Source of the DNA: Cyanobacteria bacterium FACHB-DQ100
Lineage (GTDB): Bacteria; Cyanobacteriota; Cyanobacteriia; Leptolyngbyales; Leptolyngbyaceae
Reading direction: 5' to 3'
DNA: 64,000 bases
Assembly: GCA_014695195.1 (NCBI GenBank)
Contig: JACJNW010000028.1
Location: 1,116,001-1,180,000, forward strand
In this document: positions 1 through 64,000 of the stretch, piece by piece
How positions within the stretch are numbered: the stretch's first letter is position 1
Layout: the number at the start of each line of letters is the position of its first letter
The notes under the pieces: model-generated
What the model was told of the DNA's origin: nothing
What the model saw: the letters and a program-made list of their open reading frames with translations, nothing else
Database searches by the model: none
Program-made: the position numbers and the translations under genes

Positions 1-590
1 TCGCCATTGTTTCCGATAGTTTTCCACTGTTAAATAAACATAGCGCGATCGTCACTCTGATTGGTGTAGGAATTCCCACAACGTTTATTCCAATCTGGGC
101 ACAACCCGGAGAACTGCAAAAGCGCAGTTTAGTGCGATCGATGCTACATTTCGTCGTTCCTGCTACGATCACGATTACGTTAGTGTCGCTCACCGTGTAT
201 CTATTTTATTTAGTGAGTGCTGTCTTGGATCTACCTCCTAATGTTGGACTTGCTGAGATCGAATTTAATATTCCTCGGACTGCATTAGTCACCATTTTAG
301 TGTTTTGCGAACTGTTGTTGATTCCGTTTCTCAAGCCACCCACAAACGCTTGGACAGGCGGAGAACCATTAAGCGGCGACTGGCGATATACGATCGTTGC
401 CGTTGCCCTACTTGTTGTCTATTTGCTGATTCTTGCAATTCCGCCGCTGCGGGTGTTTTTTGAACTGTCTCCGCTGAGTTTACAGGATTGCCTGTTTTTG
501 GGTTTGGTTGCGATAGAGTGGGCGCTAATTCTGAGATTGTCCTGGCGGACTCGGTTTCTCGATCGCTTTTTAGGCGTTGATTTGGAGTAA
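1..590 (+). CDS. Cation-transporting P-type ATPase, C-terminal membrane part (5' truncated by window edge)
   Basis: The frame is open from base 3 to the TAA at 588-590 without a stop, so the GTG at 132 is not the true start; the gene enters from the left. About 195 residues remain. They begin with a short soluble end followed by several hydrophobic segments (around VTLIGVGIPTTFIPIW, VVPATITITLVSLTVYLFYLV, ALVTILVFCELLLIPF, TIVAVALLVVYLLILAIP and a last helix near LFLGLVAIEWALIL). This matches the final transmembrane helices of E1-E2 ATPases, and the N-terminal remnant resembles the stretch after the P domain. The phosphorylation motif DKTGT lies outside the window, so ion specificity cannot be read. 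The next gene starts 6 bases downstream and may be co-transcribed. Confidence 0.72.
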   Translation, partial: AIVSDSFPLLNKHSAIVTLIGVGIPTTFIPIWAQPGELQKRSLVRSMLHFVVPATITITLVSLTVYLFYLVSAVLDLPPNVGLAEIEFNIPRTALVTILVFCELLLIPFLKPPTNAWTGGEPLSGDWRYTIVAVALLVVYLLILAIPPLRVFFELSPLSLQDCLFLGLVAIEWALILRLSWRTRFLDRFLGVDLE

Positions 591-595
591 GAACA

Positions 596-1210
596 ATGAG
601 AGACCTCCCTTCTAGAATTCCGCAATACAAAGTTTCAATTTGGGAAACGCTTGCCGTGGTGCTGGGCGCGATCGCTACGCTGGGAGTCGGCTTAACCGGA
701 CTCGGATTAAAATTTCTCAGCAATGCTGCAACCCCCCAACGCGCAGAAGCGATCGCCAGCAATATCATGACTTATTCCCTACCTGGAGGCTCTCAGGGTC
801 TGCTGGGTGTGAATATAGCAGGCGCAAAAGTTGCCCTTGTTGCCAGCGAAGGCAATGAACCCGATATTCAGCTTTTGATGGCGCGGGTTCCGGTAGATCA
901 AGAATCAGGACGGCGGCGGATCGATCGCATCTTAGACAGCATTGCGCTGGGCGCGGACGAAGAAGAACTGAAAATCAAGACGGTGCGGGCTGAAAACCGG
1001 ACGCTGTGTGGACAAACGACGGGAATTGCGGTTCGGGAGGGATTGCTAAAGTACCCCGATTCCCCCGAAAAAGCGACTGTGATTTACCGAGCAAACATCA
1101 TTTTGGGTGACAGTCGATATGTGGTGAATCTGCTGGCAAATGACGCAAATTTAGATGTAGCGCGAAAGAAAGCAGACGATGTGTTTAAGTCGCTCCAGTG
1201 TCGTCAGTAA
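596..1210 (+). CDS. Conserved cyanobacterial hypothetical protein, membrane anchored
   Basis: This 204-residue protein has one hydrophobic segment near residues 17-42 (LAVVLGAIATLGVGLTGLGL) and a soluble remainder, so it is probably anchored by its N-terminus. The soluble part contains a stretch of alternating hydrophobic residues (YSLPGGSQGLLGVNIAGAKVA, IQLLMARVPVD) and two cysteines (near LCGQTTG and SLQCRQ). I do not recognise a named domain. It starts 6 bases after the P-type ATPase stop, which suggests one transcript, but no functional link can be shown from sequence. Confidence 0.7.
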   Translation: MRDLPSRIPQYKVSIWETLAVVLGAIATLGVGLTGLGLKFLSNAATPQRAEAIASNIMTYSLPGGSQGLLGVNIAGAKVALVASEGNEPDIQLLMARVPVDQESGRRRIDRILDSIALGADEEELKIKTVRAENRTLCGQTTGIAVREGLLKYPDSPEKATVIYRANIILGDSRYVVNLLANDANLDVARKKADDVFKSLQCRQ

Positions 1211-1258
1211 AGAAATTTTTGTGACCGCTAAGATCGATCAGTCCCTTTTCACTGATTT

Positions 1259-2992
1259 ATGGTTCGTGCTCTCCGGCTCTCGCGCAAAGTTCCCGTTTTG
1301 CTGGCGATCGCATCGTTCATGGTCGCGATCGCGATCCACTCCATTTCAGAACCGATCGCATCGGCAAAACCTAACTGGATCACAAGAAGCAATGAAAATA
1401 CAAACCTTCTAATCAAAGCTGAATCAGAATCAAACTGCACAGATCAACCCACACTCAGCCAATCGCTGCTGAAACTAGATACAAACTATGTGCAATGCTA
1501 CGAGCGAAACTTAAATAACGCAGTTGCAACACTTCAGACAAAGCGAAAGCAGGAAACTGAGCCATCGGTCAAACTTGATCTAGAAATTCTGATTCAATCA
1601 GCAAACGAGGAATTGCGATCGATTCAACTCGATCGACGATACCGTTTGCCTTATGTGAATTTAGCTAGAGAAATTAACCGCAGCATTGATGATCTCAACA
1701 AGCGCGATTTAACCAAGCAGCTAAAGCGAATTAGCGGAGAAAATACAACTGCGATCGCGACGATGGCAATTCAAAGAATGCGAGAGAGCATGACGCAACA
1801 AAACGTTTTCTTTCCCGAAAAATCGCAGCTTGAAAAAGATCTAGCAAATACAGCCATTCAACTCGAACAAATCAAGCAACGCATCGAACAACAGAAAATT
1901 GATCAATCAAGTTACACTAAGCTAAAAGCACAATTAACCGAATATACAAACTTTGTTCGGCAAGAAATCCTACCCAAAGCCAGAACCAGCTTCCGCTTAC
2001 CGAGCGAACTTTATGCAGCAGAACTCGCAGAACGAGGAGTCGAAATCCCGATCGACGAACTCCTGCAAAATGCCCATTCTGCCTTTGCCGCCATTCAACA
2101 AGAAATGAACGTGCTTGCTCCACAAATCGCCAGACAAAAAGGCTTTCAGGCAAAAGACTATCGCGACGTAATCCGCGCTCTCAAGCAAGAGCAATTACCG
2201 AGCGATCAAATTCTGCCGCACTATCAGAAACGCCAAAAGGAAATCGAAGCCATCATTCAGCGTGAAAAATTAGTCACGCTCCCGAAACGCCCCTTAACCA
2301 TTCGGCTCACCACTGATCGTGAAAACGCAATTTTTCCCGTTCCGCAATACCATGCTCCCAAAGCTTCAAGCAAAACGGCTGGAACCTTCATCATTCCCCT
2401 CCTAAAACCAGACCCCCAACCCCGTACCTACAACGATTTCACCTATCCCGCCGTTTCCTGGACGCTCACTGCTCACGAAGGCAGACCCGGACACGACCTC
2501 CAGTTCACCACGATTCAAGATCAAGGCATTTCTGAGGCTCGATCGAAGTTCGGCTACAACCCCGCCAACCACGAAGGCTGGGCACTCTACGCCGAAGCGA
2601 TTACCCTACCGTTCATGCCGATCGAAGGGCAGTTTATCTCCCTACAATTTCAGCTATTGCGGGCGGCGCGTGCCTTCTTGGAACCCGAACTGCATTTAGG
2701 TAAAATCTCGACGACCGAAGCACTGCGCATTCTCACCGAAGAGGCAGGCTACTCAAAGTTCTTCGCTCAGCAGGAAATCGATCGCTATACCGTCCGGCTT
2801 CCCGGACACGCTCCCTCTTACTTCTATGGCTATCAACGCCTGATGCAGCTTCGCAAAAATGTCGAACAACAACTGGGTGCGAAGTTTGACTCCCAAAAGT
2901 TTCACGACTTCATCTTGGCTCAGGGATTTATGCCACAGCGATTGCTGCGTCAGGCAGTGCTAGAACAATTCGTTCAAGCTAAGCCCGCTTAG
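1259..2992 (+). CDS. DUF885 family secreted zinc metallohydrolase
   Basis: The 577-residue protein starts with a signal-peptide-like segment (about residues 1-36, hydrophobic LLAIASFMVAIAI). The C-terminal half carries the DUF885 hallmark H-E-x3-G-H (HEGRPGH, residues 406-412) and a second conserved HEGW (His438, Glu439) followed by LYAE. Members of this family are predicted zinc peptidases or hydrolases; substrates are mostly unknown. Residues about 60-260 are helical and glutamine/lysine rich. The ATG at 1259 is preceded by no strong Shine-Dalgarno sequence. It converges with the YqgF-family gene 15 bases downstream. Confidence 0.85.
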   Translation: MVRALRLSRKVPVLLAIASFMVAIAIHSISEPIASAKPNWITRSNENTNLLIKAESESNCTDQPTLSQSLLKLDTNYVQCYERNLNNAVATLQTKRKQETEPSVKLDLEILIQSANEELRSIQLDRRYRLPYVNLAREINRSIDDLNKRDLTKQLKRISGENTTAIATMAIQRMRESMTQQNVFFPEKSQLEKDLANTAIQLEQIKQRIEQQKIDQSSYTKLKAQLTEYTNFVRQEILPKARTSFRLPSELYAAELAERGVEIPIDELLQNAHSAFAAIQQEMNVLAPQIARQKGFQAKDYRDVIRALKQEQLPSDQILPHYQKRQKEIEAIIQREKLVTLPKRPLTIRLTTDRENAIFPVPQYHAPKASSKTAGTFIIPLLKPDPQPRTYNDFTYPAVSWTLTAHEGRPGHDLQFTTIQDQGISEARSKFGYNPANHEGWALYAEAITLPFMPIEGQFISLQFQLLRAARAFLEPELHLGKISTTEALRILTEEAGYSKFFAQQEIDRYTVRLPGHAPSYFYGYQRLMQLRKNVEQQLGAKFDSQKFHDFILAQGFMPQRLLRQAVLEQFVQAKPA

Positions 2993-3007
2993 GAGATGAG
3001 TCGATCA

Positions 3008-3424
3008 TTAGCTCACCAAGCGTTCTAAATACCGTTCGATCAGCAGAATCGCCACAATATCATCGATCGCTCTCGGCGGCGTTCGCATTCCTTGCGGGAT
3101 CAACCGATTCAACCCTTCTGGCGGATAAAGCTGCCAATAGCGATCGCGAGCTTCTAAGGAACTATTGCGCTCATCCACCGTGATAATCCGCAGCGGCTCA
3201 CTTAATTCATCCGCAATCTTGAGCTTCCAATCTTTTGAGGAAGTCTGATCCCCCATCACCAATAGCGAAATCGGATACCGCTCCCGCAAGCCTTGAATCG
3301 TCGCGATCGTGCTTTCGGCGCTGATCACTTCATGATAGTAGAGGCGGCGATCGACCCCCATGACCGCTAATCCACACTTTTGCCGCCCTGGATCAAACCC
3401 CAGAATTACTGGCTGTTCCGCCAT
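3008..3424 (-). CDS. YqgF/RuvX-family RNase H-fold nuclease (pre-16S rRNA processing type)
   Basis: At 138 residues it has the length of the YqgF/RuvX family. Visible motifs are the first acidic strand GFDPGRQKCGLAV (Asp11), the central VDERNSS and the C-terminal AIDDIVAILL, which supply the acidic residues of an RNase H-like active site. In E. coli the homologue is required for 16S rRNA 5' end maturation; the same fold includes Holliday-junction resolvases. The cyanobacterial branch is divergent, so rRNA processing is an inference. It lies 33 bases downstream of the DUF3084 gene on the same strand and is probably co-transcribed with it. Confidence 0.85.
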   Translation of the reverse strand: MAEQPVILGFDPGRQKCGLAVMGVDRRLYYHEVISAESTIATIQGLRERYPISLLVMGDQTSSKDWKLKIADELSEPLRIITVDERNSSLEARDRYWQLYPPEGLNRLIPQGMRTPPRAIDDIVAILLIERYLERLVS

Positions 3425-3457
3425 GCTGCGTCTCTACTCCCCTATTCGCTGGATATG

Positions 3458-4855
3458 TTAGCTCGATGCTCTCAGCACCACTTGTCCGTTTTGAACTGCC
3501 ACTAATTCTATTTTGAGCGGCCCAGCCGTGTATGTGGTATCCGATGCGATCGCTCGCAGTTCAACCGGAGTGGGATAGCGCCGCAGCTGGTCAATGAATG
3601 ATCCTAATGTAAGCAGTTTTTCGATTTGAATGTTGTCGTTCAAAACGCCAGCGACACGAGCGCGAGTATTAGAAACAGCAAGCAGTTCTTGAATCGACCG
3701 TTGGAAGTCCTGCGGTGCAAGCTTGGAGGGATCGATTGTTTGGGCAGCGATCGTCTCTCCCGCAGAAAACACAACCCGATTGGGGACTGCACTCATGTAA
3801 ACAAACACGGGTTTGTTTTCGCCTTTGACATAGTTTGCGAGGGCTTGTACCCGAACCAGATAATCTTGACCATTCCTGATTTGTTGAATCAAACTTTCAA
3901 CTTCCGCCGTCCGAATCTGCACAATTTGCAGATCATCTCGTCCGAGCCGCAGTGCCTCAACCGCAGAACGATTTGCATATTGCAGGAGTTGATCGATCGC
4001 TGCTTTCGCACCTTCCGAATTTCCTACGCGCACCACGCCAGAAGACAACACTTGTGTCCGATAAATCGCCAGATCGCCGCTGCGAATTAGCTCGACATCC
4101 CGTTCAATTTGCTGCAGTGTCGCAGTTAGGCTGGCTCGTTGTGCCTCTAATCGCTTCAGATCCGTCTCACGCTGCCCAATCACCTGATCGCGCTCATTAA
4201 TCTCACGATCGCGCTGTTCAATCAGTTTCGTGCGTTCGGCAATCTCTGCATCGCGCTCGGCGATCTGCTGCTTGACCTGATCGCGCTGCGTAATCAGGGT
4301 CTTTTGTTCCGACTGCAGTTGATTGATATCGCTGCGGAGTTTTAATGCTTGACCAGACACCGCGACCAGTTGACGACGCGTGAGATCACGCTGCGCTTCG
4401 GTGGTGCGGAGTTGAGCATTGGTTTCCCGTTGGCGATCGATTGAAGTTTTCAGATCGGCATTGATTCGCTTTAGCTGTTCCTCAACTTGGGCGCGTTCCG
4501 ACCGAGCTTCTGTGAGTTGCTTCTCGACTTGCGCTTTCTGAGCATCGGTCGCCTTCAGATCGGTGGCAGCCTTTTCCAAATCGCGTCCGCGATCGCGCAG
4601 CTCGGTTTGGATTCGCCCAAAGTTCAGCAGCATTTCGCGAAAGGTTTTACTTGCCAGCAGCAGCACCCCTAAAGTTGAGGCAGAAATCAGCGTTCCGGTC
4701 AAAATCGTAACTACGACCGCGGTTTGCTTCGGACGAAGATTAAACAAGCTAAGCCGCGCTTTTCCCACACGAGTTCCCAAGCGATCGCCCACGGTTGCGA
4801 TCACTCCACCCAACACCAACACCACCAGAATTAAAATCAGCCCGACATCGGACAT
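3458..4855 (-). CDS. DUF3084 domain protein, membrane anchored with long coiled coil
   Basis: The 465-residue protein has two N-terminal hydrophobic segments (about 4-24 and 47-70). A long charged coiled coil follows (about 75-260), with repeats such as AERDAEIAERTKLIEQRDRE. A globular C-terminal domain completes it. This is the architecture of DUF3084 proteins, which are widespread in cyanobacteria and of unknown function. The coiled coil is likely to place the C-terminal domain away from the membrane, or to mediate self-association; that is inference. It lies between ntcA (124 bases upstream) and the YqgF-family gene. Confidence 0.87.
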   Translation of the reverse strand: MSDVGLILILVVLVLGGVIATVGDRLGTRVGKARLSLFNLRPKQTAVVVTILTGTLISASTLGVLLLASKTFREMLLNFGRIQTELRDRGRDLEKAATDLKATDAQKAQVEKQLTEARSERAQVEEQLKRINADLKTSIDRQRETNAQLRTTEAQRDLTRRQLVAVSGQALKLRSDINQLQSEQKTLITQRDQVKQQIAERDAEIAERTKLIEQRDREINERDQVIGQRETDLKRLEAQRASLTATLQQIERDVELIRSGDLAIYRTQVLSSGVVRVGNSEGAKAAIDQLLQYANRSAVEALRLGRDDLQIVQIRTAEVESLIQQIRNGQDYLVRVQALANYVKGENKPVFVYMSAVPNRVVFSAGETIAAQTIDPSKLAPQDFQRSIQELLAVSNTRARVAGVLNDNIQIEKLLTLGSFIDQLRRYPTPVELRAIASDTTYTAGPLKIELVAVQNGQVVLRASS

Positions 4856-4979
4856 AAGACTCCCAAGAGATCCTTAGACCAGCACTTTTACACTGGCAAG
4901 GCAATTCTAGATCCGCCTATCATTATGCCTGTTCGATTTATACTTCGGGCGGGTCTTCAAGGAAAGAATTCTAGTCCAA

Positions 4980-5651
4980 TTAGGTAAACTGCTGACTTAG
5001 CGTTACCGGATTGTGAACGGTGATTTTTTTCTTGTGAATCGAAATCATTTTGTCCTGACGCAAATCTCCCAGTAAGCGCGTCACCGTCACGCGAGTCGAA
5101 CCGATCGCTTCAGCGATCGCTTGATGCGAGAGTTTGAGGTCAATCATGATTCCCTCTTGCGATGGGACTCCAAAATCGCGGCAGAGAATCAGCAAAAAGC
5201 TCACCAATCGCGATCCCATATCCCGGTGCGCTAAGGTCTCGATCATCATCTCGGTTTGCAAAATCCGCGAGGACAAGCCTTTGAGCATCAGCATCGAAAG
5301 TTCGGGGTTTTCCTTCAGTGCTTTCTCGACTTGCTCGATCGGGATCGAAAGCAACTCAACCGGAGTAAAGGCAACGGCGTGATAAAAGCGATCGGCTCTT
5401 TGTCCGGTAATCAGTGACAGCACCCCGAATACGCTGTTTTCTCTCAGCAGCGCCACCGTAATTTCTTCGCCTGCTTCGTACACCCGCGACAGTTTGACGG
5501 CACCCTTGACCAGAAAATACACTCGTTCTGCCGGATCTCCGGGAAAGAAGATTGTTTTGCCCCGTTCAAACGTTTCAATCACGGGAGGATATGCACTTCC
5601 TCCAATCTGACGGAACATTGCTGCAAGCGGTCTATCCTTGGTCACAACCAT
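4980..5651 (-). CDS. ntcA: Global nitrogen regulator NtcA (CRP/FNR family)
   Basis: NtcA is the cyanobacterial transcription factor that responds to 2-oxoglutarate and PipX and controls nitrogen assimilation. The 223-residue length is that of the family. Residues about 25-140 form the cNMP-binding-like effector domain ([29 protein letters not shown]). Residues about 170-200 are the CRP-type HTH ([20 protein letters not shown]), whose recognition helix is typical of NtcA. The start at 5651 gives the usual N-terminus ending before AMFRQIG. A GTA-N8-TAC box lies 113 bases upstream, which suggests autoregulation. Confidence 0.97.
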
Positions 5652-5763
5652 TTCTTTCCTTGTCGTGTCGAGTGCTGGATGAGTTTACAAGCCGGTCAGC
5701 GATCGAGCTTTGTAAACAATTGATGACTTTAGACCACTAAAACTGAGTCACCGAATGCTTTTT

Positions 5764-5777
5764 GTACACTGCGCTAC
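5764..5777 (-). promoter_or_regulatory. NtcA binding site upstream of ntcA
   Basis: The sequence GTACACTGCGCTAC is a perfect GTA-N8-TAC NtcA box. Reading toward ntcA on the minus strand, 22 bases separate it from a hexamer TTTAGT (5741-5736). That is the spacing of class II NtcA-activated promoters, whose -10 is TAN3T; the hexamer has one mismatch. The 5' leader would then be about 80 bases. Autoregulation of ntcA through such a box is known in other cyanobacteria. Confidence 0.75.
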
Positions 5778-5985
5778 ATTTTAGCCGTGATCCTGAAAAT
5801 CTCTGGGAATTTTCTACTTTCGAGCGTGTTTTTTTCGGCACGCTTAGATTCTCCCTCTCAGGGCTGAATAATTTTGGAAGATTGTACCGTAACTCGAATC
5901 GGGTGGCGATAGTGTCACTTGCACCCATTCGAGCAGATTCCTTTGTGCTGCTGAGGTCGAGACGGTTGCTATGCGAAATGAATAC

Positions 5986-6008
5986 TGCCAATGGTGTTGC
6001 CTTTGGCA
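5986..6008 (-). terminator. Possible terminator hairpin after the TgpA-like gene
   Basis: On the minus strand TGCCAAAGG / CCATTGGCA can pair with one internal mismatch around a CAACA loop, 13 bases after the TgpA-like stop. No T-tract follows, so rho-independent termination is uncertain. Confidence 0.3.
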
Positions 6009-6021
6009 CAGGCTTACTCAT

Positions 6022-8244
6022 TTACTTTCGCTGAGGTTTTAGTCTCTTCAACTGATGCCGCAGCGCTTCAATTTCAGGTTTTTCTCGTCCGTAGCGCCAC
6101 TTCACATACGCTTGGGAAATGTCTTCGATCGCACCTGCTTGCTCTTGAGTCCGCATGGTTTTCGCTCGTTGGGCATATTCTAGCGGCGTATCTGCTGAAG
6201 ATTTACGAGTGCCTTGCGCTTCGAGGCGAGACAGCATTTGCTGATAAAGCCGCTCCATCGGTGCAAGCTTCTGCAACCGCTGGTAAGTTCGCCATTTTTT
6301 CCAGCCTTGACCACACAGCCAAACCAGCAAGGCAGTGCTAATCATTAGCAAACACGCGGTCAAGAATCCACCTAATCCTTGAGTAAACAGCGCCAAAAAC
6401 CAGCCGATCGCGCTCCCGATCGTCCGAATTACTTCGCTGATCCAAGCCGTTACAGGCAGAGGTAGCCATCCCGCGACCCAGTTCCAAAATCGCTGCAGCA
6501 GACTAAAGGGCTGATATTCCTCGATCGAAGGCGGAATCAGTTCACGTCCCGGAATCGGGTCGATCGTGAACCATCCCATGCGCGGCACGAAGATTTCTGT
6601 GATCGCGTAAGCATCGGTATTCTTCACAATGTACAGTCCGGTGAAGGGATTAAATTCTCCGGGCGCATATCCCGCTACTAATCGCGCCGGAATGCCAATT
6701 GATCGCAGCATCATCGTCAGCGTCGTAGAAAAATGATCGCGATCGCCGCCTTGATTTTGCAAAAATGCCTCGACGAGATCTTCACCCGGCTTCAGCAAAT
6801 CCAGGTCTTGCCGAACCTGATAACGCTGCTTCAAATACTGCCCCAGATAAAGCGCCTTTTCATAATCGGACTCGATCGGCTGTTCAGAAGTTGCCAGGAT
6901 TCGCTTCGTTTCTTTAGCGACATTCTGAGCAATTCCCGCTGGAATCTGTAAGTGTGGACTCTCTTTTGGATACTGCGCTCTGGACGAATACAGCCGCAGC
7001 AACGTGCGATCGCGATACGGCACATCCGACACCACGGTATAAGTAATGCCATCGCTTAACTCGATCGGCGCACGTAATCCTGCTTCGGGGTCGATCGCAA
7101 TTTCATCGGTCGGGAAATAGATTTCTCTCGCCCTTGAAAGCGCCGGAATTAGATTCGGCATTGGGGCAATAATCGTGTAGGTCTGCACCACTTCGCGTGT
7201 TTTGCCGATCGTCACCGGAGTCGGCAGAAAGAACCGATATGACCAAGGTGAGCGTTTAACTGTCTGCGTCTTGTCGTTGCGCGACACTTCCCAACCCTGC
7301 CCTGTGTAGCGATCGAAAGCCATCACCCGCCAAAAGCCTTCGATCTGCGATCGCACCCGCATAATGACTCGCGGCTTTAATGGATGCCGCACGTTTTGGC
7401 TAATCTTGTCGCCAAATCCACCATAAGACAGGTCATCCGGATCTTGGCTTTGCCCTGCGCCTTTTCCGCTCCCCGATCGCATTCCCACACGCGGATCTCG
7501 ACTCTGACCCATGCCCGGATTGGTAATCACTCGGTTATTAAATCGCTCCTGAACGCTCACCGGAGAACTGACCGGAAATATACGTAACTGATAGCCAGGA
7601 AGTCGCGGCATCAGCGCAAAAATCACCAATCCCAATGCCAGCACGATCGCAAAGATCGCAGGCAGCACTCGAAAATTGATTTTCTTAAAGCTGGTGCGCT
7701 CTAACTTGACCACATCTACGCCCAAGCGCGAACAATAATCGAGCATCAGTACCGGGAGCGCGATCGCCAAAAATACCAGCAGCATTGCGCCAAACAGCAT
7801 CGTCTGACTCAGCGTACTTGCCACCGACAGCAGCACTAGCCCAATCATCATCGAATAGCCCAAATCCTTGCGGCGTGGCAAATCAAAGCTGTGCAGCACT
7901 TGGATCTGAATCAGAAACTCTGCCAGCAGCAGCCGATTATCACCGCTCTGAGCACCACCGAGCATCCTGCCAAAAAAACTAAACAGCACGATCGTCATTG
8001 CGATCGCCAACAGGAATTTAAACCCTGTATTTTTCTTGCGTCGTCGATGCCAACTCCAATAGGCTCCGATCGCGCTTAAGGGAATTGCCCACACGCTCAA
8101 CTGAGTTTCCGCAGCCAAATCTGTCGCCAAAATTCCCACGCTGACAAGCGACTGAGTGAGGACTCGCAGAAGAATCGATTCTTCTGGTTTTGCTTCTGGA
8201 ATGACCTGAATTTTCGCTTGGATTTGCTGCCACCAGTTTTTCAT
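6022..8244 (-). CDS. TgpA-like membrane protein with transglutaminase-like domain lacking catalytic Cys and His
   Basis: The 740-residue protein has the TgpA layout: a DUF3488-type block of N-terminal membrane helices (about 30-215), an extracytoplasmic transglutaminase-like domain (about 400-570), a further membrane segment near 620-650 and a C-terminal cytoplasmic tail. In active family members the core reads GxCExFA, then DAHAW, then an aspartate. Here the equivalents are DRDHFS (501-506; Arg502 at the Cys position) and DAYAI (Tyr546 for His), while the aspartate near WFTIDP (Asp562) is kept. Cysteine-protease-type catalysis is therefore unlikely. The fold looks intact and the gene is full length, so a structural or scaffolding role is possible (inference). 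It lies 72 bases downstream of the pentapeptide gene. Confidence 0.9.
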   Translation of the reverse strand: MKNWWQQIQAKIQVIPEAKPEESILLRVLTQSLVSVGILATDLAAETQLSVWAIPLSAIGAYWSWHRRRKKNTGFKFLLAIAMTIVLFSFFGRMLGGAQSGDNRLLLAEFLIQIQVLHSFDLPRRKDLGYSMMIGLVLLSVASTLSQTMLFGAMLLVFLAIALPVLMLDYCSRLGVDVVKLERTSFKKINFRVLPAIFAIVLALGLVIFALMPRLPGYQLRIFPVSSPVSVQERFNNRVITNPGMGQSRDPRVGMRSGSGKGAGQSQDPDDLSYGGFGDKISQNVRHPLKPRVIMRVRSQIEGFWRVMAFDRYTGQGWEVSRNDKTQTVKRSPWSYRFFLPTPVTIGKTREVVQTYTIIAPMPNLIPALSRAREIYFPTDEIAIDPEAGLRAPIELSDGITYTVVSDVPYRDRTLLRLYSSRAQYPKESPHLQIPAGIAQNVAKETKRILATSEQPIESDYEKALYLGQYLKQRYQVRQDLDLLKPGEDLVEAFLQNQGGDRDHFSTTLTMMLRSIGIPARLVAGYAPGEFNPFTGLYIVKNTDAYAITEIFVPRMGWFTIDPIPGRELIPPSIEEYQPFSLLQRFWNWVAGWLPLPVTAWISEVIRTIGSAIGWFLALFTQGLGGFLTACLLMISTALLVWLCGQGWKKWRTYQRLQKLAPMERLYQQMLSRLEAQGTRKSSADTPLEYAQRAKTMRTQEQAGAIEDISQAYVKWRYGREKPEIEALRHQLKRLKPQRK

Positions 8245-8316
8245 GCGGAGAGAACGAAGGAATTTTACCTCCAGAGTACCCGTTTACCTGAAAAAGACGA
8301 TGGCAGGGCGATCGCG

Positions 8317-9090
8317 TCATCGACTTAATCTAGCGGGCAAAACCGCACCCGCCAAATTTGCACCTCTGAGATTCGTGCCGGCTAAAGTTGCCCCAGTAAA
8401 ATTTGCCTTGCCCAAATTTGCCCAGGACAAGTCAGCTCCCGACAAGTCAGCACCCGTAAAATCTGCCCCAAATAAGTAACTCCCGCTAAAGTGAGCGAAC
8501 TTTAAATTGGCTTTGTGGAAGGTCGATCGATAAAAATGCGCTCCGCTTAATTCCGCCTCAACTAAATTTGCATCGCTCAAATTGGCTTCGGCTAAGTTTG
8601 CCTGAATCAAAATCGCATTGCTTAAATCCGATCGCCGCAAGTCTGCACCTGTAAGATCCGATCGCTTAAATTTCGCGCCCCGTAACTCCGTGCCAATCAA
8701 ATTCGCCCGAATCAGATCTGCATCATTAAAATTCGCCCCTTTGAGATCTGCTCCGATGAAATTGGCATCGGTTAGATTAGCGTGGCGAAAATCTGCTCCA
8801 ACTAAGTTCGCATCCACAAATTGGGCGTGCTGTAATGTCGCGTGCATAAATTCAGTTTTCTGAAGCACTGCTTTATTAAATTTTGCCGCGTTCAACTCTG
8901 CTTCATTCAGCACCGCCCAGCACAATCTAGAGCGACTAAAATTCGCTCCTCGTAAGTTTGCGCCGCGCAACTCAATCTCATCTAAATCCGCATCGCTTAA
9001 ATCCGGCTCGATCGTCGGATAGCGCGATCGCCAGTCTGACCAAATCACTGCGCCCTTATGCAGCGTCATCAAATGTGCCATCACCGCCAC
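8317..9090 (-). CDS. Pentapeptide-repeat protein
   Basis: From about residue 30 to near the C-terminus the 257-residue protein is almost entirely tandem A(D/N)LxX pentapeptides, for example DLSDADLDEIELRGANLRGA and ADLSGADLSWANLGKANF. Such sequences fold as a right-handed quadrilateral beta helix. No signal peptide or membrane segment is seen, so it is probably cytoplasmic. GTG at 9090 was chosen because AAGGAGT lies about ten bases upstream; an ATG at 9081 is the alternative. It starts 7 bases after the ccmP stop, which suggests co-transcription. No function can be read from the repeat itself. Confidence 0.88.
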   Translation of the reverse strand: MAVMAHLMTLHKGAVIWSDWRSRYPTIEPDLSDADLDEIELRGANLRGANFSRSRLCWAVLNEAELNAAKFNKAVLQKTEFMHATLQHAQFVDANLVGADFRHANLTDANFIGADLKGANFNDADLIRANLIGTELRGAKFKRSDLTGADLRRSDLSNAILIQANLAEANLSDANLVEAELSGAHFYRSTFHKANLKFAHFSGSYLFGADFTGADLSGADLSWANLGKANFTGATLAGTNLRGANLAGAVLPARLSR

Positions 9091-9097
9091 GATCGCT

Positions 9098-9799
9098 TTA
9101 CTCCTTACGATCGCTGTAGTGTTCTCGTCCCGGCAGATTTTCCATCGTCTCGATCACTGCCTTCGATGCGGCGATGATGTCGCGCTCTTCACCGCCTAGA
9201 TACAAGCGTCCAAAACTGCCCACGGCTGAGATTTGCAGAATGTTAATGAACGCTGCTTTTTCGGCTTCGTTTGCAGCTAAAGCGGCATATGCCGCTGGTT
9301 CTACTTCAAACACATACAGCGTTTGTCCTGCCAAAATCATATTGCCGCGCCGCGTTCGGTTAATCAGTTGCGTATGGTGAGCATCAATATTGCGGATAAT
9401 CTGGCTGGAGATCACACGCGGTCGCAGACAATCCTGTTTCTGCACATTCAGCGCCGCCAGAATTGCTCGCCCCGCCGCATTCACTTCGCCTTGATTGCTC
9501 GCGTGAATTTCGAGGACTCCATATAACCGCTCGACCATCTGCACTCCCGGACGCACCACTGCCGCTTTCAGTGCCACATCCATGATGCGATTGATTTCAA
9601 TTCCAGGCGTGATTTCAATCCATAATGAAGCGTCACCGGGAAGTGGCAGAAATCCTAGCGCCTCGGTTCCCAGATAAGCTGCGTGCTGCGACTGCAAGCG
9701 ATCGATATAAACGTAGCTGCGAAGATCGATGCCCAAGAGTAAACGATTGTAAATTGCTCTCTTAGTATACGATTCGACCCGTGCGATCGTATCTTTCAA
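9098..9799 (-). CDS. ccmP: Carboxysome shell protein CcmP (tandem BMC domain)
   Basis: CcmP is the double-BMC-domain trimer that forms gated pores in the beta-carboxysome shell. The 233-residue translation contains two related halves, with conserved blocks such as [58 protein letters not shown] and [18 protein letters not shown]. These match CcmP, not CcmO or CcmK. The ATG at 9799 gives about 20 extra N-terminal residues compared with what I remember of the family; a TTG at about 9735 (before GIDLRSYV) would give the usual start. No other ccm genes are in the window, as expected for satellite shell genes. Confidence 0.9.
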
Positions 9800-9908
9800 T
9801 TGATGCAGTTAAATTTTATTTTGTTTAGAAGGAAGCTGTCCTATCCTCGGGCAGATGACAGATGCCCACTATCACTTCAAATTTTAAGGAGTTGACGCGA
9901 TTCGCCTG

Positions 9909-10838
9909 ATGATGAATTCTACCTCTCCAGCGCTCTCAGTCTGTGTTGCCAGTCGTAATCGTCCTGATGATGTGATTCGCTGCCTGAATTCTCTTACCTT
10001 GCTTCAGCACGTTGAGTTTGAGATTCTGCTGATTGATGATGCCTCAGAAGCGCCGATCGCCGATCGGGTGCTTCCAGCGATCGATCCGATTTTGGTCGAT
10101 CGATTACAAGTCTTTCGGCATGAAAACAATAAGGGTATCCCTGCTACTCGCAACGAACTTGCAGAACGAGCGAAAGCGCCTTATTTGCTGTATCTCGATG
10201 ATGATGCTCAACTGTTGAGCGCGGAGAGTGTTGATAACGCCTTAACGGTGTTGAAGATTAGTCCTGAAGTGGGAGCAGTCGCGCTGTCTCAAAGCGACGA
10301 AACCGGAAAACTCTTGCCGGGTCAACCCTTGGCAATCGAGTATCGTTGTTATGCTCCGACTTTTGTAGGCTACGGTAGCCTGCTGCGACGAGACTTGTTT
10401 CTCGAATTAGGAGGCTATCGGGAAATGTTCGCCGCGTATTATGAAGAACCCGAATTTTGTAAGCGAATGCTCGATCGCGGCTTTTATGTGGTTTATCTAC
10501 CGGATGCTTGTGTGGTTCACTATAAGTCCCCGATCGGACGAAATAACTTAGTCGCGCTGAGAAACAACTGCCGGAACAAGTGTTTTGCTGCGATTTATAA
10601 CGAACCTTCGGCGATGATGGTGTTCAGCGTTCCCCTGAGAATCTTGCTCTACGTTTACAAACATTGGGCTTATTGTCGTCAGCACAAGATCAAGAGTGAA
10701 TTTGGGGCAAGTTGGATTGTTCGCGAAATTCAGCAAAATCTTCCGGCACTCTGGCGCGATCGTCGTGCCTTGAAGTGGAGTACCTATTACAAATGGCACA
10801 AAATCAAGCAAGCTCCCGCTTATCAGCCTGCCGATTAG
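9909..10838 (+). CDS. Family 2 glycosyltransferase
   Basis: The 309-residue protein has a GT-A fold. The N-terminus SVCVASRNRPDDVIRCLNSL is the nucleotide-sugar-binding strand, and YLLYLDDDAQL holds the DxD metal motif. The later acidic block YYEEPEFCKRML fits the ED motif of inverting GT2 enzymes. A C-terminal hydrophobic/aromatic patch (VPLRILLYVYKHWAY) may associate with the membrane. It is followed after 26 bases by a family 4 glycosyltransferase. Together they probably act in exopolysaccharide, lipopolysaccharide or glycolipid synthesis. Donor and acceptor cannot be assigned. Confidence 0.88.
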   Translation: MMNSTSPALSVCVASRNRPDDVIRCLNSLTLLQHVEFEILLIDDASEAPIADRVLPAIDPILVDRLQVFRHENNKGIPATRNELAERAKAPYLLYLDDDAQLLSAESVDNALTVLKISPEVGAVALSQSDETGKLLPGQPLAIEYRCYAPTFVGYGSLLRRDLFLELGGYREMFAAYYEEPEFCKRMLDRGFYVVYLPDACVVHYKSPIGRNNLVALRNNCRNKCFAAIYNEPSAMMVFSVPLRILLYVYKHWAYCRQHKIKSEFGASWIVREIQQNLPALWRDRRALKWSTYYKWHKIKQAPAYQPAD

Positions 10839-10864
10839 TTCTTTAATGTCCTGCGGTGCAATCT

Positions 10865-12040
10865 ATGAAGCTTTTGATCGTGAATCATTCTTGTACAGTC
10901 TCTGTGGTTCAACAGTTTTACGCTGAGATTGAGCAGCAAACCGGCTGGGAACTCACGATCGTCATGCCTGAAAATTGGAAAGATGAATACGGCATTCGGC
11001 GCAAGATCGAGCGCTGGAAAGATTTTCGCGGACAGATCATCAGCATTCCAGTTTGGCGCTCAGGCAGCATTCCTCTGCATAGTTATCGATCGTTCTTTGT
11101 AAATCTACTCCGCAAGCTCAATCCCGATTTTATCTACCTACATCAGGAGCCTTATGCGTTAGTGACGTTGCAGGTTTATCTCGCAAACTATTTCACGATT
11201 CGCAAACCGATTAGTTTTTTTACCTGGCAGAACATTCTCAAGCGCTATCCGATTCCGTTTCGGCAGATGGAGCGCTGGATTTTGAAGCATACTGATGTGA
11301 TGTTTCCTGGGTCTTACAGCGCAGAAGCGGTGATGCGAGAAAAGGGATACACGGGGCAAAGTGTATTGATGCCGTCTGGAATTGATCCAGCAATTTACTA
11401 TCCCCGATCGAACACGCTTAAAACTGAACTGGGTGCCCAAGCTGTATTAATCGGCTATGTTGGGCGCATTGTTGAACAAAAAGGACTGAAAACGCTACTC
11501 CTTGCTTTGAACGAGATCCGATCGCTCCCGTGGCGGCTGGTGATGATTGGGGCTGGAGAGTATGAGCCAGAGTTTGACGCGATCGCCCAACAGTTGAATT
11601 TAAACGATCGCATTCAGAAATTAGGTTTTGTTCCGTTTACCGAAACTCCGAACTATCTTTCGGCATTCGATCTGCTGGTGCTGCCTTCTGAAACGCGATC
11701 GAGTTGGAAAGAACAGTTCGGGCGAGTAATCATTGAAGCGATGGCGTGTGGAACTCCGGTAATCGGCTCGGATTCAGGCGAAATTCCTCATCTAATCGCT
11801 GCCACAAAAGGCGGATTAGTTTTTCCTGAAGGAAACGCGATCGCGCTGTCACAGAAATTAAGCGAATTGATTCTAAATCCCGAACTGCGATCGCACTATG
11901 CAGCCACCGGACGACAAGCAGTTCTGAGCCATTACACCAATGCGTTACTTGCTCAGCGCTTTGCTGAAACAGTAAAGAATACAGTGGAGTTTGATCCGCG
12001 ATCGCAGCGTTCAAGAGTACAATCGTTTCCGTCTCTTTAA
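10865..12040 (+). CDS. Family 4 (GT-B) glycosyltransferase
   Basis: The 391-residue protein has two Rossmann-like halves. The C-terminal half carries the retaining GT4 signature: GYVGRIVEQKGLKTLLLAL, MIGAGEYEPEF, LGFVPFTETPNYLSAFDLLV, and the E-x7-E element EQFGRVIIEAMACGTPVIGS. ATG at 10865 is chosen; a GTG three codons upstream (10856) is possible. It lies close behind the GT2 gene and 15 bases before recJ, so the three could share a transcript. The sugar specificity is unknown. Confidence 0.88.
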   Translation: MKLLIVNHSCTVSVVQQFYAEIEQQTGWELTIVMPENWKDEYGIRRKIERWKDFRGQIISIPVWRSGSIPLHSYRSFFVNLLRKLNPDFIYLHQEPYALVTLQVYLANYFTIRKPISFFTWQNILKRYPIPFRQMERWILKHTDVMFPGSYSAEAVMREKGYTGQSVLMPSGIDPAIYYPRSNTLKTELGAQAVLIGYVGRIVEQKGLKTLLLALNEIRSLPWRLVMIGAGEYEPEFDAIAQQLNLNDRIQKLGFVPFTETPNYLSAFDLLVLPSETRSSWKEQFGRVIIEAMACGTPVIGSDSGEIPHLIAATKGGLVFPEGNAIALSQKLSELILNPELRSHYAATGRQAVLSHYTNALLAQRFAETVKNTVEFDPRSQRSRVQSFPSL

Positions 12041-12055
12041 GTTTGCGCTCTGGCT

Positions 12056-14011
12056 ATGTCTGATCGATCGCGCCTCCCGGATCAACGTTGGTTTATTCAT
12101 CCCGCTCAGCGCGATCGTGCGACACAGCTTGCTGTAGAAACTCAGCGATCGCCCCTTCTCGCGCAGGTTTTGATCAATCGCGGCTTCACCTCGCTCGAAT
12201 CCGTCCAAGAATTTCTCGACCCAGAACGACAATCGCTGCCTTCTCCGCTAGAAGACTTTCCAGATTTAGCGATCAGCTTAGAACTCTTGATTAATGCAAT
12301 CAACGATAAAACCCGGATTGCGATTTGCGGCGATTATGATGCAGACGGCATGACGAGCACTGCATTGTTACTCCGAGCATTGCGGTATTTGGGCGCAAGA
12401 GTTGACTATGCGATTCCGAGCCGCATGAGCGAAGGATACGGCATCAATCGCCGCATTATCGAAGAGTTTCACGAGGAAGGAGTCGGGCTGATTCTCACGG
12501 TCGATAATGGCATTGCGGCACATGATCCAATTGATCGCGCCAGAGAACTCGGTTTAACAGTAATTATCACCGATCACCATGATTTACCGCCAACCCTGCC
12601 AAACGCAAATGCAATTCTAAATCCGAAGTTAATCGCAGAAACCTCACCGTATCGCGGTATGGCGGGAGTGGGAGTTGCGTATGTTCTCGCCGTCTGTTTA
12701 GCTCAAAGTTTTGGACAGACCAGAGACTTACAGCACTCTCTGTTAGAGCTATTTACACTAGGCACGATCGCAGACTTGGCTCCACTGACCGGGGTTAATC
12801 GCCGCTGGGTAAAGCGCGGTTTGCAGTTATTACCAAAGTCCAAAATAGCGGGCATTCAAGCGTTAATTCAGATTGCAGGCTTGAGCAATGACAAAAACCT
12901 CAAGCCTGAAGCGATCGGGTTTCGATTAGGCCCTAGAATCAATGCGATCGGGCGGATCTCTGATCCAGAGATTGTGATTGAGCTATTGATTACTGATGAT
13001 GATGGCGTTGCATTAGAGCGTGCAATGCAGTGTGAACAGGTGAATAAACACCGGCAACAATTGTGTGAACAGATCGAGAAAGAAGCGATCGAAGCCTATG
13101 AAAACAGTTCGCTAAATGCAAAAGACGATCGTGTTTTATTGTTAGTGCAACCCGATTGGCATCATGGCGTAATCGGAATTGTTGCCTCTCGATTAGTCGA
13201 ACGCTACGGTGTTCCAGTCTTTATCGGAACGTATGAAGACGCAGCAAAAACCCATATTCGCGGGTCGGCTCGCAGCATCCCAGAATTCAATGTGTTTGAA
13301 GCGTTAGAGTGCTGCAAAGACTTGATGCTCAAACATGGAGGACACAAAGCAGCAGGCGGGTTTTCTTTTGAAGCCGATCGTTTAGACGACATTCGAGCAA
13401 GACTTAGAACCTTCGCCCACCGATCTCTCAAACCTGAGCACCTTAAACCTTTAGTCACGATCGATGCCCAGGCCGAACTCGCTCAACTTGATCTAGCGCT
13501 TCACGCCCAACTTGATGCCCTGCATCCTTGCGGCATGGACAACCCCGATCCGGTTTTCTGGACACCGAACGTTTGCATTGATGAGCAACGCCGGATTGGG
13601 AAAGGACACATCAAATTTGTACTGCGCTCAGGCAGCGAGAAAATTAACGCGATCGCATGGCGCTGGGGCGAATATTTCCCCCTACCAAGCACCTTAGATA
13701 TCGCCTATCGGCTCAAGTCCAACGAATGGAACAACGAAGTTTCCGTCCAACTCGAAATCGTTGGGGCAAGACTACCGTCGCAGCAAACCGAATTTATCTT
13801 CAGCGATCGACCCTACACCTGCACACTCCTCGAACAAAGTGGGATCAAAGAGTTAAGAATTCAGAACACTAAAGGTGAAACCTTAATTATTCAAAAAGGG
13901 CAAAGAATTGGAACGCTTGGAAAACTAGATCAAGCAATGCAAGAAGTCGATGTGTCGCAAGCGCCCTTTTATGGCTTGGTAAAAGCTGCGGTAGATGCGT
14001 TAAAAGTCTAA
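12056..14011 (+). CDS. recJ: Single-stranded-DNA-specific exonuclease RecJ
   Basis: RecJ degrades single-stranded DNA 5'->3' in recombination and mismatch or base-excision repair. The 651-residue protein has the DHH phosphoesterase core: GDYDADGMTSTALLLRA, VDNGIAAHDPI, TDHHDLPPTLPNANAILNPK and GVGVAYVLA. The DHHA1 domain shows KHGGHKAAGGFSFE, and an OB-like domain follows. It is somewhat longer than enterobacterial RecJ because of a C-terminal extension of about 80 residues, as far as I recall common in cyanobacterial RecJ. All metal-binding aspartates and the DHH triad are present. Confidence 0.95.
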   Translation: MSDRSRLPDQRWFIHPAQRDRATQLAVETQRSPLLAQVLINRGFTSLESVQEFLDPERQSLPSPLEDFPDLAISLELLINAINDKTRIAICGDYDADGMTSTALLLRALRYLGARVDYAIPSRMSEGYGINRRIIEEFHEEGVGLILTVDNGIAAHDPIDRARELGLTVIITDHHDLPPTLPNANAILNPKLIAETSPYRGMAGVGVAYVLAVCLAQSFGQTRDLQHSLLELFTLGTIADLAPLTGVNRRWVKRGLQLLPKSKIAGIQALIQIAGLSNDKNLKPEAIGFRLGPRINAIGRISDPEIVIELLITDDDGVALERAMQCEQVNKHRQQLCEQIEKEAIEAYENSSLNAKDDRVLLLVQPDWHHGVIGIVASRLVERYGVPVFIGTYEDAAKTHIRGSARSIPEFNVFEALECCKDLMLKHGGHKAAGGFSFEADRLDDIRARLRTFAHRSLKPEHLKPLVTIDAQAELAQLDLALHAQLDALHPCGMDNPDPVFWTPNVCIDEQRRIGKGHIKFVLRSGSEKINAIAWRWGEYFPLPSTLDIAYRLKSNEWNNEVSVQLEIVGARLPSQQTEFIFSDRPYTCTLLEQSGIKELRIQNTKGETLIIQKGQRIGTLGKLDQAMQEVDVSQAPFYGLVKAAVDALKV

Positions 14012-14177
14012 AGATTTTATTCATATTCATTAGAAGCCCCACGCGCTAGGCTGAGACTACTTCCGTTTTTCTCTAAAATCTACCCCGCTACCTCCCATGA
14101 GATTGAGGAACACGCTTCACATCTCGTCCTAAAGTTGAGGCATATTGCTCGTGACCCATTCTGATTTCGCGCAACCT

Positions 14178-14597
14178 ATGGCAACTGAACAACAAGTTAG
14201 ACAGTATCTCGCCTACTGGTTTCAGCTAGGAAAGCGACTCATGACTCACAACGGACGGCAAGCCCTCAAGGTATCCTCTGTGATTGCGGGCGATCGCTAC
14301 AGTGACGAGTTTGAAGCCTGCTGGAATTTGGTGCGCGCTCCAGAATCGGGGGATTGCTACATCGAAGGCACTACCCAAACGATCCGAGAACTGCTCTCGT
14401 CGGATTGGGAAATCAATCCCTGCGCCCGTTGTGCGATGCCTGTGCCCACGCGATCGCTGGGAATGCCTCCCTCTGACTGTCCTTGCGCGGATCTGCCGTT
14501 CTGGCCCGATAGCGAAACACCCCAGCCGCGATCGCCCGTCCGCACTTCCGATACGCTGCAAAAAATTCGCGATCGTCTGTCTCGCTCTAGCCACTAG
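14178..14597 (+). CDS. Conserved cyanobacterial hypothetical protein with Cys cluster
   Basis: Starting at the ATG at 14178 the protein has 139 residues; TTG 14145 and GTG 14151 are upstream alternatives. The N-terminal half (QVRQYLAYWFQLGKRL) looks helical. The middle has NPCARCAMPVP and SDCPCADLPFWP, a CxxC plus CPC pattern that could bind a metal. The C-terminus is proline- and serine-rich. No named domain was recognised. It lies between recJ and the PotB/C-type permeases and probably has its own promoter in the 166-base gap upstream. Confidence 0.65.
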   Translation: MATEQQVRQYLAYWFQLGKRLMTHNGRQALKVSSVIAGDRYSDEFEACWNLVRAPESGDCYIEGTTQTIRELLSSDWEINPCARCAMPVPTRSLGMPPSDCPCADLPFWPDSETPQPRSPVRTSDTLQKIRDRLSRSSH

Positions 14598-14680
14598 CAG
14601 AGGCATCAAGCAAAATTCGTGTCACGGTGAGAAATCCTGGGTATTCTTCATACAAGAGCTATTCTCATCGTCACTGTTCC

Positions 14681-15562
14681 ATGAAAGCGCCCTCTGTTTC
14701 TGAAACTCCGAGCATTGCACCTCGGTGGCTGCAACCTTTGCTCATGCTGGCTCCGGCTAGTCTCTGGTTGCTGCTATTGCTGATCGTGCCTACGCTGATC
14801 ATTTTCCAGCTGAGCTTAGTACCAAATATCAAGCCCGGTGATGTCGTAATTCCGTCGGGTCTTGATAACTACTGGCGCATTTTCCAGCCAGAAACCTTTT
14901 CGATTATTAGAAGATCGTTCCTGCTTGCTTCGGGTACGACGTTAGGATGCTTGGTTCTGGGATTTCCGGTGGCATATTGGATTGCGCTTTCTTCTCCGAA
15001 ACGCTGGCGCAATCTACTGCTGCTCGGATTTACGCTGCCGCTCTGGACATCTTCGCTATTGCGATCGTATGCCTGGGTGAGCATTCTCCGCAGAACAGGC
15101 GTTTTGAATAGCATTCTTACCAGTATTGGTTTACCTGCGCTGGACTTGTTGTATCAGCCGATCGCAGTCTTGATTGGAATGATCTACAGCTTATTACCTT
15201 ATATGGTGTTAATTCTGTATGCGTCGCTCGAAAAGCTCGATCGTCAACTGCTCGAAGCCGCAGCAGATTTAGGCGCAACACCGTTCCAAGCTTTTTGGAG
15301 GGTGACGGTTCCACAATGTTTACCAGGAATTGCCGCCGGAAGTCTATTAGTGTTTATTACCGGAGCGGGCGATTTCGTCAATCCTGAATTATTAGGCGGA
15401 ACTGCCAGTCGAACCGCAGCGCGGTCGATCTACGATCAGTTCCTTGGCGCAACGCAGAATTGGGGCTTTGGTTCAGCGCTGAGTATGATCTTAATTTTGG
15501 TGGTAAGTCTTGCGATCGCACTTCTAATTAAATACGGGGATAGAAATGCAAAGTCAATCTAA
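14681..15562 (+). CDS. ABC transporter permease, spermidine/putrescine type (PotB-like)
   Basis: The protein has 293 residues from the ATG at 14681 and about six membrane helices (first at APASLWLLLLLIVPTLIIF). The EAA loop that docks the ATPase reads EAAADLGATPFQAFWRVTVP. This is the PotB branch of binding-protein-dependent permeases, which import polyamines or related compounds. An upstream in-frame start at 14627 would add a polar extension that does not fit the family. The stop overlaps the next permease by 17 bases. Substrate assignment rests on family resemblance only. Confidence 0.87.
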   Translation: MKAPSVSETPSIAPRWLQPLLMLAPASLWLLLLLIVPTLIIFQLSLVPNIKPGDVVIPSGLDNYWRIFQPETFSIIRRSFLLASGTTLGCLVLGFPVAYWIALSSPKRWRNLLLLGFTLPLWTSSLLRSYAWVSILRRTGVLNSILTSIGLPALDLLYQPIAVLIGMIYSLLPYMVLILYASLEKLDRQLLEAAADLGATPFQAFWRVTVPQCLPGIAAGSLLVFITGAGDFVNPELLGGTASRTAARSIYDQFLGATQNWGFGSALSMILILVVSLAIALLIKYGDRNAKSI

Positions 15563-16340
15563 GTTTCCAGTTTCAGCCCTATTCACGGTGCTGATGTTTG
15601 GCTTTATGTATTTGCCGATCGCAGTTTTAGCATTTTATAGCTTTAACGCAGCGCCGAATAGCGCTCAGTGGAAAGGGTTTACGTTCTCCTGGTATGTCAA
15701 ATTTTTCCAAGATAATCGTATCTTGTCGGCACTAGGAGATAGCTTATTAGTTGCAAGTTTGGCAACCGCAATTGCAGCCGTGATCGGAACCCTAATGGCG
15801 ATCGGGCTTTCCCGCTACCAGTTTTATGGGAAAAAGCTATTTCAAGGCGCAGTATATTTGCCTTTAATCATTCCTGATATTGCGATCGCTGTTGCAACTT
15901 TAGTGTTTCTTGCTGTGATTGCAGTGCCGTTGAGTTTGTGGACGATCGTTGCGGCTCATGTGGTGTTTTGTTTAGCGTATGTTGCGCTAGTTGTTTCTAC
16001 AAGGTTAACGAATCTCGATCCGAATTTAGAAGAAGCTGCTTTAGATTTAGGCGCATCTCCGCTTCAATCATTAGTTTTCGTATTACTGCCACAATTGGCG
16101 CCTGCAATCATTTCAGGCTGTCTTTTAGCGTTTGTATTGAGTATGGATGACTTTTTGATTGCGAGTTTTACGGCGGGAGGCGGTGTGAATACGATACCGA
16201 TGGAAATCTTTAGTCGGGTGCGTACCAGTGTTAGACCCGATATGAATGCTTTGAGCGTTGTCTTAATGATTGCATCAGCCAGTGTCGCTCTGATTGCTGA
16301 AGTGATTCGCTATCAAAGTGAGAAAAAACGGTTTCAGTAA
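15546..16340 (+). CDS. ABC transporter permease, spermidine/putrescine type (PotC-like)
   Basis: This 264-residue, six-helix permease is the partner of the preceding gene, which it overlaps, so the two are translationally coupled. The EAA loop reads EEAALDLGASPLQSLVFVLLP, followed by SMDDFLIASFTAGGG, a pattern typical of PotC. No ATPase (PotA) or substrate-binding protein (PotD) of this system lies in the window. The DevA-type ATPase immediately downstream is on the opposite strand and belongs to another family. The gene ends directly against the devA stop (convergent, zero gap). Confidence 0.87.
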   Translation: MQSQSKFPVSALFTVLMFGFMYLPIAVLAFYSFNAAPNSAQWKGFTFSWYVKFFQDNRILSALGDSLLVASLATAIAAVIGTLMAIGLSRYQFYGKKLFQGAVYLPLIIPDIAIAVATLVFLAVIAVPLSLWTIVAAHVVFCLAYVALVVSTRLTNLDPNLEEAALDLGASPLQSLVFVLLPQLAPAIISGCLLAFVLSMDDFLIASFTAGGGVNTIPMEIFSRVRTSVRPDMNALSVVLMIASASVALIAEVIRYQSEKKRFQ

Positions 16341-17039
16341 TCAGGGCGATGATAGCTCTAGTGAATTCAATCGCCCATCTTCCATATTGATAATACGATC
16401 GGCGATATCCAGAATCCGATTGTCATGTGTGACCAGCAAAATTGCCGCGCCTTGCTTTTTCGCCAAATTCTGCATAATCTCTACGACATCGCGACCAGAC
16501 TTCTTATCAAGGGCGGCGGTCGGTTCATCTGCCAGCACGATTTTCGGATTGCACACCAAGGCACGAGCGATCGCAACGCGCTGTTTTTGCCCCCCGGATA
16601 ATTCGTGCGGATATTGATTCACCCATTCACCGAGTCCCACTGCCGATAACATCGATTCCGCCATTTCACGCGCGCTCGATTGCGGAATGTCCGTGTGAAG
16701 CTCGATCGACATTTGGACATTTTGACGAGCCGTTAGCGAATTCAGCAGATTATGCGCCTGGAAAATATAGCCAATGTTGCGACGCAGTTCGACTAACTCC
16801 CGCTCTGGTGCATTTAATAACTCTTGCCCTAGCACTTTCATACTGCCTTCTTGCGTTGATCGCAATGCTCCGATTAACGTCAACAGCGTCGTTTTCCCAG
16901 ACCCCGAAGGCCCCGTCATAATCACCACTTCACCCGGTTCGATCGCGGTTGTAACCTCAAACAAGATCTGCTTTCGCAATCGTCCTGTCCCGTAATAGTG
17001 ATTGACTTTCTGAATATCGATGATGGAATCTTTAGCCAT
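16341..17039 (-). CDS. devA: DevA-family ABC exporter ATP-binding subunit
   Basis: The 232-residue ATPase has Walker A GPSGSGKTT, Q-loop FQAHNLL, signature ELSGGQKQR, Walker B IVLADEPTA and H-loop VTHD. The sequence start (IIDIQKVNHYYGTGRLRKQIL) is characteristic of DevA. In Anabaena, DevBCA with TolC exports heterocyst glycolipids; paralogues in other cyanobacteria serve other exports. It is the last gene of the devB-devC-devA order on the minus strand, 12 bases after devC. The cargo here is unknown. Confidence 0.88.
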   Translation of the reverse strand: MAKDSIIDIQKVNHYYGTGRLRKQILFEVTTAIEPGEVVIMTGPSGSGKTTLLTLIGALRSTQEGSMKVLGQELLNAPERELVELRRNIGYIFQAHNLLNSLTARQNVQMSIELHTDIPQSSAREMAESMLSAVGLGEWVNQYPHELSGGQKQRVAIARALVCNPKIVLADEPTAALDKKSGRDVVEIMQNLAKKQGAAILLVTHDNRILDIADRIINMEDGRLNSLELSSP

Positions 17040-17051
17040 AGTTAAAAAATG

Positions 17052-18287
17052 TTAAAAAATATCAGCCGGATCAGCTTGTTGAACTTTGCGAACGGCGATC
17101 GTGCCAGAAATTACACACATGAGGATCGTCAAGCACAAAACCAGAATGCCCCGCGAAGTCGTCATCGCTAAAGGAAGCGCGGTTGCATTACGAGTAAGAT
17201 TGTAAAGCCCAACACAAAGAATATAGCCAGGAATATATCCCATAACCGATAGAATTAACGCTTCCTGAAACACAACGGATAATAGGTAGCGATTCTTGTA
17301 TCCCATTGCTTTCAACGTTGCATACTCTGCTAAATGATCCGCAACATCGGTATAAAGAATCTGGTAAACAATCACCGTTCCGACCACAAAGCCGATCGCT
17401 GCACCCAAGGTAAAAATAAACCCGATCGCCGTGCTGTCTTTCCAGTAGTTCTGCTCAAATGCAACAAATGCTGCTTTTGACATCACGCGCACATCCCCCA
17501 CGACAAAATCTTCTTTTGTCTCCTCAATTTTCTTATTCGGATCAACCCGGCGCTCACCAGGGAGACTCTTGAACCGCTCTAACGCTGCTTCTAAGTTTGC
17601 TCCCGGCTCAAGCTTGATCACCCCCACATCAATCAGGGCTGGATCGCGGCTGGGAAAAATGCGTCGGAAATTCAGATCGCTCGTAATTAAGTTTCCATCT
17701 GCCCCGAACGAAGCCCCCAAACGGAACAATCCGCCAACTTCGACTCGACGCGATTCCACCTCAGTCCGAATCGCAGGATCAGAAGGACTCAGTGCCTTAA
17801 ATTTCTCGGCAACGGCACCAAACTCAGGACGCGACGCGCTGTCGAACAGCACCACATCCGTTAACTGAATCTTCGATCGATTCTCTGCCACACCCGGAAT
17901 CGCGAAGATATTGTCTCCTGGGTTTGTGCCAATCACCAAAATACTACGAGTTTGCGACGCAGGCGGCCCTTGCCAGAATGGATTCTTCCAAATCCCAAAT
18001 CCAATGTAAATCGGGCTAACCGACTTCACTCCCGCAAATCCCAACGATTGATACAATCGCCGTTCTGGAAAGCTCTTCATCGAAATCAAGGAAGTCGATT
18101 GCGGACTGATGAGAAAGATATCCCCTTCAATATTCTGGTGCAGCGTGATTGCACTCTCAAACAGCGCATCCTGAAAGCCCAATTGCAGAAACATCAAAAT
18201 GACTGCAAATCCAATACCCGCAAGCGCTACCAACAGCCGGACTTTTTCGCGCTTCAGTTGTAACCAGGCTAGGGGAATCGAAAACAT
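17052..18287 (-). CDS. devC: DevC-family ABC exporter permease
   Basis: The 411-residue protein has an MacB/FtsX-like layout: one N-terminal membrane helix (about 15-38), a large periplasmic domain (about 40-280) and three C-terminal helices. The conserved cytoplasmic block DHLAEYATLKAMGYKNRYL marks the DevC family. It works with DevB and DevA in a tripartite pump. It sits 80 bases after devB and 12 bases before devA, a typical operon spacing. Confidence 0.88.
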   Translation of the reverse strand: MFSIPLAWLQLKREKVRLLVALAGIGFAVILMFLQLGFQDALFESAITLHQNIEGDIFLISPQSTSLISMKSFPERRLYQSLGFAGVKSVSPIYIGFGIWKNPFWQGPPASQTRSILVIGTNPGDNIFAIPGVAENRSKIQLTDVVLFDSASRPEFGAVAEKFKALSPSDPAIRTEVESRRVEVGGLFRLGASFGADGNLITSDLNFRRIFPSRDPALIDVGVIKLEPGANLEAALERFKSLPGERRVDPNKKIEETKEDFVVGDVRVMSKAAFVAFEQNYWKDSTAIGFIFTLGAAIGFVVGTVIVYQILYTDVADHLAEYATLKAMGYKNRYLLSVVFQEALILSVMGYIPGYILCVGLYNLTRNATALPLAMTTSRGILVLCLTILMCVISGTIAVRKVQQADPADIF

Positions 18288-18367
18288 ACATTACTCATCA
18301 ACAGTTCAGAAATTTATCTGCTTTGCGCGGTGTATCAATCCCTAATCTCGCGTCAGACTCGGCAGTT

Positions 18368-19534
18368 CTAGGGCTGAATCGCAACTTTAACCTGCAAATT
18401 GGTTAAGCCCGCAACGGGTTTGCTATTGTCTAGGCGAATTCTGACTTCAACTACCCGCGTATCGGTTTTATCAACCGGATCAGTGTTGAGAACAGCATTC
18501 TTCCGAACTTGTAGCCCCACACGATCGACCGTTCCTGTGAGTTCACCCGGAAGCGCATATCCGGTAATTTTGGCGCGTTGTCCCACTTTCACCCGGTTGA
18601 TGTAATTCTCATCCACTTCCGCCACCACATACATCTGCTGGGTGCGCCCTAAATCCATTACGCCATCGTTGCCTGCGACTTCTCCTGGATCAGTGTGAAT
18701 CTTCAGCACTTGCCCATCCGATGGGGAACGCACGATCGCTTTATCTAGCTCGGCTCTTGAGCGCTGAAAATTTGCCATTGCCACCTGCACATTCGCTTCT
18801 GCTTGCTGAAGATCCGTGGGTCGCACTTCTGCTACGCTGCTTAACGTCTGTCTTGCGCCTTCAAGCCCTAACTTTGCTTGCTCAACAACTTGCGCCGCTT
18901 GCTGACGTTGTTTTTCGGTCGTATTTAGGGCGAGCCTGCGGTTACTTACTTCTAATTCGTTCACTGCCCCTTGAGTGTAGAGAGCAGCAAAGCGATCGTA
19001 GTCGCGCTTCGCTTTTTGATATTCGGCATCCACTTTGAGAAATTCTGCTTCTGCCTTCGGTAATTCAGCTTGGGCGCGTAAAACTGTCGCTCGTTGCGCG
19101 TTGATATCACCTTGTTTTGCGCCGGCTCTGACTTGTGCTAAACGTGACTCCGCTTCTTTGACCTGTGCTTCTGCCTGCATCGCTGAAGCTAAAAGCGTCT
19201 GGTAGGTATCCAAAACTGCTAGAGGTTGATTGGCTTTGACGATCGCGCCTTCTTTCACAAGCACTCGTTCGACCCGCGATCCACCCAATCCGCCTGCCAT
19301 TGAAGCAGACGGAGCAGAAATCTTGATCACGCCGCCTTCTGGCTCCAAGCGTCCCAGGGCGCTGATAGCGTCTACAGCGTCGGTCTGAGCCGTCAGAGTT
19401 TGAGCAGAAGACGGGGGATTGGGGCGAAAGATGGAATATGAGAAAATGCCGAACCCGGAGACAGCAAGTGCGATCGCAGATCCAATGAACACTGCCCGCG
19501 CACCAGCGGGTTTCATCAGCGGTTTGAATTTCAC
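18368..19534 (-). CDS. devB: DevB-family membrane fusion protein (HlyD type)
   Basis: The 388-residue adaptor has an N-terminal membrane anchor (about 14-34), then a lipoyl-like half (VERVLVKEGAIVKANQPLA), a long helical hairpin (about 115-260, alanine/glutamine rich), the second lipoyl half (IVRSPSDGQVLKIHTDPGEV) and beta-barrel domains. It is predicted to link the DevCA inner-membrane complex to a TolC-like channel. First gene of the devBCA operon. No perfect GTA-N8-TAC NtcA box was seen in the upstream gap. Confidence 0.9.
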   Translation of the reverse strand: MKFKPLMKPAGARAVFIGSAIALAVSGFGIFSYSIFRPNPPSSAQTLTAQTDAVDAISALGRLEPEGGVIKISAPSASMAGGLGGSRVERVLVKEGAIVKANQPLAVLDTYQTLLASAMQAEAQVKEAESRLAQVRAGAKQGDINAQRATVLRAQAELPKAEAEFLKVDAEYQKAKRDYDRFAALYTQGAVNELEVSNRRLALNTTEKQRQQAAQVVEQAKLGLEGARQTLSSVAEVRPTDLQQAEANVQVAMANFQRSRAELDKAIVRSPSDGQVLKIHTDPGEVAGNDGVMDLGRTQQMYVVAEVDENYINRVKVGQRAKITGYALPGELTGTVDRVGLQVRKNAVLNTDPVDKTDTRVVEVRIRLDNSKPVAGLTNLQVKVAIQP

Positions 19535-19991
19535 AGAGAACTCCTATGCGGCAAGAGCGATCAGGGTAAGGTTAAACAGCAGCGAGAACAAAATTTAACA
19601 ATTCTAAATCTATTATTACTGAATATGAAGACCTCGATCAGTGAAAGTTATGGAAGGTCTCAAGTTCTGCTGAAGGGTAGATAGCGTACCGCAATTTTCC
19701 CTGCCTAATGTCACTTTTGGTTCTAATACCGAATCAATTTGTTAATGCGACAGATCCTTCGCCCCCTAAATCCCCCATATTGGGGAACTTTGAGAATCCG
19801 AAACAGATTTGGCTTGAAGTCCCCCACGCGTGGGGGATTTAGGGGGCTTCCAAGATCTGTCGCACTCAAAAATCAATTTGGTATAACATGGCTGAATCGC
19901 TGCAAATTCCTAAAAAGCCAACAAATGTTTGTGACAGATGATTCCTGAGTGGGAATACTGAGAGCATCGATCGCAATCGGGCAGCAATCAA
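19535..19991. other. 457-base intergenic region upstream of devB with foldback repeat
   Basis: No credible gene was seen. The left part should contain the devB promoter (A/T-rich around 19590-19625). Most of the rest is the inverted-repeat element annotated separately. Confidence 0.6.
19724..19887. repeat. MITE-like foldback element with long terminal inverted repeats
   Basis: The two ends are imperfect inverted copies of each other over roughly 60 bases. The outer part pairs ATACC-AATCAATTT on the left with its complement ending GGTATAA on the right. Next come TGCGACAGATC / GATCTGTCGCA, then CCCCCTAAATCCCCCA / TGGGGGATTTAGGGGG. A short unrelated centre (about 19790-19815) separates the arms. 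There is no coding capacity, as expected for a non-autonomous miniature element. The GTCCCCCAC-CGTGGGGGATTTAGGGG core recurs at 54671-54698. Confidence 0.75.
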
Positions 19992-20414
19992 ATGTGGCGC
20001 GAACTCACGAACGTAGTCCTAACAGTCAGAACCTACCCGGATCTCAGTCCGGATCTCAGTGTTCGTCGCCACATTCAGCAGAACTGGCGATCGCGTCCCG
20101 CCCTTAGTTTAGAAGACTGGCATCAGGCATTCTGGCAACCCCTGAAAATCTCCCAAGATGTCTCTGCGTTTGTCTATCAGCAGATGGAATTTTATTCTGG
20201 GTTGCCGTTTAGTAAAGTCGTTCCTGACGATCGCCTCGTCGAAGATTTGCAGCTTCCTTTGGTGTGCTGGTTCGATTGGGAGTGTAACTTGCACGACGAT
20301 TTTTGCGATCGATTTGAGATTGAGATTAGCGATCTCTGGGATATTGGTATGCTGTATACGGTTCGAGATTTCGTCATATTTCTCGATCGGCAACTTTTAT
20401 CGGTTAACCGCTGA
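19992..20414 (+). CDS. Hypothetical protein translationally coupled to allantoinase
   Basis: The 140-residue, tryptophan-rich acidic protein has no signal peptide or membrane segment. The C-terminal half (DDRLVEDLQLPLVCWFDW, then DDFCDRFEIEISDLWDI) loosely recalls the helical acyl-carrier-like DUF1493 fold, but I see no phosphopantetheine DSL serine, so this is only a suggestion. Its TGA overlaps the ATG of puuE (TGATG), which implies translational coupling and possibly a shared role in purine or ureide breakdown. Confidence 0.65.
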   Translation: MWRELTNVVLTVRTYPDLSPDLSVRRHIQQNWRSRPALSLEDWHQAFWQPLKISQDVSAFVYQQMEFYSGLPFSKVVPDDRLVEDLQLPLVCWFDWECNLHDDFCDRFEIEISDLWDIGMLYTVRDFVIFLDRQLLSVNR

Positions 20415-21334
20415 TGACTGCGACGACAAATTCGTATCCGAGAGACATGGTGGGCTATGGTCAACACCCACCGCACCCCCACTGGAAAGACCAAGCCCGC
20501 ATCGCGCTTCAGTTTGTGATCAACTACGAAGAGGGCGGCGAAAACTGTATCCTGCATGGCGACCCCACTTCAGAAGCGTTTTTATCTGAAATTGTGGGAG
20601 CCGCGCCGTTTGTGGGATTGCGCCATATGAATATGGAGTCGTGTTACGAATACGGCAGTCGGGCGGGATTTTGGCGGTTGCATCGGATGTTTACGTCGCG
20701 TGGAATTCCCGTCACGGTTTACGGCGTTGCGATGGCACTAGAGCGAAATCCTGAAGCGGTAGCGGCGATGAAAGCAGCCGATTGGGAAATCGCCAGTCAT
20801 GGATATCGCTGGATCGAGTACAAAGACTTTTCCGAAGAAGCCGAGCGGGAGCATTTGAAAAGAGCGATCGATCTGCACACTCGCGTCACCGGAAGCCGTC
20901 CGCTCGGTTGGTATACCGGACGCAATAGCCCACACACGCAAAAGCTAGTGATCGAGGAAGGCGGATTTCTCTACGATTCAGACAGCTATGCAGACGATTT
21001 GCCCTACTGGGTGCAAGGGAACGGCAAGCCCCATCTAGTCATTCCCTATACGCTGGACAACAACGATATGCGATTTGCCACGAATCAAGGATTTAATTCG
21101 GGCGATCAGTTTTTCGCGTATCTGCAAGATGCGTTTGATGTGCTGTACGAAGAAGGAGAAACCGCACCGAAAATGATGAGTGTCGGGTTACACTGTCGAT
21201 TGGTCGGCAGACCCGGAAGAGCAGCAGCACTGGCGCGATTTTTAGATTATGTGCAAGGGCACGATCGAGTGTGGCTCTGTCGGCGCATTGATATTGCGCG
21301 TCACTGGCACGAACATCACAAACCCACGGCCTGA
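20414..21334 (+). CDS. puuE: Allantoinase PuuE (polysaccharide-deacetylase fold)
   Basis: The 306-residue protein matches the PuuE family throughout: YPRDMVGYGQHPPHPHW, INYEEGGENCILHGD, MNMESCYEYGSRAGFWRL, EIASHGYRWIEY, GWYTGRNSPHT and MSVGLHCRLVGRPGR. These enzymes open the hydantoin ring of allantoin to allantoate, using a metal-independent variant of the deacetylase barrel. That would let the cell use purines as nitrogen. No other ureide genes (uricase, allantoicase) are in the window. It is translationally coupled to the unknown gene upstream. Confidence 0.9.
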   Translation: MTATTNSYPRDMVGYGQHPPHPHWKDQARIALQFVINYEEGGENCILHGDPTSEAFLSEIVGAAPFVGLRHMNMESCYEYGSRAGFWRLHRMFTSRGIPVTVYGVAMALERNPEAVAAMKAADWEIASHGYRWIEYKDFSEEAEREHLKRAIDLHTRVTGSRPLGWYTGRNSPHTQKLVIEEGGFLYDSDSYADDLPYWVQGNGKPHLVIPYTLDNNDMRFATNQGFNSGDQFFAYLQDAFDVLYEEGETAPKMMSVGLHCRLVGRPGRAAALARFLDYVQGHDRVWLCRRIDIARHWHEHHKPTA

Positions 21335-21372
21335 TCGGCTAGATTTAGAGCGATTTTACAGAGCAAAATCAG

Positions 21373-21403
21373 AGAAAAGCATTGGTATAAAACTCGCTTT
21401 TCT
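21373..21403. terminator. Possible bidirectional terminator between convergent genes
   Basis: AGAAAAGC and GCTTTTCT form a perfect 8-base stem with a 15-base loop between puuE and the convergent hypothetical gene. The stem is A/T-rich and there is no clear T-tract beyond it, so function as a terminator is tentative. Confidence 0.35.
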
Positions 21404-21441
21404 AAGGTTGCAAATCTTGCACTAATCTTGCTGATTGAAGT

Positions 21442-21966
21442 TCACGAAACCTTCTCCAAGATTAACGTCAATATCTTCAAAGCTTTGCTTAGATCAGTGC
21501 GTACAGTTTGTAACTCAAGCTCGATCGTATCTAATCGTTGAAACACAGATGTTTGATTAGGGATAGAAACCGTTGCTTGTCGATTCAACTTATCAGCCAG
21601 CGATGCCCATGTGTTTGCCTTGATTCCGAAATGTAATTTTGCCTGTTTCAAGGTTTTGAACTGCTGCTGAAGTTGTTCGATTGTCAGTGGTTCTGTTGTC
21701 GTGGATTGAGTATATCGCTCTAAATCTTCTTCCACCATTTCAACAACTTGATCAATTAAGCGATCGTGATTCTCCGAAATTTGGGCGGCTGCTCCTAAAA
21801 TTCGTGAGGTTGCCTTAATTTGCAAACTGGTCTCTTGGCGCAGTTGATCGGCGATCGCGCGAATATGATCGCCAGCGTTTCCCGAATTTGCCATCTTTTT
21901 AATTGCACTAGAGCGATCGCTCATTGCCTGCCTCACTCTGCCAAAATTTCTTTTACTGCCTGCCAA
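21442..21966 (-). CDS. Hypothetical helical protein, partner of the coiled-coil gene
   Basis: The 174-residue protein is predicted mostly helical, with charged/glutamine-rich stretches (QLQQQFKTLKQAKLHFGIK and a C-terminal DTIELELQTVRTDLSKALKI). A motif KTWASL-like segment (NTWASLADKLNRQATVSI) sits in the middle. No known domain was recognised. Its start lies inside the end of the upstream coiled-coil gene (34-base overlap), so the two are probably made together and may interact. Confidence 0.65.
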   Translation of the reverse strand: MAGSKRNFGRVRQAMSDRSSAIKKMANSGNAGDHIRAIADQLRQETSLQIKATSRILGAAAQISENHDRLIDQVVEMVEEDLERYTQSTTTEPLTIEQLQQQFKTLKQAKLHFGIKANTWASLADKLNRQATVSIPNQTSVFQRLDTIELELQTVRTDLSKALKILTLILEKVS

Positions 21967-22763
21967 ATTCGCTGTAGTTTCTGAATCATGCCCACAGGGT
22001 TAGTCGTTGAATCTTCATCGACGGAATCGACTAATCGTTGAATGCGATCCATGCGCTCAGCGACCACATACAAACTATCAATTGCTTCATCTTTGCGCTC
22101 TAAGGAGTCGCGTAGCAACACAGTCATCTCTCCGATCTCCTGTTTCAAGCGTTCATTCTCCCGCTTACGTCGCGTCTCCCAACCTTTAATTCCTGCCTTT
22201 GAGCGGCGTTCAAACTTAAGCTCATTCTGGGACTCGTTGTAGAGTGTCAGATAGCGATCGCGTTCCGCTTGAATCTGCTCGAATTTAACAGAGAGTTGAT
22301 CATTTTTTGTTTTTTCAGATTCGTAAAGCGCCAAATAAGACTCAAAATGAGTTTGAGCTTCTTGATACAGCATTGAGTAAGATTGAATTTGACTTTGAGC
22401 CTCTTGATATTGTGTAAAATAAGACTTTGCTTGGTTTTGAGCTTCCTTGTACTGAATCAGGTATGAACGTGCCTGAACTTGCACTTCTTCATACTGCGTC
22501 AGCGTTGCTTGATATTGCTGCTGTGCTTCTTGATACAGTGTCAGTGATGTCTGATGCTTCCGTTGTTCCTCTAGGTACAAGCAATGTGTTTCTTCAGCTT
22601 CTTGCTCTTTTACTTTAGCAAGCTCCTGCCATTCGTCTCGCTGTACTCGTACCGTGGATAATTGCTGCCTCAGTTCATGAGTGGAAAGAGGCTCTTGTTT
22701 CTGAGACTGGGGATATTTGCGCTCATTGTCACGAGACTCGCTTCCCCGATCCGCTCTTTTCAT
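21933..22763 (-). CDS. Coiled-coil protein with 14-residue tandem repeats
   Basis: The 276-residue hydrophilic protein has a regular repeat between about residues 62 and 187: at least eight units of 14 residues with the pattern (L/Q)YxEAQxQxxSYLx. Examples are LYQEAQQQYQATLT, QYKEAQNQAKSYFT and LYQEAQTHFESYLA. Fourteen residues equal two heptads, so a long continuous coiled coil is expected, decorated by evenly spaced tyrosines. A basic segment (ERRSKAGIKGWETRRKRE) follows and may bind nucleic acid or acidic partners. No membrane segment. It overlaps the next gene by 34 bases. Function unknown; a structural filament or scaffold is one possibility. Confidence 0.75.
   Translation of the reverse strand: MKRADRGSESRDNERKYPQSQKQEPLSTHELRQQLSTVRVQRDEWQELAKVKEQEAEETHCLYLEEQRKHQTSLTLYQEAQQQYQATLTQYEEVQVQARSYLIQYKEAQNQAKSYFTQYQEAQSQIQSYSMLYQEAQTHFESYLALYESEKTKNDQLSVKFEQIQAERDRYLTLYNESQNELKFERRSKAGIKGWETRRKRENERLKQEIGEMTVLLRDSLERKDEAIDSLYVVAERMDRIQRLVDSVDEDSTTNPVGMIQKLQRIWQAVKEILAE
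22245..22580 (-). repeat. Tandem 42-bp (14-codon) coding repeats
   Basis: Eight consecutive 14-codon units within the coiled-coil gene code for (L/Q)YxEAQxQxxSYLx. They are diverged at the nucleotide level, which points to old duplication followed by drift under selection for the repeat register. Confidence 0.7.
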
Positions 22764-22914
22764 CGGTATCGTTTCACTCCAGCAATTTGTCGTCTAAACC
22801 TTAGTATCTTTTTGCACTGATACAAGGATAAGTCTAAGATTTCCGAAAAAGATTCATCTTTAAGCGAACTTCGTGAAGTACCCTTAAATCTAGCCCATTG
22901 ATTTCTCTAGATCT

Positions 22915-23313
22915 ATGCAAGTATTCGTCTTACTTTTCAACGCCGACACTGATAATCCAGGAATCCATACAATTAGTGTGGGCGATCAGAACCTCGTGTT
23001 GATGTTTGCCCAAGAAGACGATGCCACGCGCTACGCCTTGATGCTGGAAGCTCAGGATTTTGCGGTTCCAACCGTTGAAAAGATTGAGCAGGAAGAAATT
23101 GAGGAATTTTGCCAAGATGCGGGGTACGAGGCATTCCTGATTCCAGAAGATTTCATGCCGCAAAACGAGTTTGAGCGATTGCTGCTCGCGCCCCCGGAAC
23201 GGAACATCGATGAAACCGATTGGAATCCGGAGGAGAAAGCCCAACAGGAAGAATCTGAGATGTCGAATCGGGATCTCGATCGCATTCGTCGCCAACTAGA
23301 AGGGTTGCTCTAA
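22915..23313 (+). CDS. DUF3110 domain protein
   Basis: The 132-residue protein starts [20 protein letters not shown] and continues with [20 protein letters not shown], the conserved N-terminal part of DUF3110, a small family found in cyanobacteria and plastids with no assigned function. The C-terminal third is very acidic and glutamate-rich. It is soluble, with no signal. Its stop overlaps the mtnP stop on the other strand by a few bases. Confidence 0.85.
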
Positions 23314-24182
23314 AGATATTTGTTCAGCAGCAATCCGAGCTTCTCTCTTGCCGCCGCACGAATCTTATCTTTCGGAGTCAAAATGGCGTACTTTAACGCC
23401 GAATGCGCTTCGGAAACAGGCGGATTTTCGTTCAATCTTCGCACCGTCTCGCGGATCACTTTCTGGGCGTTCACGGCATTACGCTGGAGATTATCGATCA
23501 CCATTTCGACTGTGACGCTATCGTGATCCGGATGCCAGCAGTCGTAATCCGTTACCAATGCCAAAGTCGCGTAGGCAATTTCCGCTTCACGCGCTAACTT
23601 TGCTTCGGGAAGATTGGTCATGCCGATCACCGACGCGCCCCAACTGCGATGTAAATTCGATTCGGCTTTAGTAGAGAACGCAGGGCCTTCCATACAGACG
23701 TAAGTTCCGCCGCGATGCAAATTAACATTCGCGAGATCTAAACTCTCAACCGCATCGCCCAACACTTTTGCTAATGCTAGACAAACCGGATCACCGAATG
23801 CCACATGAGCTACTACGCCATCGCCGAAAAAAGTTCCGACACGGTGATAGGTACGATCGATAAACTGATCTGGAATCACCATATCGAGCGGCTTTGCCTC
23901 AGCTTTCAGCGACCCCACCGCAGAAGCAGACACTAAATACTCGACTCCTAAACTTTTCATTGCGTAAATATTGGCGCGAAACGGCAATTCTGACGGCATC
24001 AAATGATGGTTGCGCCCGTGACGCGCCAGAAAAGCGACACGAGTTTGATCCAAAGTGCCAATGATCAAAGCATCAGACGGTGAGCCGAATGGAGTGTCGA
24101 CCGTTCGTTCTTCTACCTCTTTGAGCGCTTCCATTTTGTAGAGACCGCTGCCGCCAATGATGCCGATTTTAACTTCAGACAT
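23310..24182 (-). CDS. mtnP: S-methyl-5'-thioadenosine phosphorylase
   Basis: MtnP splits methylthioadenosine, the by-product of polyamine synthesis, with phosphate in the methionine salvage pathway. The 290-residue protein shows the PNP-superfamily blocks [63 protein letters not shown] and [18 protein letters not shown]. The start ATG at 24182 is preferred over a GTG two codons upstream because it gives the usual [11 protein letters not shown] start. A 10-base palindrome lies immediately upstream (24186-24222) and no Shine-Dalgarno sequence is visible. Confidence 0.93.
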
Positions 24183-24185
24183 AAG

Positions 24186-24222
24186 CACACTAGAACGTAA
24201 AATACGGGCTTATTCTAGTGTG
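24186..24222. promoter_or_regulatory. Perfect inverted repeat in the mtnP/fraC divergent promoter region
   Basis: CACACTAGAA and TTCTAGTGTG form a perfect 10-base inverted repeat separated by 17 bases. The left arm ends 4 bases from the mtnP start codon. It may be an operator, or a hairpin in the mtnP leader. The following TTTTG on the plus strand is too short for a clear terminator. Confidence 0.5.
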
Positions 24223-24325
24223 TTTTGTCGGTGTGTCACAGATTCTTTTGTTTCTCTGTATGTTTTTGCTGCAAACCCGAACCACTGCACTTACAATCTG
24301 GAAGTGAATTTAAGTAGATTGACTC

Positions 24326-24859
24326 ATGTTGAATGTCTTGCCTCTGAGGGCGATTTTATATCAGCTTTTCTTTATTGTGTTGGCGATCGCAGTCGAAGCG
24401 ATCGTGCTGCAATTTTATTTAGGCATTGGCAAAAAATCCAGCATTCAATATGCCTCAACCGCAAATCTTTTCTCCACGGTCGTCGGCTGGCTTGTGTTTT
24501 TTTCGAGCGATCGCTGGCTGCCTCAACCCTGGCAACAACAGCTAATGAACTACATTTTTCTAGATGAAATTAGTAATTACTCCTTGTTAGTCGTGATTGC
24601 ATTTGTGACATTTTTAGGAACGTTTGTGGTCAAACTTCAGAGCTTAAACTGGCTGGACTTGATTTTAGAGAACAAACCGACCAGCGTGATGGAAGTGCGC
24701 GATCGTACAAAATTTCAAGGTAAGTCCGCACAGCGTCAAGCCTTTCAAGAAGTACCGAGTCGAGCATTAGCTGTGCTGTTGGCGAACTCGGCAAGTTTTG
24801 CGCTGATTGCGTTGATTATTCTGATTCGGACAGTTTCTGAACAGCCCGTTGCGTTTTAG
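24326..24859 (+). CDS. fraC: Filament integrity protein FraC
   Basis: FraC is a septum-located membrane protein needed for long filaments and intercellular molecular exchange in Anabaena. The 177-residue protein has the FraC profile: an N-terminal helix near LFFIVLAIAVEAIVLQFYLG, helices near FSTVVGWLVFF and YSLLVVIAFVTFLGTFVV, and a last helix near ASFALIALIILI. The cytoplasmic loop reads SVMEVRDRTKFQGKSAQR. It is the first of three genes in fraC-fraD-fraE order, with an 11-base gap to fraD. Confidence 0.88.
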   Translation: MLNVLPLRAILYQLFFIVLAIAVEAIVLQFYLGIGKKSSIQYASTANLFSTVVGWLVFFSSDRWLPQPWQQQLMNYIFLDEISNYSLLVVIAFVTFLGTFVVKLQSLNWLDLILENKPTSVMEVRDRTKFQGKSAQRQAFQEVPSRALAVLLANSASFALIALIILIRTVSEQPVAF

Positions 24860-24870
24860 GGATAGAAGCC

Positions 24871-25914
24871 ATGCTGTGGATGAATCAAGTCTTTAAGCAA
24901 ATTCGCGATCGCGTCACGCTGCCGCAATGGGCATCCTGGCAAACGCTCTTATTCTTAAGCATTTTTAGCGTAATTGTTGCGGCACTCACCACATCGCCGC
25001 CGCCGCAAATCGCTCAACGGATTATTTCATCTTTTGGTTGGATATTCCTAATTCTCAGCGTGTGGTGGTTTGTCTACGAACCGCCTGTGAAAAAGAAATT
25101 GACTTTTTATAATTTCTTTATCGGTCCTTGGATTGTTGGGGCGATCGTATGTGTATATTTGTTCGGCACGATCGAAGGTGGAAGGATTCCAACTCAAACT
25201 TCATGGATCAGTTGGCCCCCGATTTCATCGCTTATCTGGTCAGCTCCCAAATTCATCAAGTCTGACTCCAAAACCAAAAGCCCCGTTTACACCAATCCCA
25301 GCAAGGCACATCGTCAAGACATCATTTTGGTGATATTAGCCAATCTCATTATTAGCTGCTGGTTTCAGTTCTCCTTTCAAATTCAAAATTGGATTGCAAA
25401 TAATCCCTCGCTGCAAGGCGAAGATTTCTCGCGCAGTGGGTTTGTTTGGCAACCGCAGCGCTTCGATCGAGATACGGCGCTCTCTCGTGGAGCCGATGTG
25501 CTTAACATTGCCGCCCAATCTGTCCGCACTGAACTCGAAGGCAAACCCTGGGGACAGGTCGAACGCTGGCTTACCAACCTCGATCAGCAAGTGCCGCGCT
25601 TGAGGCAGCAGGTCAAGGAGCAACTGCCGCGATCGTCACAGCCAGATTTATGGATGCTCAATGCTGAAGTCACTTCGGCAGCGTATGACTTAAAGCTTCA
25701 AGCCCTCTGGCGCAGACCCAACTCTCGTCAGGCAGGATCTGAACTAACGCGCACTTGTCGCATTACTCCGGTACGGCGAGAAAGACCCACACCAGAGTTT
25801 AGATTCGATGACTCGGCTCCGCCAGCTCCGGCTCCGGCTCGCGTGCAAGAAGTAGGAACTGTGCAATGTGGTTCGATCACGCCGCCTAAGCAAATTCAGC
25901 CGACCAGATCGTAA
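24871..25914 (+). CDS. fraD: Filament integrity protein FraD
   Basis: FraD is a component of septal junctions, the cell-cell channels of filamentous cyanobacteria. The 347-residue protein has five hydrophobic segments in its N-terminal half (for example TLLFLSIFSVIVAALT, IFLILSVWWFVYEP, WIVGAIVCVYLFG, ILVILANLIISCWFQF). A periplasmic C-terminal domain follows, including the coiled-coil-like VERWLTNLDQQVPRLRQQVK and a proline-rich end. The order and spacing between fraC and fraE support the assignment. Confidence 0.87.
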   Translation: MLWMNQVFKQIRDRVTLPQWASWQTLLFLSIFSVIVAALTTSPPPQIAQRIISSFGWIFLILSVWWFVYEPPVKKKLTFYNFFIGPWIVGAIVCVYLFGTIEGGRIPTQTSWISWPPISSLIWSAPKFIKSDSKTKSPVYTNPSKAHRQDIILVILANLIISCWFQFSFQIQNWIANNPSLQGEDFSRSGFVWQPQRFDRDTALSRGADVLNIAAQSVRTELEGKPWGQVERWLTNLDQQVPRLRQQVKEQLPRSSQPDLWMLNAEVTSAAYDLKLQALWRRPNSRQAGSELTRTCRITPVRRERPTPEFRFDDSAPPAPAPARVQEVGTVQCGSITPPKQIQPTRS

Positions 25915-25971
25915 TTCTTCGGGCAAAATGGGGAATTCGAAAGGTGAGTTTCTTGTGCAGGAGAATTGGCT

Positions 25972-26772
25972 ATGAGTCAGGCGGTGCAGACCGTGGGCGG
26001 TACGGTCATGCGAATTCAGGCGATCGCGGCAAATGTGTTTCGAGAAGTGATTCGCGATCGTGTTCTCTATCTGATTGGGCTTTATGGAGCGGGCTTGTTG
26101 TTAGCGGGTCGCCTTTTACCCGAAGTGGCGGCGGCAACCGAAGCGAAAATTCTGCTTGATTTGGCGCTGGCAGCGATGCCCGTTTTCGGATTGATTGTGG
26201 CAATTTTTATTGGCACAGGATTAGTCAACAAAGAAATTGAAAAACGCACCGTTTTTGTCCTAATCGCAAAGCCTGTGAGCCGTGCTGAGTTCATCATTGG
26301 CAAGCATTTGGGGTTATCGGCAGTTTTGGCAGTGTTGATTACAGCTATGACCGTGAGCGCGATCGCGATTCTATCTGCATTCAAGGCTCCGTTTCCTTTG
26401 GCAAATCTTCTCTTGTCCTCTATTTTTCTATGGCTGCAATTGTCTCTAGTCAGCGCGATCGCGCTGCTGTTTAGTGTGTTTGCTAGCGCTCTGCTGGCGA
26501 TGATGCTGACGTTTGGCATTTACCTGATCGGACAACTGAGCCAAGACCTGGTGCAATTCGGCAGATTGACCAAAAATCCTGCGATCGAAACTGCGACCCA
26601 AGGATTGTATCTTGTGCTTCCGGATCTAGCGCGGTTGGATTTGAAAAATCAAGCAGTCTACAACTTAATTCCCGCTGCCCCCACTTTATTCGCAAGCGTG
26701 TTGTATGCCCTGCTTTACATCACCTTGACTTTGGCGATCGCGTCGCTGATTTTTTCACGGCGGGAATTCTAA
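25972..26772 (+). CDS. fraE: FraE, ABC-2 type permease of the fraCDE operon
   Basis: The 266-residue protein from the ATG at 25972 has about six membrane helices and the ABC-2 permease pattern: an N-terminal amphipathic segment NVFREVIRDRVLYLIGLYG, then the conserved NKEIEKRTVFVLIAKPVSR loop. In Anabaena FraE is required for filament integrity and heterocyst maturation. A TTG two codons upstream is the alternative start. The matching ATPase is not adjacent. A weak hairpin follows at 26801-26830. Confidence 0.86.
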   Translation: MSQAVQTVGGTVMRIQAIAANVFREVIRDRVLYLIGLYGAGLLLAGRLLPEVAAATEAKILLDLALAAMPVFGLIVAIFIGTGLVNKEIEKRTVFVLIAKPVSRAEFIIGKHLGLSAVLAVLITAMTVSAIAILSAFKAPFPLANLLLSSIFLWLQLSLVSAIALLFSVFASALLAMMLTFGIYLIGQLSQDLVQFGRLTKNPAIETATQGLYLVLPDLARLDLKNQAVYNLIPAAPTLFASVLYALLYITLTLAIASLIFSRREF

Positions 26773-26800
26773 GCTTCATACTTGCCTGCAACTTCTTAAG

Positions 26801-26830
26801 GCTTTGATTAAGCTCACAGTCTTATCAAGC
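26801..26830 (+). terminator. Possible terminator hairpin after fraE
   Basis: GCTTTGATTAAG and CTTATCAAGC can pair with two bulged bases around an 8-base loop, about 30 bases after the fraE stop. There is no T-tract, so confidence is low. Confidence 0.28.
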
Positions 26831-26904
26831 TGAGGGCTAGGTAGATCTCGGTAGGATGATCAGTAATTCCACAGAGACTCTACTTCAACCTCCGTAATGT
26901 CTAA

Positions 26905-28656
26905 ATGATTCGAGAAAGCTGCATGACTTTGCAACTGCACCAGACCAGTCGGGAGGAATCGACCAGCGCCGCTTTGCGTCAATTCTTTACGCAGCCGGAT
27001 TCCTGCATCGCGAATCCTCTTGCGGCTGCGTATTGGGTCGAACGCTTTCTCAATGATGTGAATGCTCGCCTGTTCGAGTGCCTGAACAATGCGCCCACCG
27101 AAGCAAAGCTCTGGCAAACCCTAGCCGACGAATTAGCCCAAATCCTAAACGGTGAACTCGTCGCGATCGCCCTTCCGACTGAAACTGGCGCACTTAAAAT
27201 TCAGCATCTCGCCGCCTCAATGATGTCGCCTGATCGCCCCGGTTGTATGGCTCGTTTTGAGATCGAATTAGGTCAAGAATTAACGCTCTTAGATCTACAG
27301 TCCTTGTCTCCCCTCAAGGGACAAAGCACCTGGGAACTGTGCGATCGTACAATCACTTACGGATGGTTGATCACTGTTTCTCCTACGTCACCCCTGCCGA
27401 TCGATACGGCTCTGATGCAGCTCCGGCATCAATGTATCAGTCGAGCGATCGCGCAAACCATTCAGCTCATTCACCACGCTAAAACTACGCAGGGACTGCT
27501 TCAGAAATGCCAAATGCTGGCAACCGACAATCGGGAACTCACGCAAATTAGCAAACTCAAGAGCGAATTTCTGGCGAATACGAGCCACGAGATCCGCACG
27601 CCTCTAAGCTCAATCCTTGGCTTTACGCACTTGCTGCGAGAGCAAGGTTACACCCCCTCTAATCTGCGGCATCAGGAATACCTCAAAATCATTCTCAGCA
27701 GTGGTCAGCACTTGCTGGCTCTGATCAACGACATCCTCGATTTGTCTAAAATCGAGGCAAATCAATTCACCTTGCAGCCAGAACCGATCGAGGTCAGTGA
27801 AGTCTGCAAACTAGCGCTGAAACTGGTGCAAGAAAAAGCCAGTGATAAAGGGTTACTCCTTAAGCTGGCGATTGCGCCCGGAGTCACTGCGATCGTCGCT
27901 GATCCACTACGCCTCAAGCAGATGTTGTTTAACCTGCTTTCAAACGCGCTGAAATTTACCGATCGCGGCTCTGTGGGGCTAGAAGTCAAAGCTGTCGCAG
28001 ACTTGATCGAATTCACAGTCTGGGACACCGGAACCGGGATTTCTTCTGAGCAGCAGCAGATCCTCTTTCGTCCCTATATTCAACTGCGAAATGCACCGCC
28101 GGGTGAAGGTACAGGATTGGGGCTGGCGCTCACTCGTCGGCTGGCTGAACTGCACGGCGGCTGGATACGAGTCGAATCGGAACCTAATCGCGGCTCACGC
28201 TTTACGATCGCGCTTCCCCGTACTGTCCCTGATACCGTTGCCCCCCGTGCAAACGGCCCCTGTACGCCTCCCCCGGCTGCTTCCTGCTCCGGCTCTATTC
28301 TTCTCGTCGAAGACCACGCGATTAATGCTCGATTAATTCTTACCTACCTCGGTAAACTCGGATACACCGTCACTTGGGCAAAAAGCAGTGAAGAAATGTG
28401 GCAAGCGCTGCAACAATCAGTTCCCACTCTGATTTTGATGGATATTCACCTTCCTGATGTCGATGGTTTAACGCTCACCCAACAACTACGATCGATGACT
28501 CCCTATCAATCCATCCCCATCGTCGTGCAAACCGCAATGGCGATGAAAGGCGATCGCGAAAAATGCCTCGCAGCAGGTGCAACCGACTATGTGACAAAAC
28601 CGATCGATCTCACCGCACTGGCACAAACCGTGGCAAAGTACAGTCAAAAACGTTGA
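26905..28656 (+). CDS. Hybrid sensor histidine kinase with C-terminal receiver
   Basis: The 583-residue protein lacks membrane segments. Residues about 40-200 form a GAF-like input domain. HisKA follows with the phospho-acceptor in EFLANTSHEIRTPLSSILGF, then the HATPase domain (LFNLLSNALKFTDRG, VWDTGTGISSEQQ, GTGLGLALTRRLAELHGG). A receiver domain ends the protein (ILLVEDHAINARLI, LILMDIHLPDVDG with the acceptor Asp, VTKPID). A short proline/alanine linker separates kinase and receiver. The gene has its own leader of 132 bases after fraE; no functional link with fraCDE is shown. Confidence 0.92.
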   Translation: MIRESCMTLQLHQTSREESTSAALRQFFTQPDSCIANPLAAAYWVERFLNDVNARLFECLNNAPTEAKLWQTLADELAQILNGELVAIALPTETGALKIQHLAASMMSPDRPGCMARFEIELGQELTLLDLQSLSPLKGQSTWELCDRTITYGWLITVSPTSPLPIDTALMQLRHQCISRAIAQTIQLIHHAKTTQGLLQKCQMLATDNRELTQISKLKSEFLANTSHEIRTPLSSILGFTHLLREQGYTPSNLRHQEYLKIILSSGQHLLALINDILDLSKIEANQFTLQPEPIEVSEVCKLALKLVQEKASDKGLLLKLAIAPGVTAIVADPLRLKQMLFNLLSNALKFTDRGSVGLEVKAVADLIEFTVWDTGTGISSEQQQILFRPYIQLRNAPPGEGTGLGLALTRRLAELHGGWIRVESEPNRGSRFTIALPRTVPDTVAPRANGPCTPPPAASCSGSILLVEDHAINARLILTYLGKLGYTVTWAKSSEEMWQALQQSVPTLILMDIHLPDVDGLTLTQQLRSMTPYQSIPIVVQTAMAMKGDREKCLAAGATDYVTKPIDLTALAQTVAKYSQKR

Positions 28657-28713
28657 AACTCCGGATTCCTTTATATACTGATGAAGCTAAACACCTGTTT
28701 TACTTTTTGAGCT

Positions 28714-29319
28714 ATGCAAGATGTCCCCGCCTGGTTATCTTCAATCGTCTGGACAGATTACCGATTGGCAGTCTTGTTTACTGTCATCTTGCCGCTGGTG
28801 TTGCTGATTTGGGCAGTCGTCCAGCGTTCAGAAGCGATTCAAAAATTGATGTTGATCTACTGGCGCGTCTCCAGTTTACTGGCGATCACCGTGTATTTGT
28901 TAATCGGAGTTTTGCCGATCGGCTTTGTCTCCGGCTGGCTGGCGCGGATCTTAATTCCGCTGGGTCTGTGGTACTGGGTGGACTTGAACGAAGAAATCCG
29001 CGATTCGCCGCCGAGTGCCTTGAAGCTTTCGGTTGTGTCTTGGCGTTGGGCAGTATCGCTGTACTGCGTTTTGGGAGCGATCGGACAGATTCCCGTCTTG
29101 CGCTGTGCCACGCTTGCCAGTCAACAGATTCTAAATGATGGTGCTTGTCGAGTTTGGCTTGATCCACCTTTCCTGTTCCGCGAATATTTTCATGGGGGAG
29201 TCAGACCGTTTGTGCTCGGATTTTTTGGCATCCTCGGACTGGTGATTTACGTGCTGTATCTCGGCTATTTTGTTTTCTTCCGGTTAGGCAAGCGCAAGCG
29301 GACGGCGATCGAGAATTAA
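28714..29319 (+). CDS. DUF3177 family membrane protein
   Basis: The 201-residue protein has four to five hydrophobic segments (LAVLFTVILPLVLLIWAVV, LLAITVYLLIGVLPIGFV, ILIPLGLWYWVDL, WAVSLYCVLGAIGQIP, VLGFFGILGLVIYVLYLGYF) and a basic C-terminus. The conserved middle LIYWRVSSLLAI and YWVDLNEEIRDSPPSALKLS match DUF3177, a cyanobacterial family with no known role. It is 57 bases after the hybrid kinase and 25 bases before the small hypothetical gene. Confidence 0.83.
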   Translation: MQDVPAWLSSIVWTDYRLAVLFTVILPLVLLIWAVVQRSEAIQKLMLIYWRVSSLLAITVYLLIGVLPIGFVSGWLARILIPLGLWYWVDLNEEIRDSPPSALKLSVVSWRWAVSLYCVLGAIGQIPVLRCATLASQQILNDGACRVWLDPPFLFREYFHGGVRPFVLGFFGILGLVIYVLYLGYFVFFRLGKRKRTAIEN

Positions 29320-29344
29320 GTTTACCTGTTCTTTTTTGGGGTTC

Positions 29345-29644
29345 ATGAAACATTCCATTGGGCATCGTTTAGAGCAATACACGATTAAGTGTCCGAATGA
29401 GGTCTTGTTGTTGTCGATCGAAATTGAGGGTCAGCCGGATCAAGTTGCGATATTTAAGGGATTTTCTAGTTCGCTAATGAATCCGACTTCGTTTGATCCA
29501 GATGTCCCGGTTTTACCGGATTCTGCGGTGATTCAATCGATCGATCGGCTAGAAAGTCCCTATAACCCAAACGCGCCGCGCTATGTGGAACAGGGACTAA
29601 GCTGGGACGCATTTCAGCGATTGCTGGATGCAGTGGGAATCTAA
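29345..29644 (+). CDS. Small conserved hypothetical protein
   Basis: From the ATG at 29345 the protein has 99 residues. It is soluble, with an N-terminal beta-rich half (EQYTIKCPNEVLLLSIEIEG, DQVAIFKGFSSSLM) and a C-terminal helix (EQGLSWDAFQRLLDAVGI). I recognise the type as one widely kept in cyanobacteria and plants but cannot name a function. A TTG three codons upstream is possible. It lies 25 bases after the DUF3177 gene, so a shared transcript is likely. Confidence 0.7.
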   Translation: MKHSIGHRLEQYTIKCPNEVLLLSIEIEGQPDQVAIFKGFSSSLMNPTSFDPDVPVLPDSAVIQSIDRLESPYNPNAPRYVEQGLSWDAFQRLLDAVGI

Positions 29645-29732
29645 CTAAGCGGCTAAAGAAGAACTAGCGCTGAAGTTAGAGTGACAGGGGTGCGATCGAA
29701 TAACGTCAATTGTGTGAGGATGTGAACAACTT

Positions 29733-31193
29733 ATGGTGTCATTGCCAACCAAGGCTGAGTTGCTTAGCCGTCTTTCGTCTCGTCCCCAGATTCATCATTG
29801 GGATGCGCTGCCGCTCCCAGAGTCTGCACTGTTTGGAACCGATGGTATTCGAGGAAAAGCAGGAGAGTTATTAACTGCGCCGCTCGCCATGCAGGTTGGC
29901 TACTGGGCAGGGCAAGTGTTGGGATCGGGCAATCATGCGCCTGTGATCATCGGTCAGGATTCGCGCAATTCGAGCAATATGCTAGCAATGGCGCTTTCTG
30001 CTGGATTGACTGCTGCTGGAATTGAGGTGTGGGACTTGGGTTTGTGTCCGACTCCGGTGGTGGCACATTTGACGCATCACAGTGAAGCGATCGGCGGTGT
30101 GATGATCTCTGCCAGCCACAATCCGCCCGAAGATAACGGCATTAAATTCTTCAATTCGGATGGCTCGAAGCTGGCGCTAGAACTTCAGCAGCAAATCGAA
30201 GCTGGATTGCGGGGTGAAGGCAAAATTGCGACGATTTCCCAGCAGTGGGGACAGCATTTTCATCGTCCAGAGTTGATTAATCATTACATTGACGCGATTC
30301 AAACGCCTTTAGTCACAGAATCTGAGCAACCGCTAGCAGGATTGCGCGTTGTCTTAGATTTAGCGTGGGGTGCAGCAACGCGATCGGCAACCGAAGTGTT
30401 TCGCGCTTTAGGGGCGGAAGTGATTGCCCTGCATGAAATTCCAGATGGCGATCGCATTAATGTAAACTGCGGTTCTACTCATTTAAATCTGCTGAAAGCG
30501 GCGGTGATCGAACAGTCTGCGGATGTCGGATTTGCCTTTGATGGCGATGCCGATCGAGTGTTAGCAGTCGATGCTCAAGGCCGCACGGTGGATGGAGATT
30601 ACATTCTCTACTTATGGGGACAGCAGCTTTTATCAGCGGGTCAACTTCCAGGGGCGACGATCGTCGCAACCGTAATGTCAAATCTTGGGTTTGAACGTGC
30701 CTGGGAAAAGTTGGGCGGACGCTTAATCCGGGCGGCTGTGGGCGATCAGTATGTTCATGCCGAAATGGTGAAATGCGGTGCGGCTCTGGGCGGCGAGCAA
30801 TCTGGACATATTCTTTGTCCGCAGCATAGCGTCAGTGGCGATGGATTATTAACCGCACTGCATTTAGCGAATTTGATTGTACAATCAGGCGTTTCGCTCT
30901 CGCAATTGGTCGATCGCAGTTTCAAAACCTATCCGCAACTGCTGCGGAATGTACGAGTTGAAGATCGAGCCTTACGCATGAACTGGAATAAGAATCAGGC
31001 GGTACAGAACGCGATCGCGCAGGCTGAGGCGGCAATGGGCAACCAAGGGCGAGTTCTGGTACGCGCATCGGGGACTGAACCTGTGATTCGGGTGATGGTC
31101 GAAGCTGAAAATGCAGAACTCGCAACCTACTGGACAGAGCAACTGGTTTCGACCGTGCAGCGGCATTTAACCGTGGAGAAGCATCTGAGCTAG
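29733..31193 (+). CDS. glmM: Phosphoglucosamine mutase GlmM
   Basis: GlmM converts glucosamine-6-phosphate to glucosamine-1-phosphate for peptidoglycan and lipopolysaccharide precursors. The 486-residue protein has the four-domain phosphohexomutase motifs: catalytic serine loop [17 protein letters not shown], metal loop [14 protein letters not shown], sugar loop around [18 protein letters not shown] and phosphate-binding [15 protein letters not shown]. It is about 40 residues longer than E. coli GlmM, mostly at the N-terminus. The TTATGG start is preceded by a weak Shine-Dalgarno. Confidence 0.92.
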
Positions 31194-31224
31194 GTGATAG
31201 GCGCGATCGCAGCCGTAAGTTCGT

Positions 31225-31261
31225 AGCCGTAAGTGATGTCAATGCTCGATCGCTTACGGCT
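31225..31261. terminator. Terminator-like hairpin between glmM and the APH-like gene
   Basis: AGCCGTAAGTGAT and ATCGCTTACGGCT form a 13-base stem with one mismatch and an 11-base loop between the two convergent genes. The AGCCGTAAGT arm is also directly repeated at 31211-31220. There is no T-tract. Confidence 0.4.
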
Positions 31262-31274
31262 TGCGAGAGCGGGA

Positions 31275-32267
31275 TTAAAACATTTGCCAATCCGGAGATT
31301 TGAGTTGCTTCAATTGCTCAACTCGTTTGCGAAAAAACTGTTCATCTAAACGGCTGTAATTGTGGCGAAGTGCATAAGTTAAGCAAATCGACCACATCCA
31401 AATATGGGCAGTTTGTGTAAATGCAGAAATCGCTTCAAGCTCAAACGCTTTGAGCGGGGACACCGATTGGTATCCTTGCAGAAAAGCCTCTCTGACTCGC
31501 CGACTGATGCCCGTACTCAACGCAACTTGACGAAACTTGCCAAGCTCAAACGCTCTCCAACCAAAGCCGCATTGATCAAAATCAAATAGAGTCGGCTGAT
31601 CCGCCTCATTAAAGTGCGTGTTGCCACTATGCGGATCGCCCCAGCAAATTCCCCAGTAAGGTGCCGATCGCGGAAAGTTTTTCAGTGCAAACTTAATCTG
31701 CTCGATCGCCGCTTCGATATAAGCCTGATCCTCAAGCTGCAAAAAAGGCGAAATCTCACTCCAAGAATCGTTGAGCAAATAATCGAGCGTCAAGGGCTTA
31801 CGATCGAATGTACAGTCAAACTCCAGCCCCGCTTGGTGTACTTTTGCCAGCGTCTCACCCAATCTTGTGGCTTGCCGAATACTCAGATCACCAATCGGGA
31901 CACCTCCGGGCGCATACGTAAACAGAGCCGCATAGCGATCGCCCTCCGGCGCAGAAATGACGATCGACAGTTTGCCCGCTTCCGTCTTTAAAGGATATGC
32001 CACAGGCAAGCCGCGCTGATGTAGAAAATTTAGCAGTGCTAACTCAAAATCGATATCGGCTTGAGAACGCCAGTCCCAGTGTGAAATTCTTAGGACATAG
32101 GCAGCGCGATCGGTTTCGATCAGATAGACATCGCTCAATCCCCGACACCAAAACTGACAGTTTCTCACCGTTCCAAGGTCGTAGCACGATAAAATCCTTG
32201 CCACGATCGCCCTTGGATCGATCGTAGAATACAGGACAGGAAACAGATCGGCGGTGAGAGATCGCAT
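31275..32267 (-). CDS. Aminoglycoside-phosphotransferase-fold kinase (homoserine-kinase-II-like)
   Basis: The 330-residue protein has a protein-kinase-like fold: N-lobe YLIETDRAAYVLRISHWDW with the ATP-binding lysine position replaced by an arginine context, and the Brenner motif CWGDPHSGNTHFNEADQPTL followed by FDFDQCGFGWRAFELG. These hold the catalytic Asp and the Mg-binding Asn and Asp. Members phosphorylate small molecules such as homoserine, choline or fructosamine; the substrate here cannot be read. It does not imply antibiotic resistance. Confidence 0.82.
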   Translation of the reverse strand: MRSLTADLFPVLYSTIDPRAIVARILSCYDLGTVRNCQFWCRGLSDVYLIETDRAAYVLRISHWDWRSQADIDFELALLNFLHQRGLPVAYPLKTEAGKLSIVISAPEGDRYAALFTYAPGGVPIGDLSIRQATRLGETLAKVHQAGLEFDCTFDRKPLTLDYLLNDSWSEISPFLQLEDQAYIEAAIEQIKFALKNFPRSAPYWGICWGDPHSGNTHFNEADQPTLFDFDQCGFGWRAFELGKFRQVALSTGISRRVREAFLQGYQSVSPLKAFELEAISAFTQTAHIWMWSICLTYALRHNYSRLDEQFFRKRVEQLKQLKSPDWQMF

Positions 32268-32353
32268 TGATACAAGGAGCGGCAGCGCTTTTGTTATCCT
32301 CCATACTGCGCTAGAACTCCACCCACAATGGTCAAGTTTGATACGAAATGCAG

Positions 32354-34504
32354 TTAATTTCGGGCGATTAACGCTGCTGCAACCATGACGAGATGATCGG
32401 GTTCGACAGGTTTTGCCACATGTCGCGCAAATCCCGCTGCGATCGCCTGCTGTTGAGCCATTTCTCCGGCAAAGGCACTCAGCGCGATCGCTGGAACTCT
32501 TTGTTCTGGCTTGAGGCTTCTGAGCAATTGATAGCCATCCATCTCTGGCATTCCGACATCGCTGATCAAGAGATCGGTCTGATGATGAGCCAGAATCTTC
32601 AGCGCTCCGATCGCGCAGTCCGCCCGCTGAACGCTTGCCCCTGCCGATTCAAGCACATACGCGACAAAATCCCGCGAATCCAATTCATCATCCACGACTA
32701 AGATCCGGATTCCTTCGAGGCAAGGTCTAGGCTCTGGCGGGTCAAGGTTTGACTGCAACGCTGCGATCGCGTTACTTAACGGGAGCGTCACGGTAAAGAC
32801 GGCACCTTGATTTTCACCCCCACTTTCGGCGCGGATGGTGCCACCATGGAGCTCGACAATCTGACGCACGATCGCTAAACCCAAGCCTAGCCCCCCGAAC
32901 TTGCGCGTGGTCGCGCTGTCAGCCTGACGAAACCGATCGAAGACATACGGTAAAAACTCAGCATCAATTCCCTTGCCGGTGTCGATGACTTGAATTTGCG
33001 CCGATCGATCAAACTGCGTTAAGCGCACTTCAACCCGACCCCCTTCCGGTGTAAACTTCACCGAATTCGAGAGCAAATTACACACAACTTGCTGTAACCG
33101 TGCCGCATCTCCTAGCACGATCGCAGAAGCTTCGATGCGCGTTTGAATTTGAATCCTTTTCGCATTGGCAGCAAGCCGAATCGTTTCGATCGCCGTAGTC
33201 ATTACTCTAGATAAGTTTACCGATCGCACATCCAGCATTAACTTACCTTGCAAAATTCGCGAAATGTCCAGCAAATCCTCGATCAATTGGGTCAGTTGTA
33301 CCGCATTGCGCTCGATCGTTGCCAAGGCTTTATCCTGGCTTTCGAGGCTGACTTTGCTCGATCGTAGGAGTTTCGTCCAGCCCAAAATGGGACTGAGTGG
33401 CGTTCTCAGCTCATGCGATAAAACCGCGAGAAATTCATCTTTCATCCGGTTGGCGGCTTCGGCTTGCTCTCTCGCAGCCCGTTCAGCTTCTGACACTCGT
33501 ATTCGATTGAGTTCTGTCGCAATTCGCAGCGCAAAAATGGTTAATAGCGACTCTGCAAGCTGTACATTTTCTAGCGGCTTGCTGTGCATAATCCCCAATA
33601 GTCCCAAAGGGTTTTCTCTTGAGTCAAAGAAAGGCACAGCGATATAGCCTTCGATGTTCAAGGGTGCAAGCAGTGGCGCATCGGGAAACAGCGCTTGCAC
33701 CCGACGCGGGTAAGAGCAAAGCTTGCGATTTGCGATCGCCTTCTTGCAAGGCGTGTCATCGATTAGATAGTCGAAGTTATCGACATTTTGACCATGAGCG
33801 CAAACTGCGATCGTTTGCACGGTCTGTTGCGCGGGTTCAGCTAAGCGCCCGATGTAGACATAATCGACCGATAAAGCCTTAGCTAAGTGTAGAACCAACG
33901 CATCAAAAAACGCTTGTCCGGTGACGGCTGAAACGCCCTGCGTTACTTCCAATAATGCTGCATCGGTTTGAGCAATTTTTCGGGCGGCAAGTCTTAGCTC
34001 TAGCTCATCCATCACCATCGCGGCTAAATCAACGAGCGTTTCTCGCTGCTCAGCACCCAAGTCATCGTGCGGCTGGCTATCTAATAAACAGAGTGTTCCT
34101 AAGTTGTAGCCATCTTGGGTGATCAGGGGTGCGCCTGCATAAAAGCGTAAACCCGGTTCTGCCATCGCAAACGGATTACAAGCGAAGCGATCGTCCTTGC
34201 GCGTATCGGGAATCACTAAAATTCCGTTATAAAGTACGGCAACGTTGCAGATCGCGTCGTTGCGCGGAACTTCTGGAAGATTAAACCCCTGACACGACTT
34301 AAACCAAGCGCGATTTTCATCTACTAAAGAAACAATCGCGATCGGGACATTGAACAATCGAGCTGCGAGTTTGGTGATGCGATCGAAAGCCTCCTCGGCA
34401 GGTGTATCCAGAATGTTGTATCGCAGCAGTGCTTCTATCCGCTCTGCGTCGTTTTCAGGTCGTAAGGATTCTGGAGAAGTCTCTTGAATCAAAGCGTCGG
34501 CCAT
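32354..34504 (-). CDS. GAF-domain hybrid sensor histidine kinase with receiver
   Basis: From the ATG at 34504 the protein has 716 residues and no membrane segment. Domains in order: GAF 1 (about 25-165, NDAERIEALLRYNILDTP and LCLLDSQPHD), GAF 2 (about 180-340), HisKA with EFLAVLSHELRTPLSPILGW, HATPase (VCNLLSNSVKFTPEGG, GKGIDAEFLPYVFDRF, GLGLAIVRQIVELHGG) and a receiver (ILVVDDELDSRDF, LLISDVGMPEMDG). An upstream in-frame start at 34546 adds a Cys/His-rich tail unlikely to be real. The kinase-receiver part closely resembles the hybrid kinase at 54744-56342. The signal is unknown. Confidence 0.92.
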   Translation of the reverse strand: MADALIQETSPESLRPENDAERIEALLRYNILDTPAEEAFDRITKLAARLFNVPIAIVSLVDENRAWFKSCQGFNLPEVPRNDAICNVAVLYNGILVIPDTRKDDRFACNPFAMAEPGLRFYAGAPLITQDGYNLGTLCLLDSQPHDDLGAEQRETLVDLAAMVMDELELRLAARKIAQTDAALLEVTQGVSAVTGQAFFDALVLHLAKALSVDYVYIGRLAEPAQQTVQTIAVCAHGQNVDNFDYLIDDTPCKKAIANRKLCSYPRRVQALFPDAPLLAPLNIEGYIAVPFFDSRENPLGLLGIMHSKPLENVQLAESLLTIFALRIATELNRIRVSEAERAAREQAEAANRMKDEFLAVLSHELRTPLSPILGWTKLLRSSKVSLESQDKALATIERNAVQLTQLIEDLLDISRILQGKLMLDVRSVNLSRVMTTAIETIRLAANAKRIQIQTRIEASAIVLGDAARLQQVVCNLLSNSVKFTPEGGRVEVRLTQFDRSAQIQVIDTGKGIDAEFLPYVFDRFRQADSATTRKFGGLGLGLAIVRQIVELHGGTIRAESGGENQGAVFTVTLPLSNAIAALQSNLDPPEPRPCLEGIRILVVDDELDSRDFVAYVLESAGASVQRADCAIGALKILAHHQTDLLISDVGMPEMDGYQLLRSLKPEQRVPAIALSAFAGEMAQQQAIAAGFARHVAKPVEPDHLVMVAAALIARN

Positions 34505-34697
34505 AAGAATTGAACAAGAACCGTGAGTTCGGGAACAGTGGGTCAAACGATCGCTAGAATTTCTATCTTAGTATCAGAGATTTTTTGCTTGTATACAGAT
34601 GTTTCTCAACCTACAACGTTCTTTTGTTCGTGGGACTCTAGCTAAGGGAGGGATCTCTACCAGTACACTGAGAGGAGAACATTCAAGGAATAGTTTC

Positions 34698-35657
34698 GTG
34701 ATTCGAGTTGGACTGGTCGGAACCGGATATGCCGCGAAGCTGAGAGCAGAAGCGGTGAATCAAGACGATCGAGCAAAATTAGTTGGTGTAGCAGGACATC
34801 AACCTGATAAAACGGCGGAATTTGGGCATACGCACCAAACCCAAGCGTTTAATGCTTGGCAAGAATTGATTCAAGCGGTTGATTTAGTCATCATCTGCGG
34901 CGTGAACTCAGAGCATAGTGAGATCGCAGAATCTGCGCTCGAATCCGGTCGTCATGTCGTGGTCGAATATCCGTTGGCGATCGATCTTGAATCTGCAACG
35001 CGAGTAATTGAACTCGCTCATGCTCGAAATCGCTTACTGCATGTCGAACATATCGAGATTTTGGGCGGAGTGCATCAAGCCTTTTTGCGATCGCTTTCTC
35101 AAGTTGGTACGCCGTTTTATGCTCGGTATGCGACCGCAACGCCGCAACATCCTGCACCTCCGAAATGGACATACACGCGATCGCTGTTCGGTTTTCCATT
35201 GGTGGGTGCCTTATCGCGACTGCACCGATTGATTCATGCGTTTGGGCAAGTTGAATCGGTGAGCTGTCAGAATCGCTATTGGAATTTGAACGCCGATCGT
35301 TACACAGGTTGTCTCTGTAAGGCGCAACTGCAATTTAAGAGTGGGGTGATTGCAGATGTGGTGTACGGCAAGGGTGAAACACTTTGGACACCGGAGCGCA
35401 AGTTAGAAGTTCAGGGCGATCGTGGTGCATTAATCTTTGATGGTGATGAAGGTGCATTCGTGAATTCGGAAGGGGTGAGCGCGATCGAGGTCGGTGCGAG
35501 ACGGGGATTGTTTACCAAGGATACGAGCGCTGTTTTAGATCATTTACTGAACGGAGCGCCGTTATATGTTCAACCCGAAGAGAGCTTATATACATTGAAA
35601 GTTGCGATCGCTGCTCAACGATCGGCAGAACAGGGACAAACGATCGCGATCGAATAA
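34698..35657 (+). CDS. bvdR: Biliverdin reductase (Gfo/Idh/MocA fold)
   Basis: BvdR reduces biliverdin to bilirubin with NAD(P)H and affects phycobilisome assembly in Synechocystis. The 319-residue protein starts with the Rossmann motif VGLVGTGYAAKLRAEA. It then shows blocks I recall from Synechocystis BvdR: HVEHIEILGGVHQA, FYARYAT, FGFPLVGALSR, LQFKSGVIADVVYGKGE and VGARRGLFTKDTSAVLDHL. GTG at 34698 was chosen because it has AAGGA upstream and gives the standard N-terminus; the ATG at 34599 would add 33 polar residues without family support. No heme oxygenase gene is nearby. Confidence 0.85.
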   Translation: MIRVGLVGTGYAAKLRAEAVNQDDRAKLVGVAGHQPDKTAEFGHTHQTQAFNAWQELIQAVDLVIICGVNSEHSEIAESALESGRHVVVEYPLAIDLESATRVIELAHARNRLLHVEHIEILGGVHQAFLRSLSQVGTPFYARYATATPQHPAPPKWTYTRSLFGFPLVGALSRLHRLIHAFGQVESVSCQNRYWNLNADRYTGCLCKAQLQFKSGVIADVVYGKGETLWTPERKLEVQGDRGALIFDGDEGAFVNSEGVSAIEVGARRGLFTKDTSAVLDHLLNGAPLYVQPEESLYTLKVAIAAQRSAEQGQTIAIE

Positions 35658-35834
35658 TTACTCAGGTTGGAATTCAATGATCGCAGCGATCTCGCTACAA
35701 ATTTTTTGCGTTTGTTCTTCAAAGAGTTGTTCAATGCACCGGATAAATCGTTGAGCATCAACTTCTTCATAATTCTCATTCTTGCGTCTGGTGCTGAATC
35801 CCTTAGAATAAATATTTGGCTTGCGATTCTTCAT
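35658..35834 (-). CDS. Small hypothetical protein (58 residues)
   Basis: This minus-strand frame fills the gap between the stop of bvdR and the start of the JAMM peptidase gene. It encodes a basic N-terminal half (MKNRKPNIYSKGFSTRRK) and an amphipathic helix-like C-terminal half (AQRFIRCIEQLFEEQTQKI). The composition looks protein-like, but there is no family match and the frame runs on antisense to the JAMM gene, so it may be spurious. It would be transcribed convergently with bvdR. Confidence 0.4.
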   Translation of the reverse strand: MKNRKPNIYSKGFSTRRKNENYEEVDAQRFIRCIEQLFEEQTQKICSEIAAIIEFQPE

Positions 35835-35840
35835 CCTGTC

Positions 35841-36275
35841 GTGATTCTCAGACTCAACTCTCAGCATCTTGTGAGCATTCGTGTTCATGCCGAGCGCACC
35901 TATCCAGACGAGTGCTGCGGCTTGCTGTTGGGCAAGAGTGACCCCACTGGGAAAACCGTCATGGAAGTGAAAGCAACGGAGAATCGATGGAGTGACGACG
36001 AGAGCGGTCTGACCAGAAAGCGTCAATATGAAATTGCACCAGAAGAAATGCTGGCAGCGATGAAAGAAGCTCGATCGCAAGGTCTCGATATTATTGGGAT
36101 CTATCACTCACATCCGGATCAGCCAGCAGTGCCTTCAGAATGCGATCGTGCAGCGGCATGGTCGGCTTATAGTTATGCGATCGTGTCAGTGTCTGAAGGC
36201 AAATCGGTTGACCTTCGCTGCTGGAGCCTCGACGATCAACAGGTTTTCCAACCGGAAGAACTCTTGATCACCTGA
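35841..36275 (+). CDS. M67/JAMM family metallopeptidase (Mec-like)
   Basis: The 144-residue protein is a compact JAB1/MPN/Mov34 domain. The catalytic elements are visible: the glutamate in DECCGLLLG and the metal motif H-x-H-x7-S-x2-D in YHSHPDQPAVPSECDRAAA. Bacterial members act on ubiquitin-like or sulfur-carrier proteins (as Mec does with CysO) or in cysteine/thiamine/molybdopterin sulfur flow. GTG at 35841 is chosen; the frame is open further upstream but that part overlaps the region antisense to a small ORF and lacks family features. The MoeB-rhodanese gene follows after 83 bases, a meaningful pairing. Confidence 0.85.
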   Translation: MILRLNSQHLVSIRVHAERTYPDECCGLLLGKSDPTGKTVMEVKATENRWSDDESGLTRKRQYEIAPEEMLAAMKEARSQGLDIIGIYHSHPDQPAVPSECDRAAAWSAYSYAIVSVSEGKSVDLRCWSLDDQQVFQPEELLIT

Positions 36276-36358
36276 AGGAACTTCCCTAATTCGAGCGAAC
36301 ACGTACCTGTGTAGCAAAGCTATCGAATTGATTTTGTCAACTTGTTCAGCGACGCACC

Positions 36359-37537
36359 ATGCTAAACCCAAATCTGGATGAAATCCAGTTAACCAATGAT
36401 GATTACGCCCGATATTCCAGGCATATTATTTTGCCGGAAGTCGGGCTGGATGGACAGAAAAAACTCAAAGCGGCAAGCGTTCTCTGTGTGGGAACAGGCG
36501 GACTGGGATCACCGCTATTGTTGTATTTAGCAGCAGCCGGGATCGGACGGATTGGAATTGTCGATTTTGATGTGGTCGATAGTTCTAACCTGCATCGCCA
36601 AATTATTCACGGGACATCGTGGGTGGGTAAGCCCAAGATCGAATCGGCAAAACAGCGAATTCTTGAGATTAATCCAACCTGTCAAGTGGATTTGTATGAG
36701 ACGCGATTGAGTTCTGAGAATGCGCTGCAAATTGCGGAACCCTATGACTTGGTGATCGACGGAACCGATAATTTCCCAACGCGATATCTCGTGAATGATG
36801 TTTGCGTGCTGTTGAATAAGCCGAATGTGTACGGCTCGATTTTCCGGTTTGAGGGACAAGCGACGGTCTTTAACTACGAGGGCGGGCCAAATTACCGCGA
36901 TCTTTATCCAGAACCCCCGCCACCCGGATTGGTGCCTTCTTGTGCTGAGGGCGGTGTTTTAGGCGTGTTGTGCGGCATTATCGGAACGATTCAGGCGACT
37001 GAAGCGGTGAAAATCATTCTCGGACAAGGCAACACGCTCAGTGGGCGACTGTTGTTGTACAACGCGCTAGAGATGAAGTTCCGGGAGCTTAAACTGCGTC
37101 CGAATCCGGTGCGCCCTGTGATTGAGAAGTTAGTGGATTACGAGGAATTCTGCGGAATTCCGCAAGCAAAAGCGGCTGAAGAACAGGCAAAAGCAAGTAT
37201 GCAAGAAATTACGGTGCAGGAATTGAAGCAACTGATCGACAGTGGCGCGATCGGTCAAGAATACGTCTTGCTCGATGTCCGCAATCCCAATGAGTACGAT
37301 ATTGCTCAGATCCCCGGTTCTGTCTTGATTCCATTACCAGATATCGAGAACGGAAATGGCGTTGAGAAAGTGAAAGAACTGCTCAACGGACACAAGTTGA
37401 TTGCTCACTGCAAAATGGGAGGTCGATCGGCAAAAGCGATCGGTATTCTCAAATCGGCTGGGATTGATGGGATCAACGTGAAAGGCGGAATTACTGCCTG
37501 GAGTCGCGAAGTCGATCCCTCTGTACCGGAATATTAA
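36359..37537 (+). CDS. moeB: MoeB/ThiF-family adenylyltransferase fused to rhodanese domain
   Basis: The 392-residue protein activates the C-terminus of a small sulfur-carrier protein (MoaD or ThiS type) by adenylation and can pass sulfur to it. The E1-like domain (1-260) shows GTGGLGSPLLLYLAAAGIGR, IVDFDVVDSSNLHRQIIH, DGTDNFPTRYLVND and VPSCAEGGVLGVLCGIIG. The C-terminal rhodanese domain (about 285-390) has the active-site cysteine in AHCKMGGRSAKAIG. This fusion is common in cyanobacteria and resembles eukaryotic MOCS3/Uba4. A strong terminator follows. Confidence 0.92.
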   Translation: MLNPNLDEIQLTNDDYARYSRHIILPEVGLDGQKKLKAASVLCVGTGGLGSPLLLYLAAAGIGRIGIVDFDVVDSSNLHRQIIHGTSWVGKPKIESAKQRILEINPTCQVDLYETRLSSENALQIAEPYDLVIDGTDNFPTRYLVNDVCVLLNKPNVYGSIFRFEGQATVFNYEGGPNYRDLYPEPPPPGLVPSCAEGGVLGVLCGIIGTIQATEAVKIILGQGNTLSGRLLLYNALEMKFRELKLRPNPVRPVIEKLVDYEEFCGIPQAKAAEEQAKASMQEITVQELKQLIDSGAIGQEYVLLDVRNPNEYDIAQIPGSVLIPLPDIENGNGVEKVKELLNGHKLIAHCKMGGRSAKAIGILKSAGIDGINVKGGITAWSREVDPSVPEY

Positions 37538-37554
37538 ACGGCTTGAAAATGCAG

Positions 37555-37588
37555 TTGGGGCAATTTACAGCAATTGCCCCAATTTTTT
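37555..37588. terminator. Rho-independent terminator between moeB and the ECF gene
   Basis: TTGGGGCAATT and AATTGCCCCAA form a perfect 11-base stem with a 6-base loop, followed by TTTTTT on the plus strand. It serves moeB. Because it ends 4 bases from the stop of the convergent ECF gene, it could act for both directions. Confidence 0.82.
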
Positions 37589-37591
37589 GTG

Positions 37592-38578
37592 TTATCCAAA
37601 CGCCAGCCTTGCTGCCCAAAATCCACCCAAAACAACCAACGCGAGCCAATCAAACCGCTTCAAAATCAACTGGTGCCATTCCACTCGATGCTGATTCGGA
37701 CTGGTAAACCCACGAACCTTCATCGCACTCGCAATCTGCTCTGCTCTCAGCAATAGATTTTGCAACAATCGCTCTGCAACCGATAAACACACCTGAATCG
37801 TGCGGCGAAATCCTAACTTCTTCCAATTGATAGCACGAGTGCGAATCGATCGAATCAAATTCTGAAATTCCTCCAACACCAGCGGAATGAATCGCAATGA
37901 CAACGTTAATGTCAATGCAACTTCAGTCACCGGAACATTAAACCGACGCAACGGACGCATCAAATCTTCCAATCCTGCGGTGACTTCTTCTGGAGCAGTT
38001 GTAAGCAAAAATAAGTTCGTACTGTAGATCAGCGTAAACAATAAAGTACCAACCCGGATCGCCAGATCCAACGATCGCCGAGTCACTCGAATCGGCCCAC
38101 GCTGAAAGATCACATACTGATAGTCTGTCGGTTGTCTCAACTCTGGGCGCTTTAACTGATTGGCAAGTTGGGTTTGCTCTTTGGGCGCTGCTTGAAATGG
38201 ATTGAACCAAGACTGCGGCGGTGCGGGTTTTGGAACCGTGTTCGGTTGCTGCACAAATGCCAGTTCATTTTCAGGCAGTCGAGGACGCGGCTCAACACTC
38301 AAACCATCAGGCGCGATTGCAACCAGCGAAAACACATAGACCGCCAGCAATAACAGCCAGCCCATCTGCTGCCGCCAGACTCGGAGCGGAATCCGAGACG
38401 CTAGAGTTAGTACAATCAACACACCCACGAGCAGCAACCGCCATTCTGCACTCGCCAGTAAGGGAGTTGCTAGAAAACTCATCAACCACGCCAGCTTTAC
38501 CCGTGGATCGAGCCGGTGCATCCAGGTGATCGGCTGTTCGAGATACAACCCTAACGGCAGCGATCGCAGTAAATCCAT
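37592..38578 (-). CDS. ECF transporter T component (CbiQ/EcfT family)
   Basis: The 328-residue membrane protein is the energy-coupling transmembrane subunit of an ECF-type vitamin or metal importer. Start MDLLRSLPLGLYL and WMHRLDPRVKLAWLMSFLAT are typical. Coupling-helix motifs appear as IRTRAINWKKLGF and SAMKVRGFTS (the family's Ala-Arg-Gly region, here degenerate in the first copy). A long hydrophilic, proline-rich insertion (about 98-150) is unusual. No ECF ATPases or S component are in the window. It lies 3 bases downstream of der. Confidence 0.82.
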   Translation of the reverse strand: MDLLRSLPLGLYLEQPITWMHRLDPRVKLAWLMSFLATPLLASAEWRLLLVGVLIVLTLASRIPLRVWRQQMGWLLLLAVYVFSLVAIAPDGLSVEPRPRLPENELAFVQQPNTVPKPAPPQSWFNPFQAAPKEQTQLANQLKRPELRQPTDYQYVIFQRGPIRVTRRSLDLAIRVGTLLFTLIYSTNLFLLTTAPEEVTAGLEDLMRPLRRFNVPVTEVALTLTLSLRFIPLVLEEFQNLIRSIRTRAINWKKLGFRRTIQVCLSVAERLLQNLLLRAEQIASAMKVRGFTSPNQHRVEWHQLILKRFDWLALVVLGGFWAARLAFG

Positions 38579-38581
38579 ACG

Positions 38582-39943
38582 CTAAACCTTCGTTGCTCGA
38601 TTCGCTGTGTTCCGCTCGACTTCCCGTACTTTCTTGCCCCGCCAAAGTAATCGGAGCGGCGTACCCTGGAAGCCTAAAGATTCACGGAATTTACGATCGA
38701 TATAACGGCGGTAGTTGTCGTTAAACAGATGGGGATCATTGACGAATAGCGCGATCGTCGGAGGTGCACTGCTTACCTGAGTTCCGTAGTAGATCTTGCC
38801 CTGTCGTCCTTGTCTTGTGGTCGGTGGCGTGTGCCAAGACAGCGCATCTTCTAGCACTTCATTGATTACAGCCGTTGAAACTCGGCGCTTGTGTTGTTCG
38901 GCGGCACGATCGACGAGTTCAAAAATCTTTTCGACGCGCTGACCCGTTTTGGCACTGATAAAAATGCTTTCTGCCCACTCGACAAAATGCAAGCGATCGC
39001 GGATTTGACGCTCATATTCATAAATGGTGTGCGCGTCTTTTTCGACTGCATCCCATTTGTTAATAATCACCACACAGCCGCGCCCTTCATCGTCAATTCG
39101 TCCGGCTAACTTTTGGTCTTGCTCGGTTACGCCGTCTAGGGCATCGATAACAAGGAGCACCACATCAGAACGATCGATCGCTTTAAACGCTCGATTGATT
39201 CCAAAAAATTCGGGGCCGTACTCTACGTTCTTTTTCTTACGAATCCCGGCAGTATCAATCAAGCGATAGGTTTTATCGTTGCGCTCAACTACCATGTCGA
39301 TCGCGTCTCTCGTCGTTCCTGAGATGGGACTGACGATCGAGCGATTTTCGCCGACAAACGCATTAAGTAAGCTCGACTTACCCACATTCGGGCGACCTGC
39401 GATCGCGACTTTAGTTTCAGGATTTTCTTCGATTTCAAGGGTGGTGGGTAAGTGTTCGACAACCTGATCGAGTAAGTCCCCTGTACCGCTTCCGTGAATG
39501 CTGGAAACCGGATACGGCTCACCCAGCCCTAATTCCCAGAATTCTGCGGCTTGGATAATGCCTTGATCTACCGATTCACACTTATTGACCGCCAGCACAA
39601 CCGGAACAGGCTGCTGACGCAGCCATTGAGCAATTTCCTCGTCGGCTTGAGTTAATCCCGCCTGTCCATCCACAACAAAAATCGCCGAGGACGATTCTGA
39701 CAAAGCCGCCATTGCTTGTTCTCGAATCAGGGGTAAAAATTCGGTGTCATCATCAAACACCAGTCCGCCCGTATCAACAACTTGGAATTCTCGATCGCGC
39801 CAAAACGCTCGTTTGTAGGTGCGATCGCGGGTCACACCGGGTTCATCGAACACGATGGCATCCTGCACCTGAGCAAGACGGTTCACAAGCGTAGACTTGC
39901 CCACATTCGGGCGACCAATAATGGCAACGATCGGCAATGACAT
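38582..39943 (-). CDS. der: Ribosome biogenesis GTPase Der (EngA)
   Basis: Der carries two consecutive GTPase domains needed for 50S ribosome assembly. The 453-residue protein shows the first G1 loop [16 protein letters not shown], its [11 protein letters not shown] and NKCE, then the second [42 protein letters not shown] and NKWDAVE. A KH-like C-terminal domain ([18 protein letters not shown]) ends it. The length is usual for the family. The ECF T component starts 3 bases after its stop, so the two are co-transcribed. Confidence 0.96.
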
Positions 39944-40000
39944 ATTTTTGAGAGACAGGGATTGACTTAAGCCAGCACATCATTGTAACGCAATCTCTCC

Positions 40001-40765
40001 TTAGTCAGCTTGCGTCAAGATTTCGTAGCCTGTGGAGGTTACGGCGATCGTATGTTCACATTGGGCGGAGAGTTTGCGATCTTTTGTTAAGGCTGTCCAT
40101 TGGTCGGGCATGACTTCGACTTCCCAGGTGCCTTCGTTGATCATCGGTTCGATCGTAAATACCATTCCAGGACGCAACTTTTTCCCGGTACCGCGTTTGC
40201 CATAGTGCGGAATTTGGGGAGCCGTGTGGAAAATATGGCTAATTCCATGCCCCACAAAGTCTTGCACGACTGAAAAGCCTTGAGATTCGGCGTATTCTTG
40301 AATCGCTGCGCCAATATCCCCAATTCTTGCACCGGGTTTTACCGCATCCATGCCTAGCTGTCGGCATTTGTCAGTCACTTCGACCAAACGCTTTGCTAAC
40401 GGTGATGGTTCTCCGACGAAATACATTTTTGAGGTGTCGCCATGATAGCCATCGACGATCAGCGTCACATCAATATTGATAATGTCTCCATTTTTCAGCA
40501 CTTGCTTGGCGTTGGGAATGCCGTGACATACGACCTCATTAACGCTAGTGCAGATGGACTTGGGGAAGCCGTTGTAGCCAAGAGGAGCACTTTTGGCTCC
40601 GTGGGCTTGTGTCCAGCGTTCGGCTTCGTCGTTGAGTTCTAATGTAGAGACACCGGGTTTGACGAAGGACTCTAAGTGATTCAATAGCTGCGCTGCAAGC
40701 TTTCCGGCTCGGCGCATTTTTTCGATTTCGCGACTCGAAAGGAGGGTGATAACTTCTTGTTCCAT
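40001..40765 (-). CDS. map: Type I methionine aminopeptidase
   Basis: MAP removes the N-terminal methionine from nascent proteins. The 254-residue protein contains the pita-bread-fold metal ligands: DVTLIVDGYHGDTSKMYFVG (two Asp), VGHGISHIFHTAP (His), MVFTIEPMINEG and QCEHTIAVT (two Glu). The N-terminal IEKMRRAGKLAAQLL is typical. It is the full catalytic core without the zinc-finger extension found in some family members. The der gene follows 57 bases downstream on the same strand. Confidence 0.94.
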   Translation of the reverse strand: MEQEVITLLSSREIEKMRRAGKLAAQLLNHLESFVKPGVSTLELNDEAERWTQAHGAKSAPLGYNGFPKSICTSVNEVVCHGIPNAKQVLKNGDIINIDVTLIVDGYHGDTSKMYFVGEPSPLAKRLVEVTDKCRQLGMDAVKPGARIGDIGAAIQEYAESQGFSVVQDFVGHGISHIFHTAPQIPHYGKRGTGKKLRPGMVFTIEPMINEGTWEVEVMPDQWTALTKDRKLSAQCEHTIAVTSTGYEILTQAD

Positions 40766-40829
40766 ACCAACATTTTAGCGAGAACTGTTCTGAGCTTTGA
40801 GCTAGAGCGATTCGATTTTAAACGGTTTT

Positions 40830-41237
40830 CTATTGAACTGAACGATCGCCATTGATCCAGTGCAGCAAATCGGGTGTGAGGTCTTGCCGCGATCGCGTTT
40901 GAGAGTTTATACAAACATGGCGGGTGAGCGCTTTTGCTATCGTTTGCTCCTGAAACAAACGGTAAGAAATTTCAAATTCACTCGGTTTTAATAAGTTTGG
41001 AGTGAGCGCGATCGTAATTTCATCGCCACAAAACATCGGCTTAAAAAAATCGACTTCAGCGTGAACAATTGGAACCGCAATGGTTTGACCCGAAAAAAAC
41101 GATCGCAGATTAATTCCACTTGCGGTCAAAGAGGCTTCATACGCTTCGTGGCAGAAGTTCAAAACGTTTGCAAAATACACCACTCCTGCTGCATCGGTGT
41201 CGGAAAAGCGAATCGATCGAGAATAAGTAAATTGCAT
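40830..41237 (-). CDS. 1,4-dihydroxy-2-naphthoyl-CoA thioesterase (hotdog fold)
   Basis: The 135-residue 4HBT-type thioesterase has the active-site block RFSDTDAAGVVYFANVLNF followed by CHEAYEASL. In cyanobacteria this group hydrolyses DHNA-CoA in phylloquinone (vitamin K1) synthesis, which feeds photosystem I. Family resemblance is strong but paralogous acyl-CoA thioesterases share the motif, so substrate is a likely, not certain, call. Its ATG overlaps the stop of the DUF815 gene by one base, implying translational coupling. Confidence 0.82.
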   Translation of the reverse strand: MQFTYSRSIRFSDTDAAGVVYFANVLNFCHEAYEASLTASGINLRSFFSGQTIAVPIVHAEVDFFKPMFCGDEITIALTPNLLKPSEFEISYRLFQEQTIAKALTRHVCINSQTRSRQDLTPDLLHWINGDRSVQ

Positions 41238-42493
41238 CAGGAAATCATCAGTTCAGCTTTAAGAAAGTCGATAAATTGACGGGCAGTTCTGCCCGATCGT
41301 CCATTATGCCGAGTTGCCCACTGCAACGATCTGAATTCTAGATCTTCAGTGCTCAATTCAATCTGAGCTTGGCTTGCTAAATGATGAACAATTTTCAGAT
41401 AAGTGGTTTGATCCGCAGGCTCAAACGTCAGGGTTAAACCGAAGCGATCGCTAAACGATAGCTTCTCCTGCACCGTATCCCAATGATGCACTTCGTCGGC
41501 ATCTTTTGGACGGGGACGATCGTCAAAGAATTCTCGAATTAGGTGCCGTCGATTTGAAGTGGCGTAAACTACCACGTTTTGAGGTCGAGCGGTGAGATTC
41601 CCTTCTAATACCACTTTCAGTGCTTTATAAGCATCGTCATCTTCTTCAAAAGATAAATCATCCACGAAAATGACAAATTTCTGGGAGAGATCCCGCAAGC
41701 GTTCTACGATCGTCGGTAACGCTTTCAATTCGGATTTTGGCACTTCGATCAGGCGGAGATTCTCATAGTTACCGAGCAGCGATTTCACGAGCGACGATTT
41801 TCCTGAACCACGACTGCCATATAGCAAAATGTGCAGCGCAGGCAATCCAGCCAGCAGAAATTCGGTGTTTCGCAGCAAAGTATCGCGCTGAGTTTCATAA
41901 CCGACTAAGGCATCGACTTGAATTGGATCGGGATTAGCGATCGCATTCAATTGCCCATCTTGCCAACGAAATGCACGGTACTCAGCAAAAACTCCTGTCC
42001 CAAAGCGGCGATAAAACTCGATTAATTCTGGAAGCGCGTTCGACCAATCTTGTAGCGATTCAAGCTGTTTCTGAATTTGTCTAATTTGCGTTTGTCTTAA
42101 GCTGCTTTCTGTATCAGGAATGTAATCAACCCAAGGTGCAGTCTTGTGTTTCATTAATTGATAAAACTGCTGACTACCGCATTCATAAAACCGTTGCAGA
42201 ATTCTTAAATCGTGCTTTGCTGCTTCCATCAGTTCTTTGAGAATTTCGCCGCGACGAAGCTGGTATGTCAGCGGATTTTCTGAAGCTAAAATCCGATTCA
42301 GCAAATAGTCGCGCCATCCTTGGTTCCGTTTTGCCAATTCTGAAAACCATTCACTGTAGCTCGCCGCTGCAATCTCTGGACGATCGAGCGCGCTCAAAGC
42401 GGTGCGAAATGCTAATAACACCGGATCATCTAACAAATCCCGGTAGATTAACAGCGACAGACATTTCTCAGGTAACGATCGTACTTTTACCAT
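41237..42493 (-). CDS. DUF815 AAA-type ATPase
   Basis: The 418-residue soluble protein has an N-terminal helical part (about 1-190) and a C-terminal P-loop ATPase: Walker A LLYGSRGSGKSSLVKSLL, Walker B KFVIFVDDLSFEEDDDAYK, a sensor-type VVYATSNRRHLIREFF and an arginine-rich end. This is the DUF815 family, of unknown role. It starts 4 bases after the S2P-like gene stop and overlaps the thioesterase gene, so the three form one operon. The partners suggest a membrane-linked ATPase function, an inference from context. Confidence 0.85.
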   Translation of the reverse strand: MVKVRSLPEKCLSLLIYRDLLDDPVLLAFRTALSALDRPEIAAASYSEWFSELAKRNQGWRDYLLNRILASENPLTYQLRRGEILKELMEAAKHDLRILQRFYECGSQQFYQLMKHKTAPWVDYIPDTESSLRQTQIRQIQKQLESLQDWSNALPELIEFYRRFGTGVFAEYRAFRWQDGQLNAIANPDPIQVDALVGYETQRDTLLRNTEFLLAGLPALHILLYGSRGSGKSSLVKSLLGNYENLRLIEVPKSELKALPTIVERLRDLSQKFVIFVDDLSFEEDDDAYKALKVVLEGNLTARPQNVVVYATSNRRHLIREFFDDRPRPKDADEVHHWDTVQEKLSFSDRFGLTLTFEPADQTTYLKIVHHLASQAQIELSTEDLEFRSLQWATRHNGRSGRTARQFIDFLKAELMIS

Positions 42494-42497
42494 TCAA

Positions 42498-43982
42498 CTA
42501 CATCCCCAACACAGTCGTTAAAAATTTCGGCGCAGGTAACACCAATAGAATCAAAATCACCAACGCCATCAACCCCACCGCATTGCGAAAACCATCGACT
42601 TCAATCACATCATTCAGCGTCGGTTCATTCAACGCAGGCAGCAAAAACAATAACACTGTCCACAGCAACAAATGTGGATATACAATCGCAAACCCTAATA
42701 GCAAGAATCGAGAAATGCGTCCGATCCTGGCTCCGACCCGTCGCCCAAACACAGCATGAATCATCCGTCCGCCATCTAACTGACCGATCGGCATTAAATT
42801 AAACGCAGTAAACAATATCCCAACCCAACCCGCGATCGCCACCGGATGCAGCCGCAGTGCTGCATAGGGAGTTAAATCACGCCCGATCGCCAACTTGCTA
42901 AACACCGCAAGCACGATCGAAACTCTCGGATCAAGCGCTTGGAACTGAAAGAGTCCGCCCTGACTCGGTAGCGGCACAACCCCCGACTGCACCAATCCCC
43001 AAGCGAATAACGGAATACTCACGCTCAACCCCAAAAACGCACCCACCAGCCCAATGTCAAACAGCGCCTTACGATGTGGAATTGGAGACTTTAACTGCGT
43101 AAATGCCCCGATCGTTCCCAGGGGAAAAAACGGCAGTGGAATAATCGGAATAAAATACGGCAGCGTAATTGCAATGTGAAATTTACGAGCGGTGACAAAT
43201 TGCCCAATACTTCGTGCTGCAAAAAAGATCAAAACCGGAATCGAATAAGGCAATCCATTTTCTAAAAGCGCCGCGATCGTCGGAACCCGTCCCACAATTT
43301 GCAGCCCCGCCCACGTGGTTGTAAATACCGTCAAAAGCATCAGCGCGATCGCAAATCCAGGACGAATCAGCGGACTCGAATTCTTTGACTCAACGCTTGC
43401 CGCTGGATTAATCACCAGTTCAAAAAACGGCTCTCCCGGATAATACTCCTGAAAAATCACATGAAAGCGATCTCCGAACTGTGCCTCAACATTCTGCCGC
43501 ACCGTTTGATAAGCGACTTCCGGTGAGGTACGTAACTGCCCCCGACAAACCACGCCCTGCGGATGATATTCCAAGTGCCGTAGATAAAACACCGACCAAG
43601 GAAAGCACGTTTGTAAACTGGTTTCTTCGGCGGGATTGAGCGGACGCAAGCTTGCTAGATTCGGCGGTTGTAGCTCAGATGCAGGCTTGGGAGGTGCAGA
43701 GGGCGCAGTATCCAGCGCTGCCCAGCGCTGATCCTGCCCGGATCGCGCAATTCGCCCCCGCTGAATCAGATACAAATACAGCACCAAACAGCCCGCAAAC
43801 AGCACGATCGTATATGGCATCGGCATCGCTTGCCCCCGAAACGCGATCGTCCACACCACCATGACAAACACAGGCAGCATCGCCACCAACCACAGTGCCC
43901 AAACCGGTGTGCGCGTCAGGCTGGCAACCCATTGGGTAATAAACAGGTAAGTGAGCAATCCGAGAAGCAAAAGCCAAATCAT
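42498..43982 (-). CDS. Site-2-protease-like membrane protein without HExxH
   Basis: From the ATG at 43982 the protein has 494 residues. Two or three N-terminal helices (1-75) are followed by a soluble part (about 80-205), then a polytopic C-terminal half resembling the M50/EGY family: LPYFIPIIPLPFFPLGTIGAF and FNLMPIGQLDGGRMIHAVFG (the N-P-x-D-G-type motif, Asp403). At the position of the zinc motif HELGH the sequence reads RSIGQ (257-261), so both His and Glu are missing. The protein is likely not a protease. Open frame extends upstream of 43982 but overlaps the divergent MBL gene and has no family features. First gene of the S2P-DUF815-thioesterase operon. Confidence 0.85.
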   Translation of the reverse strand: MIWLLLLGLLTYLFITQWVASLTRTPVWALWLVAMLPVFVMVVWTIAFRGQAMPMPYTIVLFAGCLVLYLYLIQRGRIARSGQDQRWAALDTAPSAPPKPASELQPPNLASLRPLNPAEETSLQTCFPWSVFYLRHLEYHPQGVVCRGQLRTSPEVAYQTVRQNVEAQFGDRFHVIFQEYYPGEPFFELVINPAASVESKNSSPLIRPGFAIALMLLTVFTTTWAGLQIVGRVPTIAALLENGLPYSIPVLIFFAARSIGQFVTARKFHIAITLPYFIPIIPLPFFPLGTIGAFTQLKSPIPHRKALFDIGLVGAFLGLSVSIPLFAWGLVQSGVVPLPSQGGLFQFQALDPRVSIVLAVFSKLAIGRDLTPYAALRLHPVAIAGWVGILFTAFNLMPIGQLDGGRMIHAVFGRRVGARIGRISRFLLLGFAIVYPHLLLWTVLLFLLPALNEPTLNDVIEVDGFRNAVGLMALVILILLVLPAPKFLTTVLGM

Positions 43983-44085
43983 GACCAAAGGATGAGACAG
44001 GGGGCATAGATGGAAATCACGCGATCTGGCACAATCAACGATGGCAGACTTGCCATATTCTTTAGTTTGACCGATCGAGAAGCTT

Positions 44086-44835
44086 GTGCCACCAGAATCT
44101 CCGATTCCTTTAACGCCACAGTCCCGCACTCCGAAACAGCCGCGTCTAGTGTTTTCAGCGGAAACTTTTCCAGAATCTAGCGTCACGCCAGTTTTCGCGT
44201 TTCCGCCGAATCGGGATACGCTCGGTGGTACCGCGTACCTCATTGTAAGAAAAGATGGAAATTTATTGATCGATTGTCCGGCTTGGGATGAAAACACGCG
44301 ATCGTTTCTCGATGCTCAGGGCGGAGTTAGCAAATTAGTCATCACGCATCGCGGCGGGATGGGAAAGGTGCGTGAGATCCAAGAAGTGTTTGGCTGTGAG
44401 GTGATTGTGCAGGAGCAAGAGGCGTATTTGCTGCCCAATATGGCGGTGAGTTCGTTTCGAGAGAGCTTGTCGCTCGCTTCGCTTGCTCACGGGGATATGT
44501 CGGAGATGCAAGTGATCTGGACTCCGGGACATTCTCCAGGATCAGCTTGTGTGTATTACGCTGCCTTGGGTGGGATTTTATTCTCCGGTCGCCATTTGCT
44601 CCCGAATGCGCAAGGCGATCCCGTTCCGCTCAGAACGGCGAAAACATTTCACTGGAACCGCCAGATTCGTCATGTCCGGAAGCTTTTAGAAATGTTCAAT
44701 TCAGAGACATTGCACTTTATTTGTCCCGGTGCGAGTTCTGGGCTGCTGCGGGGGAAGTTTGCGATCGAGCAAGCTTACTCCAGATTGGCAAAACTCGATC
44801 TTGAAGCCTGTCTGATTCAGGCTGCAACCTTTTGA
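44086..44835 (+). CDS. MBL-fold protein with degenerate metal site
   Basis: The 249-residue protein has the metallo-beta-lactamase fold layout: GGTAYLIVRKDGNLLIDCP, then ITHRGGMGKVREIQ (residues 86-99) where active members have THxHxDH, then IWTPGHSPGSACVYY (His149 kept), ILFSGRHLLPN (Arg169 where the bridging Asp is expected) and ICPGASSG (Ala where the last His is expected). Most metal ligands are gone, so hydrolase activity is doubtful. GTG at 44086 is the start; it is divergent from the S2P-like gene, 103 bases away. Function unknown. Confidence 0.8.
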   Translation: MPPESPIPLTPQSRTPKQPRLVFSAETFPESSVTPVFAFPPNRDTLGGTAYLIVRKDGNLLIDCPAWDENTRSFLDAQGGVSKLVITHRGGMGKVREIQEVFGCEVIVQEQEAYLLPNMAVSSFRESLSLASLAHGDMSEMQVIWTPGHSPGSACVYYAALGGILFSGRHLLPNAQGDPVPLRTAKTFHWNRQIRHVRKLLEMFNSETLHFICPGASSGLLRGKFAIEQAYSRLAKLDLEACLIQAATF

Positions 44836-44910
44836 ATCGTTTTTACAGAAGGCTTAAGCACGATTTTCGATTTCGCGATCGTAGCAATTAATCGCGTTGC
44901 TACTCAATGA

Positions 44911-45010
44911 AGACCCTCATCCCCTCGCCCCTTCTCCCCAAGGAAGAAGGGGAACTGGACTTCTGGCTTCCTCTCCCACAGGAGAGGGGTGGGGGCGGAT
45001 CAGGGGTCTT
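44911..45010. repeat. GC-rich foldback repeat element
   Basis: The outer ends are imperfect inverted copies (AGACCCTCATCC on the left, GGATCAGGGGTCT on the right). Inside are two perfect hairpins: CCCCTTCT/AGAAGGGG (44928-44952) and CCTCTCC/GGAGAGG (44970-44987). There is no open frame. The composition resembles short interspersed cyanobacterial repeats, but no second copy was noticed in the window. Confidence 0.6.
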
Positions 45011-45096
45011 ATGTTTAGGCTTATCCACTGAAATAGTTGAAGCGGATGTCAATCCTGCAAAGTATGACCAAGCTTCTGCAAGACTATTCTGCAAGA

Positions 45097-47346
45097 CTAG
45101 GTGGATGTAATGTTCTGGCGATCGCTCCTCGTCACTACCACGACACAAGGCTTGGGTACAGCGTTTGCTTTTTTATCGGGGAAGTTAGAACCGATCGGAA
45201 CTTGGCGCGATTGGGTGAAGTCTTTGCCGTCTGTCGTTTTCATGGCAAATTTGCGGGTTTCGGACTTCATATTTTGACGAATGCCGTTGCTTTCTCCGGG
45301 GTGCTGAACAGCGAGAAAGAGGGATTGACGATCGCGGCTCAAAAACGGGCCAGTTAATTCAGCTTCCATCGGAGCCATTGCAAACAGATAAGCATTGCCA
45401 GCATTTGCGCCCGATGTGGGCACAAACCATAAGCTATTGTTGCCGAACAGTCCGCGTAAGTTGGATTGGCTGGTTGGGACTCCATTTTTATCAATCCGCC
45501 TTGGAACCGCTTTGTTTAACTTGTCTGAAGACATATCGGTAACAATCCAAATATGACCATCCGGATCAATCAGTAAGTTATCAGGATTTGAGAAGCCTGC
45601 ACCACCCGCAGTCGGTTCGCCGCCCATTGCTAACATTGTCCACCGGAAAGACAGTGCAGCAGGGTCATTGTTGTCTTCAATTAAGTGCATGACAAACCCG
45701 TGTTCATAAGGGGTTTCGCCTTTCGGGCCTTTAAACACACGCTTATCTGCACCACCATCTCGACTATCTGACGATCCAGAAGTAAAAGAAATGTACAGAG
45801 AGCCATCTGGAGCAATCTCGGTGTCTTCGGGTCGAGCCGTACAGGTGGCACCACACGCATTTGCAGCATAGTGAGCATCGATCAAAATAGCACCTTGTTT
45901 TTCTGTCGGATTGCCTTCATAGAGATCGCCTAGCGTTTTGAATCGCCGCTTGTACTGGTCGATCGCACCTCTACTGCGAATACTAATAAATCCACCTTCT
46001 GGGCGTTTTGGGAGATTGATCATACCTCCAACGATCGTGGCTGGATCTTCAGGATTAACCGCAGTATCAGGTTTAAGTGCAATCCAGCGTCCTGTACCAT
46101 CTTCGTTGAACTTCGCAGCATAAAGCATTCCATCGGCTAATAAGCGGGAATTTGCTTTATCTTTCGGATCATTCACTGAATCACGACTGACAAACTTATA
46201 GATATGTCCACTGCGTCGATCGCACCCGGAATAAAACGCTAAGGGTTTTCCCGCCTCAACTCTCACCCCGACTGCCTCATGGCGATAGCGACCGAGCCAA
46301 GTATGCTTAGTTCCATAGTCGTTCGGGTTAGCTGGATCAACTTCAACAATCCAGCCGTATTTGTTACCAGACAATCCAAAAACATTACCTTGTCCAGAAA
46401 CATCCTCATCGTTAATCCTGAACGTCACGCGATCGGGCGGAAACGATGTGCCATCAGCATAAACTGGCTCAGGAACTTGAATGTGAATGTTTTCTTCCGC
46501 ACTCAAAACAGTTCCCCACGGCGTTGTACCGCCCGCACAGTTACCAAATGTCCCGATGATCCGATCGCCCAGTTTATCAATGTACCCTGTTCCCGTTTTC
46601 TTCTGAAACACAGCTTTTGCTGCGCCAGTACAGCTAAGGTAACGTTTATCTTCTAAGCCTGAGATTCCGGTGATGCGTCGATCGACGTTTGAGAAGGTTC
46701 GCTCCCACTTGCCGTCTGGAGTCTTACGAATCGAAATGACACCCATGCCCTGATCAATCAACGCTTCTTTGCAAATAGTTGCAATCTGAGCTTTGAGCGC
46801 ACTTTTTTCGGGTAGAGCAAGGGCGTTGAGTGCTTTTTTCTTTTTGAGTTCTTGCTCAACTGCGGCGATCGGGAGCGCTTTGCCCAACACTTTTGAGTAA
46901 GATTGCAACCACGGAATCGCGCTAATGTACTCAAAGTTAATTGTCAAAAAGCCTTCATTCGGAGCTGTCTCGACAAAGGATAAGTAATCATTGTTGTAGC
47001 CAAACCGGGAATCACCAATTCGATCGCCCCAAGCCCCAATCACCTGATAAGAGAATCCTTCTGGAATAACCAAATCATCCACAATCTCAAACGCAGTCAC
47101 AGCTTTAACATTAGTTAGCAGTGACATCGGACTTTGAATTGGCTTAAAGCTGAGATTCGTCAAAGTCCCGCTTGTTTCTGTCGATTGAAACGGCATCGAA
47201 AACTTTTGACTATTTTTCACCAAGCTACCGATCGCAGTTGTGCCAGCCGCAGCACCCAGAAGTAGAAGAAGATTCCGACGTTTCATCGGCATAGAGGGAT
47301 GTCCCCAGTAGGTTTTCGCCTCAGTCTTAGCAGAAAACTTAGTCAT
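45097..47346 (-). CDS. PhoX family alkaline phosphatase (DUF839)
   Basis: The 749-residue protein has a twin-arginine-like signal near residues 20-42 (MKRRNLLLLLGAAAGTTAIG), so export by Tat to the periplasm is likely. PhoX blocks are GNCAGGTTPWGTVLSAEENI, TARPEDTEIAPDGSLYISFT, GFSNPDNLLIDPDGHIWIVT and the C-terminal CVVVVTRSD. PhoX enzymes are Ca/Fe-dependent monoesterases that release phosphate from organic sources. The second MPMKRRN start (about 47289) is possible and would suit a Pho-box-like pair just upstream. The gene is alone on its strand. Confidence 0.88.
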   Translation of the reverse strand: MTKFSAKTEAKTYWGHPSMPMKRRNLLLLLGAAAGTTAIGSLVKNSQKFSMPFQSTETSGTLTNLSFKPIQSPMSLLTNVKAVTAFEIVDDLVIPEGFSYQVIGAWGDRIGDSRFGYNNDYLSFVETAPNEGFLTINFEYISAIPWLQSYSKVLGKALPIAAVEQELKKKKALNALALPEKSALKAQIATICKEALIDQGMGVISIRKTPDGKWERTFSNVDRRITGISGLEDKRYLSCTGAAKAVFQKKTGTGYIDKLGDRIIGTFGNCAGGTTPWGTVLSAEENIHIQVPEPVYADGTSFPPDRVTFRINDEDVSGQGNVFGLSGNKYGWIVEVDPANPNDYGTKHTWLGRYRHEAVGVRVEAGKPLAFYSGCDRRSGHIYKFVSRDSVNDPKDKANSRLLADGMLYAAKFNEDGTGRWIALKPDTAVNPEDPATIVGGMINLPKRPEGGFISIRSRGAIDQYKRRFKTLGDLYEGNPTEKQGAILIDAHYAANACGATCTARPEDTEIAPDGSLYISFTSGSSDSRDGGADKRVFKGPKGETPYEHGFVMHLIEDNNDPAALSFRWTMLAMGGEPTAGGAGFSNPDNLLIDPDGHIWIVTDMSSDKLNKAVPRRIDKNGVPTSQSNLRGLFGNNSLWFVPTSGANAGNAYLFAMAPMEAELTGPFLSRDRQSLFLAVQHPGESNGIRQNMKSETRKFAMKTTDGKDFTQSRQVPIGSNFPDKKANAVPKPCVVVVTRSDRQNITST

Positions 47347-47350
47347 TCAG

Positions 47351-47369
47351 GGTTAAGGCTGGGTAAAAG
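47351..47369 (-). promoter_or_regulatory. Possible Pho-box-like direct repeat upstream of phoX
   Basis: Reading toward phoX (minus strand), CTTTTACCCAG and CCTTAACCCTG are spaced by 11 bases, resembling two of the three PhoB half-sites (CTTAACCT-like). The position is only a few bases from the longer start codon, but about 60 bases upstream of the MPMKRRN alternative. The match is partial. Confidence 0.35.
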
Positions 47370-47381
47370 ATAGCTCGTCTT

Positions 47382-47405
47382 ACCCACTAGACTCTAACCC
47401 ACTAG
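47382..47405. repeat. Direct repeat ACCCACTAG in the phoX/wHTH intergenic region
   Basis: ACCCACTAG occurs at 47382-47390 and 47397-47405, a 15-base period. It lies between the divergent phoX and the winged-helix gene and could be an operator pair. Confidence 0.35.
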
Positions 47406-47515
47406 AAAAGGTAGCAGACTCTTCAGAAACTAAAATTAGTAGTAGACAAGAGACATCAAAGACAGCGAATCGCACTACAATCGAAGTAAATGCGCTTCAA
47501 ATTAAGGAATCTACA

Positions 47516-48022
47516 GTGCCTCCTATTCTTAACGACTCCCTCAAAGCTGAACTAGAGCAAACCCGCGACCGTTTACTGAACGAGCAAGACGAAATTGTTC
47601 AAGCGGTTAGTAAGCAAGCTGAGGCAGAAATCGATCGCTTGCTCGGTTATATTAACTCACTTTTAGGAGACAGCCAGTCCAGCGCTTCACGGAGCAGTCA
47701 GACCGTACCGGCATCCCAGCCCGAAGCGTCGAACTCCAAACCTAAAGCAACATCTGCTAAATCTGATCAATCAGCCTTCGACGCAACAGCACTCAAGGCA
47801 AAGTTCAAAGGAGCCAAACCAATGGACGCGATCGTGCAGGTTCTTGCAGATGAGAAGCATCCGCTGTCGATCGACGATCTCATTAATCAGCTTTATGATG
47901 CGTTTGATCAAGCTGATATCTCAAAAGCAAGAAGAAGTGTTGCAATCACCACTAAACACGCAGAGCGGCGCGGTTTAGTTCGGAAGATCCAAGACAATCC
48001 GCCGCAATTTCAAGCGCCCTAA
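47516..48022 (+). CDS. Hypothetical protein with coiled coil and winged-helix-like C-terminus
   Basis: The 168-residue protein starts at GTG 47516 with an amphipathic, charged helix (about 8-50, LKAELEQTRDRLLNEQDEIV). A serine/lysine-rich linker (52-98) follows. The C-terminal part (about 100-165, DAIVQVLADEKHPLSIDDLI and SKARRSVAITTKHAERRGLV) has the helix pattern of a winged-helix domain. The layout of an oligomerisation helix, flexible linker and DNA-binding end recalls nucleoid-associated or HTH regulators, but no family was recognised. It is divergent from phoX. Confidence 0.68.
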   Translation: MPPILNDSLKAELEQTRDRLLNEQDEIVQAVSKQAEAEIDRLLGYINSLLGDSQSSASRSSQTVPASQPEASNSKPKATSAKSDQSAFDATALKAKFKGAKPMDAIVQVLADEKHPLSIDDLINQLYDAFDQADISKARRSVAITTKHAERRGLVRKIQDNPPQFQAP

Positions 48023-48043
48023 ATGAGTATCGCGATCGCAGGA

Positions 48044-49486
48044 CTACGCCAGCGGAAACCCTGCGGCTAACAGCCATGCGAAAAATAACGCACTAGGGAT
48101 TGCAACACTCCAACTCTCTCGCACTTGCGCGGAGACGATCGACAACAAACTGATTAATACCGGGAACAACGGCAGCAGCAAAAACATAAATCCAAGCTGC
48201 GGTAGAAATTGCAGTACCAACACAAACCCGCCAATGAGGGCAATGCTTTGTGCAACTCCCCAAGCGATCCGTTGTGCTGGCGTTCGATTTTGCTGCGTCA
48301 TTTCAGTTGCAAGAAACCAAGGCAGTGACGCGATCGCGATTGCTCCCCAAACAACCAACCGCTCCGGAGTCGACACCGACTGCAACCATACAACCTGTGC
48401 CATCGCTCCGACTGCAATCCATAACACTGTAAACACACCGATTCCCACGCCCACCGCTCGTAATCTCAGTGGCGGAATTTGGCGCAACACGCTCAGCCAA
48501 ATTGCCCCTGCCATCAAGAACCAAAGCGCGACGGCTCCACCCACTTGAACACCACCCAGCGTTTGCAGATCAATCACACGATTCAGTAAAACAAGCCCAA
48601 GGGTCGGCACGATCGACGATAAAATCAAACCACCCCAGCGCTGTACTGCTGAAATCGCAGAAACTTCGCCCTTCATTCGTACACTTGGCATCACCGCAGT
48701 AAGCGCCATGATCCATCCCACGAGATGAACGCCTTGCCAAAGCATCCGACGATCGACGTACTGACTTTGCTGTTGCTGTCCAAAGGTGCGATCGAGCCAG
48801 TGGCGTGCCGCAGTGTGACTGACTGAATTAAATAAAATCGTGATGTGTTCCACATTGGGCACCAAGACAAACTCGCGCCCTCGTTCTGATGCGGTATCCG
48901 AATTGGTGCCGCCTGCTTGCTGAAGGATGCGTTCTGCATTGCGAATAAATCCACCTTCCCAAGTGCCCGCTTGTAGCTGTAGATTTCGGGGTCGATCCGC
49001 AGTTACAGTCGCGCCCGTGGGCGAGATCGCAACAGTTGCAGAAAAATCGCTCAGATGCTCGATCGCAGCATCCATCACGGCTCCACTTCCCATCGAATGC
49101 CCCAGCACCGCAAGTCGAGAACGGTCTACTTCTGGCTGCTGTGCGATCGCATTCCAAGCCGTTTGAAAGTTACGCTGGAGTGAACCAGAATGCAAACGAT
49201 TTGGGTTTGCACCATGACCATCCCAATCCCAAAGCATGACTGCATAGCCTGATTGAGATAATACATATCCGTAAGTCAGCATCAACTGTTTTGAACCAGA
49301 GTAACCATGTGCAACTAACACTCCCGGAACAGACTTCGCTGACTTTGGTGCAAGATAGAGCAGTGGAACTCCTTCTTGATTCAAGGGACGCACAATTAAT
49401 CCTGCGCGGGCTGTGAAGATGCCCCACCAGGACAGCGCAATCAGCAGCACCGCTAGAATAAGTAGGCCAATTCGCGATCGTTTCAA
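48044..49486 (-). CDS. Alpha/beta hydrolase with C-terminal membrane domain
   Basis: The 480-residue protein begins with a membrane anchor (about 6-28). An alpha/beta-hydrolase domain follows: GVLVAHGYSGSKQLML (oxyanion loop), MLWDWDGHGANPNR, the nucleophile elbow LAVLGHSMGSGAVMDAA and a late histidine block VLVPNVEHITILFNSVSH. The second half (about 255-480) has seven or so hydrophobic helices. This layout suggests a membrane-bound hydrolase facing the periplasm; the substrate (ester, lipid or peptide) is not evident. Confidence 0.8.
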   Translation of the reverse strand: MKRSRIGLLILAVLLIALSWWGIFTARAGLIVRPLNQEGVPLLYLAPKSAKSVPGVLVAHGYSGSKQLMLTYGYVLSQSGYAVMLWDWDGHGANPNRLHSGSLQRNFQTAWNAIAQQPEVDRSRLAVLGHSMGSGAVMDAAIEHLSDFSATVAISPTGATVTADRPRNLQLQAGTWEGGFIRNAERILQQAGGTNSDTASERGREFVLVPNVEHITILFNSVSHTAARHWLDRTFGQQQQSQYVDRRMLWQGVHLVGWIMALTAVMPSVRMKGEVSAISAVQRWGGLILSSIVPTLGLVLLNRVIDLQTLGGVQVGGAVALWFLMAGAIWLSVLRQIPPLRLRAVGVGIGVFTVLWIAVGAMAQVVWLQSVSTPERLVVWGAIAIASLPWFLATEMTQQNRTPAQRIAWGVAQSIALIGGFVLVLQFLPQLGFMFLLLPLFPVLISLLSIVSAQVRESWSVAIPSALFFAWLLAAGFPLA

Positions 49487-49545
49487 GTCAGGTGTTCCTT
49501 AATAAAAGCAGCGAAAGATATCAATCTCAGCTTAGTTGAATGGAG

Positions 49546-49884
49546 CTAGTCATTTGTTATCTGTGCCGTTAGCGGCGCAGTAAACACCAACAACCCTGGA
49601 ATTTCTCGACCATTGACCTGCCGAGTATATAACCTGGAGCCTTTGATCGCGTAACGCTGTGAAATCTCTTCTAATGCTGTTAATAGCGAGTCCGGTGCTA
49701 GATTGCCTAGTGATAGCCTTGGCTGTACATACAAGACACGATCGACCTGTAGGGGCTTAATCAAATAGTGAGATTGTTGTGGGCTACTTGCAGCACTCTG
49801 AGGAGCCACAAGGTTAATGGTAATAAAGAAGAGGCAGCCAATAAAAGCGGCAATCACAGGCGCGAATTTCTGAACTTTCATCAC
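49546..49884 (-). CDS. Small secreted or anchored hypothetical protein
   Basis: The 112-residue protein has a signal-peptide-like start (KFAPVIAAFIGCLFFITINL) with a possible cleavage region near SAASS. The mature part is short, with an amphipathic segment (DSLLTALEEISQRYAIKGSR) and a beta-like end (EIPGLLVFTAPLTAQI). No family was recognised. It is 59 bases upstream of the membrane hydrolase on the same strand and could be co-transcribed. Confidence 0.6.
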   Translation of the reverse strand: MMKVQKFAPVIAAFIGCLFFITINLVAPQSAASSPQQSHYLIKPLQVDRVLYVQPRLSLGNLAPDSLLTALEEISQRYAIKGSRLYTRQVNGREIPGLLVFTAPLTAQITND

Positions 49885-50364
49885 TCTTATCCTTTAGATT
49901 CTGCTCATTTAGTAAAGACTAAGCCCCTCCGTAGACATGCCTTAGCCTTTGAAGTGAAGGGTATCCACTCTGCCCTTGGTATACCAAACAGGTATACCAA
50001 GGGCAGGGCTGCTGAGGCATTTTTGAAAGGATCTACCTAGAAGACTGTTAACTCTATTCACAAACCTTAACCATGATATTAAGAAAAGTAAAGTTCGCTG
50101 TAAGATTTTCTATCTAAAGACTGAAATATCAGAGCGATAGATTACGGTTTCGCTTTCAGAAGTCATTCAAAAAATAACCCAATCTCAAGCTCCCGATTTC
50201 CAGGAATTTCCACGCCTCAGCAGGATTCTGTTCAAAAAGAAAGAGAGCAAGTTTTAGAGCCTTATTGCTTAGAAGCCACACTGCACAGTCAGGGTCTCTT
50301 TACGTTTCTTAATGCTATAGTTAATGTAATTTAATACTTTTTCTCACAGCGCAACCCTAAACCT
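49885..50364. other. 480-base intergenic region with strong hairpin
   Basis: No credible gene was seen. The notable structure is the perfect palindrome at 49970-50006. The right half is A/T-rich and is presumably the doxX leader and promoter; no named regulator site was recognised. Confidence 0.6.
49970..50006. repeat. Perfect 16-base inverted repeat (hairpin)
   Basis: CTGCCCTTGGTATACC and GGTATACCAAGGGCAG are exact inverse complements around an AAACA loop. No T-tract follows on either side. The stem could form a very stable RNA hairpin or be a large operator, about 85 bases upstream of the small secreted protein gene on the minus strand. Confidence 0.75.
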
Positions 50365-50910
50365 ATGGCACCCTCTGCTTTTCTAACGACGCTTCTGAAA
50401 CCGACTGTTACGCCTAACTTCTGGTCGCAAACGGTCTGGGCGATTTTGCGAACTGTCCTGGGCATTATGATGATCCACAATGGACTCGACAAGTTCGCCG
50501 ATATTGAAAGCTTTGCTCATGCTTATGTCGAGGTCATCGGGCTACCCTTCCCGATCGTGTTTAGCTATCTCGCTGCCCTCACTGAAACGATCGGTGCACC
50601 CTTGCTGGTCATCGGCTTTTTGACTCGTCCAGCAGCCTTAGGATTATTCGGTACAATGTGTGTTGCGATGTATCATCACATCCTCGTAGCGGGCTTGAAT
50701 CTGACTTATCTAGAGTTATCCGCAATTTACGCCGCTTGTTTTCTGGTGTTTGCCGTGAATGGAGCAGGGTTATTCTCGACCGATGCCTTGATTGCAAACT
50801 GGTTGGATACGAATGCTTTGTCAGCCCAAGCAAAACAGCTTATGCGCCTAGAGCAAGCTTATCAAGCTTCTAGTGCTGAGCAGAAGCAAACTGATGTCGC
50901 TAAGTCGTAA
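50365..50910 (+). CDS. DoxX family membrane protein
   Basis: The 181-residue protein has about four membrane helices with the DoxX pattern: FWSQTVWAILRTVLGIMMIH, NGLDKFADIESFAHAY, LAALTETIGAPLLVIGFLTR and YLELSAIYAACFLVFAVNGA. DoxX proteins are membrane subunits linked to thiol/oxidative stress or quinone-dependent oxidation; the exact role in cyanobacteria is unknown. The hydrophilic C-terminus is about 40 residues. A good terminator follows. Confidence 0.85.
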   Translation: MAPSAFLTTLLKPTVTPNFWSQTVWAILRTVLGIMMIHNGLDKFADIESFAHAYVEVIGLPFPIVFSYLAALTETIGAPLLVIGFLTRPAALGLFGTMCVAMYHHILVAGLNLTYLELSAIYAACFLVFAVNGAGLFSTDALIANWLDTNALSAQAKQLMRLEQAYQASSAEQKQTDVAKS

Positions 50911-51246
50911 AGAGTCGTGATCGATCGAGCGTTGAATAGTCGGATGAGGCGCTGCTGGGTCTGTATGATCCGCAGCGCCTCTATCTTTTTGGTAATACAA
51001 AAACAACAATACCTTTCAACCTATTGATAGAAGCCTTTTAGCTTCGCTTCATGCAAATCTCGCTATAGCTACTTTGCTCACTACATTATTGTTTAACTAA
51101 AAATTTTAGTCTGGAGACTTTTAGGCAGATCGATTGAGTAATTCCTTTGACGTATCCTGGATGCTTGCGATGTCGAGTAGAGTATGACCTCCCTATCGCT
51201 AACAGTACGCCCTGCTTTGTGATCGATCGTCAAAAAGGTAGCCTTC
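50911..51246. other. 336-base intergenic region between doxX and the AI-2E transporter gene
   Basis: After the doxX terminator nothing gene-like was recognised. The stretch is A/T-rich around 50990-51120 and should contain the promoter of the downstream transporter gene. Confidence 0.5.
50946..50990 (+). terminator. Rho-independent terminator after doxX
   Basis: GAGGCGCTGC and GCAGCGCCTC form a perfect 10-base stem; the loop can pair further (GGGTC/GATCC). TATCTTTTT follows on the plus strand, 36 bases after the doxX stop. Confidence 0.72.
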
Positions 51247-52296
51247 ATGGATCAACTGCCAGACCCCACAAATCATCAGTCCCTGTGGAGCCGAATCAGC
51301 ACGAATGCTTTGGTTCGATTTCTGCTGTTCTTTGCCTCTGGCTGGGTATTTGTTGCGCTACTTCAGTATTTTGAGTATGTGATTTTTGTATTTGCGTTAT
51401 CAGCAATTCTGGCACTTCTGCTCAACTATCCAGTCCGCTATCTAGAGCGCTTTGTTAAAAGAAGTATTGCGTTGAGTCTTGTCATTGCGTTAAGCCTGAT
51501 TTTTATTATTGTTGCCATTGTGACGATCGCGCTTACGTTAGCCGATCAGGTTCAGCAATTAGCAACCTTGTTGCTCCAGACGCTAAATAGCGCAAACAAT
51601 CCGCTCGATCAGTTGCAAAATGCTCTGGTAGCCCGCAATATTCCCCTGAATCTGGATGCGATCGAAGCTCAAATTCGCAACGCATTTATATCAAGCTTAA
51701 ATTGGACAATCCAGTCTCTACCAATTCTTTTCCAGAACTATGTGACCTTTATTATTGTGCTGGTAGTTGCCTTTTTCATGCTGATTGATGGTGCAAAACT
51801 GTGGCAACTCGTGCTGCAATTAGTTCCAACTCAACATCGAAGCCGCGTCGCTACCGCAGTACAAAGAAACTTTGTCGGCTTTCTTCGAGGTCAATTACTG
51901 GTTTCGTTTCTCCTGAGTGTTGCTACTTTTCTGGTTTTTGTTCTGTTTCAGATTCCATTTTCGTTTTTGCTTGCGGTTACTGTTGGAGTGTTTGACCTCA
52001 TTCCTGGAATTGGAGCGACGTTAGGGGTGTCTCTTGTTTGCTTGGTTATCTTGGTGCAGAGTGGCTGGCTGACCGCGCTCAAAGTTCTAGCCGTTTGCGT
52101 GATTCTACAACAGTTGCAGGATAACTTCATTTCTCCGCGTATCATGCAAAGCACTGTTCATCTCAGTCCGGTCGTTGTGTTTTTTGCGCTCTTAGTTGGA
52201 ACAAGGGTTTCAGGGCTACTAGGAATCTTTTTGTCGGTGCCGATCGCGGGTGTCATTGTCAGTCTGTTACATCTTGAAGAAGCGCAAGGAGATTAA
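51247..52296 (+). CDS. AI-2E family transporter (PerM/YdiK-type)
   Basis: The 349-residue protein has seven or eight membrane helices in the AI-2E layout: two N-terminal helices (FLLFFASGWVFVALL, FVFALSAILALLLNYPV), a third (ALSLVIALSLIFIIVAIV), a long soluble insertion (about 105-160) and the C-terminal block with the signature FDLIPGIGATLGVSLVCLVI and QDNFISPRIMQ. Members export diverse small molecules or ions; substrate assignment for this copy is not possible. Confidence 0.88.
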   Translation: MDQLPDPTNHQSLWSRISTNALVRFLLFFASGWVFVALLQYFEYVIFVFALSAILALLLNYPVRYLERFVKRSIALSLVIALSLIFIIVAIVTIALTLADQVQQLATLLLQTLNSANNPLDQLQNALVARNIPLNLDAIEAQIRNAFISSLNWTIQSLPILFQNYVTFIIVLVVAFFMLIDGAKLWQLVLQLVPTQHRSRVATAVQRNFVGFLRGQLLVSFLLSVATFLVFVLFQIPFSFLLAVTVGVFDLIPGIGATLGVSLVCLVILVQSGWLTALKVLAVCVILQQLQDNFISPRIMQSTVHLSPVVVFFALLVGTRVSGLLGIFLSVPIAGVIVSLLHLEEAQGD

Positions 52297-52512
52297 AAGC
52301 TGACGACAAAGGTGAAGAACCAATCAGATAGAGCGATCTCTACTCCCCACTCTGATCGATTCCACCCCTAGAGCGATAGACAACAGCGTTAGTAATCCCT
52401 ATTGTCAAAAAATATGCGGATTGAGAAACGAGCCTGATGGCTGTAAATCATTCAGCGATCGTCCAGTCTGCCACATTATTGTTCACGCCTAGATTTTAAG
52501 CGAAAGTCCCCT

Positions 52513-54636
52513 ATGCATGTTTCCGTATGGCCTGGTAACGTCTATCCCCTGGGTGCTTATTGGGATGGAAAAGGAACCAACTTTGCCCTGTTCTCTGAGA
52601 ATGCAACTGCGGTTGAATTGTGCCTGTTCGATCGCGACGATCAAGAGACACGGGTAAAGCTGACCGAAGTGAATAACTTTGTGTGGTATGGGTATTTACC
52701 TGGTGTAGGGCCAGGGCAGCGATACGGCTATCGGGTGCATGGAGCTTATGAACCAGAACAAGGATTTCGCTTCAATCCTAACAAGCTTCTTATTGATCCT
52801 TATGGCAAAGCGATCGACGGAGACGTGCGGAACGGTCCTGAGATTTTCGGGTATGACTGGAATAGTCCGGATGCAGATCTATCGTTTTCAGAACTTGATA
52901 GCGCTCCATTGATGCCTAAATCGGTGGTGGTGGATCAATCCTTTGATTGGGAAGGCGATAAGCTATTGCGGACTCCCTGGCATGAAACAATTATCTACGA
53001 AGTTCATGTCAAAGGCTTCACGAAGCTACACCCAGATGTTCCTGAAGCGCTACGAGGAACCTATGCGGGCATGGGGCATCCAGCCGCGATCGAACACTTG
53101 CAGCGACTGGGAATTACGGCAGTTGAACTCATGCCGATTCACCACTTTCTCGCCTACCCAGGACATCTTGCCGACAAAGGACTGAAGAACTATTGGGGCT
53201 ACGACTCGATCAACTACTTTGCCCCTCACGCCGCTTACAGTGCTGGTGGGACGCTAGGGCAACAAGTGGCTGAATTTAAGGAAATGGTGAAAGCCTTGCA
53301 CCGAGCTGGGATTGAGGTCATTCTCGACGTAGTTTACAATCACACTGGGGAAGGCAATCATCTGGGGCCGACGCTCTCGCTGCGGGGAATTGATAACAGA
53401 AATTACTATCATCTGGTTGCAGACAATAAGCGCTATTACATGGACTTTACAGGTTGTGGTAATTCGCTCTCTGCTGGACACCCTCAAGTCTTGAAGCTGA
53501 TCACCGATAGCTTGCGCTATTGGGTCACAGAAATGCACGTAGACGGCTTCCGCTTTGATCTGGCTTCTGCTCTGGCGCGGGAGTTGTATGAAGTGGACAG
53601 CTTGGCTGCGTTTTTCAACATCATCCATCAAGATCCAATATTAGCGGATGTGAAGCTGATTGCTGAGCCGTGGGACGTGGGCGAGGGCGGCTATCAAGTT
53701 GGAAACTTCCCGGTACTGTGGTCAGAGTGGAACGGTAAATATCGCGATACGGTGCGGGATTTTTGGCGGGGGGAAGACGAGACGTTAGGAGAGTTCGCTT
53801 ATCGACTCACGGGCAGTCCCGACCTATACTTCCAGCAAAATGGCAGACGACCCAATGCCAGCATTAACTTCATCACAGCGCATGATGGGTTCACGCTGAA
53901 TGATTTAGTCAGCTACAACGAAAAACATAACGAAGCCAACAGCGAAGACAATCGCGATGGAGAAAGCCACAATCGCTCTTGGAACTGTGGAGTCGAAGGA
54001 GCAACAGACGACCCGGAAGTCTTACAGCTCCGGGAGCGGCAACGGCGAAATCTGCTCGTCACTTTGATGCTGTCCCAAGGAATTCCGATGCTGTTGGGAG
54101 GCGATGAACTGGGTCGATCGCAAAGAGGCAACAACAACGGCTACTGTCAAGACAGCGAAATCTCCTGGTTTGATTGGAATTTGGTCAAGGGCAATCAGGA
54201 TTTGGTCAATTTCTGCCGAGAACTGATTTATTTCCGCCGTCAGCATCCGGTGTTTCGTCGTCGCAAGTGGTTCCAGGGTCAGGCGATTCGAGGAGTTCCG
54301 GATATTGCTTGGTTTGACCCGGATGGAACAGAACATACCGAACAAGAGTGGCAAGAAGGCTATCCCAAATCGATCGGCGTGTTTCTCAACGGTGATAGAA
54401 TTCCCAGCCCTGGGCCTCAAGGGCAAAAAATTAGAGATGATAGCTTTCTGCTGCTGTTTAATGCCTATTGGGAAACGATTGAGTTCATTTTGCCGCAAGC
54501 GCTAGCAGACAAAGAATGGCAAATGCTAATCGACACCAAAGAGCCTCGCTTTATTCAAGAGGAGCGGATTTTTGCCTCTAATCAAGCGGTTCCTTTGATG
54601 GCGCGATCGCTGATTGTGTTACGCCAACTCACTTGA
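52513..54636 (+). CDS. glgX: Glycogen debranching enzyme GlgX
   Basis: GlgX hydrolyses alpha-1,6 branches of phosphorylase-trimmed glycogen. The 707-residue protein has an N-terminal CBM48 domain ([40 protein letters not shown]) and a GH13 barrel with [15 protein letters not shown], the nucleophile region [13 protein letters not shown], the acid [12 protein letters not shown] and [17 protein letters not shown]. The C-terminal beta domain is intact. The length is that of the isoamylase-type GlgX family. Its end carries a short repeat. Confidence 0.95.
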
Positions 54637-54670
54637 CCTCACTTGAGGTTAGGGAACCTCTTTCCTCTGA

Positions 54671-54703
54671 GTCCCCCACTCGTGGGGGATTTAGGGGCAA
54701 CCC
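54671..54703. repeat. Copy of the GTCCCCCAC...GTGGGGGATTTAGGGG repeat core
   Basis: This short segment shares the hairpin core CCCCCAC-TC-GTGGGGG followed by ATTTAGGGG with the foldback element at 19724-19887. It lies between glgX and the convergent hybrid kinase gene and looks like a truncated copy; it could double as a terminator. Confidence 0.55.
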
Positions 54704-54743
54704 AAATGCAGCATCGAAGCGAGTTCTTTCTATCGAACTTTCG

Positions 54744-56342
54744 TTAATGGGGGGTTCGATTCAGCATCACTAGCTGGCTGACCGCTTCAAGCAGTTTATC
54801 CGGGTGAATGGGTTTAACAAGATGCTGCTGAAATCCAGCGAGAAGGGCTTGCTGCTGAGTCAGTTCAGACGCATAAGCTGTAAGCGCGATCGCAGGAATC
54901 CGCTGTGCCTCGTCGGAGCGCGATCGCACCGCTTGAATCAAGTCAAACCCATTTGCCTCTGGCATTCCTAAGTCACTCACAATTAAGTCAGGCGTGTAAC
55001 GATTGAGCGCAGCGATCGCGGCTGCAACTGATTCTGTAGCAGTCACGATCGCGCCACTACTTTCCAGCACAAACTGAATCAGATCGCGGCTATCTTGCTC
55101 ATCATCAATGATCAGAACGCGCACACCAACCAGGTTCACGTCTTTACCTGGCTCTAAAGAATGAGGAAACTTGATCACCTGATTTTCCACTTGAGGATTG
55201 GGCAGCGCGATCGCAAAGGTTGAACCCTGATCAACTCCGGCACTATCCACCTTGATTGTTCCGCCGTGCAGCTCAACTAAATTTCGCGTGATTGCTAACC
55301 CTAGCCCTAAGCCGCCAACTTTGCGCGTACTAGAAGCATCCGCTTGACGAAACGCCTCGAACACAAATGGCAGAAAATCTGGCGCAATGCCAGTTCCCGT
55401 ATCTTGAACAGACAAAACCGTTTGCTTAGATTCACGGCGGAGCGTTACCTCGATCGTTCCGCCCTCTGGAGTAAATTTGATCGCATTGGTGAGCAAGTTC
55501 CACACCACTTGTTGAAGTCGCATGGTATCTCCCACAATCGGAGCAGCGCGATCGGTCTGTAGCGCGATCTCAATCCCCTTATTCTCTGCCATCAACCGGA
55601 CAGTATCGAGCGCTGCTTGCACAATCAGAACGAGATCGACCGTATGCCGAGCGAGCGTTAATTTGCCGCGCAGAATTCGAGAAACATCGAGTAAATCATC
55701 GATTAATTGGGCTTGTAGGGCTGCGTTTCTGGCGATCGTCTCAAGGGCGCGTTGAACAGCCGCACCCGAAAGTCTGCCTTCAGCGAGTAATTTCGACCAG
55801 CCGAGGATGGGATTGAGGGGTGTCCGCAGTTCGTGGGACACCACCGCCAGAAATTCGTCTTTGACCCGATTTGCACTTTCGGCGCGTTCTTGAGCGTATT
55901 TGCGCTCTTTGGCTTCGGCAACTGCCCGATCGCGCATCTGACGATATTCCTGAACGCGAAAGGTTAAATCCGTCACGTCTTGAATCGAGATCAGCGCATA
56001 GAACCCTTCTTCCCCATCTGCGGGAATTGCCGTAATTGTGGTGTGCTGAATACGCTTGCTGCCATTTGGCAGCGTTACTGGAATCAAATAGTGATGCAGT
56101 TGTGAGGAGAAAATAGTCGGCGGGCCTCCTGCAAAAATGGGAGCCAAGCGATTGACATACAGGGCTTCAGCAAACCGGGGAAAAAATTCGCGAATCGCTT
56201 GTCCCTTAATGCGATCGCGCGGAATTTTTGTCCATTCTTCTAGACAGTGATTCCAAAACACCACTTGATAATCAGCGCGTAGAACGCAGACACCGAGCGG
56301 GATTTGATCTAATAGGCTGAAGCGATCGTGACCGTGGGACAT
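54744..56342 (-). CDS. PAS hybrid sensor histidine kinase with receiver
   Basis: The 532-residue soluble protein has a PAS domain (about 5-130, ADYQVVFWNHCLEEWTKIPR). HisKA follows with EFLAVVSHELRTPLNPILGW, then HATPase (VWNLLTNAIKFTPEGG, DTGTGIAPDFLPFVFEAF, GLGLAITRNLVELHGG) and a receiver (RVLIIDDEQDSRDLI, IVSDLGMPEANGFDL with the acceptor Asp). It resembles the kinase-receiver core of the GAF kinase at 32354-34504. It is 19 bases downstream of cheC on the same strand, so it may belong to the same chemotaxis-type operon. Confidence 0.92.
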   Translation of the reverse strand: MSHGHDRFSLLDQIPLGVCVLRADYQVVFWNHCLEEWTKIPRDRIKGQAIREFFPRFAEALYVNRLAPIFAGGPPTIFSSQLHHYLIPVTLPNGSKRIQHTTITAIPADGEEGFYALISIQDVTDLTFRVQEYRQMRDRAVAEAKERKYAQERAESANRVKDEFLAVVSHELRTPLNPILGWSKLLAEGRLSGAAVQRALETIARNAALQAQLIDDLLDVSRILRGKLTLARHTVDLVLIVQAALDTVRLMAENKGIEIALQTDRAAPIVGDTMRLQQVVWNLLTNAIKFTPEGGTIEVTLRRESKQTVLSVQDTGTGIAPDFLPFVFEAFRQADASSTRKVGGLGLGLAITRNLVELHGGTIKVDSAGVDQGSTFAIALPNPQVENQVIKFPHSLEPGKDVNLVGVRVLIIDDEQDSRDLIQFVLESSGAIVTATESVAAAIAALNRYTPDLIVSDLGMPEANGFDLIQAVRSRSDEAQRIPAIALTAYASELTQQQALLAGFQQHLVKPIHPDKLLEAVSQLVMLNRTPH

Positions 56343-56361
56343 GAGATTGAACTGCTCCTGC

Positions 56362-56988
56362 TCACAACGATGAGATTAGTCTCAGTTCTTCATTAATACA
56401 GATCAGGAGCGCATCGAAGGAAGCCATTTCAAAAATTAGAATAATTTCACCCATAATCTCAAGCTGTTCGATCTCAAATCTTGCTTGAGCCAGGAAAAAA
56501 ACAGTATCGAGTTCAAATGGGTAATTTTCAGATAGAAGATGGTCAAGCTTGTCCTCGGAGTAGGTCGGCAGCGCATAATCCATTTGTCGCCGCAGTAAGT
56601 TACTGATTGATCCGAGCACTCCGTTGATCACGATGTTTCCCACTTCGGTCAAGGTACCAATTTTCACGGCATCCAGATCCGGAGAATCGCGCTCCTCACC
56701 GGTTAACAGCGAGACGAGCGCAGCAGCACTATCCGTGGGAAAGACTAATTCTGCGCTGCCAGTAAAGCTGCCTGAGAATTTTAATCCCACTGTGGATAAA
56801 CAATGACCATTAAACTGCGCTGCTAGTTCTTGCTGCAAGGTTGTGCTATCAAACACTTGTAAAACTGGAACATTCAGCACGATCGGGGATGCTACCATTT
56901 CGTTCAGCATGGCTCCAGCTCGCCCAACACCAATGTTGATAAACTCCTGAAGCGCATCCAGTTGCTCGTCTGTAATCAGTGGCATCAA
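56362..56988 (-). CDS. cheC: CheC-family CheY-P phosphatase
   Basis: CheC dephosphorylates CheY-P and, in Bacillus, binds CheD. The 208-residue protein has the duplicated CheC fold with both active-site helices visible: LQEFINIGVGRAGAMLNE (Glu, Asn) and GTLTEVGNIVINGVLGSI (Glu, Asn), each followed by the conserved proline about 23 residues later (ASPIVLNVP and DYALPTYS). No CheD was seen. Its ATG overlaps the stop of the upstream cheY (ATGA), implying coupling. CheC is much less common in cyanobacteria than CheA/CheW (my recollection). Confidence 0.9.
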   Translation of the reverse strand: MMPLITDEQLDALQEFINIGVGRAGAMLNEMVASPIVLNVPVLQVFDSTTLQQELAAQFNGHCLSTVGLKFSGSFTGSAELVFPTDSAAALVSLLTGEERDSPDLDAVKIGTLTEVGNIVINGVLGSISNLLRRQMDYALPTYSEDKLDHLLSENYPFELDTVFFLAQARFEIEQLEIMGEIILIFEMASFDALLICINEELRLISSL

Positions 56989-57374
56989 ACATCGGCTCCT
57001 TCTGGCTGCAAGAGTTGGCGAATCGTCTGCCGCACTTGATCTTCTTTTGCGGGTTTGTTGATAAAGCTTGCGGCTCCCAGTGCAACTCCACGTTCGCGAG
57101 AGGCATCCTGGATATCCGCTGTGATAATTGCGATCGGAATTGTCTCACCTTGCTCTCGTAGCATTTGCAAGAGTTGAAAGCCATCCACATCTGGCATGAG
57201 CAAATCTGTCAGAATACAGCTTGGGTGATGTTGCTGCACCATCTCTAGCGCCTGTTGTCCGTTACAGGCTTCTAACACTTGATAGCCTTCCGCTTCTACA
57301 TACTTGCGAAGCATCCGTCGTGAGAACGCTGCATCATCCACAATCAGCACTGAAGTCAAATTTGCATCGTCCAC
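56985..57374 (-). CDS. CheY-like single-domain response regulator
   Basis: From the GTG at 57374 the protein has 129 residues, a single receiver domain: SVLIVDDAAFSRRMLRKYVE (acidic pair), CILTDLLMPDVDGFQLLQML (acceptor Asp), IAIITADIQDASRERG (Thr switch) and the lysine in FINKPAKED. A Shine-Dalgarno-like AGGAA precedes the GTG. The frame is open further upstream into the InsA-like gene, but that part lacks receiver features. Its neighbours (cheC, CheA/CheW/MCP divergent) make it the likely CheY of this pathway. Confidence 0.9.
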   Translation of the reverse strand: MDDANLTSVLIVDDAAFSRRMLRKYVEAEGYQVLEACNGQQALEMVQQHHPSCILTDLLMPDVDGFQLLQMLREQGETIPIAIITADIQDASRERGVALGAASFINKPAKEDQVRQTIRQLLQPEGADV

Positions 57375-57403
57375 GGTTCCTACCCCTTTCACTATTGCGC
57401 ATA

Positions 57404-57697
57404 TTATTCTGTGGAGTCTAGTTCCTCTCCGCAAGATAGTTCCAAAACGTTCAAATCGACTCCTCGAAGCCAACTTAAAACGGTGGTGTGATGAATATCC
57501 GTCATTTTTTCGATGCGTCGGGTACTCATACCTCTGAGATACATCTGAATGCAAAGCTGCTTGATGTCTTCTGAGTAGCGAGTTTGTTTGTAGGACGCTA
57601 GAAACTGCCGTCCACAGCGTTTGCACTTGTGGCACTGAACGTGATTGCGGTGCCCATTCCGGTGGAGTTCAGTCGAACCGCAGGTTGGACAATCCAT
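57404..57697 (-). CDS. IS1 InsA-like zinc-ribbon/HTH protein, orphan
   Basis: The 97-residue protein starts with a zinc ribbon (CPTCGSTELHRNGHRNHVQC, then KCKRCGRQFL: CxxC ... CxxC plus CxxC) and continues with a helix-turn-helix (IKQLCIQMYLRGMSTRRIEK, HTTVLSWLRGV). This is the InsA N-terminal domain layout of IS1-family elements. No InsB catalytic part is present downstream; the CheY gene starts 29 bases after it. It may be a truncated IS1 remnant or a domesticated DNA-binding regulator. A 13-base tandem repeat lies just upstream. Confidence 0.7.
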   Translation of the reverse strand: MDCPTCGSTELHRNGHRNHVQCHKCKRCGRQFLASYKQTRYSEDIKQLCIQMYLRGMSTRRIEKMTDIHHTTVLSWLRGVDLNVLELSCGEELDSTE

Positions 57698-57707
57698 ATC
57701 CCCCTAT

Positions 57708-57733
57708 CAAGTGAATTTTCCAAGTGAATTTTC
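57708..57733. repeat. Perfect tandem 13-base repeat upstream of the InsA-like gene
   Basis: CAAGTGAATTTTC occurs twice in immediate succession (57708-57720 and 57721-57733), 10 bases upstream of the InsA-like start codon and in the divergent cheA promoter region. It could be an operator for the HTH protein or the trace of an insertion end. Confidence 0.6.
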
Positions 57734-57842
57734 ATTAGTGTTCAGCATTCCTTTTGGATCAACGTCTATCTTAGGGTAGATTGTGAGTCGTGTTCATCCT
57801 CCGTAGGATAGGAATAGTGGGCACCTGTTGAGTCCGGAGTAC

Positions 57843-59966
57843 ATGCAGCCTTTGAATGAAATCGATGCAGAAGATTTAAAGGTTTTTCTGGTTGAGAGTC
57901 ACGAGATTCTTGCCCAGTTTGAGCAGGATGTTTTACACCTAGAAAATAGCTCTCTTGACCCCGCTCTGCTGCATCGGATGTATCGTGCCTTGCATACGAT
58001 TAAGGGAAACTGTGGATTTATTCCGTTTCCGAAACTTGAAGCGATCGCTCATGCAGGAGAGGCACTGCTCGACAAGATTCGGACGGCTCAGCGCCGAATT
58101 TCTCCTGAGATTGCAACAGTGCTGCTGCAGCTCACAGACGTGATTCGACAGATTTTACGCACGATCGAAATTACCAAAACCGAGGGCAATCAGGATTATT
58201 CCAGCTTGATTGCAACGTTAACGGCGCTTTGCGCGGTGGATGCTGCGATCGATGGCATCAATCCCAGAGAAAGTTTGGAAGATGCCGAAGCAAAAGCTTT
58301 AACCCCGTTTAATTCTACGATTCGAGTTCAAATCGATTTACTCGACCATTTGATGAATCTAATGGGTGAACTGGTTCTCGCGCGCAATCGAATGCTGCAA
58401 CTCACCGCAACAAGCAGCGATGCTGCTTTAGTTTCAACCTGTCAGCAAATTAATCTGATTACGAATGAACTGCAAGATCAGGTGATGCAGACGCGCATGC
58501 AGTCGCTTCATACGCTCTGGCGGACTCTGCCCCGATTTGTGCGAGATCTAGCAATCGCCTGTAGTAAAGAAGTGACGCTGGTTCTCGAAGGGGATGAAAC
58601 CGAACTCGATCGTAGTCTTGTTGCAGCGATTAAAGATCCTCTGACGCATTTAATTCGCAATTGTATTGATCATGGGATTGAACTCTCAACGGCTAGACTG
58701 GCGGCGGGTAAATCGGCTGCCGGTATGCTCAAGTTAAGAGCCGCTCAAGAAAGCGGCAAAGTAATTCTAGAAATCAGCGATGATGGCGCGGGCATTGATC
58801 CCCAGCAGATTAAGGTTCGATCGCAGCAACTCGGCTTAATTAGCGCCACCGAAGCGGAATTAATCAGCGACCAAGAGGCGTTGGCTCTGATTTTTCAGCC
58901 TGGATTTTCGACGGCGACAGAAGTGACCCGCTTATCTGGGCGCGGAGTTGGTTTAGATGTCGTGCGGCGAAACATTGAAGCGGTTAAAGGCACGGTCGAG
59001 GTTGAGAGCCAATTAGGTCAGGGAACTACATTTCGCCTGAAAATTCCCCTGACGTTAGCTATTATTCCGACGCTATTGGTGAAAAGTGGAGGTGAGCGAT
59101 TTGCAATTCCTCAAGCCAGCATCCAGGAACTGGTGAGAATCGAAGGGAAAGAACAAATTGATCGAAGCATTGAAACAGTGCTGAATGCTCCTGTGTATCG
59201 ACTGCGCGGACAGATTCTGCCTTTGGTTAATCTTGCTTCCGTTCTACAGCTATCAACCACAACAACTGATGTGGTTTATTTCGTTGTGATTACCGTCGAT
59301 CGATATCACTATGGCTTGCTTGTGGATGAGATTGAAGATACTCAGGATATTGTGATTAAGCCGCTCAGTAAACAGTTAAAGTCGCTGGAGATGTTTGCAG
59401 GCGCGACCGTTTTAGGAGATGGAACCGCGGCGCTGATCCTTGATGCTGCTGGACTTGCTCGATATGCAGGTGTTCAAAAGCAGATTCCCATTTCAACTGC
59501 GGTCTCTGAATCAGAACAACGCGATCGTCAATTGATTCTGATTGTGCTTGGGACTGAGAATACTCGGATGGGAATTGTTCTGACTCAGGCAACTCGACTA
59601 GAAACAATTTCCAGGACAAGGATTGAACAAGTAGGACAGCAACTTCTGATGCAATATAGCGATCGCGTCGTTGCTTTGATTGATCTACAAGCCGTTTTCA
59701 CCGGAAAGCCTCGTTCTCTCAATCAGTTTGAGGAGAGTATCCCGATCGTCGTGATCACACTTGATCAGAATCGCACTGTTGGATTGATGGTGAATCAAAT
59801 TCTCGACATCGTAGAAGAATCGCTGACGGTGACAGGAGCGGCAATTCGTCCGGGTGCTCACTGTTATGCAACGGTTCAAGGTCAGATTACTGAAATTTTG
59901 GACTTAGACGCGATCGTCGAGCTAGCCAATCCTTATCGAGTTCCCGAACTCACAACCAGGAGGTGA
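57843..59966 (+). CDS. cheA: Chemotaxis histidine kinase CheA
   Basis: CheA phosphorylates CheY in response to MCP signals. From the ATG at 57843 the protein has 707 residues: Hpt domain (about 5-110, His51 in RALHTIKGNCGFI), no separate CheY-binding P2 region, dimerisation helices (LLDHLMNLMGELVLARNRML), HATPase (DPLTHLIRNCIDHGIE, ISDDGAGIDPQQIK, SGRGVGLDVVRRNIE), a CheW-like domain (LPLVNLASVLQLS) and a second CheW-like domain at the C-terminus (QLILIVLGTENTRMG). Two CheW modules are not the standard CheA layout. A TTG start 15 bases upstream is possible; CheW follows with a small overlap or gap. Confidence 0.92.
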   Translation: MQPLNEIDAEDLKVFLVESHEILAQFEQDVLHLENSSLDPALLHRMYRALHTIKGNCGFIPFPKLEAIAHAGEALLDKIRTAQRRISPEIATVLLQLTDVIRQILRTIEITKTEGNQDYSSLIATLTALCAVDAAIDGINPRESLEDAEAKALTPFNSTIRVQIDLLDHLMNLMGELVLARNRMLQLTATSSDAALVSTCQQINLITNELQDQVMQTRMQSLHTLWRTLPRFVRDLAIACSKEVTLVLEGDETELDRSLVAAIKDPLTHLIRNCIDHGIELSTARLAAGKSAAGMLKLRAAQESGKVILEISDDGAGIDPQQIKVRSQQLGLISATEAELISDQEALALIFQPGFSTATEVTRLSGRGVGLDVVRRNIEAVKGTVEVESQLGQGTTFRLKIPLTLAIIPTLLVKSGGERFAIPQASIQELVRIEGKEQIDRSIETVLNAPVYRLRGQILPLVNLASVLQLSTTTTDVVYFVVITVDRYHYGLLVDEIEDTQDIVIKPLSKQLKSLEMFAGATVLGDGTAALILDAAGLARYAGVQKQIPISTAVSESEQRDRQLILIVLGTENTRMGIVLTQATRLETISRTRIEQVGQQLLMQYSDRVVALIDLQAVFTGKPRSLNQFEESIPIVVITLDQNRTVGLMVNQILDIVEESLTVTGAAIRPGAHCYATVQGQITEILDLDAIVELANPYRVPELTTRR

Positions 59967-59974
59967 AGCAATCA

Positions 59975-60448
59975 ATGACGATTCAACAGGTATGCACTTT
60001 CTATCTCAAGGGTTCCTACTTTGGCATCGAGATTGAGCAGGTGCAAGAAATCATTCGCCAACCCCCGCTCACCCGAATTCCGCTCGCGCCTCCAGACATT
60101 TGCGGCTTAATGAATCTGCGCGGACAGGTGATTCCCGTCGTGGATTTGCCTTGTCGATTGGGACTGCGATCGGCATCCTGTGGCATTGGCGAGGAAACGA
60201 CTTACAACGTGATTGTGAACACGATCGACGATGTGATCAGTTTCATTGTTGAGGACATTGGAGATATCTTGTCCTGTGACAGCGAAACATTTGAGCCGCC
60301 GCCTGCTAATTTGACTGCTCACATTCGAGGCTTTCTAAAAGGCGCATACAAACTTGAGCAAGGTGTTCTGCTGATCTTGGATACTATCAAAATCTCAGAT
60401 TCAACCAAATTTTCAGATTCAACCCTAATCACGAGTTCGCTCAATTAA
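59975..60448 (+). CDS. cheW: Chemotaxis coupling protein CheW
   Basis: CheW links receptors to CheA. The 157-residue protein has the SH3-like duplicate fold: [60 protein letters not shown] and the C-terminal [15 protein letters not shown] at 59975 is chosen because AGGAGG lies 6-11 bases upstream; GTG 59963 would overlap the cheA stop. It sits between cheA and the MCP gene in a clear operon. Confidence 0.92.
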
Positions 60449-60462
60449 CTAAGGATATCTCG

Positions 60463-61866
60463 ATGGTTTCTAATTCAACCCCAAAAACAGCAAGCGCTGG
60501 ATCGGCAACCGCGATGAAAGCACATATGCAGCAACTTTTACAGGCAATGCAAGCCGCAAACGCAGGCGATTTCTCGGTTCGTTTAGATGAGAACAACGGC
60601 TTCGGCGAGATAGCGCGAGAATTCAATCAGTTAATGATCCGCAATCAGAGCCTGACGCAAGGAATGAGCGAAGCCGAGCAAGTGTTAAGCGCGATCGCGC
60701 AAGGCGACCTCAGCCAAAAAATGTCAACCAGTGAGGAATCTCTCCCAATCGCACCGATCGTCAACGATCTAATCGATCGGCTTAATCTTTACACTGCCGA
60801 ATTTACGCGAGTTGTGAGAGAAATGGGCACCGAAGGCAATCTGGAAATAGTTGCAACGATCGCAGGCGCAACAGGAATCTGGCAGGAGCTGATCGAAACC
60901 GTCAATCAGATGGCTCACGATATCACTGAGCAAGTTCGCGGCATTGCTGAGATCTCTTGTGCTGTTGCTCAAGGAGATTTGGCAAACCAAATCGAAGCAG
61001 AAAACACCGGAGAATTTCGCACCCTCACCCGCAGCATCAACCAAATGATCGAAAATCTCCGGTGTTCGCTGCGGCAGATTACAGAAGTGGCAACAACGGT
61101 CGCGACCGCAGCCGAAGAACTTTCTGCTGTGAGTCATGAAATGACCGGCAATGCAGGACAAACGGCTGAACAAGCAACCTCGGCTTCGGCTTCGGCGGAA
61201 CAAGTGAGCCAGAATGCAGCCACGGTTGCTACAGCGATCGAAGAAATGAACGCGAGCATCCGAGAAATTGCGAAAAGCGCAGCAGAAGCCGCAAAAGTCG
61301 CGAGCGATGCGGTCAGAACTTCCGATCAAACCAACGCGACGATCACAAAGCTGGGTCAAAGCAGCGTTGAAATTGGCAAAGTGATCAAAGTGATTACCTC
61401 GATCGCGCAGCAAACTAATTTGCTGGCATTAAACGCCACGATCGAAGCGGCACGAGCGGGAGATGCAGGTCGAGGCTTTGCGGTTGTTGCCAATGAAGTC
61501 AAAGAGCTGGCAAAACAAACCGCCGCCGCCACCGAAGATATTAGTCAACGAATTGAAGCGATTCAGACGGATACAAGCGGTGCGGTTGAAGCGATCACTC
61601 AAATTACAGCCGTGATCAACCAAATTAACGACATTCAAAATACGATCGCCAGCGCGGTTGAAGAACAAACGGCAACGACGAATGAAATCTCTCGTAATGT
61701 TGCAGAAGCTGCAAAGGGAAGTTCAGATATCGCCAAGAATATTGGAGTGGTGGCTCAAAATGCTCAGACGACCACGATCGGAGCAAGTAACACGGCTCAA
61801 GCAGCAATGCAACTGGCGCAGATGGCAGTCAACTTACAAACGATTATCAGTCAATTTCAGATATAA
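60463..61866 (+). CDS. Soluble methyl-accepting chemotaxis protein
   Basis: The 467-residue protein has no membrane segment. It has HAMP-like repeats (about 25-200, GDFSVRL, ...[11 protein letters not shown], ...[11 protein letters not shown]) followed by the MCP signalling domain with the hairpin tip [20 protein letters not shown] and [19 protein letters not shown]. Lacking a ligand domain, it may receive its input from partners, for example the neighbouring kinases. No CheR or CheB methylation genes are present in the window, so adaptation enzymes must be elsewhere or absent. Confidence 0.92.
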
Positions 61867-62212
61867 AGGGAATTTTGATACTCCCGAATCTGCGGTCAAT
61901 CTGTTTGACCGTCGATTGAAGCTTTCTAGCGTTCAGGGGGAGCAAGATAATCGCTAGAACATGACCTAATGATTCAGCTGCCAGATTTTGGAACAGGATA
62001 CTCTTCTCGTTTTCAGGTTTGACCTGGGGATGCTTGTATACGCATTGTGAAACAGAGGAAACTCAAAAAATTGTTCATTCATTAGTTCGGCAAGGACTTT
62101 GGCGGCACGGCGGCAAGCAGGAGCAAGCATAATATTTATAAAGGGACGGGACTGACGGCTTCCCCCACTCGAGCCGCGAAATGCCTAATATGAAGAAGAG
62201 AAAGGAAGGCGA
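61867..62212. other. 346-base intergenic region between the MCP gene and the sensor kinase
   Basis: No gene, terminator hairpin or named element was recognised with confidence. It should hold the promoter of the downstream sensor kinase. Confidence 0.5.
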
Positions 62213-64000
62213 ATGAACAGACACAGAACAAGTCCCTTTCCCAAGTTTGGGGAAATGGGAACACGGATGCAGGCAATGGAGTGGGCACAAACGCCAGTGG
62301 GGGCTGTTGAATCCTGGTCGCAAAGCCTAAAATCAACCGTTCGTACGCTGTTAGGCTCGCGTTACCCCATGATCTTGCTGTGGGAGCAGGAGCTAATTCA
62401 GATTTACAACGATGCTTATATTAATCTGATTGGCACGAAACATCCCTACGCGCTGGGACGATCGATCCGGGAAACTCAAGCTGAGTCCTGGGATGTGATC
62501 GGTCCGATGATTACCGAAGTCATGACGACTGGGGTTCCCAACTGGGTGGAAGACCAGATGCTCGCCGTGAACCGCTCCGGCTACAACGAGGAAGCTCATT
62601 TCAGTTTGTCCTACAGTGCCGTTGAAGATGATGCAGGTGCGATTCGCGGCATGCTCTGTGTCTGTAGCGAAGTGACGCAGCAGGTGTTAGGAGAGCGACG
62701 GTTGCGTTTGCAGCGCGACTTGGCAGCCCGGGCAGGGGAAACGCGGAGTGTGGATGCAACCTGTCAGGATATTCTGGCGACGATCGCGGAATTTCCGCTG
62801 GATGTGCCTTTTGCCCTGATCTACTTGCGCGACTCCAACGACCCAACCCTAAAGCTCTGCGGCAGCGTGGGGATGAACGGCAATCCGGCGATCGTTCCCA
62901 CAACTGTTCTGGTTTCAGAAGCACTGGCAGACACAGCGGATCGATGGTCTCTCGCAAAAGCGATGGCGGGTCAAACCGCGATCGTCTCAGAACTTGATCG
63001 GGACATCACCATTGCTGGCGGACCCTGGAACGAAAGCGTGAGCCAGGCGATCGCTTTACCAATTCCGTCGTCGAATGTGGCTGCCCCGCTAGGCGTGCTG
63101 ATTTGCGGCATCAGTCCGAACCGTGCACTGGATGAGGGCTACCAGTCGTTTTATGAGCTGTTGGCTGGACAGGTTTCCGTGTCGATCCGCAATGCTCAGG
63201 CTTATGAAGAAGAACGCCGCCGCGCCGAAATGCTGGCAGAACTCGATCGGGCAAAAACGGTTTTCTTTTCCAATGTCAGCCACGAGTTTCGCACACCGCT
63301 GACCTTGATGCTGAATCCGCTCGAGGATTTGCTGCAGAATGACCAGTTGCCTGCTGCTGAACGAGAACAAATTGCTGTGGCACATCGCAACAGCCAGCGC
63401 TTGTTAAAGCTGGTCAACACCTTACTCGACTTTTCTCGGATTGAGGCGGGGCGGATTCAAGCCGTTTATGAGCCAACGGATCTGGCAAGCCTGACGGCTG
63501 ATCTCGCCAGTGGGTTTCGATCGGCGATCGAGAAAGCAGGAATGCAGCTGGTCGTGAATTGTCTTCCGCTGCCGGAACCTGTGTATGTCGATCGCGAAAT
63601 GTGGGAGAAGATTGTGCTTAACTTGCTCTCCAACGCGTTCAAGTTTACTTTTGCGGGACAGATCTCGGTATCACTGCGTCCGGTAGACGCTGCGGTTGAA
63701 CTGGTCGTCCAAGATACGGGAACTGGCATTCCGGCTCATGAGTTGCCCCGTCTGTTTGAACGGTTTCATCGGGTTGCCGGGGCGCGGGGTCGCTCCTATG
63801 AAGGTTCGGGCATTGGACTGTCGCTGGTGCAGGAATTGGTCAAGCTGCATGGGGGAACGGTGACTGCGAGCAGTGTGGAGGAGAAAGGAAGTACTTTTGT
63901 GGTGCGATTGCCGATCGGGTGTGCTCACCTGCCGTCGGAGCAGATTCAAGCCGCCCGAACCCAGGCTTCAACGGCTACAGGCGCAGCGGCTTATGTCGAA
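62213..64000 (+). CDS. Sensor histidine kinase (PAS-GAF-HisKA-HATPase), 3' truncated
   Basis: The frame runs from the ATG at 62213 (AAGGAAGGC just upstream) without a stop to the window end, 596 codons. An N-terminal PAS-like domain is present (about 15-150, TRMQAMEWAQTPVGAVESWS, QIYNDAYINLIGTKHPYALG), then a GAF domain (about 165-330), HisKA with VFFSNVSHEFRTPLTLML (acceptor His357) and HATPase with LNLLSNAFKFTFAGQI, VVQDTGTGIPAHELP and GSGIGLSLVQELVKLHGG. No membrane segment is seen. The C-terminus beyond the kinase core (perhaps a receiver, as in relatives) is outside the window. Confidence 0.9.
   Translation, partial: MNRHRTSPFPKFGEMGTRMQAMEWAQTPVGAVESWSQSLKSTVRTLLGSRYPMILLWEQELIQIYNDAYINLIGTKHPYALGRSIRETQAESWDVIGPMITEVMTTGVPNWVEDQMLAVNRSGYNEEAHFSLSYSAVEDDAGAIRGMLCVCSEVTQQVLGERRLRLQRDLAARAGETRSVDATCQDILATIAEFPLDVPFALIYLRDSNDPTLKLCGSVGMNGNPAIVPTTVLVSEALADTADRWSLAKAMAGQTAIVSELDRDITIAGGPWNESVSQAIALPIPSSNVAAPLGVLICGISPNRALDEGYQSFYELLAGQVSVSIRNAQAYEEERRRAEMLAELDRAKTVFFSNVSHEFRTPLTLMLNPLEDLLQNDQLPAAEREQIAVAHRNSQRLLKLVNTLLDFSRIEAGRIQAVYEPTDLASLTADLASGFRSAIEKAGMQLVVNCLPLPEPVYVDREMWEKIVLNLLSNAFKFTFAGQISVSLRPVDAAVELVVQDTGTGIPAHELPRLFERFHRVAGARGRSYEGSGIGLSLVQELVKLHGGTVTASSVEEKGSTFVVRLPIGCAHLPSEQIQAARTQASTATGAAAYVE

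Follow-up and report, generated by a model that had tools for sequence, protein, structure and literature searches.

The locus considered here raises the question of whether a protein that repeats a 14-residue pattern over much of its length, encoded next to a second small helical protein, is a peculiarity of one genome or half of a conserved two-gene system and, in the latter case, what such a system might do. Both genes lie in the window, by which we mean the whole 64,000-nucleotide stretch of cyanobacterial DNA that was analysed. The repeat gene (P1) comes first and its partner (P2) second, both on the minus strand:

21933..22763, minus strand: P1 rod gene, 276 aa, ATG start (open reading frame; homologues; dN/dS).
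22683..22763, minus strand: P1 residues 1-27, conserved short head, predicted to be disordered (alignment A1; low pLDDT).
22215..22592, minus strand: P1 residues 58-183, nine 14-residue (two-heptad) units (lag analysis; homologue lengths).
22143..22214, minus strand: P1 residues 184-207, nearly invariant basic motif FERRSKAGIKGWETRRKRENERLK (invariant columns, alignment A1).
21939..21998, minus strand: P1 residues 256-275, separate C-terminal helix (model; aligned with the C-terminal segment of the type F rods described below).
21925..21932, minus strand: 8-nt spacer from the P1 stop to the P2 ATG (sequence).
21442..21924, minus strand: P2 partner gene, 160 aa from ATG 21924 (homologue alignments).
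21703..21876, minus strand: P2 residues 17-74, long conserved helix (alignment; model).
21577..21693, minus strand: P2 residues 78-116, three-helix module common to other cyanobacterial proteins (profiles; model).
21448..21558, minus strand: P2 residues 123-159, C-terminal helix, probably coiled coil (alignment; model).

The 14-residue tandem repeat reported for P1 in the original prediction is real. Over residues 61-182 the identity at lag 14 is 0.39, whereas 2000 shuffles averaged 0.095 and never exceeded 0.20 at that lag; their highest value at any lag from 2 to 44 was 0.26. The unit had been written as (L/Q)YxEAQxQxxSYLx in at least eight copies. Nine units indeed follow in a single register, but both tyrosines are present in only five of them; the second tyrosine occurs in eight, with Phe at that site in the ninth. 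Tandem Repeats Finder (score 50 or more) detected no array within the P1 gene, so the repeat copies have diverged at the DNA level. The basic region said to close the repeat is present (residues 184-207), and about 70 more conserved residues lie beyond it in alignment A1, from which the truncated L066, L072 and L073 were left out. In the same alignment the head has the consensus MRRxDRxxxSDDNxxxxPxSRxxEP. P1 is a single-copy gene in its genome.

The two genes had been described as overlapping. This depends on a TTG start of P2 at 21966, which sits inside P1 and would make P2 174 aa long. Alignments of distant P2 homologues begin only at about residue 14/15 of the TTG-started frame and therefore favour ATG 21924, 8 nt past the P1 stop; the TTG start is judged unlikely, and we reject the overlap as a consequence of P2 having been started too far upstream. 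A partner ATG lies near the P1 stop in 24 of 29 loci (window included). The first such ATG is 5-15 nt past the stop in 22 of the 29, two loci have an earlier one as well (at -1 and -34 nt), and in five a script search found no partner ATG near the stop. In the P2 model (pLDDT 75.7) one helix spans residues 17-74, three short ones fall between 82 and 118, and the last occupies 123-159.

Do these proteins belong to a known family? None had been recognised for either, and our searches agree, as Pfam, NCBIfam, PHROG, PADLOC and PDB gave no convincing match. At E up to 1, Pfam and NCBIfam produced only marginal or coiled-coil matches for P1 and P2. The best PDB match by sequence was a coiled-coil construct (E 0.0016). 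With the P2 model, Foldseek found no solved relative (best E 8.2 in PDB and 0.88 in BFVD), and VIA-align 2 aligned three chains, with a best Z of 3.0 over residues 6-54. PHROGs yielded nothing for P1 and marginal matches for P2; one P2 homologue (L069:8503-9033) matched a DnaB-like helicase family of this collection (E 6e-5, residues 15-115). Phage records contained no match to P1 or to the C-terminal half of P2, viral contig collections none to either protein, and the other types of pairs described below likewise had no viral or phage match. One copy of the pair resides on a plasmid (L101:11995-13251, Nostoc sp. MS1 plasmid pNSMS101), one in 72,556 records. A mobile or phage origin as the main reading was rejected on these grounds. 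In the open PMC literature we found no paper naming the pair.

Homologues and conserved synteny extend well beyond the strain. P1 was detected in 41 genomes among 388 from the class. P2 matches at E up to 1e-3 occur in 61 of the 388, and the 41 strong ones (E below 1e-32) fall in exactly the 41 genomes carrying P1. In 40 of the 41, P2 comes right after P1 on the same strand; in the forty-first genome each of the two genes sits at the end of a separate contig. Among 97 related genomes, the window's own included, P1 is present in 16 and P2 at E up to 1e-3 in 21, the 16 strong P2 matches (E below 1e-22) being in the same 16 genomes as P1. With no convincing family match and with adjacency conserved elsewhere, neither of the outcomes that the original prediction had named as speaking against it was found. 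The neighbours of the pair differ between genera: no neighbouring gene recurs in more than three of 17 loci, the exception being one broad cluster, by eye of histidine kinases and response regulators, common to six loci. Six loci with a named source come from FACHB-63, a Phormidium, a Leptolyngbyaceae, a Leptolyngbya and two cyanobacterial MAGs. The pair is absent from 347 of the 388 genomes, four of the same genus among them (G002, G003, G004 and G006), and therefore is not generally essential.

The distance matrices of P1 and P2 correlate with r 0.73, compared with 0.33 for the best of 2000 permutations (relatedness ignored), over the 25 loci with both proteins, of 30 with P1 and 26 with P2; the P2 of L059 (broken frame) was left out of alignment A2 and that of L053 out of A3. 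Comparison of the window with two close relatives (L057 and L058) gave dN/dS of 0.17 and 0.08 for P1 and of 0.38 and 0.15 for P2 (150 codons), values that indicate purifying selection on the pair. In the comparison with L057 synonymous divergence is unequal (dS 0.40 for P1, 0.09 for P2), which may reflect recombination inside the pair. The distribution is scattered over the class and the joint P1/P2 tree does not follow families: f24, f13 and f1 each appear in more than one place (support values not considered), suggesting transfer or repeated loss. Two oddities may be added. At a contig end in genome G068 (L066:1-725), a P1 frame without a stop runs ahead of a P2-like start, which could be a genuine fusion or an error of assembly, and genome G047 has, besides its P1, a truncated P1 fragment of 72 residues on another contig (L073:4551-4769).

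Could the repeat nevertheless be an accident in a functionless protein? Nothing beyond the absence of annotation in Pfam and NCBIfam speaks for this, whereas the C-terminal part of P1 is constant, measuring 92 residues from the invariant ERRSK motif to the end in 36 of 41 sequences, with many invariant columns, and both P1 dN/dS values are low. Because P1 is conserved, we regard this idea as refuted and give it virtually no credence.

What kind of protein, then, is P1? Its model (pLDDT 84.6) has one helix over residues 28-250, then a separate short one at 256-275, and leaves the head disordered, a prediction that supports the rod shape originally proposed. From the conserved start to ERRSK, P1 homologues span 107 to 222 residues. 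As measured in the 35 of 41 sequences that have the N-terminal anchor (the other six lack it), this length equals 2 modulo 14 in 26 of 35 and 2 modulo 7 in 29 of 35. When each of the 15 distinct lengths is counted once, seven fit modulo 14 (probability by chance 4e-5) and nine modulo 7 (5e-5). Within the 84 residues preceding ERRSK in 29 P1 sequences, the fraction of hydrophobic residues or tyrosine at unit positions 0, 4, 7 and 11 is 0.74, 0.91, 0.53 and 0.60. These positions have the 4-3-4-3 spacing of a heptad core, and tyrosine predominates at position 4. Positions 1 and 3 are also hydrophobic or tyrosine (0.74 and 0.58) and as leucine-rich as the proposed core. Heptad spacing and length steps taken together place the tyrosines most likely inside the coiled-coil core or next to it, and show that P1 changed length mostly by whole two-heptad steps, with both ends kept in phase. 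The paired tyrosines, to which special significance had been attached, are doubtful as a distinctive feature because their spacing fits ordinary heptad core positions.

A rod of this kind calls to mind cytoskeletal filaments, in which P1 would self-assemble like the cyanobacterial coiled-coil-rich filament formers and P2 would act as an assembly factor. Such filament-forming proteins are known and HmpF and Slr7083 are, like P1, coiled-coil-rich cyanobacterial proteins (PMC7002697). The predicted P1 rod is long and uninterrupted, carries a disordered head and has a periodicity compatible with heptads, that is, the continuous coiled coil expected of a filament former. However, P1 did not match the HmpF model (NF038350, NCBIfam) at E up to 1, and rod length varies two-fold among homologues, which a lattice may or may not tolerate. 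We consider a filament unlikely. Coiled-coil scaffolds are already known as a kind. By the NCBIfam model P1 is not HmpF. It differs from HmpF and Slr7083, the HmpF model alone having been compared, in its 14-residue repeat, its invariant basic motif and its constant small partner.

The partner had been described as an unknown. This holds insofar as no convincing family emerged, but what had been missed is that P2 contains a module of about 40 residues, with three predicted helices, that is found in other cyanobacterial proteins, most of them adjoining another coiled-coil gene. The module contains an invariant Trp. In 20 genomes that lack P1 the P2 profile matched weakly, almost always to this middle module and nothing else. 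We examined 20 module regions, from 16 of these 20 genomes (G136, G145, G299 and G379 were left out) and from second matches in three genomes with the P1/P2 pair (type P). In seven regions (type S) the module forms the end of a protein some 170-210 residues long, and in six (type H) it lies inside a protein of 104-126 residues. In two regions it ends proteins with a membrane segment (by eye), and the match at L150, within a 1084-residue frame, was taken as due to chance. At L131, L133 and L134 a DnaJ-like segment (below the Pfam cut-off) follows the module, and the next gene is, as we take it by eye, HNH-nuclease-like, although Pfam (E up to 1e-3) gave nothing for the two of these genes that were scanned. 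At L137:1303-3435 the module ends a serine/threonine kinase (PF00069) in a 710-residue frame. The P2 profile matches type S partners at 97% and type H partners at 98%. Pfam and NCBIfam contained no family for the module in ten proteins scanned, and 22 module peptides searched against Pfam gave one marginal match, to NUMOD1 (E 0.19).

As in the window, where the rod gene lies directly upstream of the module-bearing partner, a coiled-coil gene was found directly upstream in six of seven type S and all six type H loci of the first set; with two later loci, the counts are seven of eight and six of seven. No rod was found beside the type S partner L149 or the type H-like partner L185. The rods themselves are another matter, since the P1 profile matches type S rods at 1% and type H rods, to which P1 has no detectable relation, at 0.5%. 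A type S rod had a sub-threshold match to the HmpF model (31 bits, cut-off 200). The P1/P2 pair seems to belong to a larger group of gene pairs that is apparently undescribed. Unusual in P1/P2 is a rod that varies mostly by whole 14-residue units and was never found without a small module-bearing partner, the module of which is missing from every family library searched.

Among these relatives, type H invites comparison with toxins. Its rods (L138, L142 and L144-L147) carry a HicA-like N-terminal domain and are followed by the small partner with the P2 module; three of the four scanned matched the HicA toxin domain (PF07927) with E of 2e-4, 0.016 and 0.024, all below the cut-off. If P1/P2 were likewise a conflict module, either a toxin-antitoxin or a defence system in a small two-gene operon, the scattered distribution and a tree at odds with families would be easy to understand, and a type I-MYXAN CRISPR operon does stand about 1.5 kb away from the plasmid copy in Nostoc. 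Yet neither a HicA nor a HicB domain was found in P1 or P2 (Pfam, E up to 1), and neither protein belongs to a PADLOC defence model, as there was no match for P2 and there were two marginal ones for P1 (E 0.098 and 0.22). A type S rod had 25 PADLOC matches (best E 3e-4), which we take as general coiled-coil similarity. Moreover, searches of phage and viral collections found no match, and the C-terminal part of P1 is conserved across families. A conflict module is the least probable of the functional roles that we weighed.

A close counterpart of P1/P2 is a set of pairs that we call type F (L241-L260, L181-L183, L219-L222, L227 and L228), recognised by a rod with the hallmark RSATEFP...SRAQLIRRN and a partner beginning MGK. 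At E up to 1e-3, type F rods turn up in 60 of the 388 genomes (in 50 at E up to 1e-8), genomes of 1.9-3.7 Mb in family f2 among them. The order of genes is again rod, then partner: in all 20 of 20 type F rods an MG-started frame of more than 80 residues begins between 17 nt before and 121 nt after the stop. The rod, too, has a basic SR-motif, a coiled coil and a C-terminal helix, but the SR-motif is near the N-terminus and no 14-residue array precedes it. In profile comparison P1 and type F rods match at 82% (E 1e-5), with the basic motif and the C-terminal helix aligned; since coiled coils inflate profile scores, we grade their common ancestry as likely only. P2 matches the first three type F partners at 90% and the more common type F partner weakly, at 44%. 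Alignments of type F proteins left out the partners L242, L258 and L260 (A14) and the rods L251, L260, L181, L227 and L228 (A13). The type F proteins scanned had no Pfam or NCBIfam family above the cut-off, and SMC matches of type F and S rods in NCBIfam, far below the cut-off, were taken as coiled-coil similarity. Some partners depart from the common design: in a type F-like partner (L260:2295-2660) a Rho_N (E 2e-4) or HeH/LEM-like (E 0.002) segment, below the cut-off, replaces the module, and those of L221 and L222 retain the N-terminal part, while their C-terminal part is another one that lacks the module.

Types P and F may replace each other. None of the 41 P genomes has a type F rod, where 6.3 would be expected (relatedness ignored), and the hypergeometric probability of this exclusion is 0.0007 for the 60 F genomes and 0.0025 for the stricter 50, again ignoring relatedness. 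In genera g13, g18, g78 and g94, P is found in one species and F in another. The idea that P and F occupy one locus was rejected, as five within-genus comparisons of the fetched stretches revealed no common genes. A broader type F profile matched two of 28 P genomes, in frames of 660 and 732 residues, the former reading through two stops, and we take both as chance coiled-coil matches. It also matched two of 28 genomes in which neither P nor F had been seen earlier; many genomes thus have neither at a detectable level. Mutual exclusion is not a general rule among pair types, for S and F coexist in G022, H and F in G164, and S and P in G204. Should the various types of pairs form a single family, they would represent a conserved, unannotated cyanobacterial system, present also in genomes of 1.9-3.7 Mb in one family (f2).

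What might the pair do? The reading that we favour, tentatively and at somewhat less than even chances, is that of a two-subunit coiled-coil scaffold that tethers DNA or RNA. P1 would be a long, presumably oligomeric coiled-coil rod that has the short disordered head at one end and terminates in the invariant basic segment and the short C-terminal helix; how many two-heptad units it contains would determine its length. P2, encoded directly downstream, would dock on P1 through its own helices, and its three-helix module, which by eye we take to be helix-turn-helix- or SAP-like, would contact nucleic acid. The pair might then keep DNA or RNA a fixed distance away from the target of the rod head or of the basic segment. 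For a scaffold speak the strict co-occurrence of P1 and strong P2 matches, their adjacency amid otherwise changing neighbours, their correlated distances, the rod's length steps of 14 or 7 with a spacing that suits a heptad core, and the recurrence of the module. For nucleic acid the hints are weak. Small helix-turn-helix/SAP-like modules such as NUMOD1, HNH_repeat, Rho_N and HeH/LEM resemble the P2 module in having about 40 residues and three predicted helices, and there are marginal matches among type F partners (NUMOD1 in four of 17, best E 0.013; HTH_50 in three of 17, best E 0.056), whereas the P2 module itself matched no DNA-binding family in Pfam. The Rho_N, HeH/LEM, DnaB-like and HicA-like matches point weakly in the same direction, HicA being described as a dsRBD fold (PMC10865869). 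Against this interpretation, the hints come mostly from other pair types, the link of which to P2 is partly weak (44%), the P2 model is of modest confidence, and membrane or protein would be just as plausible a target of the basic segment. That all the types constitute a single cyanobacterial two-gene system, a tether family combining an adjustable rod with a small nucleic-acid-binding partner in alternative types, P and F replacing each other, is a bolder and rather doubtful proposition; if true, it would amount to a cyanobacteria-specific family of nucleoid or RNA tethers.

The surroundings of the pair bring up a different role for the same basic segment. At 24326-26772 of the window lies fraC (PF24301, E 8e-51), about 1.5 kb from the pair, followed by genes that from their position we take to be fraD and fraE. 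P1 could serve as a membrane or septum scaffold, its basic segment and C-terminal helix binding the membrane while the rod recruits partners. The proximity to fra genes was noticed after the fact, however, and among the fetched loci, many of them short, fra genes were seen only for close relatives (L051/L057 and L052/L058) and for G022. We consider a scaffold of this kind less probable than a filament and well behind the nucleic-acid tether. The locus of G022 (L132) is that of a type S pair, which stands directly after genes that by eye we regard as fraD-like and fraE-like.
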